Of a DNA stretch of 46,357 nucleotides, positions 1 through 46,357 are shown piece after piece (position 1 is the first letter of the stretch; each line of letters opens with the position of its first letter). The stretch comes from an uncultured Clostridia bacterium. GTDB taxonomy: Bacteria > Bacillota > Clostridia > Christensenellales > Borkfalkiaceae. Location of the stretch: positions 1 through 46,357 of the forward strand of contig CALVMD010000012.1 of the NCBI GenBank assembly GCA_944342025.1, in the 5' to 3' direction. Made by a program: the position numbers and the translations under genes. The notes below the pieces were generated by a model. The model was given only the letters and a program-made list of their open reading frames with translations. It was not told where the DNA came from and searched no databases.

Positions 1-38
1 CACAATCTGGCGCTCTAACCAACTGAGCTACACCCGCC
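1..38 (-). tRNA. tRNA-His(GTG), 3' part beyond window edge
   Basis: The 5' half of a tRNA is visible on the minus strand: acceptor strand GCGGGTG, TA, D-stem GCTC and D-loop, then anticodon stem CCAGA followed by loop bases TTGTG. The anticodon GTG reads His. An extra G (position 38) sits before the acceptor stem, the G-1 that is characteristic of tRNA-His. The 3' half lies outside the window, so the fold cannot be completed. Confidence 0.85.
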
Positions 39-46
39 ATAAAATT

Positions 47-123
47 TGGCGCGCCTGAAGAGATTCGAACTCCTGACACATGGCTTAGAAGGCCATTGCT
101 CTATCCTACTGAGCTACAGGCGC
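47..123 (-). tRNA. tRNA-Arg(TCT)
   Basis: Complete cloverleaf on the minus strand. Acceptor GCGCCTG pairs with CAGGCGC, the anticodon arm is ATGGC-CTTCTAA-GCCAT (anticodon TCT, Arg AGA/AGG), and the T arm contains TTCGAAT. The discriminator is G and CCA is encoded (positions 49-47). It is the middle gene of a three-tRNA cluster. Confidence 0.96.
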
Positions 124-147
124 AAAACACGCTCTCTTCTTTGTGTT

Positions 148-221
<74 letters not shown>

Positions 222-238
222 ATTCACAACGCTAAAAG

Positions 239-268
239 ATTATATCAAAATCCCGCGCCCGTTGTCAA
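239..268 (-). promoter_or_regulatory. Promoter of the tRNA cluster
   Basis: Both hexamers are perfect on the minus strand: TTGACA at 268-263 and TATAAT at 244-239, with an 18-base spacer. The predicted start is about ten bases before mature tRNA-Gly, as expected for a stable-RNA promoter. The rest of 222-337 is AT-rich and no clear terminator is seen after the metallophosphoesterase gene. Confidence 0.85.
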
Positions 269-337
269 TTATTTTTTATGTCTTTATGTCCCTTTTTTTT
301 ACATTTTTTATGCAGCGTGCCAAACGAAAAACTCTTT

Positions 338-808
338 TTATCGGATCTCTACGATCGTCGGCACCGCCTTAGAACCGTTGATCACCAAATAGCAATATGT
401 ATCCTTAGGGGAAAACCGCGTCATGCATCCGGGATTGATCAGAAGGACGCCGTCCTCCTCCCTGATCTCCGGCTCATGCGTATGCCCGTATAGCGCGATA
501 TCGCACAGCTTCTCCTTTGCTGCGCGCACCAGCCTTTCCGTGCCGCTCTTCACGCCGTACCTGTGCCCGTGGCAGGCAAACACGCGCCGCCCCTCCACGT
601 CCAGAATCACTTCGCTTTCCCCGCCGAAAAAATCGTTGTTTCCCGCGAGGACATACGTCTTTTCGGGATATTGCCGCATAATCTGGCGAGCGTCGGACGC
701 CATGTCGCCCAAATGGACGATCAGATCGCATTCGGCAAGCACCGTCGCGATCTTATCCAGAGGCGCGGTGTTGCGGTGGGTGTCCGAAATGACGACGATC
801 GTTTTCAC
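338..808 (-). CDS. YfcE/MJ0936-type metallophosphoesterase
   Basis: A single-domain calcineurin-like phosphoesterase of about 156 residues. Visible metal-site motifs are SDTH near the N-terminus, HLGD, AGNND and CHGH, with GHTH near residue 115. This set defines the YfcE/MJ0936 family of Mn-dependent phosphodiesterases, whose natural substrate is usually unknown. I chose the GTG at 808 over the in-frame ATG at 823. The GTG overlaps the rdgB stop as GTGA and has GGGGAGA six bases upstream, whereas the ATG has only a weak ribosome site. It is translationally coupled to rdgB, a pairing seen widely in Firmicutes, and is probably cytosolic. Confidence 0.9.
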   Translation of the reverse strand: MKTIVVISDTHRNTAPLDKIATVLAECDLIVHLGDMASDARQIMRQYPEKTYVLAGNNDFFGGESEVILDVEGRRVFACHGHRYGVKSGTERLVRAAKEKLCDIALYGHTHEPEIREEDGVLLINPGCMTRFSPKDTYCYLVINGSKAVPTIVEIR

Positions 809-1392
809 AGCATTTCTCCCCATTTCTCAGCGAGCGCCGCAAGCGCCCTCGCCCTGTGCGAAACGGCATTTTTTTCCTCGGCGTCCGCCGTTCCGAAGCT
901 CTTTTTCAGATCGTCGCTGAAAAAGAGCGGATCGTACCCGAAACCGTTGTCCCCTTCCGGAAAAAACAAGATCCTGCCGTACGTCCGCCCGGACGCGGTC
1001 AGCTCTCTCCCGTCGGGGAAACAGAGCGCGACGCAGCTTTCAAAATACGCCGTCCTCTTTTCTTCGGGAACGCCCGCGAGGTTTTTTAAGAGCAGTGCGT
1101 TGTTTGCGGCATCGTCGCCGTGCCCGCCCGCATAACGCGCGCTGTAAACGCCCGGCGCACCTCCGAGCGCATCGACGCAAAGGCCCGAATCATCCGCCAG
1201 GGCGACGCACCCCAACGCCATGCTGACGGCGCGCGCCTTCAAAAGCGCGTTCTCTTCGAACGTTGCCCCCGTCTCCTCTATTTCGTCGGAAAATCCGGCG
1301 TCTTTCATGGAAACGATTTCGCATCCTTTAAATATTTCCGCGATCTCTCTGAGTTTTCCGCGGTTGCCGCTTGCCGCTACAATTTTCATCAT
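805..1392 (-). CDS. rdgB: XTP/dITP pyrophosphatase (RdgB/HAM1)
   Basis: Hydrolyses non-canonical purine triphosphates (XTP, dITP, ITP) to monophosphates, keeping them out of nucleic acids. The N-terminal phosphate-binding segment KIVAASGNRGKLREI, the ADDSGL motif near residue 65, GVYSARYAG, and the C-terminal GYDPLF and SHRARAL segments are all family hallmarks, and length (195) is normal. The start is unusual. There is no ribosome site, and the promoter at 1399-1427 places transcription initiation on the A of the first of two consecutive ATGs (1392, 1389), so the mRNA may be leaderless. An upstream in-frame TTG at 1398 would lie in the promoter. The stop overlaps the next gene. Confidence 0.93.
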   Translation of the reverse strand: MMKIVAASGNRGKLREIAEIFKGCEIVSMKDAGFSDEIEETGATFEENALLKARAVSMALGCVALADDSGLCVDALGGAPGVYSARYAGGHGDDAANNALLLKNLAGVPEEKRTAYFESCVALCFPDGRELTASGRTYGRILFFPEGDNGFGYDPLFFSDDLKKSFGTADAEEKNAVSHRARALAALAEKWGEML

Positions 1393-1398
1393 GAGCAA

Positions 1399-1427
1399 AT
1401 TGTACCATTTTCGTTAAAGATTCGCAA
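1399..1427 (-). promoter_or_regulatory. rdgB promoter, apparently leaderless
   Basis: Minus-strand TTGCGA (1427-1422), 17-base spacer, TACAAT (1404-1399) preceded by TGG, an extended -10. Counting seven bases from the end of the -10 gives +1 at 1392, the first base of the rdgB ATG. Confidence 0.7.
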
Positions 1428-1446
1428 CTGTTTTCTCCTGTCGGCC

Positions 1447-1484
1447 CATAAAAACAACGGGAAAGGCACTTTCTGCCTCTCCCG
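1447..1484 (-). terminator. Intrinsic terminator after xylB
   Basis: Hairpin with an 11-bp stem and one mismatch (1458-1468 with 1474-1484), followed on the minus strand by TTGTTTTTAT. It would end the long siroheme/isomerase/xylulokinase transcript. Confidence 0.8.
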
Positions 1485-1498
1485 CATTGTGTTTAGCA

Positions 1499-2971
1499 TT
1501 AAATTTCCGAAAACGCATCTTTCAGAGCAGGATAAAGCAGCCTGAAGTTGTCGTATTTTTCCGCATACCGCCGCGCGATCTCTCTGTCCGGCAAAAGAGT
1601 CTCTTTGATCCGCACGATCGCATCGGCCGCTTCCCGCACCGACCTATATTCTCCGCAGCCGACCATGGCGAGCATCGCCCCTCCGTAAGAGGGTCCCTGC
1701 TCCGTCTGCGGGATGTCGACGGGCATATCCATGACGTTTGCAATGATCTTGCGCCAAAGCGGGCTCTTTGCGCCGCCGCCGCAAAGCTTGGTTCGTTCGA
1801 TCTTCACGCCGTTCTTTTTCGCCGCTTCCAGACAATCGCGAAGTGCGAACGCCACCCCTTCCAATACCGCGAGCGTCATCTGCTTTCTCGTCGTATCCGG
1901 CCGCATGCCGATGAATGCACCGCGCGCGTTCACGTCGTTGTGCGGGCTGCGCTCGCCCATGAGGTAAGGGAGAAAATACACATCGTTTTTGCCGAGCTCT
2001 TCCTCCAGCCCCTCCTGCTCTTTCGCATAGTCGTTCGTCTGCAGAATTTTATCCGACCACCAGGCGTTGCAGGACGCCGCCGAGAGGATACACCCCATCA
2101 GATGCCAGCCCCCGTCGGCATGGCAGAAACTGTGCAGGGCGTTGATCTTATCTTCCCTGTACGACGTTGCCGAAACGAACAGCGTGCCGCTCGTGCCGAG
2201 GGAGATATTGCAGCCGCCCTCGCCGACCACGCCCGTGCCGACCGCGGCGGCGGCGTTATCCCCCGCGCCCGCGACGACCTTGACGTCCGCCGAAAGCCCG
2301 AGCGTCTCCGCGATCTCCTCTTTGAGCGTCCCCACAACTTCGTAACTTTCATACAGTTTGGGCAGCTGCTGTTCTGAAATGCCGCAAATCTCGCACATTT
2401 CCTTGCTCCATCTGCGGTTTTTTACGTCTAAAAGCAGCATGCCGCTCGCGTCCGAATAATCGGTGCAGAAAGCGCCCGAAAGCCTATACGCCAAAAAGTC
2501 TTTGGGCAGCATGATCTTGGCGATCTTTTTGAAGTTTTCCGGTTCTTCCCTCTTCATCCACAAAATTTTGGGCGCAGTAAAGCCCGCAAACGCGATGTTG
2601 CCCGTATACGCCGAGAGCTTTTCCTTCCCGATGATGGTGTTGAGATATTCCGTCTGCTTTTCCGTCCTGCCGTCGTTCCATAAAATGGCGGGGCGGATAA
2701 CGTTGTCGTCTTTATCCAAAGCGACCAGCCCGTGCATCTGCCCGCCGAAGGAAATACCCTTTACAGCGGCTTTGTCCTGACCTTTGAGCAGTTCTCTCAG
2801 CCCGCGCATCGCCGCGGCGAACCAGTCTTCGGGGTTTTGCTCGCTCCAACCGGGATGCGGATAAAAAACATCGTAGGTCTGGGTGTTTTCCGCTAAAATT
2901 TTTCCGTTGCCCGTCACGAGCAGGAATTTTGTCCCGCTCGTGCCGAGGTCGATGCCGATATATGTATTCAT
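1499..2971 (-). CDS. xylB: Xylulokinase (FGGY family)
   Basis: Phosphorylates D-xylulose (or a similar ketopentose) with ATP to the 5-phosphate, feeding the pentose phosphate pathway. The 490-residue length is typical. The N-terminal loop GIDLGTSGTK (6-15) binds phosphate. GGQMHG near 76-81 is the signature that separates xylulokinases from other FGGY kinases. AGAGDNAAAA contains the catalytic Asp (about 238), and GGGAKSPLWRKI lies in the C-terminal ATP domain. AGGAGG stands five bases before the ATG. The gene follows the isomerase gene with a 136-base structured spacer, so both are probably co-transcribed. Glycerol or L-xylulose kinase activity cannot be ruled out. Confidence 0.93.
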   Translation of the reverse strand: MNTYIGIDLGTSGTKFLLVTGNGKILAENTQTYDVFYPHPGWSEQNPEDWFAAAMRGLRELLKGQDKAAVKGISFGGQMHGLVALDKDDNVIRPAILWNDGRTEKQTEYLNTIIGKEKLSAYTGNIAFAGFTAPKILWMKREEPENFKKIAKIMLPKDFLAYRLSGAFCTDYSDASGMLLLDVKNRRWSKEMCEICGISEQQLPKLYESYEVVGTLKEEIAETLGLSADVKVVAGAGDNAAAAVGTGVVGEGGCNISLGTSGTLFVSATSYREDKINALHSFCHADGGWHLMGCILSAASCNAWWSDKILQTNDYAKEQEGLEEELGKNDVYFLPYLMGERSPHNDVNARGAFIGMRPDTTRKQMTLAVLEGVAFALRDCLEAAKKNGVKIERTKLCGGGAKSPLWRKIIANVMDMPVDIPQTEQGPSYGGAMLAMVGCGEYRSVREAADAIVRIKETLLPDREIARRYAEKYDNFRLLYPALKDAFSEI

Positions 2972-3112
2972 TGAAACCTCCTATGCTTTAAGCGCAGAGA
3001 AGCGAGCAAGACAAGAAGCGCGCGGCTTTGCAAGGGGCGCGTACACAGACGCACGTAACCCGCGGCAAAACGCAAGCGCGACAACGTATTGCGACGCTTA
3101 TATGCGCTTAAA
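2972..3112 (-). repeat. Structured spacer between isomerase and xylB
   Basis: A 136-base intergenic stretch bounded by a perfect 10-bp inverted repeat, tttaagcgca at 2987-2996 and tgcgcttaaa at 3103-3112. The interior is rich in GCG blocks. No T-run or promoter is seen, so it may be an mRNA fold for processing or differential expression rather than a terminator. The repeat reaches into the isomerase stop codon. Confidence 0.45.
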
Positions 3113-4601
3113 ACGGATTTTCCGTCTTATACCTGACGCTCGCAGGCTGATTGTATCCGATTTCCTCCACGGGTACGCCGATGTATTTGAACACTTCGTA
3201 CAGCTCTTTGCCGAAATGCCCGAACGCCACCGCGCCGTGGTGCGGGTAATTGCCTTCAATCAACACATGGCGGTAGAACCGCTTCATTTCGGGAATGGCG
3301 AAAATGCCGATGCTGCCGAAAGAATGCGTGCGCACGGGCAAAACTTCGCCCTGCGCCACATACGCGCGCAGCTTGTTGTCCGCCGTCGACTGCAGGCGGA
3401 AGAAGGTGATGTCGCCCGCCTGAATGTCCCCTTCCAGCGTTCCCTGCGTGACCTCTTCGGGCAGAGAACGCGCCATGATGAGCTGATACTTCATCTCGCA
3501 GAAGCACAGCTTTTTCGAGCAGGTGTTGCCGCAGTGGAAGCCCATAAAGGTATCGGTGAGCGCGTACGGGTACTTGCCCTCGATGTCCGCCTTATACAGA
3601 TCCTTCGGCACCGTGTTGTTGATGTCGAGAAGCGTCACCGCGTCTTCGCTTATCACCGTGCCGATGAATTCGGACAGCGCGCCGTAGATGTCCACCTCGC
3701 AGGAGACGGGGATGCCGCGGCCCGTAAGGCGGCTGTTCACATAGCACGGGACAAAGCCGAACTGCGTCTGGAACGCGGGCCAGCACTTGCCGGCGATCGC
3801 CACATATTCGCGCGAACCCTTGTGCGCTTCGATCCAGTCGAGGAGCGTAAGCTCGTACTGCGCGAGCTTGGGCAGGATCTCCGGCTTTTTGTTGCCCTTG
3901 CCCAGCTCCTTTTCCATATCCTTTACGACGTCCGCGATGCGCTTGTCCCCGTCGTGCTTGTGGAACGCCTCGAACAGGTCAAGCTCGGAATTCTCCTCGA
4001 TCTCCACGCCGAGGTTATAAAGCTGCTGGATGGGCGCGTTGCACGCGAGGAAGTTTGTGGGACGAGGCCCGAAGGAGATGATTTTGAGATGTTTGAGAGC
4101 ATACACCGCGCGCGCGATGGGCAGAAAGCCGTGCAGCATGTCCGCGCACTCCTCCGCATCCCCCACGGGATATTCGGGGATATATGCCTTTACGCCGCGC
4201 AGTTTCAAATTATACGAAGCGTTGAGCATGCCACAGTATGCGTCGCCGCGCGAACTTGCGAGCGTGGGGATATCTTCCTCTGCCGCGGCAAAGAACATGA
4301 CCGCGCCGCCCACCTTTTCGGAAAACTCCTTGGCGAGCATCGTTTCGGAAATTTCCGGCCCGAAGTTGCCGAGGTACACCGCGAGCGCGTTGCAGCCCGC
4401 CTTCTCCACGTCTGCGAGCGCCTGCTTCATATGGATCTCGCTCTCCACGATGCACACGGGGCACTCGTAAATGTTCTCTTTGCCGTACTTTTTCTCGTAC
4501 GCCGCGACGAGCGCTTTCCTTCTGTTCACAGACAGGCTCTCGGGGAAACAATCCCTGGAGACTGCCACGACCCCAACCTTGATCTTGGGAATGTTCTGCA
4601 T
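3108..4601 (-). CDS. L-fucose/L-arabinose isomerase-family sugar isomerase
   Basis: A 497-residue member of the FucI/AraA fold, which interconverts aldoses and ketoses with a divalent metal. Candidate metal ligands are Glu302 (CEVDIYGA), Asp326 (LLDINNT) and His454/455 (NYPHHGAVAF), matching the Glu-Asp-His set of FucI. It is shorter than E. coli FucI (about 590) and resembles the broad FucI-like group of unproven specificity. GGAGG precedes the ATG. Its partner is the xylulokinase just downstream, so a ketopentose product (xylulose or ribulose) is plausible. It begins 31 bases after hemL with no convincing promoter or terminator between them. A second, divergent paralogue lies at 36374-37768. 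Confidence 0.85.
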   Translation of the reverse strand: MQNIPKIKVGVVAVSRDCFPESLSVNRRKALVAAYEKKYGKENIYECPVCIVESEIHMKQALADVEKAGCNALAVYLGNFGPEISETMLAKEFSEKVGGAVMFFAAAEEDIPTLASSRGDAYCGMLNASYNLKLRGVKAYIPEYPVGDAEECADMLHGFLPIARAVYALKHLKIISFGPRPTNFLACNAPIQQLYNLGVEIEENSELDLFEAFHKHDGDKRIADVVKDMEKELGKGNKKPEILPKLAQYELTLLDWIEAHKGSREYVAIAGKCWPAFQTQFGFVPCYVNSRLTGRGIPVSCEVDIYGALSEFIGTVISEDAVTLLDINNTVPKDLYKADIEGKYPYALTDTFMGFHCGNTCSKKLCFCEMKYQLIMARSLPEEVTQGTLEGDIQAGDITFFRLQSTADNKLRAYVAQGEVLPVRTHSFGSIGIFAIPEMKRFYRHVLIEGNYPHHGAVAFGHFGKELYEVFKYIGVPVEEIGYNQPASVRYKTENPF

Positions 4602-4632
4602 TTCTCTTTCCTCCGATTATTGATTTCTGATT

Positions 4633-5907
4633 TTATGAACCAACCGCAAGGCCTTCGCACGCCTGTGCGATCGCCTCGCAGGTCTTTCCGATATGATCTT
4701 TCGTATGCTCCGCCGAAACGAACATCGCCTCGAAAGGAGAAGGCGCAACGTAAACGCCCCTCTCCAGCATACGGGAAAAGTAAGCGGCAAAAGCGTGCGC
4801 GTCGCACCTTTGCACGTCTTCATAAGATTTCGGCGCCGCCTTTGCAAAAAACGGAGAGAGGAGCGACCCGACCCGATTGACGGGCACGCCCGCCGCGCGA
4901 AACGCTCTTTCGAGATCTGCGCCCTTCTCTTCGAGCAACGGATAGATGCTGTCTTTTCTCTCGCGGATCAGCTCCAGCATTTTCAGCCCCGCCGCGACGG
5001 CGGCGGGATTGCCCGAAAGGGTGCCCGCCTGATAAACTTTCCCGACGGGCGCGACGCACCGCATGATCTCGCGCCTTCCCGCATACGCCGCGAGCGGCAT
5101 GCCGCCGCCGACGATCTTGCCGAACGCAAAGAGATCGGGCAAAACGCCGTACCGCTCCGCCGCGCCGCCGTAAGCGACGCGAAAGCCCGTAATCACTTCG
5201 TCAAAGATCAAAAGAGCGCCGTATCTGTCGCACAGTTTCCGAAGAGAGGGCAAAAATCCTTCTTCGGGCGGTACGACTCCCATGTTCGCCGCAACGGGTT
5301 CCGCGATGACGCAGGCGATCTCTCCCGGGTTTGCCTCGAAAAGCGCTTTCACGCTCTCCGTATCGTTATACCGCGCGACGAGCGTCTGCGCCGCATACGC
5401 TGCAGGGACGCCCGCACTGTCGGGCATGGCCCCCGTAAGGCAGCCCGAACCCGCCTTGACCAACAATCCGTCCGAATGCCCGTGATAACACCCCTCGAAT
5501 TTGATGATCTTATCCCTGCCCGTATATCCCCTCGCGAGGCGTATTGCGGACATGCACGCTTCCGTTCCCGAATTGACGAGCCGCACCATTTCCGCGCCCG
5601 TCGCAAAGCAGATCTCCTCTGCAAGGGCGGTCTCTCTGCCCGTAGGAGCGCCGAACGAAAGCCCCCTTTTCACCGTCTCCGCGACCGCGGAGACGATCTC
5701 TTCTTTTGCATGTCCGAAAAGGAGAGGGCCCCAACTCATGACGTAATCGATATATCGGTTGCCGTCGGCATCTTCGATGACGTCTTTATATCCCCCCGCG
5801 ATAAAGAGCGGATCGCGCCCCACGGCGCGGAAGGCGCGGACGGGAGAGTTGACCCCGCCCGGGATCACTTTTTTTGCCTCGGCAAAGAGGCGGGAAGACT
5901 CGTTCAT
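4633..5907 (-). CDS. hemL: Glutamate-1-semialdehyde 2,1-aminomutase
   Basis: PLP enzyme converting glutamate-1-semialdehyde to 5-aminolevulinate in the C5 tetrapyrrole pathway. The PLP lysine is Lys264 in AFGKIVGGGMP, with the cofactor Asp in IFDEVITGFR and the phosphate-binding SGTEA near 113-117. Length (424) equals the usual size. The start overlaps the hemB stop as ATGA and is preceded by a GGGAGGGGAAGG purine run, so translation is coupled. It is the last tetrapyrrole gene of the operon, although hemA, whose product supplies its substrate, is near the front. Confidence 0.97.
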   Translation of the reverse strand: MNESSRLFAEAKKVIPGGVNSPVRAFRAVGRDPLFIAGGYKDVIEDADGNRYIDYVMSWGPLLFGHAKEEIVSAVAETVKRGLSFGAPTGRETALAEEICFATGAEMVRLVNSGTEACMSAIRLARGYTGRDKIIKFEGCYHGHSDGLLVKAGSGCLTGAMPDSAGVPAAYAAQTLVARYNDTESVKALFEANPGEIACVIAEPVAANMGVVPPEEGFLPSLRKLCDRYGALLIFDEVITGFRVAYGGAAERYGVLPDLFAFGKIVGGGMPLAAYAGRREIMRCVAPVGKVYQAGTLSGNPAAVAAGLKMLELIRERKDSIYPLLEEKGADLERAFRAAGVPVNRVGSLLSPFFAKAAPKSYEDVQRCDAHAFAAYFSRMLERGVYVAPSPFEAMFVSAEHTKDHIGKTCEAIAQACEGLAVGS

Positions 5908-6887
5908 TCCTTCCCCTCCCTCAGCCGCCTTGCAAATCCGAGCGCGTGATAAGTGATGACGATGTCGGCCCCCGCGCGGAAAAAGGCAGTCAGGATCTCC
6001 TCCACAATCTTATCTTCGTCGATCCAGCCGTTTGCGGCGGCCGCTTTGACCATCGAATATTCCCCGCTCACGTTGTAAACGGCGAGCGGCAGATCAGTCC
6101 TGCGCCTTGCGCGCGCGACGACGTCGAGATAAGAGAGCGCGGGCTTGACCATGAGGATGTCCGCCCCCTCCTCCTCGTCGGCGGAAAGCTCTCTGAGCGC
6201 TTCCCGCGCGTTGCGATAATCCATCTGATAAGATTTTCTGTCGCCGAACTGCGGCGCAGAATCTGCCGCGTCGCGGAAAGGTCCGTAAAACGCCGATGCG
6301 AATTTCGCGCTGTACCCCATGATCGGGGTATTGATAAACCCTTCCGCATCCAGTGCCTGCCTGATCGCTCCGACGACGCCGTCCATCATAGAAGAAGGCG
6401 CAACGATGTCGGCGCCCGCCCGCGCGGCACATACGGCGGCCGCCGCGTGCAGCGGAAGGGACGCGTCGTTGTCCACCTCACCGCCGCACAGTGCGCCGCA
6501 ATGCCCGTGCGACGTATATTCGCACAGGCAGATATCCGCGATAATGAGAAAAGAGCGGCCCGCTTTTTTGAAATATTCTTTTAAGAACGCAACGGCTCGC
6601 GGCACAACGCCGTTCGCATCGTACGCGCCGCTGCCCTTTTCGTCTTTGCGCTCGGGAATGCCGAAGAGCATGATCCCCGCGATCCCTGCGGAAAACACCT
6701 CGTCCGCGACCTCGCCGAGGCGGTCCGCCGAATAACGGTATACGCCGGGCATGGACGGGACTTCCTCTTTCACGCCGTTTCCGTACGTCACAAAGACGGG
6801 ATAGATCAGTTTTTTTACGTCGGGCGAAGTCTCTGAAACCAGCCCGCGAAGGCGCGCATCCGCGCGCATCCTCCTCATTCTCTGCAT
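5904..6887 (-). CDS. hemB: Porphobilinogen synthase (ALA dehydratase)
   Basis: Condenses two 5-aminolevulinates to porphobilinogen. Schiff-base lysines are visible as Lys195 (GYSAKFASAFYGPFRD) and Lys248 (MVKPAL). The active-site zinc cysteines Cys120, Cys122 and Cys130 (ICLCEYTSHGHC) mark the zinc-dependent class. Length (327) is normal. The ATG at 6887 has GGAG eight bases upstream, and later in-frame ATGs at 6878 and 6869 are less well spaced. It overlaps the end of cobA-hemD by 13 bases and hemL by 4. Confidence 0.97.
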   Translation of the reverse strand: MQRMRRMRADARLRGLVSETSPDVKKLIYPVFVTYGNGVKEEVPSMPGVYRYSADRLGEVADEVFSAGIAGIMLFGIPERKDEKGSGAYDANGVVPRAVAFLKEYFKKAGRSFLIIADICLCEYTSHGHCGALCGGEVDNDASLPLHAAAAVCAARAGADIVAPSSMMDGVVGAIRQALDAEGFINTPIMGYSAKFASAFYGPFRDAADSAPQFGDRKSYQMDYRNAREALRELSADEEEGADILMVKPALSYLDVVARARRRTDLPLAVYNVSGEYSMVKAAAANGWIDEDKIVEEILTAFFRAGADIVITYHALGFARRLREGKE

Positions 6888-8305
6888 CCTTTTCTCTCCT
6901 TTGCCGCCCGCACCGCCTCCGCCAGATCGTCCGCCGTTGCCCGCTCCGATACGATCGGCTCTATTCCGAATTCACGCACCGCGCGCGCAGTCTCTTCTCC
7001 AATAGCGGCAACTAAAATGCCGTCAGGCAGAACGCATCTTTCCAAAAACACGCGGGCGCCGCCCGCCGAAGAAAAAGTGATCGCATCCGCGCCGCAAAGC
7101 GCATCTTTTGCGCAAAGCAGCATCTCTTCGTCCGTTTCCGTATCGTATATGCCGATCTGCGTCCCGACTTCGGATAAAACGGCGCTGCCCTGCACGGAGC
7201 GCAGCAGCGCGATCTTCTCTTTGGAAACGCCAGTCTCTTTCAGCGCCGCCGCGAGCGCCTCCGAGGTATACTCTTTCGGCACGAGATCGGCGGCAAAACC
7301 ATATCCGCGCAGTGCGCGCGCCGTAGCGGAGCCGATCGCGGCAAATTTTTTATCACCGAAGACACGCAGATCGATCTCTGTTTCTTTCACTCTTTCAAAA
7401 AAGACTTCCACCCCGTTGACGGACGTGAACACGAGCCACGAAAAGCCGCTTATATTTTGCAAAGCGCCGTCAAAATCGCGCGGAACAATGCGAAGATAAG
7501 GGCAAACCGCCGTTCCGAACCCGTTTGTGCGCAGACATCCGGCAAGCCTTTCCGCATGCCCTTCCGTGCCCGTCACAACGACTTTTCCGCCGCCTTTCCG
7601 CGCGCGCACGTCCATGGCGCAGACCTCTCCCGCGACGATGACGAGCGGCGCGGGGAGTTCTTCCGCAAGCGATGCAAGATCGGACAGTCTGCCTCTCTTT
7701 TCGCGTTGACGGAGCGAACCCGCGTCGGAAATGAGCGCGACGGGCGTATCCCCGCTCATGCCGCCGCCGATCAGCTGAACTTGTATCTTTTCTGCCGACG
7801 CCTTCCCCATGAGGAACACGAGCGTGCCTTTTTCCTTTGCGAGGGCGGAAAAATCCGTTTCGCCTTCCGCCGCGTGCGCAGTCACGATATGCACGCCGCC
7901 CGATACGCCCCTGTGCGTGACGGGAATGCCCGCAAGCTCCGCCGCCGCAACCGCGCTCGTGACGCCCGGCACGCTCTCTGCAAAGATCCCCGCTTTTTTC
8001 AACGCAAGCATCTCTTCTCCGCCCCTGCCGAACACAAAGGAATCTCCCCCTTTCAGCCTGACAGTCAGGGCGTACTTTTTGCCGCATTCGACGAGAAGGG
8101 CGCAGATCTCTTCCTGCTTCATCCCGTGCCTGCCCGCCCGTTTCCCTGCAAAGATTTTTTTGCAGGAAGGCTTTACAAGGGACAGGATCCCGCCGTCGAT
8201 CAGGCTGTCGTAGACGAGGCAGTCGCACTGCCCGATCAGCTGCGCGCCGCGCAGGGTAAGCGATCCCGCGCCGCAGCCCCCGCCGACAAGGTACACCGCA
8301 TTCAT
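6875..8305 (-). CDS. cobA-hemD: Fused uroporphyrinogen-III C-methyltransferase / uroporphyrinogen-III synthase
   Basis: A 476-residue bifunctional protein. The N-terminal half (about 1-240) is a SAM-dependent CobA/SUMT domain: VYLVGGGCGAG, VYDSLID, the RLKGGDSFVFGRGGEE motif, and VPGVTSAVAAAELAGIPVTHR. The C-terminal half is a HemD fold with VFTSVNGVEVFF and ITFSSAGGARVFLE segments. HemD cyclises hydroxymethylbilane and CobA methylates the product twice to precorrin-2, so the fusion commits flux to siroheme or cobalamin. The start at 8305 overlaps the hemC stop (ATGA) and has GGAGAGG upstream. The open frame extends further upstream, but that part is arginine-rich shadow of hemC. Confidence 0.95.
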   Translation of the reverse strand: MNAVYLVGGGCGAGSLTLRGAQLIGQCDCLVYDSLIDGGILSLVKPSCKKIFAGKRAGRHGMKQEEICALLVECGKKYALTVRLKGGDSFVFGRGGEEMLALKKAGIFAESVPGVTSAVAAAELAGIPVTHRGVSGGVHIVTAHAAEGETDFSALAKEKGTLVFLMGKASAEKIQVQLIGGGMSGDTPVALISDAGSLRQREKRGRLSDLASLAEELPAPLVIVAGEVCAMDVRARKGGGKVVVTGTEGHAERLAGCLRTNGFGTAVCPYLRIVPRDFDGALQNISGFSWLVFTSVNGVEVFFERVKETEIDLRVFGDKKFAAIGSATARALRGYGFAADLVPKEYTSEALAAALKETGVSKEKIALLRSVQGSAVLSEVGTQIGIYDTETDEEMLLCAKDALCGADAITFSSAGGARVFLERCVLPDGILVAAIGEETARAVREFGIEPIVSERATADDLAEAVRAAKERKGCRE

Positions 8306-9117
8306 ACGAACCTCTCCGCAAGCAAACGGATGCTCTCGTCTCCGCGGTACGCCGTACACTCGATGCGCCCGTCTTTCTGCGCGTATAAAATGTCTCCGCA
8401 AAGATATGCGCCCGCGCCGCCCGAGCAGTCCCCTCCGACGGCACGCTGCATGCGCCGTTCGGCAAGAGCGGCGCAAAGAACGGCGGCATCGCCGATCTCC
8501 TTCCCCGCCTCGCCCTCTACCGCGATAATGCCTTGGCACGCGGCGGGAACACATTCTTCGGGGCTGAAATAACGCACGCAGGCGGCGTTCCCTCCAAAAA
8601 GCAAACCGTTCTCCTGTAAAAAGCCCAGCCGCGAAAGCCCCGCCGCCGCCAGAACGACCGCGTCGAATTCGCCTGAAAACAGTTTCCGAAGGCGGGTATC
8701 GACATTCCCTCGCACGGGCAATATATCGGCTTCGGGATAAAGTTTTGAAACTGCCGCGGCGCGGCGGGGCGAACCCGTTCCGACCCTGTGCACTCCCCCT
8801 TTCCCTTTATATACGAGTACATCCCGCGCGTCCGCGCGCGCGAGGCAATAAAAGCCATCCTTCTCTTCTCCCGTCGGAAGATCTTTCGCCGAATGGACGG
8901 CGCAGTCGATCTCGCCCCGCGCGATCATGTCCGAAAAGACGTCGGTAAACGCTCCTCTGCCGATCTCGGAAAGAGAGCGCGAAAAGTCCGCGTCGCCGCG
9001 CGTGCGGACAACGCAGATGTGCGGAAGATACCCTTTTTCGCGAAAGGCGCTGGCCGCGATCTCCGCCTGTATAAGCGCCAGCCGAGAGCCGCGCGTGCCG
9101 ATCTTAATCTTCTCCAT
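8302..9117 (-). CDS. hemC: Hydroxymethylbilane synthase (porphobilinogen deaminase)
   Basis: Polymerises four porphobilinogens into hydroxymethylbilane. Motifs are IGTRGSRLALIQAE at the N-terminus, IDCAVHSAKDLP with the catalytic Asp, GTGSPRRAA and VRGNVDTRLRKL. The dipyrromethane-anchoring Cys is probably the one in GGDCSGGAGAY, slightly diverged from the usual GGCxxPxGA because the Pro is missing. The 271-residue form starts at 9117 with GAGGA five bases upstream and overlaps the previous gene by 14 bases. The longer open frame to 9231 adds sequence that does not resemble HemC. Confidence 0.95.
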   Translation of the reverse strand: MEKIKIGTRGSRLALIQAEIAASAFREKGYLPHICVVRTRGDADFSRSLSEIGRGAFTDVFSDMIARGEIDCAVHSAKDLPTGEEKDGFYCLARADARDVLVYKGKGGVHRVGTGSPRRAAAVSKLYPEADILPVRGNVDTRLRKLFSGEFDAVVLAAAGLSRLGFLQENGLLFGGNAACVRYFSPEECVPAACQGIIAVEGEAGKEIGDAAVLCAALAERRMQRAVGGDCSGGAGAYLCGDILYAQKDGRIECTAYRGDESIRLLAERFV

Positions 9118-9637
9118 CCGAATCCTCGTGATCGAAAATACCCGCAACGTACGGGAGATAACCGTCCGTGCCCCGCAATCTCCCCGCCTCTTCGGCAAAC
9201 CGTGCAAGATCGGGCGGCAAAACTTTTTCAAGATACCGGCGGATCTCCCCCGCGAGCGCGGGAGAAGAACCGCCCGTAGATATGCCGATGGTAACGTCCC
9301 CGCGCGTCAGAAGGGCGGGGAAATAAAAATCGCAGTTTTCTCTGTCGTCTGCGCTGTTGACGGGAATGCGCCGCGCCCTGCAATCCTCGGCGACGCGCGC
9401 GTTGAGCGCCTTGTCATCCGTCGCCGCGATGACGAAGTCGACGGTCTCCAAGAGTTCCGCGCCATATTCCTCCGCGCGGCGGTACGGCGCCAGCGCGGGG
9501 CAGACTTCCCTCGCGCATACGAGCAGTTTTACTCCGAACGGGGCGAGCTTTTCCGCCTTTCTCGCCGCGACGGCGCCGCCGCCGACAAGAAGGCATGTCC
9601 GCCCCTCTATATTGACCATGAAAGGGAAACACCTCAT
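9104..9637 (-). CDS. Precorrin-2 dehydrogenase / sirohydrochlorin ferrochelatase (CysG N-domain, Met8-like)
   Basis: Oxidises precorrin-2 with NAD to sirohydrochlorin and probably inserts iron to form siroheme. The 177-residue protein carries an N-terminal Rossmann loop LLVGGGAVAARKAEKL, then NSADDRENCDFYFPALL with the conserved catalytic Asp, and IGISTGGSSPALA, all typical of Met8/SirC/CysG-N. The start at 9637 overlaps the hemA stop as ATGA and has GGGAGAG just upstream. It is the enzyme that directs the operon to siroheme, matching the siroheme-type reductase at the operon head. Confidence 0.93.
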   Translation of the reverse strand: MRCFPFMVNIEGRTCLLVGGGAVAARKAEKLAPFGVKLLVCAREVCPALAPYRRAEEYGAELLETVDFVIAATDDKALNARVAEDCRARRIPVNSADDRENCDFYFPALLTRGDVTIGISTGGSSPALAGEIRRYLEKVLPPDLARFAEEAGRLRGTDGYLPYVAGIFDHEDSDGED

Positions 9638-10701
9638 ATTTCTCTCTCCCGAAGCCGCGCACACCGATCGATAAACAGCTCCGGCGACTCTTTTTTCAGC
9701 AAAAACAGCGCTTTGCGCTCGCTTTCGGGAATTCCCGAAAAAAACGCGGCGTTTCTCCGCGCCGCCTCGTGTGCGCGGAAAGAGAGAAGGCATTCCGCAA
9801 CGATCCGCTCCGCCCCTTTGACGGCAGCGCACTTTTTGCGGTTATTCTCTTCCGCCGCTTCCCGCAAATCGTCGATCCCGACAAGGCGGCAGCCGCCAAG
9901 CCTGCCGACCGCAGCGTCGATATCGGGAGGGACGGAAAGGTCGATGAACAATCTCTCTTTTTCCTGTTTTATACGGCGGGAGATCTTTTCCGCTTCGAAC
10001 ACGGTGTGCGGCGAAGCGGTACAGCTGATCACGGCGTCCGCATCGTTTATATAGTCGTATCTGTCCGCATAATCGGCAGAAACGGCGCCCTCCGCCTCAG
10101 AACAAAATCCGTGGCTGCGGGAAGTTGCCGTCACGCGCACATCCCCCGAAGAGATCAGATTTTTCAGAACGCTCCCGCCGATATTGCCCGTCGCACCCAC
10201 GAGAAGGACGTTCTTTTCCCCGCGCTTCATGCGCAACACCTCGTTTACGGCGAGCGTGGCGATCGAACACGCGGCGGACGAGATCGCCGTCTCGCTTCTG
10301 ACCCGCTTGCCGCAGGCAAGCGCCGCCTGGAAGACCTCATGCAGCCCTTCCGCCGCACCTGCAAGGCGCGACTCTTCGTAACAATTTCTGATCTGACCCA
10401 AAATTTCGTCTTCGCCGACGAGCATCGATTCGAGCCCCGCCGCAAGACGGAACAAGTGTTCTTCCGCCGCAAGCCCCTCGTAAAACCTGAAAAGCGCGGC
10501 GTCTCTTTCCCCGAAAGGCAGCGGCGTCTCTTCGCGCGGACGATTGAAATAAAATTCCGTTCGGTTGCAGGTCACCAGCAACACGCACCCGACCCGCCCG
10601 CAAAAACGCTTTTCGATCGCGGTGCGCTCGGCTTTGGAATAAGCGAACCGGCGCCGCACGGCGACGCCCGCTAAGGTATGATCGATAGAAAGACAATACA
10701 T
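9634..10701 (-). CDS. hemA: Glutamyl-tRNA reductase
   Basis: NADPH-dependent reduction of glutamyl-tRNA(Glu) to glutamate-1-semialdehyde, first step of the C5 pathway. The catalytic Cys45 lies in LLVTCNRTEF, GLESMLVGEDEILGQIR follows near residue 90-105, and the NADPH loop is LLVGATGNIGGSV. At 355 residues it is shorter than E. coli HemA (418), mostly through a reduced C-terminal dimerisation region. Between this gene and the reductase gene upstream are 76 bases with a possible weak hairpin followed by TTTTT (minus strand, about 10737-10762), which could lower downstream expression. Confidence 0.95.
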   Translation of the reverse strand: MYCLSIDHTLAGVAVRRRFAYSKAERTAIEKRFCGRVGCVLLVTCNRTEFYFNRPREETPLPFGERDAALFRFYEGLAAEEHLFRLAAGLESMLVGEDEILGQIRNCYEESRLAGAAEGLHEVFQAALACGKRVRSETAISSAACSIATLAVNEVLRMKRGEKNVLLVGATGNIGGSVLKNLISSGDVRVTATSRSHGFCSEAEGAVSADYADRYDYINDADAVISCTASPHTVFEAEKISRRIKQEKERLFIDLSVPPDIDAAVGRLGGCRLVGIDDLREAAEENNRKKCAAVKGAERIVAECLLSFRAHEAARRNAAFFSGIPESERKALFLLKKESPELFIDRCARLREREI

Positions 10702-10777
10702 ATGCGCCAGTCCTCAAGCGAAACGATTCGCTCTGCCCCCGCAAAAAGAGGAGCCGGTCGGGGCCCCTCCTTCGGTC

Positions 10778-11662
10778 TCAGCCTAGAAGTTTCTTTTCGA
10801 CGTTCTCGAATCCGAGTCTTGCGACGGTGTCTGCAAAACGCTCTCCGTCCGCCCCTTCGTCGCGGAACAGGAGGATCGCACGCTCGATGACCGCCATCAC
10901 TTCCTCTTCGGAGGTGAAGATCTTCGACATCGCGCGGCCCTGCGCTACGCGCTTGCCCCACCTGCCGCCGAGATAGATCTTATACCCGTCCACATAGTCC
11001 GTGACCGCGCCGAACGGGCACATGTTCCTGCATCTTCCGCAATGGTTGCATTCGTCGGCGGAAATGACGATCTTGCCCGCTTCGACGTGCGCGATTTTAA
11101 TGGGGCACGCCGACTCTACGCGGCACTTTTTGCAGCCGCGGCACTTGTCAAGGTAAACGGTCGGCACGCGCTGGCCGATCACGCCGACATCGTTGAGATC
11201 GGGCTTTACGCAGTTGTTGGGGCACCCCCCGACCGCGATCTTGAATTTATGCGGGAGTGCGACGTCGCGCATCCCCTCGTAAAAGCGTTTATGGATCTTT
11301 TCGGAAAGGGCAAAAGTGTCGATCAGCCCGTACTGACAGGTCGTCCCCTTGCAGGAAACGACGGGGCGCACCTTTTTGCCCGTGCCGCCCGTCTGTAATC
11401 CGAACTTTGCCAGATATTCCCTGAGCGGCTCGATGTTTTCGTATTTTACCCCCTGAATCTCGACCGTCAGCCGCACCGTCATGGCAACGGCGCCCGAACC
11501 GAACTTTTCAGACGCGTCGGCAAGCGCCCGCGCCTGTTCTGCCGTGATCTTGCCGTTTGTCGTGATGACGCGCGCATTGAAAACGTCGGGATAGCGCTTA
11601 TCCTGCAAAAATCCCAGCCCTTTGACGCGCCTGATCTCGTCTGCCGATACCGTATATTCCAT
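10778..11662 (-). CDS. Siroheme [4Fe-4S] sulfite/nitrite reductase-type protein with ferredoxin domain (AsrC-like)
   Basis: 294 residues. An N-terminal ferredoxin-like half-domain with RLTVEIQGVKYENIEPL precedes the siroheme/[4Fe-4S] ligand motifs CKGTTCQYGL and GGCPNNCVKPDLNDVG. Two ferredoxin clusters follow, CRGCKKCRVESACPI and CNHCGRCRNMCPF, then LGGRWGKR. This order matches the catalytic subunit AsrC of anaerobic sulfite reductase (about 337 residues), but AsrA and AsrB are absent from the window, so electron donor and substrate (sulfite or nitrite) are open. I chose ATG 11662 because the longer open frame runs through the promoter. Next to a complete siroheme pathway, it is the likely consumer of that cofactor. 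Confidence 0.85.
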   Translation of the reverse strand: MEYTVSADEIRRVKGLGFLQDKRYPDVFNARVITTNGKITAEQARALADASEKFGSGAVAMTVRLTVEIQGVKYENIEPLREYLAKFGLQTGGTGKKVRPVVSCKGTTCQYGLIDTFALSEKIHKRFYEGMRDVALPHKFKIAVGGCPNNCVKPDLNDVGVIGQRVPTVYLDKCRGCKKCRVESACPIKIAHVEAGKIVISADECNHCGRCRNMCPFGAVTDYVDGYKIYLGGRWGKRVAQGRAMSKIFTSEEEVMAVIERAILLFRDEGADGERFADTVARLGFENVEKKLLG

Positions 11663-11711
11663 AATAACCCGCCTTCTAGCCGCGCCGCCGCGGCATTTTT
11701 TTGACAAACTT

Positions 11712-11740
11712 ATTTTAGCATAACGCGCACCCGTTGTCAA
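11712..11740 (-). promoter_or_regulatory. Promoter of the siroheme/reductase operon
   Basis: Minus-strand TTGACA (11740-11735), 17-base spacer, TAAAAT (11717-11712) with TG one base upstream (extended -10). Predicted start near 11705, giving a 43-base leader. The -35 box lies at the centre of a perfect palindrome. Confidence 0.85.
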
Positions 11741-11750
11741 CGGGTGCGCG
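11724..11750. promoter_or_regulatory. 27-bp perfect palindrome over the -35 box, candidate operator
   Basis: Arms CGCGCACCCGTTG (11724-11736) and CAACGGGTGCGCG (11738-11750) are perfect reverse complements around one central base, and the TTGACA sits across the centre. Neither strand has a T-run after it, so it does not look like a terminator for gph. A dimeric repressor bound here would block polymerase directly. Confidence 0.7.
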
Positions 11751-11790
11751 AAAATCATCCGTACTTGCCGTATAAATTCGCGGGCGAAAT

Positions 11791-12447
11791 TTACCGCATC
11801 GCCAAAAGGATCCTTTCAAGTTCGCCGAAGTCGGCGGCAAAGCGCTCAGCACCCGCCTCTTCCAGCTCCCGCTTCGAGCGGTACCCCCACAAAACGCTCA
11901 CCGAGCGCATAGCGGCGTTTTTCGCCGTCTGAACATCCGTCTCTCCGTCGCCGACGAATGCCGCCTCTTCGGCGGAGACGCCCATTGCGGCGAGCGCCAT
12001 CTTTGTCAGCGCGGGATCGGGCTTTACGGGGATCCCGTCCCGGTTGCCGAAAATGACGCTGAATCCGTACGGTCTGAGAAGCGTTTGACCGAGTTCGTCC
12101 GCCGCCCTCTGCGATTTGTTGGTGACGACCGCAAGCTTCACGCCCGCAGCCCGCAGGGCGGACAGGCACTCCGCTTCGCCCGGGAAAGGTTTCGTCAGTT
12201 CGTTTTTGCAGCGAAAATGAATGGGGCAATATACGTCTTTATAAAAATGCTCCGCTTCTCCCTTTTTCTCCTCGGGCAGGGCGCGCTCGGCAAACAAAAG
12301 CCCTCCGTTGCCGACATAGCGCCGCGTATCTTCCAAAGTGATCGGCGGGCAGCCGTAACTTGCAAGCGCACCGTTCATGCACGCGTTGAGGTCGGGCAAC
12401 GTATCCAGGATCGTTCCGTCCAGATCGAATATGACCGCTTTGAGCAT
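11791..12447 (-). CDS. HAD-family phosphoglycolate-phosphatase-like hydrolase
   Basis: A 218-residue haloacid-dehalogenase phosphatase. Motif I is DLDGTILDT (nucleophile Asp8, acid Asp10), motif II is VVTNK, the motif III Lys is in PVKPDPA, and motif IV is FVGDGETDVQTAKNA. The helical cap between motif I and II fits the Gph/PGP subgroup, which removes phosphoglycolate and similar small phosphates. Substrate is not provable from sequence. GGGAGTG precedes the ATG. It lies 16 bases after argS and is probably co-transcribed from the argS promoter. Confidence 0.88.
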   Translation of the reverse strand: MLKAVIFDLDGTILDTLPDLNACMNGALASYGCPPITLEDTRRYVGNGGLLFAERALPEEKKGEAEHFYKDVYCPIHFRCKNELTKPFPGEAECLSALRAAGVKLAVVTNKSQRAADELGQTLLRPYGFSVIFGNRDGIPVKPDPALTKMALAAMGVSAEEAAFVGDGETDVQTAKNAAMRSVSVLWGYRSKRELEEAGAERFAADFGELERILLAMR

Positions 12448-12463
12448 AGGTCACTCCCTTCCG

Positions 12464-14149
12464 TCACATTTTTTCGGGAACGCCGATGCCGAGAAGGCCG
12501 AGCGCATTTTTAAGCGTAACGAGCGTCGCCTCCGTCAGCGCGAGCCGGAAATTCTTTTCCGCCTCGGGTGCGTTCAGAATCTTGCAGTCGAAATAAAATT
12601 TATTGTACTTCTGCGCCAGATCGACCGCATAGCGGGCGATGTAACAGGGTTCGTACTTATCCAGCGCGTCTTTTAAAACGGCGGGGAATTCGGAAAGCTG
12701 CTTTACGACTTCGAACTCCTGCGGCAGGACCGTTTCCGCCTCGCATGCGCGCGCCGCGCCGCCCTTTGCAAGCACGCTGTTCGCGCGCGCACAGGTGTAC
12801 TGCACGTAACAGCTCGTCTCCCCTTCAAAATTGAGGACTTTATCGTAGGAGAAGGTGATATCCTTGATCTTATTATTATAGAGTGCGCCGAAGATGACCG
12901 CGCCGACGCCGACCGTCTTTGCGATCTCGTCCTTGTTTTCGAGAGAAGGATTCTTTTCGGCGATGATGTCGTGCGCCTTTTCGACGCAGCGGGCGATGAC
13001 GTCTTCGAGATAGACGACCCTGCCCTTGCGGGTGGACATCGATCCTTCTTCCAAAGAAACCATGCCGTACGCGACGTGCACGAGGTCTTTCGCCCATTCT
13101 TTGCCCATCAGTTCCAACACCTTGAAAAACTGCTGGAAATGCAGGTTCTGCTGGTATGCGACGACGTACAGGCACTTATAAAAATCGTAGGTATTTTTGC
13201 GGTAGATGGCGGCGGCGATGTCGCGCGTGGCGTACAAAGACGCGCCGTCCGAACGCAGAATGATGCACGGCGGCATGCCGTAAGCCTCTAAATCGACGAT
13301 CTGTGCGCCGTCGCTCTCTTTCAGAAGCCCCTTTTCGCGCAGTTCGTCCACGACGGGCTGCATCTTGTCGTTATAAAAACTTTCGCCCGCCCAGCTGTCG
13401 AAATGCACGTCCAGAAGATCGTAGATCTTTCCCACGTCTTTGAGGGTAAGTTCTTTGAACCACTCGAAAAGCGCCACGCTTTCCTCATCTTTGTCCTCGA
13501 TCTTTTTGAAAAAGGCGCGCGCCTCGTCGTTGAGGGAAGGATCCTTTTCCGCCTCTTCGTGAAAGCGCACATACAGCGCGTTGAGCGCGCGCAGGCCGCC
13601 CTTTTCGATCTCCTCTCGGCTGCCCCAGCGCTTAAAGGCGGAAATGAGTTTGCCGAACTGCGTGCCGTAATCGCCGAGGTGATTGATGCCGACGGGACGA
13701 TAACCCAAAAATTTATGCAGTTTATAAAGCGCACTGCCGAGAACGGTGGTCGAGAGGTGCCCGATATGGAACGGTTTTGCGATGTTGACGGAAGAATAGT
13801 CGATGCAGACCGTTCTGCCCTGCCCTTCGTCGGAAGAGCCGTACTTTTCGCGCGCGGAAAGCACTTCTCCGAGCGTCTCTTTCGCCCAGAAAGCGCGGTC
13901 GATCTTAAAATTGACGTAGCCGTTGACCGCCGTCACTTCCGAAACGAGGGCGTCGTCTGCGGGATAGGCGTTTCTGATCTCCTCCGCGATGAGCGCGGGC
14001 GCCTTGCGGAAGGTTTTGGCAAGTTTAAAACAGGGCAGCGCAAAATCGCCCATTTCGGTATTGGGCGGGAGAGCGAGCATGGAACAGATCTCCTCTTTTG
14101 AAAGCCCTTCCGCCGCGATGTTGGCGGCGATGTGTTTCTTGAAATCCAT
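12464..14149 (-). CDS. argS: Arginyl-tRNA synthetase
   Basis: Class Ia synthetase charging tRNA-Arg, 561 residues. The HIGH motif appears as KPFHIGHLSTTVLG and is preceded by the ArgRS-specific DYSSVNIAKP. The class signature GSMSTRKGRVVYLEDV replaces KMSKS. The C-terminal anticodon-binding helical domain ends with GLLGIGVPEKM, the standard ArgRS terminus. The start at 14149 has AGAGAGG five bases upstream, and the 13 extra residues of the longer frame overlap the promoter region. The promoter at 14179-14207 is back to back with that of ychF. Confidence 0.96.
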   Translation of the reverse strand: MDFKKHIAANIAAEGLSKEEICSMLALPPNTEMGDFALPCFKLAKTFRKAPALIAEEIRNAYPADDALVSEVTAVNGYVNFKIDRAFWAKETLGEVLSAREKYGSSDEGQGRTVCIDYSSVNIAKPFHIGHLSTTVLGSALYKLHKFLGYRPVGINHLGDYGTQFGKLISAFKRWGSREEIEKGGLRALNALYVRFHEEAEKDPSLNDEARAFFKKIEDKDEESVALFEWFKELTLKDVGKIYDLLDVHFDSWAGESFYNDKMQPVVDELREKGLLKESDGAQIVDLEAYGMPPCIILRSDGASLYATRDIAAAIYRKNTYDFYKCLYVVAYQQNLHFQQFFKVLELMGKEWAKDLVHVAYGMVSLEEGSMSTRKGRVVYLEDVIARCVEKAHDIIAEKNPSLENKDEIAKTVGVGAVIFGALYNNKIKDITFSYDKVLNFEGETSCYVQYTCARANSVLAKGGAARACEAETVLPQEFEVVKQLSEFPAVLKDALDKYEPCYIARYAVDLAQKYNKFYFDCKILNAPEAEKNFRLALTEATLVTLKNALGLLGIGVPEKM

Positions 14150-14178
14150 AGCGACCTCTCTTTGTTTATTTCCGGATA

Positions 14179-14207
14179 AGTTTATCACATTTTGCGCATT
14201 TTGACAA
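14179..14207 (-). promoter_or_regulatory. argS promoter
   Basis: Minus-strand TTGTCA (14207-14202), 17-base spacer, TAAACT (14184-14179). Predicted start near 14172, a 23-base leader. Confidence 0.7.
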
Positions 14208-14236
14208 CTTTTTCGCGTTTTGCCCGCCCTTTTATT

Positions 14237-14264
14237 TTGAATATTTCGCGATTTGTATTATAAT
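14237..14264 (+). promoter_or_regulatory. ychF promoter
   Basis: TTGAAT (14237-14242), 16-base spacer, perfect TATAAT (14259-14264). Predicted start near 14271. This excludes the in-frame GTG at 14270 as a start codon and supports ATG 14303. Confidence 0.75.
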
Positions 14265-14302
14265 GTCCCGTGAAAAATAAACGACAAGGAATTTTTGTTT
14301 TT

Positions 14303-15400
14303 ATGAAGTTAGGCGTAGTGGGACTTCCCAACGTAGGCAAATCGACCCTGTTCAACGCGATCACGCACGCGGGCGCGGAGGCGGCGAATTACCCCTTCTG
14401 CACCATCGAACCCAACGTCGGCGTCGTGGCGGTGCCGGACGAGCGGCTGGATAAGCTCGCCGCCCTTTACGACAGCAAAAAAGTGACCCCCGCCGTCATC
14501 GAATTCGTAGACATCGCGGGGCTCGTCAAAGGCGCGTCCAAAGGCGAAGGGCTGGGAAATAAATTTCTCTCCCACATCCGCGAAGTGGACGCGATCGTGC
14601 ATGTGGTGCGCTGTTTCGACGACGAAAACGTGACGCACGTGGAAAATACGGTCGATCCCGTGCGCGACATCACGACCATCAACCTCGAGCTCATCCTCGC
14701 CGACATGGAAACGGTGCAAAAAAGGCTGGACCGCGCGAAAAACTCCGCCAAAGGCGGCGACAAAAAATTCCTTGCCGAGGCTGAATTCCTGGAAAGAGTG
14801 CTCGAACACCTCGGCAAAGAGCAATGCGCCCGCACGATGCAGTTGACCGACGAGGAAAAGGAACAGATGCGCGATCTGTTCCTGCTCACCTCAAAACCCG
14901 TCATCTATGCCGCGAACATCTCCGAAAAGGACATGGGCAAAGCGGACGCCGACCTTCCTTACGTGAAAGCGGTGGAAGAGTTTGCGGCAAAAGAAGGGTC
15001 GGAAGTTCTGGTCATCTGCGCCAAGACGGAGGAAGAACTTTCTCAGCTGCCCGCAGACGAGGCGGCGATGTTCCTGGAAGAGCTGGGGCTGAAAGAGAGC
15101 GGGCTGAACAGGCTCATCAAAAAGTCCTATTCCCTGCTCGGTCTGATCAGCTACCTCACGGCGGGCGAAAAGGAGACGCGCGCGTGGACGATCACGAAAG
15201 GCACCAAGGCGCCGCAGGCGGCGGGCAAGATCCACACCGACTTCGAAAAGGGATTTATCCGCGCGGAAGTCGTGGATTACGAGACCCTGCTCGAATGCGG
15301 CAGCTACAACGCCGCCAAAGAAAAGGGCAAAGTCCGCTCGGAAGGCAAAGATTACGTCATGAAAGACGGCGACGTCGTGCTGTTCCGCTTCAACGTATGA
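14303..15400 (+). CDS. ychF: Redox-regulated ATPase YchF (Obg-family)
   Basis: A 365-residue P-loop protein, the same size as E. coli YchF (363). The Walker A is GLPNVGKSTLF, followed by FCTIEPNVG (switch I) and DIAGLVKGASKGEGLGNKFL (switch II). The NKxD position is occupied by the YchF-type AANISEKD, consistent with ATP rather than GTP preference. The C-terminal TGS-like domain ends in KGKVRSEGKDYVMKDGDVVLFRFNV, the characteristic YchF terminus. It is a ribosome-associated ATPase linked to stress responses. AAGGAA lies about eleven bases before the ATG. Confidence 0.97.
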   Translation: MKLGVVGLPNVGKSTLFNAITHAGAEAANYPFCTIEPNVGVVAVPDERLDKLAALYDSKKVTPAVIEFVDIAGLVKGASKGEGLGNKFLSHIREVDAIVHVVRCFDDENVTHVENTVDPVRDITTINLELILADMETVQKRLDRAKNSAKGGDKKFLAEAEFLERVLEHLGKEQCARTMQLTDEEKEQMRDLFLLTSKPVIYAANISEKDMGKADADLPYVKAVEEFAAKEGSEVLVICAKTEEELSQLPADEAAMFLEELGLKESGLNRLIKKSYSLLGLISYLTAGEKETRAWTITKGTKAPQAAGKIHTDFEKGFIRAEVVDYETLLECGSYNAAKEKGKVRSEGKDYVMKDGDVVLFRFNV

Positions 15401-15422
15401 CCGAAATATAAAAGGATAACGC

Positions 15423-15466
15423 AAAAGCCCTGCGGGCAGCCGTTCCGGCTGCCCGCAGGGCTTTTT
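15423..15466. terminator. Bidirectional terminator between ychF and the chromate transporter
   Basis: A near-perfect 20-bp stem (15423-15442 with 15446-15465) flanked by AAAA on one side and TTTTT on the other, so it can end transcription from ychF and from the convergent transporter operon. Confidence 0.92.
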
Positions 15467-15507
15467 ATACAATTTTCATTCTGACATAAAAACGCCTTTT
15501 TCGGGCG

Positions 15508-16077
15508 CTAGATCATGTACAGGAGCATGCCGAGCGCCGCGGCCGTCAGAATTAAAATGATGGGAGAGGGCGATCGTCCGGTAAATTTTCTGAACAGGAA
15601 GATCTCCGCCAGAAGCCCCGCGCCTATGGCCGCCGCGCGCCAGTCGAAACCGAACGTCCCGTTTTCGCCCGTGAGGAAAAAGATCTGCACCGCCATCCAC
15701 AGCCCCGTCGCACAGATCAGCCCCACGATGACGCCGCGGATGCCGACCAGTGCGCCCTGCACCCATCTGTTTTGCAAAAACGTTTTGAAGACGGACGCGA
15801 TGATGAGGATGATGATAAAGGAGGGCAGAACGACGCCGACCGTGGCGCACAGTGCGCCGAGAATGCCCGCCTGCGACGAGCCGATAAACGTCGCCAGATT
15901 GACCGCGATCGGCCCGGGCGTGGATTCCGCCACGCCGATAAAGTTCATCAGCTCCCCTTCCGTCAGCCAGCCGCGGGAGACGACCTCATCTTGGATCATA
16001 GGCAGCATGCTGTACCCGCCGCCGAAAGACACGACGCCGATCTTGCAGAAAATAAGGAAAAGGGTCAGGTACTCCAT
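15508..16077 (-). CDS. Chromate transporter half, ChrA family (second gene)
   Basis: A 189-residue membrane protein of about six helices with the ChrA signature: FGGGYSMLPMIQDEVV followed by GVAESTPGPIAVNLATFIG. ChrA proteins (CHR family) export chromate, or act on other oxyanions, using ion gradients. In many Firmicutes the two homologous halves are separate short genes, as here. The ATG at 16077 shares one base with the TGA of the upstream half, and GGGGGAAAG provides the ribosome site. It ends with TAG, a useful control for the amber codon at 39201. Confidence 0.9.
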   Translation of the reverse strand: MEYLTLFLIFCKIGVVSFGGGYSMLPMIQDEVVSRGWLTEGELMNFIGVAESTPGPIAVNLATFIGSSQAGILGALCATVGVVLPSFIIILIIASVFKTFLQNRWVQGALVGIRGVIVGLICATGLWMAVQIFFLTGENGTFGFDWRAAAIGAGLLAEIFLFRKFTGRSPSPIILILTAAALGMLLYMI

Positions 16078-16847
16078 CACTTCTTTCCCCCTTCCTGCGA
16101 ATCTTCCCCGCCGCTTTGCACTCCGACGGAAGGCTCTGCCGCGTTTTCGCACGGACGCTCTTCACGTTCTGCGTCATTTTCGGAATCGGGAGTCCGTTCG
16201 CCCCGTTCTTCCGCAGGCGCGTCCGGTGCGGACAGCGCCGCGGTGCGGCTCTTTTTTACGCGCGTGCCGACATAAAACGCCAGTCCCACGCCCGCGCCGA
16301 TCAGGATCATATACACGGACGAAAAGGAGAGCGCAAAGACGTCCAGGCAGAGCATGACGGCAAAGACCAGAACCGCCATCGCGACGGTGACGGGCTTTTT
16401 TTCCATTTCGCGGAACATCTTGATCCCCGCCGAAAGGATGAGGACGGCGACCGCGACCTGGATCCCCTTGAACGCCGCCGCGACGAGCGCCAATTCGAGA
16501 AACTGCTCCAAAAAAAGGGAGATGACGTAGATGATGGTAAAAGACGGGATGACGACGCCGACCGTCGCGACGAGCGAACCCCAGAACCCCGCGATCTTAT
16601 AGCCGACGTACGTCGCGCTGTTGATGGCGAGGGGCCCGGGCGTAGACTCGGACACGGCGATCATGTCGGTAAATTCGGGCGCAGTGATCCATTTGCGTTT
16701 TTCGATGAATTCGCGGCGGATAAGGCTGATCATCGCATACCCCCCGCCGAATGTAAACAGGCCGATTTTGAGAAAGAGCACGAACAGCAGCCCGACGTCT
16801 CTTATCCTGCCTCTTTTTTTCTCCGACTCTTTTTTCTCCTCTGTCAT
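16077..16847 (-). CDS. Chromate transporter half, ChrA family (first gene), with charged tail
   Basis: 256 residues. Residues 1-16 are charged, then about six helices with FGGGYAMISLIRREFIE and AVSESTPGPLAINSATYVG. This is the partner of the following short ChrA. The last 60 or so residues form a hydrophilic tail rich in Glu, Asp and Ser with no domain I recognise, an uncommon addition to a half-size ChrA. It follows the aldo/keto reductase by 19 bases and probably shares its promoter. The true substrate in an anaerobe need not be chromate. Confidence 0.88.
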   Translation of the reverse strand: MTEEKKESEKKRGRIRDVGLLFVLFLKIGLFTFGGGYAMISLIRREFIEKRKWITAPEFTDMIAVSESTPGPLAINSATYVGYKIAGFWGSLVATVGVVIPSFTIIYVISLFLEQFLELALVAAAFKGIQVAVAVLILSAGIKMFREMEKKPVTVAMAVLVFAVMLCLDVFALSFSSVYMILIGAGVGLAFYVGTRVKKSRTAALSAPDAPAEERGERTPDSENDAEREERPCENAAEPSVGVQSGGEDSQEGGKK

Positions 16848-16866
16848 GGCTCCGCCCCGCCCTCGG

Positions 16867-17781
16867 TCACGGCAGGATGTGCCCCGCCGCCATATAGATC
16901 TTATACCATTCTTCGCGGGTCAGAACGACGTCTGCGCCCTTTGCGATCGCCGCGAGGCGCTTTGCGTTCATCGTGCCCGTGACCATCTGCATGTTTGCGG
17001 GATGACGCAGGATCCAAGCCGCGACGACGGCGACGTCCTCTATGCCGTATTTTTCGGCAATTCTTCCGATCACCGCGTTGAGTTCGGGATATTTTCCGCT
17101 CCCCAAATACACGCCCTCGAAAAACCCGTACTGATAAGGAGACCATGCCTGAATGGTGATCGAATGCAGGCGGCAATATTCGAGAATATAGCCGTCCCTC
17201 GCGACCGCGCCGTCCGTGAGCATATTTGCCTCGATCCCGTTCGAGATCATCGTAGCATTCGTGGGAGAAAACTGGAGCTGATCGGCAACGATCGGCTGTT
17301 TCACCGCGCTTTTAACGAGTTCGATCTGCATCGGATGCATGTTCGAGACCCCGAAATAACCGACCTTGCCCGACTTTTCCAGTTCAAAAAACGCTTCGGC
17401 GATTTCCTCGGGCTCTGCGAGCGCATCGGGACGGTGCAGCAAAAGCCCGTCGAGATGATCGGTGCCGAGGCGTTTCAGGGAGCCGTCCACCGCCTCTAAG
17501 ATATGTTTTTTGGAAAAATCGAACATCACCCCGGGCACGATGCCGCATTTAGACTGAATGACGACTTTATCGCGGGGAATTTTCAGCGCTTTTACGGCCG
17601 CGCCGAACATCGATTCGCATTCTCCTCTCCCGTAAATATCCGCATGATCGAAAAAGTTCAACCCCGCATCCAGCGCCGAGCCGATAAAGCGCTCGCGCAC
17701 CTTCTCTTCCAGTCCGTTCAGGCGCATGCACCCCACCGCAACGGCAGGCAAACGCAGCCCGCCGACCGAAACATATTTCAT
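16867..17781 (-). CDS. Aldo/keto reductase (YdhF-like)
   Basis: A 304-residue NADPH-dependent TIM-barrel oxidoreductase. The catalytic tetrad can be read as Asp and Tyr in FFDHADIYGRGECE, Lys in VVIQSKCG and His in LDGLLLHRPD. The C-terminal AWILRHPANMQMVTGT segment is the AKR cofactor-binding region. YdhF-like proteins reduce small carbonyls; the substrate is unknown. GGAGG lies seven bases before ATG 17781 and only one base before ATG 17787, so I use 17781. It heads an operon with the two chrA halves and is driven by the promoter at 17853-17881. Confidence 0.92.
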   Translation of the reverse strand: MKYVSVGGLRLPAVAVGCMRLNGLEEKVRERFIGSALDAGLNFFDHADIYGRGECESMFGAAVKALKIPRDKVVIQSKCGIVPGVMFDFSKKHILEAVDGSLKRLGTDHLDGLLLHRPDALAEPEEIAEAFFELEKSGKVGYFGVSNMHPMQIELVKSAVKQPIVADQLQFSPTNATMISNGIEANMLTDGAVARDGYILEYCRLHSITIQAWSPYQYGFFEGVYLGSGKYPELNAVIGRIAEKYGIEDVAVVAAWILRHPANMQMVTGTMNAKRLAAIAKGADVVLTREEWYKIYMAAGHILP

Positions 17782-17852
17782 AAACATTCCTCCGTATTCA
17801 TTGAATCAATCGCATCCGCAGAACTTATTTGCGGAAAAAATTCATCGCTTTC

Positions 17853-17881
17853 ATTATATCATATGCGGCTGTGCAAAGCAA
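17853..17881 (-). promoter_or_regulatory. Promoter of the aldo/keto reductase-chrA operon
   Basis: Minus-strand TTGCTT (17881-17876), 17-base spacer, TATAAT (17858-17853) with an extended -10 TG. The 65-base leader contains a CCGCA/TGCGG hairpin and the palindrome ATTGATTCAAT near the ribosome site. Confidence 0.8.
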
Positions 17882-17910
17882 TCTTTTGGGGTGCGAAACC
17901 TCCAAAGCGG

Positions 17911-17939
17911 TTGACAAGGCGCCACGCGTATGTTACCAT
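17911..17939 (+). promoter_or_regulatory. Promoter of the ABC ATPase/permease pair
   Basis: TTGACA (17911-17916), 17-base spacer, TACCAT (17934-17939) with an upstream TG. A small GGCCGC/GCGGCC hairpin lies in the leader ahead of AAGGAG. Confidence 0.72.
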
Positions 17940-17979
17940 GATACCCGCAGGCCGCGTTTTGCGGCCGAAAAGGAGTTTT

Positions 17980-18711
17980 ATGCAGGACAAGATACTCGAA
18001 ATAAGCCATTTTTCCAAGAGCTATTCCGCAACAAAACGCGCGGTGGACGACCTTTCTCTGGACGTGTACGCGGGGGATATTTACGGTTTTATCGGCCAAA
18101 ACGGCGCCGGCAAGACGACCACTCTGCGCGCGGTGACGGGCGTGATGGATTTTTCGGAAGGAGATATTTTCATCTGCGGAAAATCGGTCAGGCGCGACCC
18201 CGTCGCCTGCAAATCGGTCACGGCGTACATACCCGACAATCCCGATCTGTACGAATTTCTGACGGGCATCCAATATCTCAATTTTATGGCGGACGTATAC
18301 GGCGTTTCGGATGCGGACAGGAAATCGCGGATCGGCAAATACGCCGACATGTTCCGCATCGGCGGAGACCTCGGTTCTCTCATCGGCGCCTATTCGCACG
18401 GCATGAAACAAAAGCTCGCCGTCATAGGCGCTCTCCTGCACGAACCGAAGCTGTTCGTCCTCGACGAGCCGTTCGTGGGACTTGACCCGGAGGCCGCGTT
18501 CAAGCTCAAGCAGGTCTTCAAAGAAATGTGCGGACAGGGTGCCGCGATCTTTTTCTCCACGCACGTTCTCGACGTCGCGGAAAAGCTCTGCAATAAGATC
18601 GCCATTATCAAAGGCGGGCGGCTTGTCGCAAGCGGAAATATAGACGATGTGCGCGGCGACGAAAGCCTTGAATCCGTCTTTTTGGAGGTCGTCGAACAAA
18701 ATGAAGGCTAA
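17980..18711 (+). CDS. ABC transporter ATP-binding protein
   Basis: A 243-residue nucleotide-binding subunit. Walker A is GQNGAGKTT (near 40), the signature is the variant YSHGMKQKLAV, and Walker B is LFVLDEPFVGLDPE, followed by the STHVLD His loop. The variant signature and sequence around it resemble the ATPases of ABC-2-type exporters. AAGGAG stands before the ATG at 17980; the longer open frame upstream crosses the promoter and the divergent gene. It overlaps the permease gene by 11 bases, so the two form one exporter of unknown substrate. Confidence 0.93.
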   Translation: MQDKILEISHFSKSYSATKRAVDDLSLDVYAGDIYGFIGQNGAGKTTTLRAVTGVMDFSEGDIFICGKSVRRDPVACKSVTAYIPDNPDLYEFLTGIQYLNFMADVYGVSDADRKSRIGKYADMFRIGGDLGSLIGAYSHGMKQKLAVIGALLHEPKLFVLDEPFVGLDPEAAFKLKQVFKEMCGQGAAIFFSTHVLDVAEKLCNKIAIIKGGRLVASGNIDDVRGDESLESVFLEVVEQNEG

Positions 18712-20335
18712 ATGGCTGCTTTTGACCAAAGTACAGATGAAGGGGCTTCTCGGGCTGAACAAACTGAGAAAGACGGACGACCGGCGCGTCAAAAACCGTG
18801 CCGTCGGTGCGGCGGTGCTTCTCTCTTTTGCCGTCGCCGCGATCATACTGTACGATATTCTCGCCGCCTTTCTCTTTGTGATGCAAGACGCGGAAGAGGC
18901 TCTGCCGCCGTTCATGCTGGCAATCGCCTCCTTCATCGTACTCATCTTTTCGCTCATACGCGGCAGCAGCATCCTGTTTTCCGCAAAAGACCACGATTTC
19001 GTCATGAGTCTGCCCGTAACAAAGAGAACAGTCATCGTATCTAGGCTTGCATGCTCTTATTTTGTCAATCTTGCCTTTACCCTGCTCGTCATGCTGCCCT
19101 CCTGCGCAGTCTTTTTTATTGCGGGAGCCGGCTCTTTTTATGATTTTTTCGTGATCCTCGCAGCCACGCTGTTTGCGCCCCTTCTGCCGCTCGCCGCTGC
19201 GACGGCAGTGGGCACTTTGGTCGCCGCGGCGGCGTCGCGGTTCCGTCACAAAAACTTCGCGCAGAGCCTTTTGAACATCGTGTTTTTCGTCGTCATACTG
19301 ATCGCGTCTTTTGCGCTCTCTTACGGGATGCAGTCGGAACCGGATATGGCTTCCGTTTCGCAAGTTCTGGCGGGTAAAATCTACCCGCCCGCGCAGCTGA
19401 TTGCACTGGCGCTCGGCGGACAGGCATGGGCTGTTTTCGCCTTTGCCGCGGTCTGTGCGGCGGCTTTTGCGCTCCTCGTCGCGATCGCGGCCCCGTTTTA
19501 TGAAAAGATCGTCTCGCGCCTTGCCGCAAAGAGCGGCGGCGTCGCATTTAAAGAAAAACAGATCCGCAAAAGTTCTGCATTCGGTACGCTTTTCAAAAAA
19601 GAGCTGAAACGACTGACGGCTTCCCCCGCATATCTGCTGAATTCGATCGTGGGCGTGCTGTTTTTGCTCATCGCGGCCGTCGCGTTCCTCATTTTCGATC
19701 CCGTATCCACACTCGCCGAAGCATTGCGCTCGAGCGGACTGGAACGGTTTCTTCCCTCTCTCGTCTACGGCGGAGGCGGACTGACTCTGATGTTTGTGGG
19801 AATGATCCTCCCGTCGGCGGCATCCGTATCGATGGAAGGGAAATCCTGTTGGATCATGTGTTCCCTGCCCCTGCCGGCCCGCACGGTACTCCTCGCAAAA
19901 TCGGCGACGGGCCCGGTCTTTTCCGTTCCGGCGGCGCTCTTTTTCAACGTCGTTCTGCTGGTGCAGACAGCCGCCTCCCCCCTGCAATGGATCGTGCTCC
20001 TCCTTTCGCCCGTCGCATATGCCGCCCTCGTTTCGATGGCGGGCGCGGGGCTGAACTATAAATTCCCGCGCTACGACTGGACGAACGAGACGGCCGCCGT
20101 CAAAAACAGCGTGCCCGCGCTCATCCTTTCCTTTGGCGGGCTGGCCGTAGAAGGCGTCTTTATCGCCGCCGCAATCTTTTTGACTCGGCTCGGATTTATC
20201 GTTTACATCTTCTTTATCCTGATAAGCATTCTGGGCTGTGTACTGCTGTGGCGCGCCTTCGGCAAAGCGAGACTGTTTGACGGCTCGCCCTCTCCCGCTG
20301 TTTACAGGATGCCGGCCCCCTCGCGCAGATTTTAA
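18701..20335 (+). CDS. ABC-2-type permease
   Basis: A 544-residue membrane protein with roughly twelve hydrophobic segments in two clusters, about residues 35-250 and 310-520. Between them, near 270-300, is a charged loop (EKIVSRLAAKSGG...KKELKRLTASP). This architecture is that of the large two-lobed permeases that pair with a single ATPase. The start at 18701 lies inside the end of the ATPase gene, with GGAGG about 12 bases upstream, so initiation probably depends on coupling. The substrate is unknown. Confidence 0.88.
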   Translation: MKAKWLLLTKVQMKGLLGLNKLRKTDDRRVKNRAVGAAVLLSFAVAAIILYDILAAFLFVMQDAEEALPPFMLAIASFIVLIFSLIRGSSILFSAKDHDFVMSLPVTKRTVIVSRLACSYFVNLAFTLLVMLPSCAVFFIAGAGSFYDFFVILAATLFAPLLPLAAATAVGTLVAAAASRFRHKNFAQSLLNIVFFVVILIASFALSYGMQSEPDMASVSQVLAGKIYPPAQLIALALGGQAWAVFAFAAVCAAAFALLVAIAAPFYEKIVSRLAAKSGGVAFKEKQIRKSSAFGTLFKKELKRLTASPAYLLNSIVGVLFLLIAAVAFLIFDPVSTLAEALRSSGLERFLPSLVYGGGGLTLMFVGMILPSAASVSMEGKSCWIMCSLPLPARTVLLAKSATGPVFSVPAALFFNVVLLVQTAASPLQWIVLLLSPVAYAALVSMAGAGLNYKFPRYDWTNETAAVKNSVPALILSFGGLAVEGVFIAAAIFLTRLGFIVYIFFILISILGCVLLWRAFGKARLFDGSPSPAVYRMPAPSRRF

Positions 20336-20360
20336 GGCAAACCGCTGATATCACGACAAA

Positions 20361-20407
20361 AAACGGAAGGGCTCCGCCCGCAACAACGTTGCGGGCGGAG
20401 CCCTTCC
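20361..20407. terminator. Convergent terminator, permease and M29 operons
   Basis: A 20-bp perfect stem (20365-20384 with 20388-20407) and 3-base loop. The minus strand continues with CCGTTTTTTG, giving a strong U-tract for the aminopeptidase operon. The plus-strand side is weaker. Confidence 0.88.
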
Positions 20408-20426
20408 TTCCGCTTTCGGCTCGCGT

Positions 20427-21671
20427 TTATTCTTCATCCTCCGGGCCGAACGCCCAGTTTCCGCCGCGGAAAATGGGTACGCGCACGCCATTTCGGGTCA
20501 CGCCCGTGATCTCAAGGTCGTCGCAGCCGATCATAAAATCTTCGTGGATCATCGAATCGTTCACGCCGAGCGCCTTGATCTCGTCTTCCGAATATTTTTC
20601 GTAATCGCGGACGCAGTTGGAAAATCCTCGGCCGAGCGCCAGATGGCACGCCGCGTTTTCATCGAACAGCGTATTGTAAAAGAGGATCTTCGAATTGCTG
20701 ATAGGCGAATCGTACGGCACCAGCGCACATTCGCCGAGATACGCCGCCCCCTCATCCATCGAGATCATCTTTTTCAGTACCGCCTCGCCCTGAGACGCAT
20801 GCACTTCGACCGCCCTGCCTCCTTCGAAACGGATGGAAAAATTGCGGATGAGCTGCCCCTGATAATACAGCGGTTTTGTGGAATAGACGATCCCCTCCGC
20901 CTCACCCCGTTTGGGAGTCGTGAACACCTCTTCGGAAGGGATGTTCGGATTGAAGAAAACGCCCGACAGCGTCTTTTCCCCGCCGGCGGCAAAAACCCCC
21001 TCCGGCATGAGGCCTACGCGAAGGTCGGTGCCGTTTTCGCTCTTGTATTCCAGAGAGGCAAGCCCCAATCCGTTCAGGTATGCACACCTTTTCGACAGAT
21101 CTTTGTTGTGTTCCGTCCAGTTGGCGATCGGGTTTCCGTTCGCGCGCGATACGTCGATGATCGCCCGCCACAGTTTTTCCACGGCAGCCGCCGCGCTCTT
21201 TTCTTTCGGGAAGACCTTTTTCGCCCAATCGGCGCCCGCCGCCGCCGCGATGCACCACTGCTCTTTGTTCTCGTACTGATCGCGGTAAGGTTTGAGAATC
21301 GCCGAACGCGACTGCATGGCGCTCGCATATTTTTCGAAATCGATGCCCTGCATCCTGTCGGGATCCGCGCTCTCGATATACAGCCGTGCGGGCAGTGTCC
21401 TGAGCTGTTTGCTGACCTTCTCTTCTTCCCAAGGCATCACGCGGGACATTTCTTCAAGCGAGCGCTCGGTCGCGTTCAGTTTTGCCAAAGGCTGGTACGA
21501 CCATTCGGGAAAGACCCGCCGAGCCCCGGCGCGGTAGCATTCTTCCGCCACCATGAGCGCAAATTCCTGCTGTTCGATCGAGGCATAGATGACGACGTCC
21601 TGCCCCTTCTGCACGTTCAGCCCCGTGCGGGCGAGGAGTTTCGCATAATTTTTAAGGATGGATTTCTGCAT
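20427..21671 (-). CDS. Aminopeptidase, M29 family (second of two paralogues)
   Basis: A 414-residue member of the AmpS/PepS/aminopeptidase T family, dinuclear metallo-aminopeptidases active on short peptides. Family motifs are visible in the C-terminal half: NPNIPSEEVFTTPKRGEAEG, GECALVPYDSPIS, ENAACHLALGRGFS and SMIHEDFMIGCDDLEITG. They hold the Glu, His and Asp residues expected at the metal site. It starts ten bases after the stop of a close paralogue, with GAGAGGTG upstream, and the pair shares the promoter at 22947-22975. Cytosolic; no signal peptide. Confidence 0.92.
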   Translation of the reverse strand: MQKSILKNYAKLLARTGLNVQKGQDVVIYASIEQQEFALMVAEECYRAGARRVFPEWSYQPLAKLNATERSLEEMSRVMPWEEEKVSKQLRTLPARLYIESADPDRMQGIDFEKYASAMQSRSAILKPYRDQYENKEQWCIAAAAGADWAKKVFPKEKSAAAAVEKLWRAIIDVSRANGNPIANWTEHNKDLSKRCAYLNGLGLASLEYKSENGTDLRVGLMPEGVFAAGGEKTLSGVFFNPNIPSEEVFTTPKRGEAEGIVYSTKPLYYQGQLIRNFSIRFEGGRAVEVHASQGEAVLKKMISMDEGAAYLGECALVPYDSPISNSKILFYNTLFDENAACHLALGRGFSNCVRDYEKYSEDEIKALGVNDSMIHEDFMIGCDDLEITGVTRNGVRVPIFRGGNWAFGPEDEE

Positions 21672-21681
21672 GTTTCACCTC

Positions 21682-22908
21682 TCAGAAAGCCCAGTTTCCG
21701 CCGCGGAATACGGGCACGCGGGTACCGTCTTCGGTCACGCCCGTGATGTCGAGATCTTCCGCGCCGATCATGAAATCGACGTGTATGCCCGAATCGTTCA
21801 CGCCCATTTCCGCAAAATCCGATTTGCCGTACGCGGCGAAATTTTCGATCGTGTTGCTGTACCCCCTGCCGAGCGCCAGGTGACAGCACGCGTTTTCGTC
21901 GAAGAGAGTGTTGTAAAAGAGGATGCCGCAGCGGTTGATGGGCGAATCGTAAGGCACCAGCGCGCATTCGCCGAGATACGAGGCGCCCTCGTCCATCGCG
22001 AGGATGCTCTTTAACAGTTCTTCGTTTTTCTTCGCGCCGCAGGCGACTGCTTTGCCCTTTTCGAACCGGATCCAGAAATCTTCGATGAGTTCCCCGCCGT
22101 ACGAGAGCGGTTTGACCGCGTATACGATCCCTTCCGCTTCCCCCTTTTTCGGAGTGGTAAAGCACTCTTCCGTGGGAATATTGGGATTGAAATATTTGCC
22201 GTCGGCGGTGCTTTTTTTGCCCGAGATAAATCTCGCTTTTCCGATCAGCCCGACGCGAAGGTTGGTGCCGTTCGAGCTTTTATATTCGAGAGAGGCAAAC
22301 CTGTGCGCGTTGAGCGCGTCGCACCGCTCTTTCAGCTCTCTGTTGTGCCACATCCAGTCAGTGAGCGGGTCCTTTCCGTCCGCGCGGGAAGTTTTCAGGA
22401 TCAGGTTCCACAGCTTTTCGACGGCGACGTTCGCGCGGTCGTCGGGGAAAACCTTTTTTGCCCAACCGACGGAGGGCACCGCCGCCACGCACCACTGATG
22501 GCGGTTGGTCATTTTATCCGCATACGGCTTTGTGATCGCGGCGCGCGCCATGGATGCCAAAGTCAGTTTTTCTCTGTCCGCCCCCTTCATCCCGTCGGGA
22601 TCGGCGGAGAGAATTTTGATCGTGACGGGCAGGCGATCTGCCTGATAAGCGAGTTTTGCCTCTTCCCAGCTTTCCACCGCGGAGAGAGAGCGCACCGATT
22701 CGAAACGGGCGGCAAGTTTATCGAATTGCTGGCATTTCCAATCGACAAAGACGTTCGCCGCGCCCGCCTTATAGCACTCCTCCGCCAGAAGGACGATAAA
22801 ATCTGGCCGGTCGGTTTCGGCGGTGATAAAAACTTCCTGCCCCTTCTGGATATTTCCGCCCACGCGGGCGATGAGTTTCGCATAATTTTTGATCAGTGAT
22901 TTCTTCAT
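21682..22908 (-). CDS. Aminopeptidase, M29 family (first of two paralogues)
   Basis: 408 residues, clearly homologous along its whole length to the next gene, with NPNIPTEECFTTPKKGEAEG, GECALVPYDSPIN, ENACCHLALGRGYS and HVDFMIGAEDLDITG. The active-site region is intact, so this is a functional duplicate rather than a decaying copy. The two differ in their substrate-facing N-terminal halves, which may give different peptide preferences. GGAGCG precedes the ATG, and the promoter lies 32 bases upstream of the start. Confidence 0.92.
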   Translation of the reverse strand: MKKSLIKNYAKLIARVGGNIQKGQEVFITAETDRPDFIVLLAEECYKAGAANVFVDWKCQQFDKLAARFESVRSLSAVESWEEAKLAYQADRLPVTIKILSADPDGMKGADREKLTLASMARAAITKPYADKMTNRHQWCVAAVPSVGWAKKVFPDDRANVAVEKLWNLILKTSRADGKDPLTDWMWHNRELKERCDALNAHRFASLEYKSSNGTNLRVGLIGKARFISGKKSTADGKYFNPNIPTEECFTTPKKGEAEGIVYAVKPLSYGGELIEDFWIRFEKGKAVACGAKKNEELLKSILAMDEGASYLGECALVPYDSPINRCGILFYNTLFDENACCHLALGRGYSNTIENFAAYGKSDFAEMGVNDSGIHVDFMIGAEDLDITGVTEDGTRVPVFRGGNWAF

Positions 22909-22946
22909 AAAACGCTCCGGCGGCGCAATCGCGCACCGCAGATATT

Positions 22947-22975
22947 ATCTTACTCTTTTTGCGCGGGATTGTCAA
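22947..22975 (-). promoter_or_regulatory. Promoter of the M29 pair
   Basis: Minus-strand TTGACA (22975-22970), 17-base spacer, TAAGAT (22952-22947). It lies back to back with the pentapeptide-protein promoter. Confidence 0.75.
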
Positions 22976-22999
22976 CTTTCTTTGCCGCGACACGTGCGC

Positions 23000-23028
23000 T
23001 TGACAGCCCGGAAATTACCGCTTATAAT
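23000..23028 (+). promoter_or_regulatory. Consensus promoter abutting the start codon of the pentapeptide-protein gene
   Basis: Perfect TTGACA (23000-23005), 17-base spacer, perfect TATAAT (23023-23028). Six bases separate the -10 from ATG 23035, which puts the predicted +1 on the A of the start codon. Confidence 0.85.
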
Positions 23029-23034
23029 GTTGCC

Positions 23035-23667
23035 ATGAAACTGCTTTCCCCGAAATTTTCCGTCCCTCCCGTCCCGTGCGGCGAATTGCCGGGCGCGGAC
23101 CCCGAAGAGCGCATCGAACGGATACACTTTACAAAACTCTCTCTCCTTATCGAAATGAAAAAGAGAGAGTTTTCCGAGTGCATTTTTTCTTCCTGCGACC
23201 TGAGCGGCGCCGCGCTGGACGGCTGTGATTTTTCCGATTGCATATTCGAACGATGCAATTTATCGGGCGCCTCGTTTACGAAAAGTTCCTTCCGCCGCGT
23301 GCGGTTTTCCGAGTGCAAGGGCGTGGGCACGGACTTTTCCGAAAGTGCGCTCCGCGATTTTTTTGCGGAGAAGAACGCGTTTTCTTACTCCAATTTCAAC
23401 GCCGTCAGGGCGAACGCCCTCTTTTGGGACGAATGCGATCTTTCGAATGCGGACATCGCCCTCTGTACTTTGAAAAATGCGCAGGTGCGCAAGTGTTCTT
23501 TCGTTCGGGCAAACTTTTTCAACACGCCGCTCAAAGGGCTGGACCTGAAAGATTCAGACCTGTCGGGCGCGGGCTTTTCCGCCTCGCTGGCGGAGCTGAA
23601 AGGCGCCAAAATCAATCTGCTGCAGGCGGCGGCGATCCTGCGTTCCCTCGGCATAGACGCGCAGTAA
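23035..23667 (+). CDS. Pentapeptide-repeat protein
   Basis: A 210-residue protein whose residues 40-190 are degenerate A(D/N)LxX pentapeptide repeats, for example CDLSGAALDGCDFSDCIFERCNLSGASF and later CDLSNADIALCTLKNAQ and LKDSDLSGAGF. Such repeats form a right-handed square beta-helix that can mimic DNA (as in Qnr/MfpA) or serve as a protein scaffold. Nothing shows which applies, so no function is assigned. Cysteine is frequent in the repeats. There is no ribosome site: the consensus promoter abuts the ATG, suggesting a leaderless message. The open frame upstream of 23035 would run through the promoter. Confidence 0.88.
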   Translation: MKLLSPKFSVPPVPCGELPGADPEERIERIHFTKLSLLIEMKKREFSECIFSSCDLSGAALDGCDFSDCIFERCNLSGASFTKSSFRRVRFSECKGVGTDFSESALRDFFAEKNAFSYSNFNAVRANALFWDECDLSNADIALCTLKNAQVRKCSFVRANFFNTPLKGLDLKDSDLSGAGFSASLAELKGAKINLLQAAAILRSLGIDAQ

Positions 23668-23924
23668 ACGAAGCCTTGAATATGATCTGCCGAAGCGACG
23701 GGCAATGCGCTATGTAGAAATCCTGCAAAGCGTTGTTCGCGTTGTGGTCGTGGATATAGCCGTAGATGAGGTTGCCTTTCGGCTTGGTGCTCAGTGCCTT
23801 ATTTGTATTTTATTGTATATCGCGCCCTGAGAGCGTTCTGCCGTTAACAGGAAAAGCGCGATCAAAACGGGGACCTGCCAGCCGAAAGAGCGCCGCAATT
23901 CCTGATATTGAGACGTATAAAACC
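23668..23924. other. Intergenic stretch with apparent gene remnants
   Basis: About 260 bases with no intact gene. On the minus strand two overlapping frames read like ordinary protein. One, near 23911-23790, contains FGWQVPVLIALFLLTAERSQG and ends at TGA. The other, near 23800-23660, contains STKPKGNLIYGYIHDHN and ALQDFYIAHC but has a TAA shortly upstream and no start codon. I cannot name a family. They may be the decayed ends of a lost gene. Confidence 0.35.
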
Positions 23925-23962
23925 GCAAAAGGCGTGCGCCGCAGGACTCTGCGGCGCACGCC
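23925..23962 (-). terminator. Terminator after the GH42 operon
   Basis: A 14-bp perfect stem (23931-23944 with 23949-23962), 4-base loop, followed on the minus strand by TTTTGCGGTTTTAT. Confidence 0.8.
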
Positions 23963-23969
23963 TTATCGT

Positions 23970-25928
23970 TTAACCGATCTTTTGAAGAACGAGGACGGAA
24001 TAGGGCGGGATGACCGTTTTCCCCTCGACCGTGTCGCCAGTAACAAGGTTTTTGTACCGTCCCTCGAAGACGGCGTAACCTTCTTTGTTTTCGATCTCGG
24101 CGGCGATGACGCCTTCCGCATCCCCGCCTCTTTCGATCAGGGCGACATTTTCCGACGCTTCGGCGATCGGCGGGATCGCGACCAGGCGGAGAAGATCGTC
24201 TCCACCGATCACGCTGCCGAGAAGAATGATACTGCCCTTGCCGACGCTCCGCCGCGCGATACAGGCATACCCTTCCAGCCCGCCGCCCGCATACTCTGCA
24301 AGGGCTTCCGCCCCGCGCAGCTCGTACGCGTCGTAACAGCGGGAGACCGCAAGGGGCGCACCGTCTTCCGTCCAGCGCGCAAAGACCTGCGCATCGTCGA
24401 TCGGCTGTTCAAACTTCGTATAGACGCCGACTGCCTCTTCGAGAAAACTGTACGGCGCGTTCGCATAGCGGCTCGCATAGTCGGTCATGATATCGGACAT
24501 GGGGCCTACGATCCACGTGCCGCCCTCTTCCACCCAGCGGAGCATGCGCTCTTTCAGCCCGTTTTCTTCGACGTTCGCCAAAAACGGGGAGATGACGACC
24601 GAATACCCGTCCACGTCGTGGCCCGTGTCGATAAGATCGACGTTGTGATGGCGGAAAGGCGGGTAATAGTTGTGCAGAAGGATGTCCCTGTAATCGAAGT
24701 TTTCCAAAATCGGCGCGGCATGAAAATCGACCGCCGCCGTCGCGGAACAGTGGATGGCGATGTCCGATTCGACCCGGGTGCCGTTCAGAAACGCCGCGCA
24801 TTTCCTGAATTCCGCCGCCGCCCGTTTGATCTCTTCGGCGACGCGGTAAAACCTGCCCGAAGAGGAGCAGACCGCGCCGTGGCCGATCTCGTGCCCGTTC
24901 GGGTGCGCCCGCCAGTGCCAGTACAGGTTCATCTCTCCGCCTTTGGCGACGGGAAGCCACGTATTTACGTAACAGTTGCCTTCGGGGCGGCTGCCGCTCG
25001 CCGAAAAAGCGGAACCGTTCCAGCCCGCCTGCGTCTCCGTGTTCCAGAACGGCCGCTCTTTGATCGGCCGCATCTGATCGTAGAGAAACAGGGTGCGGTA
25101 CAGTTCGTCCGCGCGGTCGTAATGGTTGATCTGAACCACGTCCAGTGCGGCGTTCATCTTCTCGTGAGAAAGTTCGAGCATGGGCATCATGTCCGTGCCG
25201 ATGGGCGCGTCGGAATATCCGCGCACCGTCTCCGCCTGTTCGCGGATATAGGAAATGATCGTCTCGTCCTGAAAGCGCATCCACTCCGCGACGAGGGAGG
25301 GATGATTCCAGGTATCGTGACGGGGCGGGATCACTTTGTCGAACCCGTCGTACGTCTGGCTCCAGCGCGCCGTGCCCCACGCGGCGTTGAGCGCTGCGAC
25401 CGTCTTGTATTTATCTTTCAGGTACTCCGTAAAGCGCTCGCGGCAGAGAGGGCAGAAACAGCCGTCGCCGTAGTGAAAGATCTCGTTGTCCAGCTGCCAG
25501 CCGATCACGGCGGGATGTTTTCCGAACAGTTCCGCCATTTTGCGGACGATGATGCGGTTTTTTTCGCGCATGACGGGGCTGGACTTACAGACGTGGCACC
25601 TGCCGCCGAACTGAGAGGGAACGCCGTTCGACTGCACGTTGAGCGTTTCGGGGTACTTGTCCGTCAGCCACTTGGGCGGCGTGGCGGATGGCGTACACAT
25701 GATGACGGCGATGCCCGCCGCGTACATCTTGTCGCATACATCTTTAAGCCAGGCAAGGTCGAATTCCCCTTCCTCGGGCTCCATGCGGCTCCACGCAAAT
25801 TCGCCCACGCGCACGCAGTTCACGCCCAGCTCTTTCATCTTGGCGATCTCGCCGTCCACCGCTTCGGCGGGCCACATTTCAGGATAATACGCCGCGCCGA
25901 TATAGGGCGGCATGACTTTTTTCGGCAT
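23970..25928 (-). CDS. Beta-galactosidase, glycoside hydrolase family 42
   Basis: A 652-residue cytosolic GH42 enzyme. The acid/base Glu149 is in WQLDNEI and the nucleophile Glu298 in FWNTETQAGWNG. A zinc site is formed by Cys114 (CHVCKSS) and the CFCPLC cluster (157-162), as in structurally known GH42 enzymes. A catalytic TIM barrel (about 1-380) is followed by the trimerisation domain with GGTWIVGPMSD and a small C-terminal beta domain. Members cleave terminal beta-galactosides from plant or host glycans. No signal peptide. AAGGAG precedes the ATG. It is the last gene of the Sir2-flavin reductase-GH42 operon. Confidence 0.94.
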   Translation of the reverse strand: MPKKVMPPYIGAAYYPEMWPAEAVDGEIAKMKELGVNCVRVGEFAWSRMEPEEGEFDLAWLKDVCDKMYAAGIAVIMCTPSATPPKWLTDKYPETLNVQSNGVPSQFGGRCHVCKSSPVMREKNRIIVRKMAELFGKHPAVIGWQLDNEIFHYGDGCFCPLCRERFTEYLKDKYKTVAALNAAWGTARWSQTYDGFDKVIPPRHDTWNHPSLVAEWMRFQDETIISYIREQAETVRGYSDAPIGTDMMPMLELSHEKMNAALDVVQINHYDRADELYRTLFLYDQMRPIKERPFWNTETQAGWNGSAFSASGSRPEGNCYVNTWLPVAKGGEMNLYWHWRAHPNGHEIGHGAVCSSSGRFYRVAEEIKRAAAEFRKCAAFLNGTRVESDIAIHCSATAAVDFHAAPILENFDYRDILLHNYYPPFRHHNVDLIDTGHDVDGYSVVISPFLANVEENGLKERMLRWVEEGGTWIVGPMSDIMTDYASRYANAPYSFLEEAVGVYTKFEQPIDDAQVFARWTEDGAPLAVSRCYDAYELRGAEALAEYAGGGLEGYACIARRSVGKGSIILLGSVIGGDDLLRLVAIPPIAEASENVALIERGGDAEGVIAAEIENKEGYAVFEGRYKNLVTGDTVEGKTVIPPYSVLVLQKIG

Positions 25929-25938
25929 AGGTTTCTCC

Positions 25939-26553
25939 TTATTTATTGAAGTTGGACCAAGTTCCGTACTCGTTCGCGGGAACGGAGATCCCCTTTTCCT
26001 TCCCCGCCTCGATGCAGCGCACCAGCCAGACCATATTGCGGGCGAGGTTGCGCACCGTCTGCCGCCCCTCGGCGTCGCTCTCCGCCTCGGAGGGGCGGAA
26101 CACGTCGTTCCAGTAAGAGGAAGAGACGATCGGCATTTCGGAAATGGTGAAATACTTGTTCATCACGTCCATCGACGCACAGGAACCGGCGCGCCGCAAA
26201 GAAGTGATCGCCGCGCCCGGCTTGTGCATGAACGCGTATTTGCCCGCATAGAACGCCCTGTCCAGCACGGAGAGGATCCTGCCGGTCGGATGAGCATAGT
26301 AGACGGGCGTGCCGAACACGAACCCGTCGGCACTCTTCGCTTTTTCGATCAGTTCGTTGACGATATCGCCGCCGATGGCGCACTTTTTCAGCTCCGTACA
26401 CTTGCGGCAGGCGACGCAGTCGTTTACGGGAGCCGCGCCGAGATCGACGATCTCCCAGTCCGCGCCCGCGTCGGTAAAGACTTTTCCCATCTCTTCGAGC
26501 GCCGCGCGCGTTTCGCCCTTTCTCGGGCTGCCGTTTACCATAAGAATTTTCAT
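25939..26553 (-). CDS. NAD(P)H-dependent flavin oxidoreductase (flavodoxin-like fold)
   Basis: 204 residues. The N-terminal NGSPRKGETRAALEEM is the FMN phosphate loop of the NADPH-dependent FMN reductase/iron-sulfur flavoprotein family. CVACRKC near residues 46-52, then a further Cys (KKCAI), gives a cysteine cluster common in the Clostridia version of the family, followed by GTPVYYAHPTGRILSVLDR. The physiological acceptor is unknown. GGAGG precedes the ATG. It sits ten bases before the GH42 gene and 55 bases after the Sir2 gene; a GCAA-loop hairpin lies in that 55-base gap without a minus-strand T-run. Confidence 0.9.
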   Translation of the reverse strand: MKILMVNGSPRKGETRAALEEMGKVFTDAGADWEIVDLGAAPVNDCVACRKCTELKKCAIGGDIVNELIEKAKSADGFVFGTPVYYAHPTGRILSVLDRAFYAGKYAFMHKPGAAITSLRRAGSCASMDVMNKYFTISEMPIVSSSYWNDVFRPSEAESDAEGRQTVRNLARNMVWLVRCIEAGKEKGISVPANEYGTWSNFNK

Positions 26554-26608
26554 ATCTTTGACCTCCGATCTGCAATCCGCCGCCTTGCGGCGATATTTTT
26601 TATCCGAA

Positions 26609-27331
26609 TCAGATCAGCGAGAAGATCTCGCCGATTTTGCCGTCTATAAAGAACACGCCGCGCATGTCTTTGGCGGGTGCGCCGCGGTTGATGACGACGA
26701 CGTTTTCCCCGCGGAAATAATCGATGAGCGCCGCCGCGGGATATACGTTAAGCGAAGTGCCGCCTATGATCAGGTTGTCCGCCCGGCGGATCGCCTCGAC
26801 CGCGCCCGAAACCGTCTTATCGTCCAGCGTTTCGCCGTAAAGCACCACGTCGGGCTTTACGATGCCGCCACACGCACAGCGGGGGACTCCTTTCCCCTTT
26901 TGTATCCTCTGCGCAGGGTACGCCATGCCGCATTTCGTGCAAAAGTTGCGGTATATGCTGCCGTGCAATTCAAACACGTTTTTGCTGCCCGCTTTCTGGT
27001 GCAGACCGTCGATATTCTGCGTGACGACGGCGGCGATATGCCCTTCCCTCTCCCACTGCGCAAGTTTATAGTGCGCCGCGTTGGGAGAAACGTCCGTCAC
27101 GAGCATTTTATCCCTGTAAAAACCGTAAAACTCCTCGGTGTGAGACCAGAAAAACTCGGCTGAGAGCATAGTCTCGGGCGGAAACCTGTACTGTTGGCGG
27201 TACAGCCCGTCCTCGGAACGGAAATCGGGGATACCGCTCTCCGTACTGACCCCCGCCCCGCCGAAAAACACGGCGCGTTTCGAACTTCGGATAATATTTC
27301 TGAGATTGGTTATATCGTTCTGCCCGTACAT
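26609..27331 (-). CDS. cobB: Sir2-family NAD-dependent protein deacylase
   Basis: A 240-residue sirtuin that removes acyl groups from lysines using NAD. The NAD-binding GAGVSTESGIPDFRS, the TQNIDGLHQKAG motif, and the catalytic His in FELHGSIYRNFC are present. So are the structural zinc cysteines (FCTKC and RCACG) and the C-terminal GGTSLNVYPAA and VVINR segments. It belongs to the bacterial CobB/sirtuin class. The ATG at 27331 has GGAGGGAG three to four bases upstream, so the ten-residue longer frame is unlikely. It heads the operon with the flavin reductase and GH42. Confidence 0.94.
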   Translation of the reverse strand: MYGQNDITNLRNIIRSSKRAVFFGGAGVSTESGIPDFRSEDGLYRQQYRFPPETMLSAEFFWSHTEEFYGFYRDKMLVTDVSPNAAHYKLAQWEREGHIAAVVTQNIDGLHQKAGSKNVFELHGSIYRNFCTKCGMAYPAQRIQKGKGVPRCACGGIVKPDVVLYGETLDDKTVSGAVEAIRRADNLIIGGTSLNVYPAAALIDYFRGENVVVINRGAPAKDMRGVFFIDGKIGEIFSLI

Positions 27332-27381
27332 GATCTCCCTCCTTACCGAGGCGCCGGCCATGCGCCTTCACGGTCGCCATT

Positions 27382-27410
27382 ATTATAACACACCTGCTTT
27401 GCGAAAGCAA
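27382..27410 (-). promoter_or_regulatory. Promoter of the Sir2-GH42 operon
   Basis: Minus-strand TTGCTT (27410-27405), 17-base spacer, TATAAT (27387-27382). A TGCTTT-CGC-AAAGCA inverted repeat covers the -35 box and the upstream half of the spacer, a possible operator for a sugar regulator. Confidence 0.78.
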
Positions 27411-27432
27411 GGATGTGTCCGAAATCCCATAC

Positions 27433-27473
27433 AAAAAGGCGGGCGCCGCAATGTTGCGGCGCCCGCCTTTTTT
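27433..27473. terminator. Bidirectional terminator beyond the ABC exporter operon
   Basis: Near-perfect 19-bp stem (27433-27451 with 27454-27472) with TTTTTT on the plus side and TTTTT on the minus side. On the minus strand it ends the ABC exporter operon. Confidence 0.9.
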
Positions 27474-27478
27474 CCCGC

Positions 27479-29338
27479 TTATGCGGGATCGAACTGCGAA
27501 TTGTAAAGCTCTGCGTAAAAACCGTTCTGCGCGAGGAGCTGTTCGTGATTTCCCTTTTCGATGATGTCGCCGTCCTTCATCACGAGAATGAGGTCCGCGT
27601 TTTTGATGGTGGAAAGTCTGTGCGCGATGATGAACGAGGTGCGCCCTTCGGTCAGCTTATCCATCGCCCGCTGAATGAGAACTTCCGTGCGCGTGTCGAC
27701 GGAGCTTGTCGCCTCGTCCAGAATCAGCATGGGCGCGTTTTCGATCATCGCTCTGGCAATGGTGACGAGCTGTTTCTGTCCCGCGGAAAGCGTCGCCTTG
27801 TCGTCAAGCACGGTATCATAGCCCTGCGGCAGCGTCATGACGTAATGGTGCAGCCCCACCGCCTTGCAGGCGCGCTCCACCTCTTCGTCCGTGACGTTCT
27901 GCTTGCTGTATACGACGTTTTCTCGGATCGTGCCTTCGAACAGCCAGGTATCCTGCAAGACCATGCAGAACAGATCGTGTACATTCTCGCGCGTAAGTTC
28001 GTCCGTAGGGATGCCGTCGATCTTGATGCATCCGCCGTTCAACTCATAAAAGCGCATCAGCAGGTTGACCATCGTCGTTTTGCCCGCGCCCGTGGGGCCT
28101 ACGATCGCAACTTTCTGCCCCGCTTTTGCCTCGGCGGAAAAATCATTGATGATAATCCTGTCGGGATCGTAACCGAAATGCACGTGCTCGAACGAGACGT
28201 CTCCCCTGACCTTGTCGGCGGGAAGGCTGCGCGTTTTGCCGCTCTCGTCGGAAAGCTCGGGCTCTTCCAAAAATTCGAACACGCGCTCGCTCGCCGCCGC
28301 GGCGGACTGCATGCTTGTAAACGCCTGCGCAAGCTGCGACAGGGGCGAAGTGAACAGCCGAACATACATCGTAAACGCAACGATCGTACCGAACCCGCCG
28401 ATCGAACCGTTAACGAGCAGCACCGCTCCGACGACGCACACCGCCACATACCCGAAGTTTCCGATAAACACCATGAGCGGCTGCATCAGCCCCGAAAAGA
28501 ACTGCGACTTCCACGCGCTCGTATACAATTTATAATTCAGGTCGTTGAACGTCTTTTTGACGTTCCCTTCCGCGTTGTACGCCTTGACGACGTTATGTCC
28601 CGCGTACGATTCTTCGACGTGTCCGTTGATGTCGCCCAAATACCGCTGCTGACGCGCGAAATACTTCTGCGACTTGCCCATGATGAGGAACATGAATACG
28701 AAACCGATGAGGCTTGCGCCGATCGCCGTGAACGCCATGATCCAATTGGTGACGAACATCATGATCACGCTGCCGACGAGCATGACGACCGCCGTGACGA
28801 AAGTGGTGACCGACTGGTTGAGGGTCTGCCCGATCAAGTCCACGTCGTTGGTGACGCGCGAGAGCACGTCGCCGATCGAGTTGGAATCGAAGTATTTAAG
28901 GGGTAAAACGTTGATCTTTTCGGAGATCTCGGTGCGCAGGGCTCTGGAATTTTTCTGTGTGACTGTCGCCATGATCAGCCCCTGGATGTACGAGCAGATC
29001 AATCCCGCGCCGTAAATGACGACAAGGAACATGCACAGGCGGAAGATCTCGCGCATGTCCATGGCAAACACTTCGTCGATGCCGAACTGCGGCAGGTACC
29101 GATAAGACGCCTGAATAGCGTCCGTAAGGTCACTCAGAACGTTCGGACCGATCAGGTTCAGCACCGTGCCCGCCACCGCAAAGACGAGCGCCACGATCAC
29201 GGGGATCAGGAACGGTTTGATGAACCGAATGAGCTTTCCCATCGCCTTTTTAAAATCTTTCGGTTTTTCCGCCACATGTGCGCCGGGGCCGTGCGGGCCG
29301 CGGCGCATCGGGGGACGGGCGGTCTTTTCTTCACTCAT
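27479..29338 (-). CDS. ABC exporter half-transporter, canonical ATPase site
   Basis: 619 residues: an N-terminal six-helix exporter domain (about 35-340) after a hydrophilic, proline/glycine-rich head, then the ATPase domain. Walker A is GPTGAGKTT and Walker B is LILDEATSSVD with the catalytic Glu present. The signature is the altered LSAGQKQ rather than LSGGQ. Its partner has the complementary defect, so the two should form a heterodimer with one hydrolysing and one degenerate site, as in TM287/288, BmrCD and LmrCD. ATGA overlap with the partner and GGAGGTG upstream show tight coupling. Multidrug export is likely, under the divergent MarR regulator. Confidence 0.93.
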   Translation of the reverse strand: MSEEKTARPPMRRGPHGPGAHVAEKPKDFKKAMGKLIRFIKPFLIPVIVALVFAVAGTVLNLIGPNVLSDLTDAIQASYRYLPQFGIDEVFAMDMREIFRLCMFLVVIYGAGLICSYIQGLIMATVTQKNSRALRTEISEKINVLPLKYFDSNSIGDVLSRVTNDVDLIGQTLNQSVTTFVTAVVMLVGSVIMMFVTNWIMAFTAIGASLIGFVFMFLIMGKSQKYFARQQRYLGDINGHVEESYAGHNVVKAYNAEGNVKKTFNDLNYKLYTSAWKSQFFSGLMQPLMVFIGNFGYVAVCVVGAVLLVNGSIGGFGTIVAFTMYVRLFTSPLSQLAQAFTSMQSAAAASERVFEFLEEPELSDESGKTRSLPADKVRGDVSFEHVHFGYDPDRIIINDFSAEAKAGQKVAIVGPTGAGKTTMVNLLMRFYELNGGCIKIDGIPTDELTRENVHDLFCMVLQDTWLFEGTIRENVVYSKQNVTDEEVERACKAVGLHHYVMTLPQGYDTVLDDKATLSAGQKQLVTIARAMIENAPMLILDEATSSVDTRTEVLIQRAMDKLTEGRTSFIIAHRLSTIKNADLILVMKDGDIIEKGNHEQLLAQNGFYAELYNSQFDPA

Positions 29339-31125
29339 GTGCGCTCACCTCCCATCGAATTTTCAAGTTCTTCCGCGGAAAGCTGCGAATAAGCGATCTC
29401 GCGGTACACGCCGCACGATTTCATCAGCTCGTCGTGCGTACCCTTGCCGACCACCTTCCCCTCGTCGAGCACGATGATGAGGTCGGCGTCGCGGATGGTG
29501 CCGATTCGCTGGGCAACGATGAGAGAAGTTGCCCCGCCCGTTTCTTGTTTCAGAGCCGTGCGCAGCAGCCGATCCGTTTTATAATCGAGCGCGGAGAAGG
29601 AATCGTCGAAGATATAGATCTCCGGACGGCGGCAGACGGCGCGCGCGATCGCGAGACGCTGTTTCTGCCCGCCCGAAAAGTTGGTGCCGCCCTGCGCCAC
29701 ATGCGCACGGTAGGCATCGTCTTTCTTCTCGATAAAATCGGTACCCTGCGCCACGCGCACGGCATCCTTCACGTCTTCGAGCGTGTATTCCGTTCCGCTC
29801 TTTTCTCCGTAGGCGACATTGCTCTCCACCGTACCCGAGAACATGACGGCGCGCTGCGGGACATACCCGATTTTGTCGTGCAGGGCGCGGAGGGTGTAAT
29901 CTTTCACGTTCACGCCGTCGACCAGAACCTCCCCTTCCGTCGCGTCGTAAAAGCGGGGAACGAGATTGATCGCCGTCGATTTTCCGCTGCCCGTCGAACC
30001 GATGAACGCCACCGTCTGCCCGCGCTCCGCTTTAAAACTCATGTCTTGCAGGACGTATTCGTTCGCGTCGGGATATCTAAAAGAGACATTCTTGAATTCG
30101 ACCGTACCTGAAGGCGACCCTTCGGGAGAAGCCGAAAGAGCGCCGTCTGTAATGCTCGCCTGCGTATCGAGGACTTCTCCGATTCGTTTGACGGACACCA
30201 TCGCGCGCGGCATGATAATGAAGATCATTGCGAGCATCATGAACGCGACGACGACCTGCGTTGCATACCCTGAAAATGCAGCCATCTGCCCGAACAGTTC
30301 GGAACGCGCCTGCCCCGAAGGGAGCGCATCGATGAGGTACGCGCCGATCCAATAGATCGCGAGAGTCAGCCCCGTCATGATCATCGTCATCACGGGCGCC
30401 AAGATCGCCATCGCGCGGGAGGTGAACAGCTGCGTTTTGGTCAGTTCGCCGTTCGCCTTTTCAAACTTTTCCTCCTGATAATCTTCGGCATTATACGCGC
30501 GGACAACGCGTACGCCCGTGAGGTTTTCGCGCGTGACGGCGTTGAGATTATCCGTCAGTTTCTGTACGCGGCGGAATTTCGGGAACACGACAAAGAGCAA
30601 AACAAGCATCATCACGATCATGATGACGACGGCTGAGGCCGTTGCGACCGACCACTGCCAATTGCTGCCTAAGATCTTTACGATCGCCCACACCGCAAGG
30701 ATAGGCGCCTTAATCACGATCTGAAGCCCCATCGAAATGATCATCTGCACCTGCGTAACGTCGTTGGTCGTTCTCGTAATCAGGCTTGCCGTCGAAAATT
30801 TGTTGATCTCTTCCATCGAAAAGCTTTCCACTTTGTCGAAAACGCGGCTTCTGAGACGGAAAGATACCGCCGCCGCGATGCGCGCGGCAAAAAAGCCGAC
30901 GACGGCCGAGCTCAACGCGCTCCCGAGCGCACACGCAAGCATCAGCCCGCCGTTTTTCCAGATTTCGGGCATGTTCGCCGCATCGCCCATGACGGCGAGC
31001 TGCGTGATCTGCGACATGTAATCGGGCATAGTGAGATCCAGCCAAACCTGCAATACGATGAACGCGACGCCGACGGCAAAATAGGCCCACTCCCTCGCTT
31101 TTAGTGTTTTCAGTATCCTGAGCAT
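29335..31125 (-). CDS. ABC exporter half-transporter, degenerate ATPase site
   Basis: 596 residues with six helices (about 15-310), Walker A GSTGSGKS (376-383), intact signature FSGGQKQR (483-490) and Walker B IYIFDDS, in which Asp508 replaces the catalytic Glu. That substitution is the hallmark of the non-hydrolysing subunit of heterodimeric exporters. Combined with the LSAGQ signature of the next gene, both defects fall in the same composite site. GGAGG lies five bases before the ATG. It is the first gene from the promoter at 31166-31195. Confidence 0.93.
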   Translation of the reverse strand: MLRILKTLKAREWAYFAVGVAFIVLQVWLDLTMPDYMSQITQLAVMGDAANMPEIWKNGGLMLACALGSALSSAVVGFFAARIAAAVSFRLRSRVFDKVESFSMEEINKFSTASLITRTTNDVTQVQMIISMGLQIVIKAPILAVWAIVKILGSNWQWSVATASAVVIMIVMMLVLLFVVFPKFRRVQKLTDNLNAVTRENLTGVRVVRAYNAEDYQEEKFEKANGELTKTQLFTSRAMAILAPVMTMIMTGLTLAIYWIGAYLIDALPSGQARSELFGQMAAFSGYATQVVVAFMMLAMIFIIMPRAMVSVKRIGEVLDTQASITDGALSASPEGSPSGTVEFKNVSFRYPDANEYVLQDMSFKAERGQTVAFIGSTGSGKSTAINLVPRFYDATEGEVLVDGVNVKDYTLRALHDKIGYVPQRAVMFSGTVESNVAYGEKSGTEYTLEDVKDAVRVAQGTDFIEKKDDAYRAHVAQGGTNFSGGQKQRLAIARAVCRRPEIYIFDDSFSALDYKTDRLLRTALKQETGGATSLIVAQRIGTIRDADLIIVLDEGKVVGKGTHDELMKSCGVYREIAYSQLSAEELENSMGGERT

Positions 31126-31153
31126 TTAAACCTCCCGCGTAATGTCTCATCCG

Positions 31154-31167
31154 ATCGTTTTTACGAT
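31154..31167. promoter_or_regulatory. Operator-like palindrome at the ABC exporter start site
   Basis: ATCGT-N4-ACGAT, perfect arms, covering the predicted transcription start (about 31159) of the exporter operon. A close relative of the motif occurs at the start site of the divergent marR gene. Confidence 0.5.
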
Positions 31168-31195
31168 TATAGCACCCGTCTTCCCCCCTTGTCAA
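31166..31195 (-). promoter_or_regulatory. Promoter of the ABC exporter operon
   Basis: Minus-strand perfect TTGACA (31195-31190), 18-base spacer, perfect TATAAT (31171-31166) with an extended -10 TG. Confidence 0.85.
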
Positions 31196-31246
31196 TTATT
31201 TCATATATATTAAATGTAAATATTCATGAAAATTACATAAAAGTGA

Positions 31247-31275
31247 TTGACAAGCACAGGTAAGGAGAATATAAT
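31247..31275 (+). promoter_or_regulatory. marR promoter
   Basis: Perfect TTGACA (31247-31252), 17-base spacer, perfect TATAAT (31270-31275), predicted start near 31282. ATCGAAAACGA at 31280-31290 lies on that start and resembles the exporter operator. Confidence 0.85.
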
Positions 31276-31301
31276 AAATATCGAAAACGAGGTAAACCAT
31301 C

Positions 31302-31754
31302 ATGCCGACCAAACAGGAAAAAGTGGAAGAACTGGCAAAGCTGCTTTTATGCATGGCGCCGGTGTTCCGAAAAAACTACAACGTTCCGAAAGCTTCGGGC
31401 GGAAAAGCCGCTCTTTCTCCGCATCAGCTTTTCTGTCTGGTGATTTTACGGCAGAACGGAAAGACGGGCATGAGCGCTCTTGCAGAAAAGCTCGGCGTAT
31501 CCAATCAGCAGCTCACGCGCATCGTCGGAGAACTTGTAGACGGCGGGAGAGCAGAGAGAGCCACCGACGAAACCAACCGGCGCCAGATCTATATTTCGCT
31601 GACCGCCAAAGGCGAACAAACGATCCGCGATTGTTTCCGCCTTGCGTGCAGACAGCTGGAAGAGCGCGTCTCTCCTCTGAGCGAAGAAGACATCGACGCG
31701 TTCATCTATCATATGAATGAGATCGTAAAACTGACGGACAAACTCGGCGGATAA
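31302..31754 (+). CDS. MarR-family transcriptional regulator
   Basis: 150 residues with the winged-helix core: LSPHQLFCLVILRQNGKTGMSALAEKLGVSNQQLTRIVGELVDGGRAERATDETNRRQIYISLTAKG. The recognition helix and the DxRxx-type wing (DETNRRQIYISLT) are typical. MarR dimers usually repress their own gene and a neighbouring efflux system and release DNA when a small ligand or oxidant binds. Two cysteines near the C-terminal helix (RDCFRLACRQ) could be redox sensors, but that is speculative. GAGG lies nine bases before the ATG. It is divergent from the ABC exporter, its most likely target, and ends in its own terminator. Confidence 0.92.
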   Translation: MPTKQEKVEELAKLLLCMAPVFRKNYNVPKASGGKAALSPHQLFCLVILRQNGKTGMSALAEKLGVSNQQLTRIVGELVDGGRAERATDETNRRQIYISLTAKGEQTIRDCFRLACRQLEERVSPLSEEDIDAFIYHMNEIVKLTDKLGG

Positions 31755-31784
31755 ACTCCTTCCCTTTTCGGAAGGAGTTTTTTT
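31753..31784 (+). terminator. marR terminator
   Basis: Ten-bp stem (31753-31762 with 31771-31780) followed by TTTTTTT. Eight bases later the lemA promoter begins. Confidence 0.9.
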
Positions 31785-31791
31785 GTTCGGA

Positions 31792-31821
31792 TTGACAAAC
31801 GCACTTCTAATATTATATAAT
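31792..31821 (+). promoter_or_regulatory. lemA promoter
   Basis: TTGACA (31792-31797), 18-base spacer, TATAAT (31816-31821). A 66-base leader follows and ends with GGAGG. Confidence 0.8.
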
Positions 31822-31893
31822 AAAAAGGCAAAAGTTATCCGCCCGCGGCGGCGAAGCGCTTTTGCGGAAATCACCTTATCGGAGGCAAAAATT

Positions 31894-32487
31894 ATGTTTA
31901 ACCTGCTTCTCCCCGGCTGGGTCGTGCCTACGATCGTCGTTGCGGTCATAGTCATCCTGGTCATCATCATCGTTGCCTGCTGCGTCGGCGCATACAACAA
32001 GTTCGTAAAAATGCGCAACTCCTGCGAAGAAGCCTGGGCGACCATCGACGTATACCTGCAAAAGAGATACGATCTTATCCCCAACCTTGTGGAAACGGTG
32101 AAAGGCTATGCCAAACACGAGAGCGAAACGCTGCAAAACGTAATCGCCGCGCGCAATGCCGCCATGGCGGCAAAGGGCGGCACAGAAGCCCGGATCAACG
32201 CGGAAAACGCACTCACGAGCTCTCTGCGCACCCTGCTCAACGTCGTCGTGGAACAGTACCCGCAATTGCAGGCAAACACGAACTTCCTCGACCTTCAAAA
32301 TCAGCTCAAGCAGATCGAATCGGAACTTGCCAACGCGCGTAAATATTACAACGCGAACGCCAAGCAGATCAATACAAAGATGCAGACATTCCCCAGCAAC
32401 CTCATCGCAAAGATGATGAAGCTCGAAAAGTTTGCCTATTACGAGATCGAAGAAGAAGCGCGCAAAAACGTAAAAGTTCAATTTTGA
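31894..32487 (+). CDS. LemA family protein
   Basis: A 197-residue envelope protein with one N-terminal transmembrane segment (about 6-33) and a long helical domain outside the membrane. VKMRNSCEEAWATIDVYLQKRYDLIPNLVETVKGYAKHE is the LemA core signature and the C-terminus holds FPSNLIAKMMKLEKFAYYEIEEEAR. LemA proteins are widespread and their function is not settled. The neighbour is a DUF2207 membrane protein, a frequent pairing that suggests joint work at the envelope. ATG 31894 with GGAGG eight bases upstream is preferred to upstream in-frame starts that cross the promoter. Confidence 0.94.
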   Translation: MFNLLLPGWVVPTIVVAVIVILVIIIVACCVGAYNKFVKMRNSCEEAWATIDVYLQKRYDLIPNLVETVKGYAKHESETLQNVIAARNAAMAAKGGTEARINAENALTSSLRTLLNVVVEQYPQLQANTNFLDLQNQLKQIESELANARKYYNANAKQINTKMQTFPSNLIAKMMKLEKFAYYEIEEEARKNVKVQF

Positions 32488-32505
32488 CCTTTCAGGTAAG
32501 AGAAT

Positions 32506-34335
32506 ATGAAAAGATATTCTTCCGTTATCGTATGGCTCGGCATCGTTGCCGTCATGTTCGTGCTTTTTGCCGTCCTACCGAATTTTCTCGACTCGGACGA
32601 ACCGCTGCGAAGAGACGATACCTATACCGTTCAGAATTACGAAGTGCGCTACGAACACGAGAGCGGCCGCACTTTTTCCGTAACAGAGACGATCACCGCC
32701 GTCTTCAACGAATATGGCAAGCACGGCATCATTCGCGATCTTCCTTATAACAGCGGCGAAGTGTACGGCGACATCTCTTCGGACGACGTTTTCGACGTTG
32801 AGATGTCGGGCGATTTCATCAGCGTCTACCTCGGCGACGCGAACGCAACGGCACCCGTCGGGGAACCTGTGACGTATACGCTGGAGTATACGTTCAAACT
32901 CCCCTCTTCGGCGGGACGCGACACGATCTACATCAATCTTATCGGCGGCGGTTGGACGACTGACATCGAAAACGCGGTTTGTACCCTCATATTGCCCGAA
33001 GAGCCGACCGGATCCGTTCTCGTCAACACCGACGACTTTACCGGAAACCATTCTCTCGACGGCAAAACGCTGACGGTGACGGCGAGCGGGCTTTCGCCCT
33101 TTACGCCCGTTACGGTACAATGCACGATGCCTTCCGGCACACTCGGCGGAATGTCGCCCGACGGCGGCGAAATTGCCGCGCTCCTCGTCGCGATCGCTTT
33201 CTTGGCGGCGGCCGTCGTCCTTGCGATCCTTTTTCCCAAGCACGATTTTACGCCCGTCGTCAATTTTACGCCGCCGAACGGCGCAAATCCGCTGCTCGTC
33301 GGCGCGATGATAGACGGAAGCGTACAAAACGGCGACATCACTTCGCTCATCTATTATTGGGCACACAACAAAAAACTGACTATCGACCTGACCAAAGAAG
33401 ACGATCCCGTCCTGCACAAGATCGGCGAATTGGAGGCCGACGCGCCCGAATATGAAAGGGTCGTTTTTGAACGCATCTTCGCCAAGGATGAAACGGTGGC
33501 GGTCTCGTCCCTTTCGAATACCTTCTATTCGGCTGCGTCAAAAGCAAAAAAACTTGCGGAAAAGCAATGCCCGAAGATGTTCTCCAAAAATTCGGCGCTG
33601 CTTGCGGCCGCAGTCCTGATCGTATCGGCGCTCTTCTGCTTTTTGACCGTGCTCCTGCGCGGCCTGCATATTTCCTCGTCCGTCACGGCCATCGGCGGCA
33701 TTTTGGCGGCAATCCCGCTGGCAGCGATCTTCGCGCTCGGCTATTGGTCGCTGAAAAACAGCCTGCGAGTCTCAAAACGGACACGGACCGGCATTCTGAT
33801 CGGTCAAATCGCCATCGCGGCGGTGTTTACGGCCGCGGTATTCCTGCTCGTCCCGCAGACGCTCGTCCTCGACGCTTTAAAGCCTTTCCTGTGCCTCTTA
33901 GCTGCGGGAACGGCGATCGCCGCGCCCTATTCTCTGCGTTTCAGGAAAGAATATGTCGAGGCGATGAACCCGATGCTCGGATTCCGCGAATTTATCCGTT
34001 TGGCCGAAAAAGACAGGCTGGAAATGATGCTCGCGGAAGATCCCGAATATTACTACAACATCCTGCCCTATGCGCAGGTCCTCGGCGTTTCGGACATCTG
34101 GGAAGAGAAGTTCAAGGACATCAAAATGGATCCTCCCGCATGGGCGATCGCCCCGAACAATACGCTGTTTGACTTTATGGTCTTCAATGCGGCGATGCGC
34201 ACCGCCACCCGCAGCATGGCAACGGCATTCGTTTCCCGCCCCGCATCCTCCGGAAGGAGCGGCGGCGGTTTCGGCGGAGGCGGCGGCTTCCACGGCGGAG
34301 GCGGTTTCGGCGGAGGCGGCGGCAGAAGCTGGTGA
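32506..34335 (+). CDS. DUF2207 (YciQ-like) membrane protein
   Basis: 609 residues. An N-terminal membrane anchor or uncleaved signal (5-28) is followed by an extracytoplasmic beta-rich domain (about 40-215) with YEVRYEHESGRTFSVTETITAVFNEYGKHGIIRDLP, the DUF2207 start. Helices follow near 225-245 and four more near 365-470. A cytosolic region comes next and then a low-complexity tail of about 35 Gly, Ser and Phe residues ending GGGGGRSW. The Gly-rich tail is a family feature. Function is unknown. It follows lemA by 18 bases and is co-transcribed. Confidence 0.9.
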   Translation: MKRYSSVIVWLGIVAVMFVLFAVLPNFLDSDEPLRRDDTYTVQNYEVRYEHESGRTFSVTETITAVFNEYGKHGIIRDLPYNSGEVYGDISSDDVFDVEMSGDFISVYLGDANATAPVGEPVTYTLEYTFKLPSSAGRDTIYINLIGGGWTTDIENAVCTLILPEEPTGSVLVNTDDFTGNHSLDGKTLTVTASGLSPFTPVTVQCTMPSGTLGGMSPDGGEIAALLVAIAFLAAAVVLAILFPKHDFTPVVNFTPPNGANPLLVGAMIDGSVQNGDITSLIYYWAHNKKLTIDLTKEDDPVLHKIGELEADAPEYERVVFERIFAKDETVAVSSLSNTFYSAASKAKKLAEKQCPKMFSKNSALLAAAVLIVSALFCFLTVLLRGLHISSSVTAIGGILAAIPLAAIFALGYWSLKNSLRVSKRTRTGILIGQIAIAAVFTAAVFLLVPQTLVLDALKPFLCLLAAGTAIAAPYSLRFRKEYVEAMNPMLGFREFIRLAEKDRLEMMLAEDPEYYYNILPYAQVLGVSDIWEEKFKDIKMDPPAWAIAPNNTLFDFMVFNAAMRTATRSMATAFVSRPASSGRSGGGFGGGGGFHGGGGFGGGGGRSW

Positions 34336-34381
34336 CCGCACGGTCTCGGGCGGCCTTTCCGGATCAATCTTATACTGCGAC

Positions 34382-34425
34382 AGGCGGCGCGAACAATGTT
34401 CGCGCCGCCTTGATTTTATTCATTT
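34382..34425 (+). terminator. Terminator after lemA-DUF2207
   Basis: A GC-rich 13- to 14-bp stem (34382-34395 with 34397-34410, tight loop) followed by TTGATTTTATTCATTTTTA. Bases 34426-34562 hold no gene that I can see. Confidence 0.82.
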
Positions 34426-34562
34426 TTATTTTTCCGCGCCCGTGCCGCCGCAGTCGGAAATGCCGCATGTCCCCCGACGGACAGACGGCGTTTTTTATCG
34501 CCCCTTGTGCCCGGATGCTTCTTTTACCCGTCATACCGCAGCGTCTGTTAAGCCGTTTTCCG

Positions 34563-35480
34563 TCATGCCCCGCTCTGCACGCGGATAGAAAGGGAAAAGA
34601 GAACCTTTTCTCCCGCACCGATCTCGCTGTATGCGAATCCGCCGTCCAACTCCGTCGTGCAAGGCTCTAACCCCAAGGCGTAATCGCCCGCCGCCATGCT
34701 CTTCCACTCCACGAAATGCGGGAGCGTATCGCCCGACCATTCGAGAGAAAACGTTTTGCCGAGCGCCGCGTTTTTCAGTGAAATGCGAGGCGTTTTCAGT
34801 TTCAGGAAATAACACATCTCCTCTTCGTTCGGCACGGGCGCCTTCATCCCGCACCTGCTTTCGGCGTACCGTGCCGCCCACGACGTACGCGGAACAACTT
34901 CCTCCGCATCGTCAAAAAGCCGTGCGCCCGCGTCCAGCATGGGATACCCCACGTTGACGTGATACAAAAGGCAATAATTTTCCGTGCGCGTACCCCTGTT
35001 TTCCGGCGTGTCCGAAATTTCCAGCGTATCCGACCCTATTGCCGAAAACACGCGGCGGCGGAAGACCAGGTTTTTGCCGAACAGCTCCGTCTCGGAAATT
35101 TCCGCCTCGATGAGGATCCCCTCTTTTGAGCATTCCGCGCGCGTCACCTTTGCGGGCGCGTTGTGATGGGTACCGTGCAGTTCGAAACCGTCTCTGCCGC
35201 CGACGCTGTCCAGCCCGCAGGTATAGAGCATGCCGCCCTCGAAGCGGTTTGCAAACGGTATCTCCCGCGCGGTAAAGCCGTTTTTGCTGATAAACGAAAT
35301 GTTCTGCCCCTCGTGATACAGCTGCATCACGTCCAACGCCTTGCTCTCATTGAGCAAAAAGCGCAATTTACCGTTGTCGCAGTCGAGAACGCGCAGACCG
35401 CGCTCCGGCCCTTCCGTCAGCTCATAGCGGCGGACTGAGGCGACCTGCATAAAATTGGAAATCCGTCCGTCCATATTCAT
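34563..35480 (-). CDS. DUF4432 / aldose-epimerase-like protein
   Basis: 305 residues related to galactose mutarotases through the DUF4432 group. GLRVLDCDNGKLRFLLNESKALDV near the N-terminus, FEGGMLYTCGLDSVGG and ELHGTHHNAPA (about 95-110) match the conserved region, and EWKSMAAGDYALGLEPCTTELDG forms the C-terminal active-site strand with a likely catalytic Glu. It may interconvert anomers or epimers of the sugar handled by the operon; this is inference. AAGGAG lies three bases before ATG 35480 and nine before ATG 35474, so either may be used. It is the last gene of the kinase-isomerase-aldolase operon. Confidence 0.8.
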   Translation of the reverse strand: MNMDGRISNFMQVASVRRYELTEGPERGLRVLDCDNGKLRFLLNESKALDVMQLYHEGQNISFISKNGFTAREIPFANRFEGGMLYTCGLDSVGGRDGFELHGTHHNAPAKVTRAECSKEGILIEAEISETELFGKNLVFRRRVFSAIGSDTLEISDTPENRGTRTENYCLLYHVNVGYPMLDAGARLFDDAEEVVPRTSWAARYAESRCGMKAPVPNEEEMCYFLKLKTPRISLKNAALGKTFSLEWSGDTLPHFVEWKSMAAGDYALGLEPCTTELDGGFAYSEIGAGEKVLFSLSIRVQSGA

Positions 35481-35495
35481 TTACTCCTTTTCAAC

Positions 35496-35518
35496 GGGGC
35501 GCCGCAATGCGGCGCCCC
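35496..35518 (-). repeat. Intergenic GC hairpin between aldolase and DUF4432 genes
   Basis: A perfect 10-bp stem with a 3-base loop and no minus-strand T-run. It may stabilise or separate the upstream part of the mRNA rather than terminate it. Confidence 0.6.
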
Positions 35519-35524
35519 TGCCCG

Positions 35525-36370
35525 TTACAGATTGCTGAAAACTTTTAACGTCGTCAGCGCGTTCTCTTCCATCGCCTTCTGCGCGGAGAGCGCCATGTCA
35601 TGGAAAAAGCCCGTCGGCTCCTTTTCCGCATGCGCCTTTGCCTCCGCGTATCCCGCATAGGACATATAACTGAAATAGTTGATCTTATTGATGCCGCGGC
35701 GGATGACCTCGCGGTATTCTTCATGCGAAATGCCGCTGCCGCCGTGCATGACGAGGGGAATATCCGTCTTTTCGCGCACCTTCGTGATGACGTCCATGTT
35801 CAGGACCGGTTTGACCTTATAGATGCCGTGCGCCGTGCCGAAAGCGACGGCGAGCGCATCCACGCCCGTCTTTTTGAGATAGTCGGGCACGAGGTCGGGA
35901 TCGGTGTACAGATCTTCGGGGCGCTCCTCCCCGCCGCCCGCGCCGCCCTCGCGGTTGGGGAGCCTCCCAAGCTCCGCCTCGACGTCGACGCCGTGCGCAT
36001 GCGCGTAGTCGACGACTTCGCGCGTGCCCTTCGCATTCTCTTCGTACGGAAGCGTCGAATAGTCGATCATGACCGAAGTGAACCCGAGCGCGATCGCCTT
36101 TTTGCAATAAGAAAAATCTTCGCCGTGGTCAAGATGCACGCACACGGGCACTTTGCTGCGTTTGGCAAGCTCGAGCATCACGGGACCGATTTTATCCAGC
36201 GGTGCGACGGACTCGTGCAGCTGCGCGTGTGAACAGATGACAGGCACGTTCAGCGTTTCCGCCGCATCCAGCACAGCGAGCAGACATTCGAGGTTGGGCG
36301 TATTGAACGCCCCGACCGCCGCTTTTTTCTTTTTGGAAATTTCAATGACTTCTCTCAATGACGCTAACAT
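35525..36370 (-). CDS. Class II (zinc) ketose-bisphosphate aldolase family protein
   Basis: 281 residues of the Fba/GatY/KbaY TIM-barrel family, which cleaves ketose 1,6-bisphosphates or related sugar phosphates to DHAP and an aldehyde. The general-acid Asp and first zinc His are in CVHLDHGEDF. Further ligands lie in DVEAELG, AFGTAHGIYK and VMHGGSGIS, and DINxx-type phosphate contacts are in INYFSYMSYAG. Substrate stereochemistry (tagatose, fructose or a deoxy sugar) cannot be read directly. The gene starts three bases after the isomerase stop with GGAG upstream, placing it third in a kinase-isomerase-aldolase series. Confidence 0.9.
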   Translation of the reverse strand: MLASLREVIEISKKKKAAVGAFNTPNLECLLAVLDAAETLNVPVICSHAQLHESVAPLDKIGPVMLELAKRSKVPVCVHLDHGEDFSYCKKAIALGFTSVMIDYSTLPYEENAKGTREVVDYAHAHGVDVEAELGRLPNREGGAGGGEERPEDLYTDPDLVPDYLKKTGVDALAVAFGTAHGIYKVKPVLNMDVITKVREKTDIPLVMHGGSGISHEEYREVIRRGINKINYFSYMSYAGYAEAKAHAEKEPTGFFHDMALSAQKAMEENALTTLKVFSNL

Positions 36371-36373
36371 GTC

Positions 36374-37768
36374 TCACTCCTCTATGCTGACGATATCGTA
36401 GCCCAGATAGGTGGCAAACGCCTCTTCGAGCACCTCTTTCATGTGCCCGACGCCCACCGTGGTGTGGTGTTTGAACCCGCCGCGTGCAAGGCGCAGGAGC
36501 TTGTTCTGCAGATCGGGGATCTCTGCCACGCCGCCGCAGCCGAAGAATTCCTTTTCGATGGGCTCGCCCGTAAAGCGCGCCTCGCTCGCATATACTTTGA
36601 GTTTTCCGTTTTCGGTAAAGCAGTTGGAGAAAGTCATATCGAACGCGGCGATCCTGCCCTCGTTGCTGCCCCAGCCCGAACCGGGGTCGCCTTTTGCGAA
36701 CATCTTGTGTTCAGTTACGGTACCTTTGCCCGCCATGAGAGACTGCGCGACAGGCCCGCAGTGGAAGAGGATGACCTTGTTTTCGTCCTCGCCGTAGTTA
36801 TTGTTCCAGTCGAGGCACGCCGTAGGCTTGCCGCTCGCAAGGTTCATTGCACGCATGGTGATGGCAGAACAGAGGTCGATCTCGCAGGAGCAGACGATGC
36901 CGCGGTCGTTGAGTTCCGATATGAGCACGCACGGACAGACGCGCAAAATCGTTTCCATCTCGTTCCAGCACCTGAGCGTGATCGCGTCCAGCTTGTATTC
37001 TTCGATATATTCGTCGATGACGACGGAGATCTTTGCGAGCGTCAGCTTGTTCTTTTCGGGCACATGCGAAAAATCCGTATAGCTTTCCAGCCGCTTGACC
37101 TTGGCGAGCACCGCCTTGTCGTCGTCCTTCTTCTGCCCGACCTTGAACACGAGCTCGGAAAGATCGAAGCTCTCCACGTTGATGCCGTAGCGCTGCAAGG
37201 TCACTTCGTCGAAGCGCACCGTCTTGAACGCCGTCGTCCGCGCCCCGATGCAGCCGAGGTTGAACCGGCGCATGCCCTTGACTACGCGGCAGATCGCGGC
37301 AAAATCGTCCAGATTTTGGCGGAACGCCTCGCTCAAAGGGTGAACGACGTGCGGTTTCATCACCGTGAACGGGATCTTGTACTGATAGAACACGTCCGTC
37401 ACGGAGAATTTTCCGCAGAAGGCGTCGCGGCGGTGCGCGAAGTCCATTTTTCCGATCTCGTCGGGGTACGCCTGCATGAGAATGGGCACATTCGCGTCCT
37501 GCAATGCCGCCGCCGCGCCGTTTTCGTCGATGAAGATGGGCATGCACAGAATGACGCCGTCGTACTCCCCCTCGTGGCTTTTCAGCCAGTCGTGGTACAG
37601 CCTGCCCTCTTCGCGCGTTTCCACCGCGCCGTAACGGGTCGCGTTCTCGTCCATCGCCAGATACTCGTACCCTGCGTCGGTGACTGCCTTGATCATATCC
37701 GCGCGAGCGCCCGCGATGAGTTCTGCGGGCATAAACCCGCGGTTGCCGAAATACAATACGAATTTCAT
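36374..37768 (-). CDS. L-fucose isomerase-like sugar isomerase (second paralogue)
   Basis: 464 residues of the FucI/AraA fold. The candidate metal ligands are Glu296 (SCEIDLCSA), Asp320 (CLDWNNNY) and His434/435 (GFKHHTTVGVGH), the same triad as in the paralogue at 3108-4601. Overall similarity to that protein is low, so the two probably serve different sugars. A conserved CWNE (267-270) precedes the Glu ligand region. It starts one base after the kinase stop and ends three bases before the aldolase gene. Substrate is unproven; L-fucose, D-arabinose and related aldoses are candidates. Confidence 0.85.
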   Translation of the reverse strand: MKFVLYFGNRGFMPAELIAGARADMIKAVTDAGYEYLAMDENATRYGAVETREEGRLYHDWLKSHEGEYDGVILCMPIFIDENGAAAALQDANVPILMQAYPDEIGKMDFAHRRDAFCGKFSVTDVFYQYKIPFTVMKPHVVHPLSEAFRQNLDDFAAICRVVKGMRRFNLGCIGARTTAFKTVRFDEVTLQRYGINVESFDLSELVFKVGQKKDDDKAVLAKVKRLESYTDFSHVPEKNKLTLAKISVVIDEYIEEYKLDAITLRCWNEMETILRVCPCVLISELNDRGIVCSCEIDLCSAITMRAMNLASGKPTACLDWNNNYGEDENKVILFHCGPVAQSLMAGKGTVTEHKMFAKGDPGSGWGSNEGRIAAFDMTFSNCFTENGKLKVYASEARFTGEPIEKEFFGCGGVAEIPDLQNKLLRLARGGFKHHTTVGVGHMKEVLEEAFATYLGYDIVSIEE

Positions 37769-37769
37769 C

Positions 37770-39242
37770 TCAATAAAACTCCTTTACCGTCCGATAGATT
37801 TTTTTGTATCTTCTATATTGCTCCCCGTATGCGGCATGCGCCGCCTTGTCGGGGAGATATTCGCCCGCATACTGCACGAAGATCTTTGCCGCTTCCGCAA
37901 GGTCTTTCGCCGCGCCCGCCGCCGCGGCCTGCAACATCGCGCAGCCGCACAATCCCCCTTCGGAAGAGCGCAGCGTGCGGAAAGGGATATTCTGAATGTC
38001 CGCTTTCAGGCGGAGCCATTTCTCGGAATTTGCGCCGCCGCCCGTCGCGACCGCAGATTGGATGCGGATGCCGTACCGTTTGACCGTTTCGGCGTTCAGC
38101 CGCATCTCCATCGCCGTGCCTTCCAGGATGGACTTGTATACGTCTGAATCGGATGCGGAAACGGTGAGATTCAGCATCGCGCCCTTCGCGTTGATGTTCT
38201 GATACGGCGTCGCCGCCCCCGCAAAGTACGGCAGCGTCAGAATGTCCGTAGGGCCTTCGCGCATCCCCTTTTCGATATAGGCAAAAAAGGACTCTTCTTC
38301 CCCCTTATATCCGTGCAGAAGAGCGTTTTTGAACCAGTTGACGAGCAGCCCGCTCGAATAGTTGAACATGTATGTGCAGTACAGCCCGTCCACCGCATAC
38401 GGAACGACGGGATACCCTTGCTTGCCCATGCGGACATCGGCGGAAACGGCGTCAAAGACCGCCGTCATGCACTCGACCGTGCCCAACCCGTCCACCGCGT
38501 CGCCCGCTTTTACCGCGCCCGCGCCGAGCGCCGAGCAGATCTGATCGTGCGAACCAAGGACAAGTGTCACGTCGTCCGTGATGCCGAGCTCTCTCAGCAA
38601 AGCCTTTTTCACTTTCCCGACAATGCTACCTGTCGGCCGTGGTACGGAAAAAAGAGATACGTCCACCCCGAAAGCGGACAAAACTTTTTGATCGAACGCG
38701 CGCTCCGCGATATGGAACGCGCCCGTGCGCGCGGCGAGGCCGTAATCGACGGCGCGTTCGCCCGTGAGAAGATAGCCTAAATAATCGCAGATGAGAAGGA
38801 TCTTATCCGCCCTTTCAAACACCTCGGGCGCATGTTTTTTGATCCATAAAAGCTTGGAAAGAGAGAACATGCTCTGCGGCAAAACACCGACGCGGGCGTA
38901 CAACTCCTCCGCACCGAATTTTTGCAAAATCTCTTCCGCCTCTTCCTCTCCGCGAGGGTCGGTGTAGAGCATGGGCAAAAACAAAACGTCGCCGTCTTTG
39001 TCCAACAGAACGAACGATTCGCCGAACGTTGAAATGCACATCGAGGAAAATCCGCCCCGCATTGCGGCAAAGCGCATCATCTCTTTGACGCGCGAAAAGA
39101 CCCCCGCAACGTCGACGTATTTCTCCCCGTCCCGTTCCAGAAGCGGATATTCCTCGCTCTTATAAGCGAGGATTTCTCCCCTCTCCGAAAAAAGCTGGCA
39201 CTAGCAGCAGGTCGTGCCCACATCCAGGCTCAAAAAGTTCAT
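37770..39242 (-). pseudogene. FGGY-family carbohydrate kinase with in-frame amber codon 14
   Basis: Read from ATG 39242 the gene encodes 490 positions, the normal FGGY length. It begins LSLDVGTTCC, then TAG (39201-39203), then CQLFSERGEILAY in the same frame. The amber codon falls where the conserved Lys of the phosphate loop stands in xylB (GTSGTK), and one base change (AAG to TAG) explains it. GGAGG lies eight bases before the ATG. Downstream the frame is intact: LGSHDQICSALGAG with the catalytic Asp, and ATGGGANSEKWLRLKADI. The QMHG motif of xylulokinases is replaced by STFGES, so another sugar is expected. A start at 39080 would lose the whole loop. Either a recent nonsense mutation, suppression, or a sequence error. 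Confidence 0.85.
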
Positions 39243-39274
39243 GCGGACGTCCTCCGTCTCTTTTTTTCGTCCCC

Positions 39275-39280
39275 ATTATA
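39275..39280 (-). promoter_or_regulatory. -10 box of the sugar operon
   Basis: Minus-strand TATAAT with no recognisable -35 seventeen or eighteen bases upstream, the pattern of an activator-dependent promoter. The divergent AraC-type gene supplies a candidate activator. Confidence 0.5.
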
Positions 39281-39281
39281 C

Positions 39282-39310
39282 TTGCTTTTTCCTCTGCGAT
39301 ATAGTATCAT
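39282..39310 (+). promoter_or_regulatory. Promoter of the PocR-AraC regulator gene
   Basis: TTGCTT (39282-39287), 17-base spacer, TATCAT (39305-39310). It lies within a few bases of the opposing operon -10 box, so binding at one would affect the other. Confidence 0.6.
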
Positions 39311-39351
39311 TTGTATAAAAATATGGTAATTTCGTATCGGAGTTTACGCAT

Positions 39352-40149
39352 ATGAAAGACTACGACCTGCAAAAGATGCGGGAACTGCTGCACGACTTCT
39401 ACAACCTGACAAATATGAAGATCTGCATTTACGACAGTGCGGAAAACGAGCTTTGCTACTATCCCGAAAAGCTGACGCCGTTCTGCCGTACTCTTCGCGA
39501 AGATGAATTTGCGGACGAAAAGTGCCGTGCGTGCGACAGGCGCGCCTTTGCCGAGTGCAAAAGGACGCACCGCCGCGCCGTGTATACCTGCCACGCGGGG
39601 CTTGTGGAGTGCTTTTCCCCCATTTTATACAACGACAATATCATCGGATATATCGTCATCGGGCAGATACGCCCGAAAGATGGCAAGCCGCGGCAAGAAA
39701 ATGCCGCTCTGCAAAAGCTGTATGAGAAACTCCCCACGGCGGATATGGACAAGATCAGCTCTGCCATCCATATCCTCGACGCGTGCGCGGGCTATGAGTA
39801 CCTGAAAACGCTCGTTTCCGATTACGATGCGCGCATCGACGCGCGCATCGCGGCATACATCGAAGAAAACCTGACGGGCGATCTGTCCGTGGCGGCGCTG
39901 TGCCGCAAATTTCACCTTTCACGCGCCGAACTGTACTCTCTTTTCCGGGAATATTTCTCCTCCTCCGTTGCGGATTTCGTCAAAAACAGGCGCCTGCAAA
40001 CGGCGCGGAGATTTTTGGAACAAACGCGCCTCCCCGTGAATAAAATAGCGCAGCTATGCGGCATCTCCGATTATAATTATTTTTCCAAGCAGTTCAAAAA
40101 GGCTTTCGGTCTGTCCCCTACGGAGTGGAAAAAACGCGCACAAGTCTGA
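39352..40149 (+). CDS. AraC-family regulator with PocR sensory domain
   Basis: 265 residues. Residues 1-140 resemble the PocR ligand-binding domain. It carries the cysteine/histidine cluster DEKCRACDRRAFAECKRTHRRAVYTCHAGLVE, which may bind metal or ligand, then FSPILYNDNIIGYIVIGQ. Residues 165-265 hold two AraC helix-turn-helix motifs: LSVAALCRKFHLSRAELYSLFREYF and LPVNKIAQLCGISDYNYFSKQFKKAFGLSPTEWKK. It is divergent from the kinase-isomerase-aldolase operon with 109 bases between, and most likely activates it when the sugar or an intermediate is present. GGAG lies nine bases before the ATG. Confidence 0.9.
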   Translation: MKDYDLQKMRELLHDFYNLTNMKICIYDSAENELCYYPEKLTPFCRTLREDEFADEKCRACDRRAFAECKRTHRRAVYTCHAGLVECFSPILYNDNIIGYIVIGQIRPKDGKPRQENAALQKLYEKLPTADMDKISSAIHILDACAGYEYLKTLVSDYDARIDARIAAYIEENLTGDLSVAALCRKFHLSRAELYSLFREYFSSSVADFVKNRRLQTARRFLEQTRLPVNKIAQLCGISDYNYFSKQFKKAFGLSPTEWKKRAQV

Positions 40150-40160
40150 TCTTTCGATCG

Positions 40161-40196
40161 CAAAGCGCCCGCGCGGTAACCCGCGCGGGCGCTTTG
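40161..40196 (+). terminator. Terminator-like hairpin after the regulator gene
   Basis: A perfect 16-bp stem (40161-40176 with 40181-40196), loop TAAC. The U-tract is short (CTTTGATT), so efficiency is uncertain. Confidence 0.65.
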
Positions 40197-40232
40197 ATTC
40201 GGCCGGTGCTTTATTCTGTTTATAAACACAAC

Positions 40233-40259
40233 GCCCGCCGCCGAGTTTCGGCGGCGGGC
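40233..40259 (-). terminator. Terminator-like hairpin after deoC
   Basis: A perfect 12-bp GC stem (40233-40244 with 40248-40259) followed on the minus strand by GTTGTGTTTATAAAC. Confidence 0.65.
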
Positions 40260-40277
40260 TGATTTTGCCATAAAATA

Positions 40278-41135
40278 TTATTCTTTTTTGATGCCGTCGG
40301 CGATCTCGACGCCCGAACTGGTCCCCACCCTGTCGGCGCCCGCGTCCACCATCTCGCGGAACTGCTCGGCGTTTTTGATGCCGCCGGAAGCCTTCACGCG
40401 GCAGGCACCCTTGACCGTCTGCTTCAGAAGGCGCACATCTTCCGCTTTCGCGCCCGCACCGAAATAGCCCGTACTCGTCTTGACAAACGCCGCTCCCGCG
40501 TCGCGCGCGCATTCGGCGGCCTTGATCATCTCGTCGCGCGTCAGAAGAGACGTTTCGATGATGACCTTGACGGGGCAATGCTTTGCCGCCGCCACTACCT
40601 TTTTGATCTCCTTTTTCACATAGCCGTAGTCCCCGTTTTTGATCGCGGAAATGCTGGCGACCATATCGATCTCGTCCGCGCCGTCGGCGATGGCGCGCTT
40701 GGTCTCGTACACTTTCGTCTCCGTCTTGTTTTCGCCCATGGGAAACCCGACGACGCACGCAATTTTAATAGCCTGCGCGTCTTTGAGGCAGCGGAAGCAC
40801 TCGTCTACATACACCGGCTGAACGCAGACCGAATAAAAGCCGTACTCTTTCGCCTCGCGGCAGAGCCTGCGGATGTCCTCGCGCGTCGCCGTCTGTTTGA
40901 GGAGAGTATGGTCGATCATTTTCAGAAGCCGCTTGATCTCGAGAATTTTTTTCTGACGGCGGAATTCTTCGAACTCTTCCCGCTCGTCCGCACTGATGCG
41001 GAGCGGATCCTTCTCTTCGGTCGCAGGAGCCTTTTGTTCCGTTCCGCTCTCTTTAATCTCTTCCTTTTCCTCTTCGGCCGTTTTTACTTTGACCTCGGTC
41101 TCTTCGGGTGCATCCGCCCTCTTTTTTCCGAACAT
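40278..41135 (-). CDS. deoC: Deoxyribose-phosphate aldolase with charged N-terminal extension
   Basis: Class I aldolase cleaving 2-deoxyribose-5-phosphate to acetaldehyde and glyceraldehyde-3-phosphate. The Schiff-base Lys219 is in AFVKTSTGY, Lys248 in VKASGGI is the proton-relay lysine, and EIDMV holds the conserved Asp. The aldolase core spans about 70-285. Residues 1-68 are an extra Glu/Lys-rich segment, probably disordered or coiled coil, not found in ordinary DeoC proteins (about 220 residues). The long start is credible: the ATG lies three bases after the pdp stop and has GGAG upstream. It works with pdp in deoxynucleoside salvage. Confidence 0.93.
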   Translation of the reverse strand: MFGKKRADAPEETEVKVKTAEEEKEEIKESGTEQKAPATEEKDPLRISADEREEFEEFRRQKKILEIKRLLKMIDHTLLKQTATREDIRRLCREAKEYGFYSVCVQPVYVDECFRCLKDAQAIKIACVVGFPMGENKTETKVYETKRAIADGADEIDMVASISAIKNGDYGYVKKEIKKVVAAAKHCPVKVIIETSLLTRDEMIKAAECARDAGAAFVKTSTGYFGAGAKAEDVRLLKQTVKGACRVKASGGIKNAEQFREMVDAGADRVGTSSGVEIADGIKKE

Positions 41136-41138
41136 CGT

Positions 41139-42437
41139 CTATCTCCTTTCGCCGCCGAAAAAAGCACGGACAAGCGGGCGGCGCCTGATCTTTTTGTCCG
41201 ATACCGTAAACGCGCTCTCGGCGAGGGCAAGCCCCTCGCCCTGATCCCGGTTATAATACACTTCGGCGAGCGTTTCTCCCTTTTCGGCATGATCGCCCCG
41301 CCGCTTTTTCAGGAGAATGCCGACCGCATGGTCCACGCCTTCCCCCTCTCTTTCTCTGCCGCCGCCGAGCGCGGCGCACGCCCTGCCGAGCGCTAGGGCG
41401 GAAACATCCACCCAGCCTTCCTCCTTTGCCTCGACGCAAAAGACATTCTTCGCCAGGGGAAAATTGCCGTAGACCTGCCGTCCGTCGCCGCCCTGCGCAG
41501 AGACGATCTCGGCAAGCTTTTTCAGCGCGGCGCCCGAACGCACGCATTCATGCACGGCCTCTATCGATTCTTCCTTAGAGCATCCGTTTGCTGCCTGCAG
41601 GATCTTCGCCGCATGGAACAGGGAAAGCTCGGAAAGGTCGTTCTCCTTTTCCCCGCGCAAAATCTGCAAGACCTCGTTGACTTCGGCATTGCAGCCGATG
41701 TTGTCGCCGAGCGGCGCGCCCATATCGGTGACGGCGGCGAGCGTCTTCCGCCCCGCCTTTGACCCGATCGAAACCATCAGCCGAGCGAGCTTTTCCGCCT
41801 CGTGCGCCGTTTTCATAAAGGCGCCGTCGCCGCATTTGACGTCCAGCAGGATGATGTCGGCAAAAGACGCCAGCTTTTTGCTCATGACCGACGACGCGAT
41901 GAGCGGAATGCTGTCCACCGTGGCGGTCACGTCGCGCACGGCGTACATGCGCTTGTCGGCGGGCACCGTTTCCGACGTCTGCCCCGAAACAGCGCCGCCC
42001 ACTCTCTCTACCTGGCGTTCGAACTCTTCGGGCGAAAGATCGACCCGAAGCCCGGGAAAACTCTCCAGCTTATCCAGCGTGCCGCCCGTGTGCGCCAGAC
42101 CGCGGCCCGAATACTTTGCGCATTTGACCCCGAGCGCCGCCAGAACGGGCACGAGGACGAGCGTCGTCGAATCGGACACGCCGCCCGTGGAATGTTTATC
42201 GGCATACACCCCTTCCGCCTTCGGGCGGGGCGCGCATGTTCCGCTCTCCGCCATCGCGCGCGTGAGGCAGAAACACTCCTCGTCCGTCATGCCGTTAAAG
42301 TACACAGCCATGCAGAACGCGGCGATCTGACTGTCCGCGGCGCTCCCGTCCGCGACCTTTTTTACGAAAAAAGAGATCTCCTCTTCGTTAAGTTCCCTGT
42401 CCTGCTTTTTCGCCTCGATCACGTCATATACCCGCAT
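41139..42437 (-). CDS. pdp: Pyrimidine-nucleoside phosphorylase
   Basis: 432 residues. It splits thymidine, deoxyuridine or uridine with phosphate to free base and (deoxy)ribose-1-phosphate. The family signature SGRGLAHTGGTLDKLESFPG is intact, phosphate is bound through DKHSTGGVSDSTTL, and ALDVKCGDGAFMK is present as LLDVKCGDGAFMK. Thymidine and pyrimidine-nucleoside phosphorylases are hard to separate by motif; the Clostridia setting favours Pdp. It is the first gene of the pair with deoC. GGGGAGG stands ten bases before the ATG. The stop codon is TAG. A terminator-like hairpin lies just upstream (42462-42488). Confidence 0.94.
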   Translation of the reverse strand: MRVYDVIEAKKQDRELNEEEISFFVKKVADGSAADSQIAAFCMAVYFNGMTDEECFCLTRAMAESGTCAPRPKAEGVYADKHSTGGVSDSTTLVLVPVLAALGVKCAKYSGRGLAHTGGTLDKLESFPGLRVDLSPEEFERQVERVGGAVSGQTSETVPADKRMYAVRDVTATVDSIPLIASSVMSKKLASFADIILLDVKCGDGAFMKTAHEAEKLARLMVSIGSKAGRKTLAAVTDMGAPLGDNIGCNAEVNEVLQILRGEKENDLSELSLFHAAKILQAANGCSKEESIEAVHECVRSGAALKKLAEIVSAQGGDGRQVYGNFPLAKNVFCVEAKEEGWVDVSALALGRACAALGGGREREGEGVDHAVGILLKKRRGDHAEKGETLAEVYYNRDQGEGLALAESAFTVSDKKIRRRPLVRAFFGGERR

Positions 42438-42461
42438 TTCGTCAAAACCTCCCCTTATCCG

Positions 42462-42488
42462 ATAAAAACTGCCCGCCCGCAGGGGCGG
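42462..42488 (-). terminator. Terminator or attenuator upstream of pdp
   Basis: Minus-strand hairpin CCGCCC-CTGC-GGGCGG followed by GCAGTTTTTATC, 25 bases before the pdp start. It may end transcripts running past rsfS or attenuate pdp. Confidence 0.55.
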
Positions 42489-42540
42489 TCCGGGTGTTAT
42501 ATTGTTTCACGAAAATATCTTCCGAAAGGAGACACGCGCC

Positions 42541-42849
42541 GTGAATCTTCTCGCATCCTCCCTGTTGGGCGGACTGTATCTCATGATCCTGTTCGGGCTG
42601 TGTTTTGCCCTGGTGACGGGGGTGCGCTGCGCCCGGCTCTACGACAAAATGCGCCGCTCGCGCTCTGCCGAAAGCAAAGAGGAAAAAGATGAAAAGGCCG
42701 CGCAGCCCGCAAAATCTGCCGCCGAAAAACCTTCGCAGGAAAAGGCAGGCGAGAAAAAAGAACAGCGCGTCTACTACATTGTGGAAAAAAAGCGCGCCTC
42801 CCGCCCGCGGCCGAAATATTCCGAACCGAAAAAGATACGGTTCGAATAG
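42541..42849 (+). CDS. Small single-pass membrane protein with Lys/Glu-rich tail
   Basis: 102 residues from GTG 42541, which has AAAGGAG nine bases upstream. Residues 4-25 (LASSLLGGLYLMILFGLCFA) form one membrane helix. The remaining 75 residues are cytosolic, rich in Lys, Glu and Ala, and end with basic YYIVEKKRASRPRPKYSE. I do not recognise the family. It lies alone on the plus strand between the divergent pdp operon and the convergent rsfS gene, with only four bases to the rsfS stop. An upstream in-frame TTG at 42502 has no ribosome site. Confidence 0.65.
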   Translation: MNLLASSLLGGLYLMILFGLCFALVTGVRCARLYDKMRRSRSAESKEEKDEKAAQPAKSAAEKPSQEKAGEKKEQRVYYIVEKKRASRPRPKYSEPKKIRFE

Positions 42850-42853
42850 GCGC

Positions 42854-43204
42854 TCAGTCTTTGTAGACGGTCGCGTTGCCGCCCTCTTCCCAAAGGCGTT
42901 CGAGATGATAGAAAAGGCGGGATTCGTCGTTGAATATGTGGACGATCACGTCGCCGTAATCGAGGACGCCCCAGCGCCCCTCGCGCGTACCCTCGGTGCG
43001 GCGGGGCTCCAACCCCTCTTCCGAAAGTTTTTCTTCCAGATTGTCGCACAGCGCCTTGACCTGCGTCGTGCTGTGTCCGCTGGCGATGACGAAATAATCG
43101 CACAGCGTCGTCTTTTCGGACACGTCGATGATGAGAATGTCCTCCGCTTTCTTCGCCGAGAGCAGCGCACAGATCTTCTCCGCTAATTTTCTCTGTTCGG
43201 TCAT
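42854..43204 (-). CDS. rsfS: Ribosome silencing factor RsfS
   Basis: 116 residues. RsfS binds ribosomal protein uL14 and blocks subunit joining under nutrient limitation. Family landmarks are the VSEKTTLCDYFVIASGHSTTQVKAL segment, GLEPRRTEGTREGRWGVLDYGDVIVHIF and FYHLERLWEE. The ATG overlaps the stop of the nadD-yqeK fusion by four bases. The order nadD, yqeK, rsfS is strongly conserved in Firmicutes. Confidence 0.96.
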   Translation of the reverse strand: MTEQRKLAEKICALLSAKKAEDILIIDVSEKTTLCDYFVIASGHSTTQVKALCDNLEEKLSEEGLEPRRTEGTREGRWGVLDYGDVIVHIFNDESRLFYHLERLWEEGGNATVYKD

Positions 43205-44340
43205 ACTTTTTTTCTGGCTCCTTTGTAATATTCAAAAGCCCTGAACGTGAGCGGATAGATCTCCCCGCCCTGTTTTTTCAGGTATTTGAGTTCGTGTTTC
43301 AGGCTGCGGTACATGCATTCGTTGAGATCTTCCTCAAACAGTTTTCTGAGCTTTGCGATCCCCTTGAAATCCCGCCCCGGTTCGAGCATATCCGATAAAA
43401 AGATGAGCTTTTCAAGATCGCTCATATTCGGCCTGCCCGAAGTGTGATAGCGCACCGCATTCAGAATGTCTGCATCTTCGACGCCGAAAGCATGCTCCGC
43501 CACATACGCCCCCGTGTATTGGTGCAGCACAGGCGCGGGCACTTTTTCTTCCAGGGTGAAGCCCGCAAGTTCGGGTGCGCCGGGCGCCATGTTTTTCGCT
43601 ACGTCGTGCAGTCCCGCTGCCAGAAGAACGCTCTCTTCGGGCAGCTTATATTTGTTTTCCAGCCGCGCGGCCGTCAGCGCGACGCGCACCGTATGTTTTC
43701 TTCTCGACGGTTTCAGATACGCGAGCGCCTCTTTGATCCCCTTCACGCGGTAAAGCTCGTTCGCCTCGATATAGTCGATGACGGCTTCCGGCAGATAGGG
43801 TTTCAGATCCTCTCCGAACGCGGTCAATACGCGCGCCTTGGTCGAAGAGATGTCCCGCCCCATATATTCTATGCTGATGAACCTTTTTTTGAATTTCGCA
43901 AAAAAACGCAGCTGTTCGGTGGGGAAATTCACCCTGTCCCCTTCGCGGTTGCAGACGACAAGCTCGGCAAGAGAAAGAATGGTCTCCGGCTCTTTCCATG
44001 TATAAAAATCTTTGAGCATGTCCGCCCCGACGAGAAAATAGAGCTGCGCGTCGGGGTATTTGTTCCTGAAATAGCCGAGCGTGAGATAGGTATAACTCGT
44101 TCCGCCCGCGTTCAGCTCGTACGCGCTGACTTCGCAGTTTTTCAGGGAAGAAAAGGCGAGCTTTGCCATCGCAAGCCTGTCTTCGGGCGCGGCGAGCGCC
44201 CTGTCCCGCTTGTGCGGCGGGATATAGGCGGGCACCACGATGACCTTGTCCGCGCCGAGCGCGCTCTGCGCCGCACGGACGATATTGATGTGTTCGGTAT
44301 GCACGGGGTCGAAACTGCCCCCGAAGATCGCAATTTTCAT
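43201..44340 (-). CDS. nadD-yqeK: Fused nicotinate-mononucleotide adenylyltransferase and YqeK HD hydrolase
   Basis: About 379 residues. Residues 1-195 are NadD, making deamido-NAD from NaMN and ATP: GGSFDPVHTEHINIV and ISSTKAR are the two nucleotidyl-transferase motifs. Residues 200-379 are a YqeK HD domain with KHTVRVA, HDVAK, HQYTGAYVAEH and SDMLEPGRDF, whose relatives hydrolyse Ap4A symmetrically. In many Firmicutes these are adjacent genes; here they are one frame. ATG 44340 has AGAGAAG eight bases upstream and is preferred over the in-frame GTG at 44349. A small ATCCGT-GA-ACGGAT hairpin lies in the leader. Confidence 0.93.
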   Translation of the reverse strand: MKIAIFGGSFDPVHTEHINIVRAAQSALGADKVIVVPAYIPPHKRDRALAAPEDRLAMAKLAFSSLKNCEVSAYELNAGGTSYTYLTLGYFRNKYPDAQLYFLVGADMLKDFYTWKEPETILSLAELVVCNREGDRVNFPTEQLRFFAKFKKRFISIEYMGRDISSTKARVLTAFGEDLKPYLPEAVIDYIEANELYRVKGIKEALAYLKPSRRKHTVRVALTAARLENKYKLPEESVLLAAGLHDVAKNMAPGAPELAGFTLEEKVPAPVLHQYTGAYVAEHAFGVEDADILNAVRYHTSGRPNMSDLEKLIFLSDMLEPGRDFKGIAKLRKLFEEDLNECMYRSLKHELKYLKKQGGEIYPLTFRAFEYYKGARKKV

Positions 44341-44402
44341 CTCACTCACTTCTCTTTACAATCCCATCCGTTCACGGATATACTTTGCCCTGTTTTTGCC
44401 TT

Positions 44403-44431
44403 ATTATACCATAATGCGCTGAGACTTGCAA
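44403..44431 (-). promoter_or_regulatory. Promoter of nadD-yqeK-rsfS
   Basis: Minus-strand TTGCAA (44431-44426), 17-base spacer, perfect TATAAT (44408-44403) preceded by TGG. Confidence 0.82.
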
Positions 44432-44518
44432 CGTTTAAAAAAAGAAAAAAACGGACAAAATCAAAAGGGCCGCCCGCAAGCCTTCGGCAAAATACAGAAG
44501 AGCGGCTTCATCCGTCCC

Positions 44519-45277
44519 GTGAAAAAATTCGATTTACCCCTCTTTACAGACACGCTGTTCATAACCTCAGCCGCATTTTTGCTGTTTTTCTGCATCTTCC
44601 GTTTTTATACCCCCGCCCTTTGGGGCGCGGCGGCGGCCGCCGCCCTGACTTCGGCGGCAACGGGCGCACTGTGCTTTTTTTTCCTCAAACGCAGACGGGA
44701 AAAGCGGCACCTGGCCGCAGAAGACAAACGGGAGACCCAAAAACTCGCCTTTCACCTGGCGATGGATTCGCCCGAAAATACGGCGGAACGCATCGCGAAG
44801 GCGCTCGCCGCAAAATGCGGCAAAGACGCGAAGATCGCAGGCGGCCGCATCGAGGCGGACGGCGACGAATATTATCCCATTTTCCGCCTGGAACCCGCCA
44901 CGGCAGACGAACTTGCCCCCATCGTGCGGCGGGGCGGACAAACGAAAAAGACGGCGCTCGCCTCGTCGTTCACGAAAGAAGCGGAAGCGCTCGCGCTTTC
45001 CTTCGATATCGCGCTGATGAACGCGGACGAAGTGTACGCCCTGCTCAAAGAGACGGGCCAGCTGCCGCAGTCGTACATCATGGGCGCGGAACGCAAACGC
45101 AGCCTGAAAAACGGCATCCGCCTGCGCCTCAGGCGCGCGAGCGCCAAGGGATACCTCCTTTCGGGCGTCACGCTGCTCCTTTTCAGCACGGTCGGCGCCT
45201 TTCCCGTGTATTACATCGTTTCGGGCGGACTGTTGCTCTCCGCCGCGGTGCTCGTACGCATTTTCGGAAAAACATAA
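44519..45277 (+). CDS. Four-helix membrane protein with degenerate nuclease-like central domain
   Basis: About 252 residues from GTG 44519; an in-frame TTG at 44426 would add 31 residues but lies in the divergent promoter. Neither start has a good ribosome site, so the 5' end is uncertain. Two hydrophobic segments lie near 10-60 and two near the C-terminus (YLLSGVTLLLFSTVGAF and YYIVSGGLLLSAAVLV). Between them about 120 hydrophilic residues include SSFTKEAEALALSFDIALMNADEVYALLKETG. That pattern recalls the end of Mrr-like restriction-endonuclease folds, which are often fused to membrane helices in Clostridia. No complete catalytic motif is visible, so function is unassigned. Confidence 0.65.
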   Translation: MKKFDLPLFTDTLFITSAAFLLFFCIFRFYTPALWGAAAAAALTSAATGALCFFFLKRRREKRHLAAEDKRETQKLAFHLAMDSPENTAERIAKALAAKCGKDAKIAGGRIEADGDEYYPIFRLEPATADELAPIVRRGGQTKKTALASSFTKEAEALALSFDIALMNADEVYALLKETGQLPQSYIMGAERKRSLKNGIRLRLRRASAKGYLLSGVTLLLFSTVGAFPVYYIVSGGLLLSAAVLVRIFGKT

Positions 45278-45282
45278 AAACA

Positions 45283-45327
45283 GGCGGCGCGGCAAATTTG
45301 CCGCGCCGCCGCGCCGTTTTATTTTCT
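45283..45327 (+). terminator. Terminator after the membrane protein
   Basis: A 28-bp perfect palindrome (45283-45296 with 45297-45310) followed by GCGCCGTTTTATTTTCT. It marks the end of the ordinary chromosomal genes in this window. Confidence 0.85.
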
Positions 45328-45436
45328 CAGAATAAAAAATTCGGCCGCAAACGGCACAACTCACCATCGTCACACAAAAATCGCCGCAAGCCCGCTTTCT
45401 GTCAATTCCGTTTCCGTTACTTTAAGTTCCGTTTCA

Positions 45437-45574
45437 TTACAATTCTTTCCGTTCTCTTGCCAATTCCAAAACTCTTGCCATTATCGTTTCAAAGAAAACA
45501 CGCCTTTCATCGTCTGACAATGCCGTTATGTCGGGCGTTCCGACAGTAACGACTTCGAGTTCTGTTTTCAGCAC
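45437..45574 (-). CDS. Small 45-residue protein of probable mobile-element origin
   Basis: Starts at GTG 45574 with a very strong ribosome site, GGAGGTGAT, five bases upstream. The product begins MLKTELEVVTVGTPDITAL and continues DDERRVFFETIMARVLELARERKEL. It is acidic and helical at the C-terminus. I cannot assign a family; small ORFs of this style are often found beside recombinase genes of integrative elements, but no recombinase is present. Just downstream on the same strand a reading frame near 45440-45383 (TETELTESGLAAIFV) looks like a truncated continuation. Base composition is AT-richer than the genes to its left. Confidence 0.55.
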   Translation of the reverse strand: MLKTELEVVTVGTPDITALSDDERRVFFETIMARVLELARERKEL

Positions 45575-45756
45575 GTTTATCACCTCCTCGCACTTGATTT
45601 TTTGAGAGGCAGAAAAATACCCCTCACTATTTAGGCTCGAAAACGGCAAAAAGCAAGGGGCTAAAAGAAAAATTTTACAATTTTTTTATGCGTTGGCTTT
45701 TTCTCCGTTTCGACACTTGAAATTATACACCGTTTTTCGCTTTGAGTGTGAGTAGG

Positions 45757-45772
45757 TGAAAGTATACTTTCA
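45757..45772. promoter_or_regulatory. 16-bp perfect palindrome TGAAAGTATACTTTCA
   Basis: Operator-like dyad about 30 bases upstream of the candidate -10 box of the small minus-strand ORF. No regulator gene is visible nearby. Confidence 0.45.
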
Positions 45773-45968
45773 GTAGCAATACCGACACTTTCCGATACTG
45801 CAGGTATACTAAACAGCGAAAAACCGCCGATATACAGATACCGACGGCATATAAAAGGCGCTTGCTCAAATACCGCCGCACGGGAGATAAAGGCGGATCG
45901 CCAAGCGGTTCAGCGGCGAACGCCCGTTCCCGTGCGCTTTTGAGTTTCGCCTTATTCCGTTGTTGTTA

Positions 45969-46027
45969 TGGCGGGTGCTTGAACGGCGAGGCGCAGCCGA
46001 GCCGCTCGTTTATTCAAGCACCCGCCA
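45969..46027. repeat. Long inverted repeat, 15-bp arms
   Basis: tggcgggtgcttgaa (45969-45983) and ttcaagcacccgcca (46013-46027) are perfect reverse complements around 29 bases that can fold further. There is no adjacent T-run. It may be a recombination or transfer-related structure. Confidence 0.6.
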
Positions 46028-46062
46028 CAGTGCCAAAGTCATATTTTTGCGTTGTCATATAG

Positions 46063-46091
46063 TTGAAAAAAGCGTTCTTTTATGCTATAAT
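46063..46091 (+). promoter_or_regulatory. Promoter of the broken gene at the window end
   Basis: TTGAAA (46063-46068), 17-base spacer, TATAAT (46086-46091) with extended -10 TG. GGAG lies ten bases before ATG 46143. Confidence 0.75.
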
Positions 46092-46142
46092 TTATTTGCT
46101 CATATAGAGCGATAAACAGTAATTTAGCGGAGCAAAAATATT

Positions 46143-46357
46143 ATGGAGCATAGAGTAAAAGTTACGGTATTAGACAAAAAATTATTCCCCGAATTGCAAG
46201 CACAATATAAAACTGCTTGAAACTTTTGAATATAAACCTGAAAAATATGCCGAAAGGGTTAATCATATTTTTGAAGTACCCGGTCTTTCACTTTTTGAAT
46301 GCTACGATATGACCGAGAAGCTTTATAAAGAAGTGAAAAAAATTGCAACGGAGATAA
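46143..46357 (+). pseudogene. Broken gene, possible TIGR04076-type start joined to another frame
   Basis: ATG 46143 opens MEHRVKVTVLDKKLFPELQ and stops at TGA 46218-46220 after 25 codons. The first residues look like the N-terminus of TIGR04076-type small proteins, which I recall rather than have searched. In the +1 frame coding continues from about 46213 to the window end (LLETFEYKPEKYAERVN, then VPGLSLFECYDMTEKLYKEV) with no start codon of its own. Either a frameshift or a deletion fused two genes. Good promoter and ribosome site remain. Composition is AT-rich. Confidence 0.5.

Follow-up and report, generated by a model that had tools for sequence, protein, structure and literature searches.

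The locus described here raises the question of whether an amber codon that falls exactly on an invariant lysine of a sugar kinase is read as an amino acid, is a genuine mutation, or is an error of the assembly. The window (the whole stretch of DNA that was analysed, 46,357 nucleotides) belongs to a draft genome, G000, of 1.57 Mb in 25 contigs and 77.9% completeness, whose closest named relative at the kinase locus is Candidatus Borkfalkia avistercoris, with 79% identity over the kinase. On the minus strand, from an ATG at 39242 that has a GGAGG a short way upstream, the frame reads MNFLSLDVGTTCC-TAG-CQLFSERGEILAYKSEE and continues downstream. Translation of this open reading frame (37770-39242) agreed with the initial annotation that TAG is codon 14 (39201-39203) and that 476 sense codons follow it, up to a TGA at 37770-37772. 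The part of the protein encoded past the stop matched both FGGY domains (PF00370, FGGY_N, 131.2 bits; PF02782, FGGY_C, 80.7 bits) and shared 79% identity with its closest relative, the homologue of genome G012. Its best relative in NCBIfam was the xylulokinase model TIGR01312 (XylB), below the cut-off. Like other FGGY kinases, the gene has the two domains, the N-terminal motif as far as the lysine, and isomerase and aldolase neighbours; unlike them, it carries a stop in place of the lysine of that motif, and the post-stop part stayed below the cut-off of each of the 12 NCBIfam kinase models listed. The TAG interrupts a real and constrained gene.

The residue concerned is the last of the motif DxGT[TS]xx[KR], in which Arg may take the place of Lys. 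In the translated product the motif is broken, as its Lys position is TAG. The Lys-14 column is invariant across the 10 intact homologues of alignment A1, and the Lys of GTSGTK in the xylB of the window (1499-2971) was judged by eye to occupy the matching place, so that the lysine proposed in the initial annotation from this same comparison was found again. We then read codon 14 at 18 distinct close loci, namely 13 relative loci, the window, and L230, L231, L232 and L236. Locus L233 was left out as it is the same locus as L079, with the same start residue and the same sequence, and megablast among the 18 loci gave no pair that exceeds 95% identity over a length of more than 300 bases. Codon 14 of L078 was read from G017:C130, a contig that agrees with it in length and number. 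Lysine was found at 15 loci (10 AAA and 5 AAG) and TAG at one, the window; at the other two, L079 and L232, the 5' part of the kinase is absent. Among more distant homologues, the best alignments gave Lys in all 15 that covered the codon. The premature stop therefore has no counterpart in the intact relatives, as befits a null allele. It had been proposed that an intact codon in sister strains would mark an error or a strain-specific mutation; the relatives compared were congeneric and more distant genomes rather than sister strains, and their lysine points to an error or a lineage-specific mutation.

The two loci devoid of the 5' part differ in their organization. At L079:6001-7008, from a water-deer colon genome, the kinase aligns from residue 155 and lies, as judged by eye, behind a sequence resembling an alpha/beta hydrolase; this gene run may be an operon in decay or the product of an assembly join. 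At L232 (G398:C56), the kinase aligns from residue 81, starting at position 579, and no regulator was seen upstream of it within the available locus DNA. At both loci, the 5' part may truly have been deleted, or it may be missing through an assembly join.

The genes around the interrupted kinase are intact. An L-fucose-isomerase-like gene (36374-37768, minus strand), 96% identical to that of L068, adjoins its 3' end, and the same gene run contains a class II ketose-bisphosphate aldolase (35525-36370, minus) and a DUF4432 protein (34563-35480, minus), with a divergent PocR/AraC-type regulator (39352-40149, plus) on the other side. Within the sequence available at each of the 13 relative loci, the isomerase-like gene was kept at 12, the aldolase at 10, and the DUF4432 gene and the regulator at 11 each, and the run of regulator, kinase, isomerase, aldolase and DUF4432 probably constitutes an operon. 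A match to the kinase at E <= 1e-120 was obtained in 9 of the 40 genomes of the genus, including that of the window. No second copy of the kinase was found in the assembled G000, where the other matches were 26-30% identical and the best-scoring one was xylB (28%). The kinase and the isomerase of Candidatus Borkfalkia avistercoris lie about 1.2 kb apart (L068:7483-8682), and the window has no such gap.

To look for signs of decay, we compared the 12 full-length copies of the kinase. Of the 147 columns that are invariant in the 11 others, 3 differ in the window, one of these departures being the TAG itself, and by an identical count the other full-length copies depart at 1 to 6 columns. Between the window and L068, the NG86 method gave a dN of 0.158, a dS of 1.016 and a dN/dS of about 0.16, as against 0.221, 1.573 and 0.14 for L068 and L069, which are both intact. 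Across these 12 copies, neither a further lesion nor relaxed constraint was seen in the window kinase, with a dS of about 1 to the nearest relative, a distance at which a short or modest decay is invisible to the substitution test. The low dN/dS and the few departures suggest that the kinase was under normal selection until recently. The absence of other lesions is equally compatible with a young allele, with an error and with readthrough.

In our reading, the TAG is probably a recent nonsense substitution, which would leave the sampled strain with a loss-of-function allele. Codon 14 of the kinase, in a conserved sugar-catabolic run, would have been hit recently; translation would begin at the normal ATG and end after 13 residues, so that no active kinase would be made, the neighbour genes being intact, and the allele would not have existed long enough to accumulate more lesions. 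This reading supposes that the TAG base is likely real and not an artefact. The kinase also seems to be losable, since broken copies exist at L079 and L232. Another explanation, which we consider possible but clearly less likely, could be a base-call or consensus error, or a base from a minority strain that entered the assembly, the gene being intact in the organism. Such an error is conceivable because G000 is an incomplete draft (77.9%), and it would agree both with the kinase showing no other sign of decay and with the 15 intact close relatives keeping the lysine.

If the assembly were rich in errors, other genes should be interrupted as well. We screened 446 kb of G000 for in-frame stops that have no start nearby and beyond which the coding signal resumes at once; stops followed by a start codon within 12 codons escape this design. 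This screen flagged 10 of 347 segments; on inspection by eye, 7 had a normal-looking start further in, 2 were seemingly antisense, and the last was the kinase. No other clear stop-interrupted gene was found among the 347 segments. A homology screen over the 138 kb of G000 that is covered by homologues from related genomes flagged 6 sites, of which the TAG of the kinase was the one interior stop supported by multiple queries. Both counts argue against an error, as so few interior stops indicate that the assembly is not error-ridden; a single error is nevertheless still compatible with them. We rank the recent nonsense allele as the most likely explanation and a base or assembly error as the second, and recoding as improbable. 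Out of the four options listed by the initial annotation, the fresh nonsense mutation and the base-call error survive, and amber suppression and pyrrolysine insertion receive no support, as detailed below.

The normal use of UAG as a terminator in this genome speaks against its general reading as an amino acid. TAG ends 27 of the 346 coding segments that have a stop in the 446 kb of G000, and 3 of 41 genes of the window that were chosen by hand among the listed open reading frames. It was confirmed as the ordinary stop of pdp (41139-41141, minus) and of the downstream chrA half (15508-15510, minus), both of which had been put forward for this purpose. The release factor RF1 (prfA) is present (523.8 bits for a cut-off of 423.25), and loss of RF1 was rejected on this ground. 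Together, RF1 and the terminator counts uphold the earlier view that wholesale reassignment of TAG is unlikely. In the portion of the literature that we surveyed, no paper on Borkfalkia with an altered genetic code was found, and a DNA pattern scan of viral contigs gave no match.

Pyrrolysine is a lysine derivative encoded by UAG. By both its codon and its chemistry, it would suit a lysine site such as codon 14, and the window resembles pyrrolysine-encoding bacteria and archaea in having an in-frame TAG within a conserved gene. It differs from them in that its genome has neither a PylS over the cut-off nor a CUA tRNA that we could find, and in that its relatives have an ordinary lysine. Searches for PylS and for a CUA tRNA, among those suggested by the initial annotation, came back negative: in G000 and 60 relatives, 0 of 61 genomes exceeded the PylS_Cterm cut-off of 178.15 bits, the best score being 30.6. 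Weak matches were obtained in 57 of the 61 genomes (25.1 and 20.7 bits in G000). As 13 of the 14 control genomes matched too, one of them over the cut-off, the weak matches presumably come from other synthetases. The absence from G000 alone is not final because about 22% of this genome is missing, yet none of the 60 relatives rose over the cut-off either. Insertion of pyrrolysine at codon 14 is therefore nearly refuted, and we regard it as the least probable of all the readings.

A weaker form of recoding would be amber suppression or programmed readthrough, in which lysine or another residue would be inserted at codon 14 and a little active kinase would be made. The codons after the stop remain conserved, which would favour such a process. 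We looked for a tRNA able to read UAG. An RF00005 search of G000 (77.9% complete) with ARAGORN reading yielded 28 tRNAs, none with a CUA anticodon, in a set that is incomplete because Lys, Phe, Ile, Asp, Asn, His and Trp are not named among the 28. We also scanned the 40 genomes of the genus, including that of the window, for a tRNA-shaped pattern containing TCTA with one form of the T-arm. There were 31 matches in 26 of the 40 genomes, and a reversed control pattern matched at least as often. ARAGORN was applied to 14 of the 31 loci: 5 were Arg(UCU) tRNAs at the match and 9 contained no tRNA. Among the 17 other matches, those that are tRNA-like share the Arg(UCU) sequence, as judged by eye, and no CUA tRNA was recognised in this 40-genome scan. 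The L079 genome gave 23 tRNA matches, and the 17 loci passed through ARAGORN, which contain the neighbouring matches as well, yielded no CUA anticodon. These negative results, the presence of RF1, and the single well-supported interior stop in 138 kb all argue against suppression, which we consider improbable.

The RNA downstream of the TAG could have provided a signal for such an event. The 90 nt that follow the stop (39111-39200, minus) have a better fold than every one of 200 shuffled versions (z -3.5) and contain a 9-bp hairpin (CCUCGC...GCGAGG) 28 nt downstream of the TAG, inside the kinase coding sequence. This feature would favour readthrough, but the hairpin is also present in L068, L069 and L075 and is missing in several others. 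The corresponding 90 nt of L068, which has a Lys codon, gave a z of -5.1, and the 11 other full-length copies range from -5.1 to +0.2. The hairpin was thus rejected as a recoding signal, since some relatives that encode Lys at this place have it and others have lost it, and it probably follows the encoded peptide.

Readthrough would also be supported by similar stops elsewhere in the genus, and by the finding, in the parts of the paper by Belinky et al. 2021 (PMC7918605) available to us, that interior stops with dN/dS below 1 are widespread in bacteria. In the homology screen as a whole, 12 sites were flagged and 3 were kept, all of them TAG: the window kinase, xylB of G017 and a DUF4432 gene of L079. 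The discounted sites lay, by eye, upstream of start codons or were supported by one query only; one of them, G017 L189:10358, is a TAA, and its discount is provisional. At L079:9486, the interior TAG of the DUF4432 gene lies where relatives vary. In G017, a genome of the same genus, the interior of xylB (L106, G017:C71; also L265) contains a TAG where a TAPK motif has its conserved Lys, at the codon matching K135 of the window xylB, to which the gene is otherwise about 81% identical. A search of the family for xylB gave 110 matches in 105 of 398 genomes, with 14 flagged for a stop; after realignment, one stop was interior (that of G017), one lay at query position 488 of 490, and 12 matches had none within the alignment. 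In G036, xylB is split into two pieces on two contigs (G036:C18:2284-2994 and G036:C11:75051-75818, residues 1-237 and 234-489).

The weight of these sites depends on what random mutation would produce. With the codons used by 13 genes of the window, TAG would result from about 49-55% of random single-base nonsense changes, and about 6-9% would place TAG at a Lys codon. Three TAG out of three are therefore not significant, and finding a stop at a Lys codon need not surprise by itself. We estimated that two Lys sites among three stops would arise by chance in roughly 2% of cases, a post hoc figure based on three events, on which we rest no conclusion. A stop at an invariant Lys, joined by the Lys-to-TAG change in G017 xylB, is mildly unexpected under random nonsense mutation. 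Both confirmed interior stops in FGGY kinases of the genus are TAG at a conserved Lys, and one could imagine that, in some Borkfalkia lineages, an unrecognised suppressor tRNA or a near-cognate tRNA-Lys inserts an amino acid at UAG with low efficiency, so that UAG at an invariant Lys acts as an expression brake on sugar kinases; we regard this as a speculative idea of very low probability.

It could also be proposed that translation starts again past the stop and gives a shorter protein with a new, non-kinase role. The next in-frame ATG, GTG or TTG after the TAG is the ATG whose first base is 39080 (minus), 40 codons on and after 54 codons of the gene, and the 436-codon stretch from it is open, which would give a product of 436 residues. 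Its constraint equals that of the relatives, but this speaks of the ancestor and not of a truncated protein, because full-length relatives share it. As the initial annotation anticipated for the nucleotide loop, the product would be devoid of the N-terminal DxGTTxxK segment, and its FGGY_N match would begin at profile position 73. In the sections of the report consulted, alanine mutants of the related sugar kinase SePSK at D8 and T11, residues that correspond by motif to the lost segment, had a much lower ATP hydrolysis (PMC4880283). Loss of function would fit the product from 39080, and re-initiation with a new role appears very unlikely to us.

If the TAG is what it seems to be, namely a recent nonsense allele or a consensus error, it matters little, being one more strain-level event of this kind in a sugar run. 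Even a kept stop would be no new kind of thing, since what we could consult of Belinky et al. 2021 (PMC7918605) presents in-frame stops in otherwise conserved genes of low dN/dS as a widespread feature of bacteria. The window resembles the cases found there in having one stop and remaining codons with a low dN/dS, and differs in that its TAG is known from one draft genome. The locus does call for caution, as a stop at an invariant motif residue mimics recoding, with which terminator use, RF1, the tRNAs found and the absence of further clear interior TAGs disagree. Were UAG read as Lys here, the gene would exemplify naturally occurring amber suppression among gut Clostridia. Finally, the window contains two diverged fucose-isomerase-like genes, 3108-4601 and 36374-37768 (minus), and both show a weak similarity, far under the cut-off, to the sulfoquinovose isomerase model NF048012.
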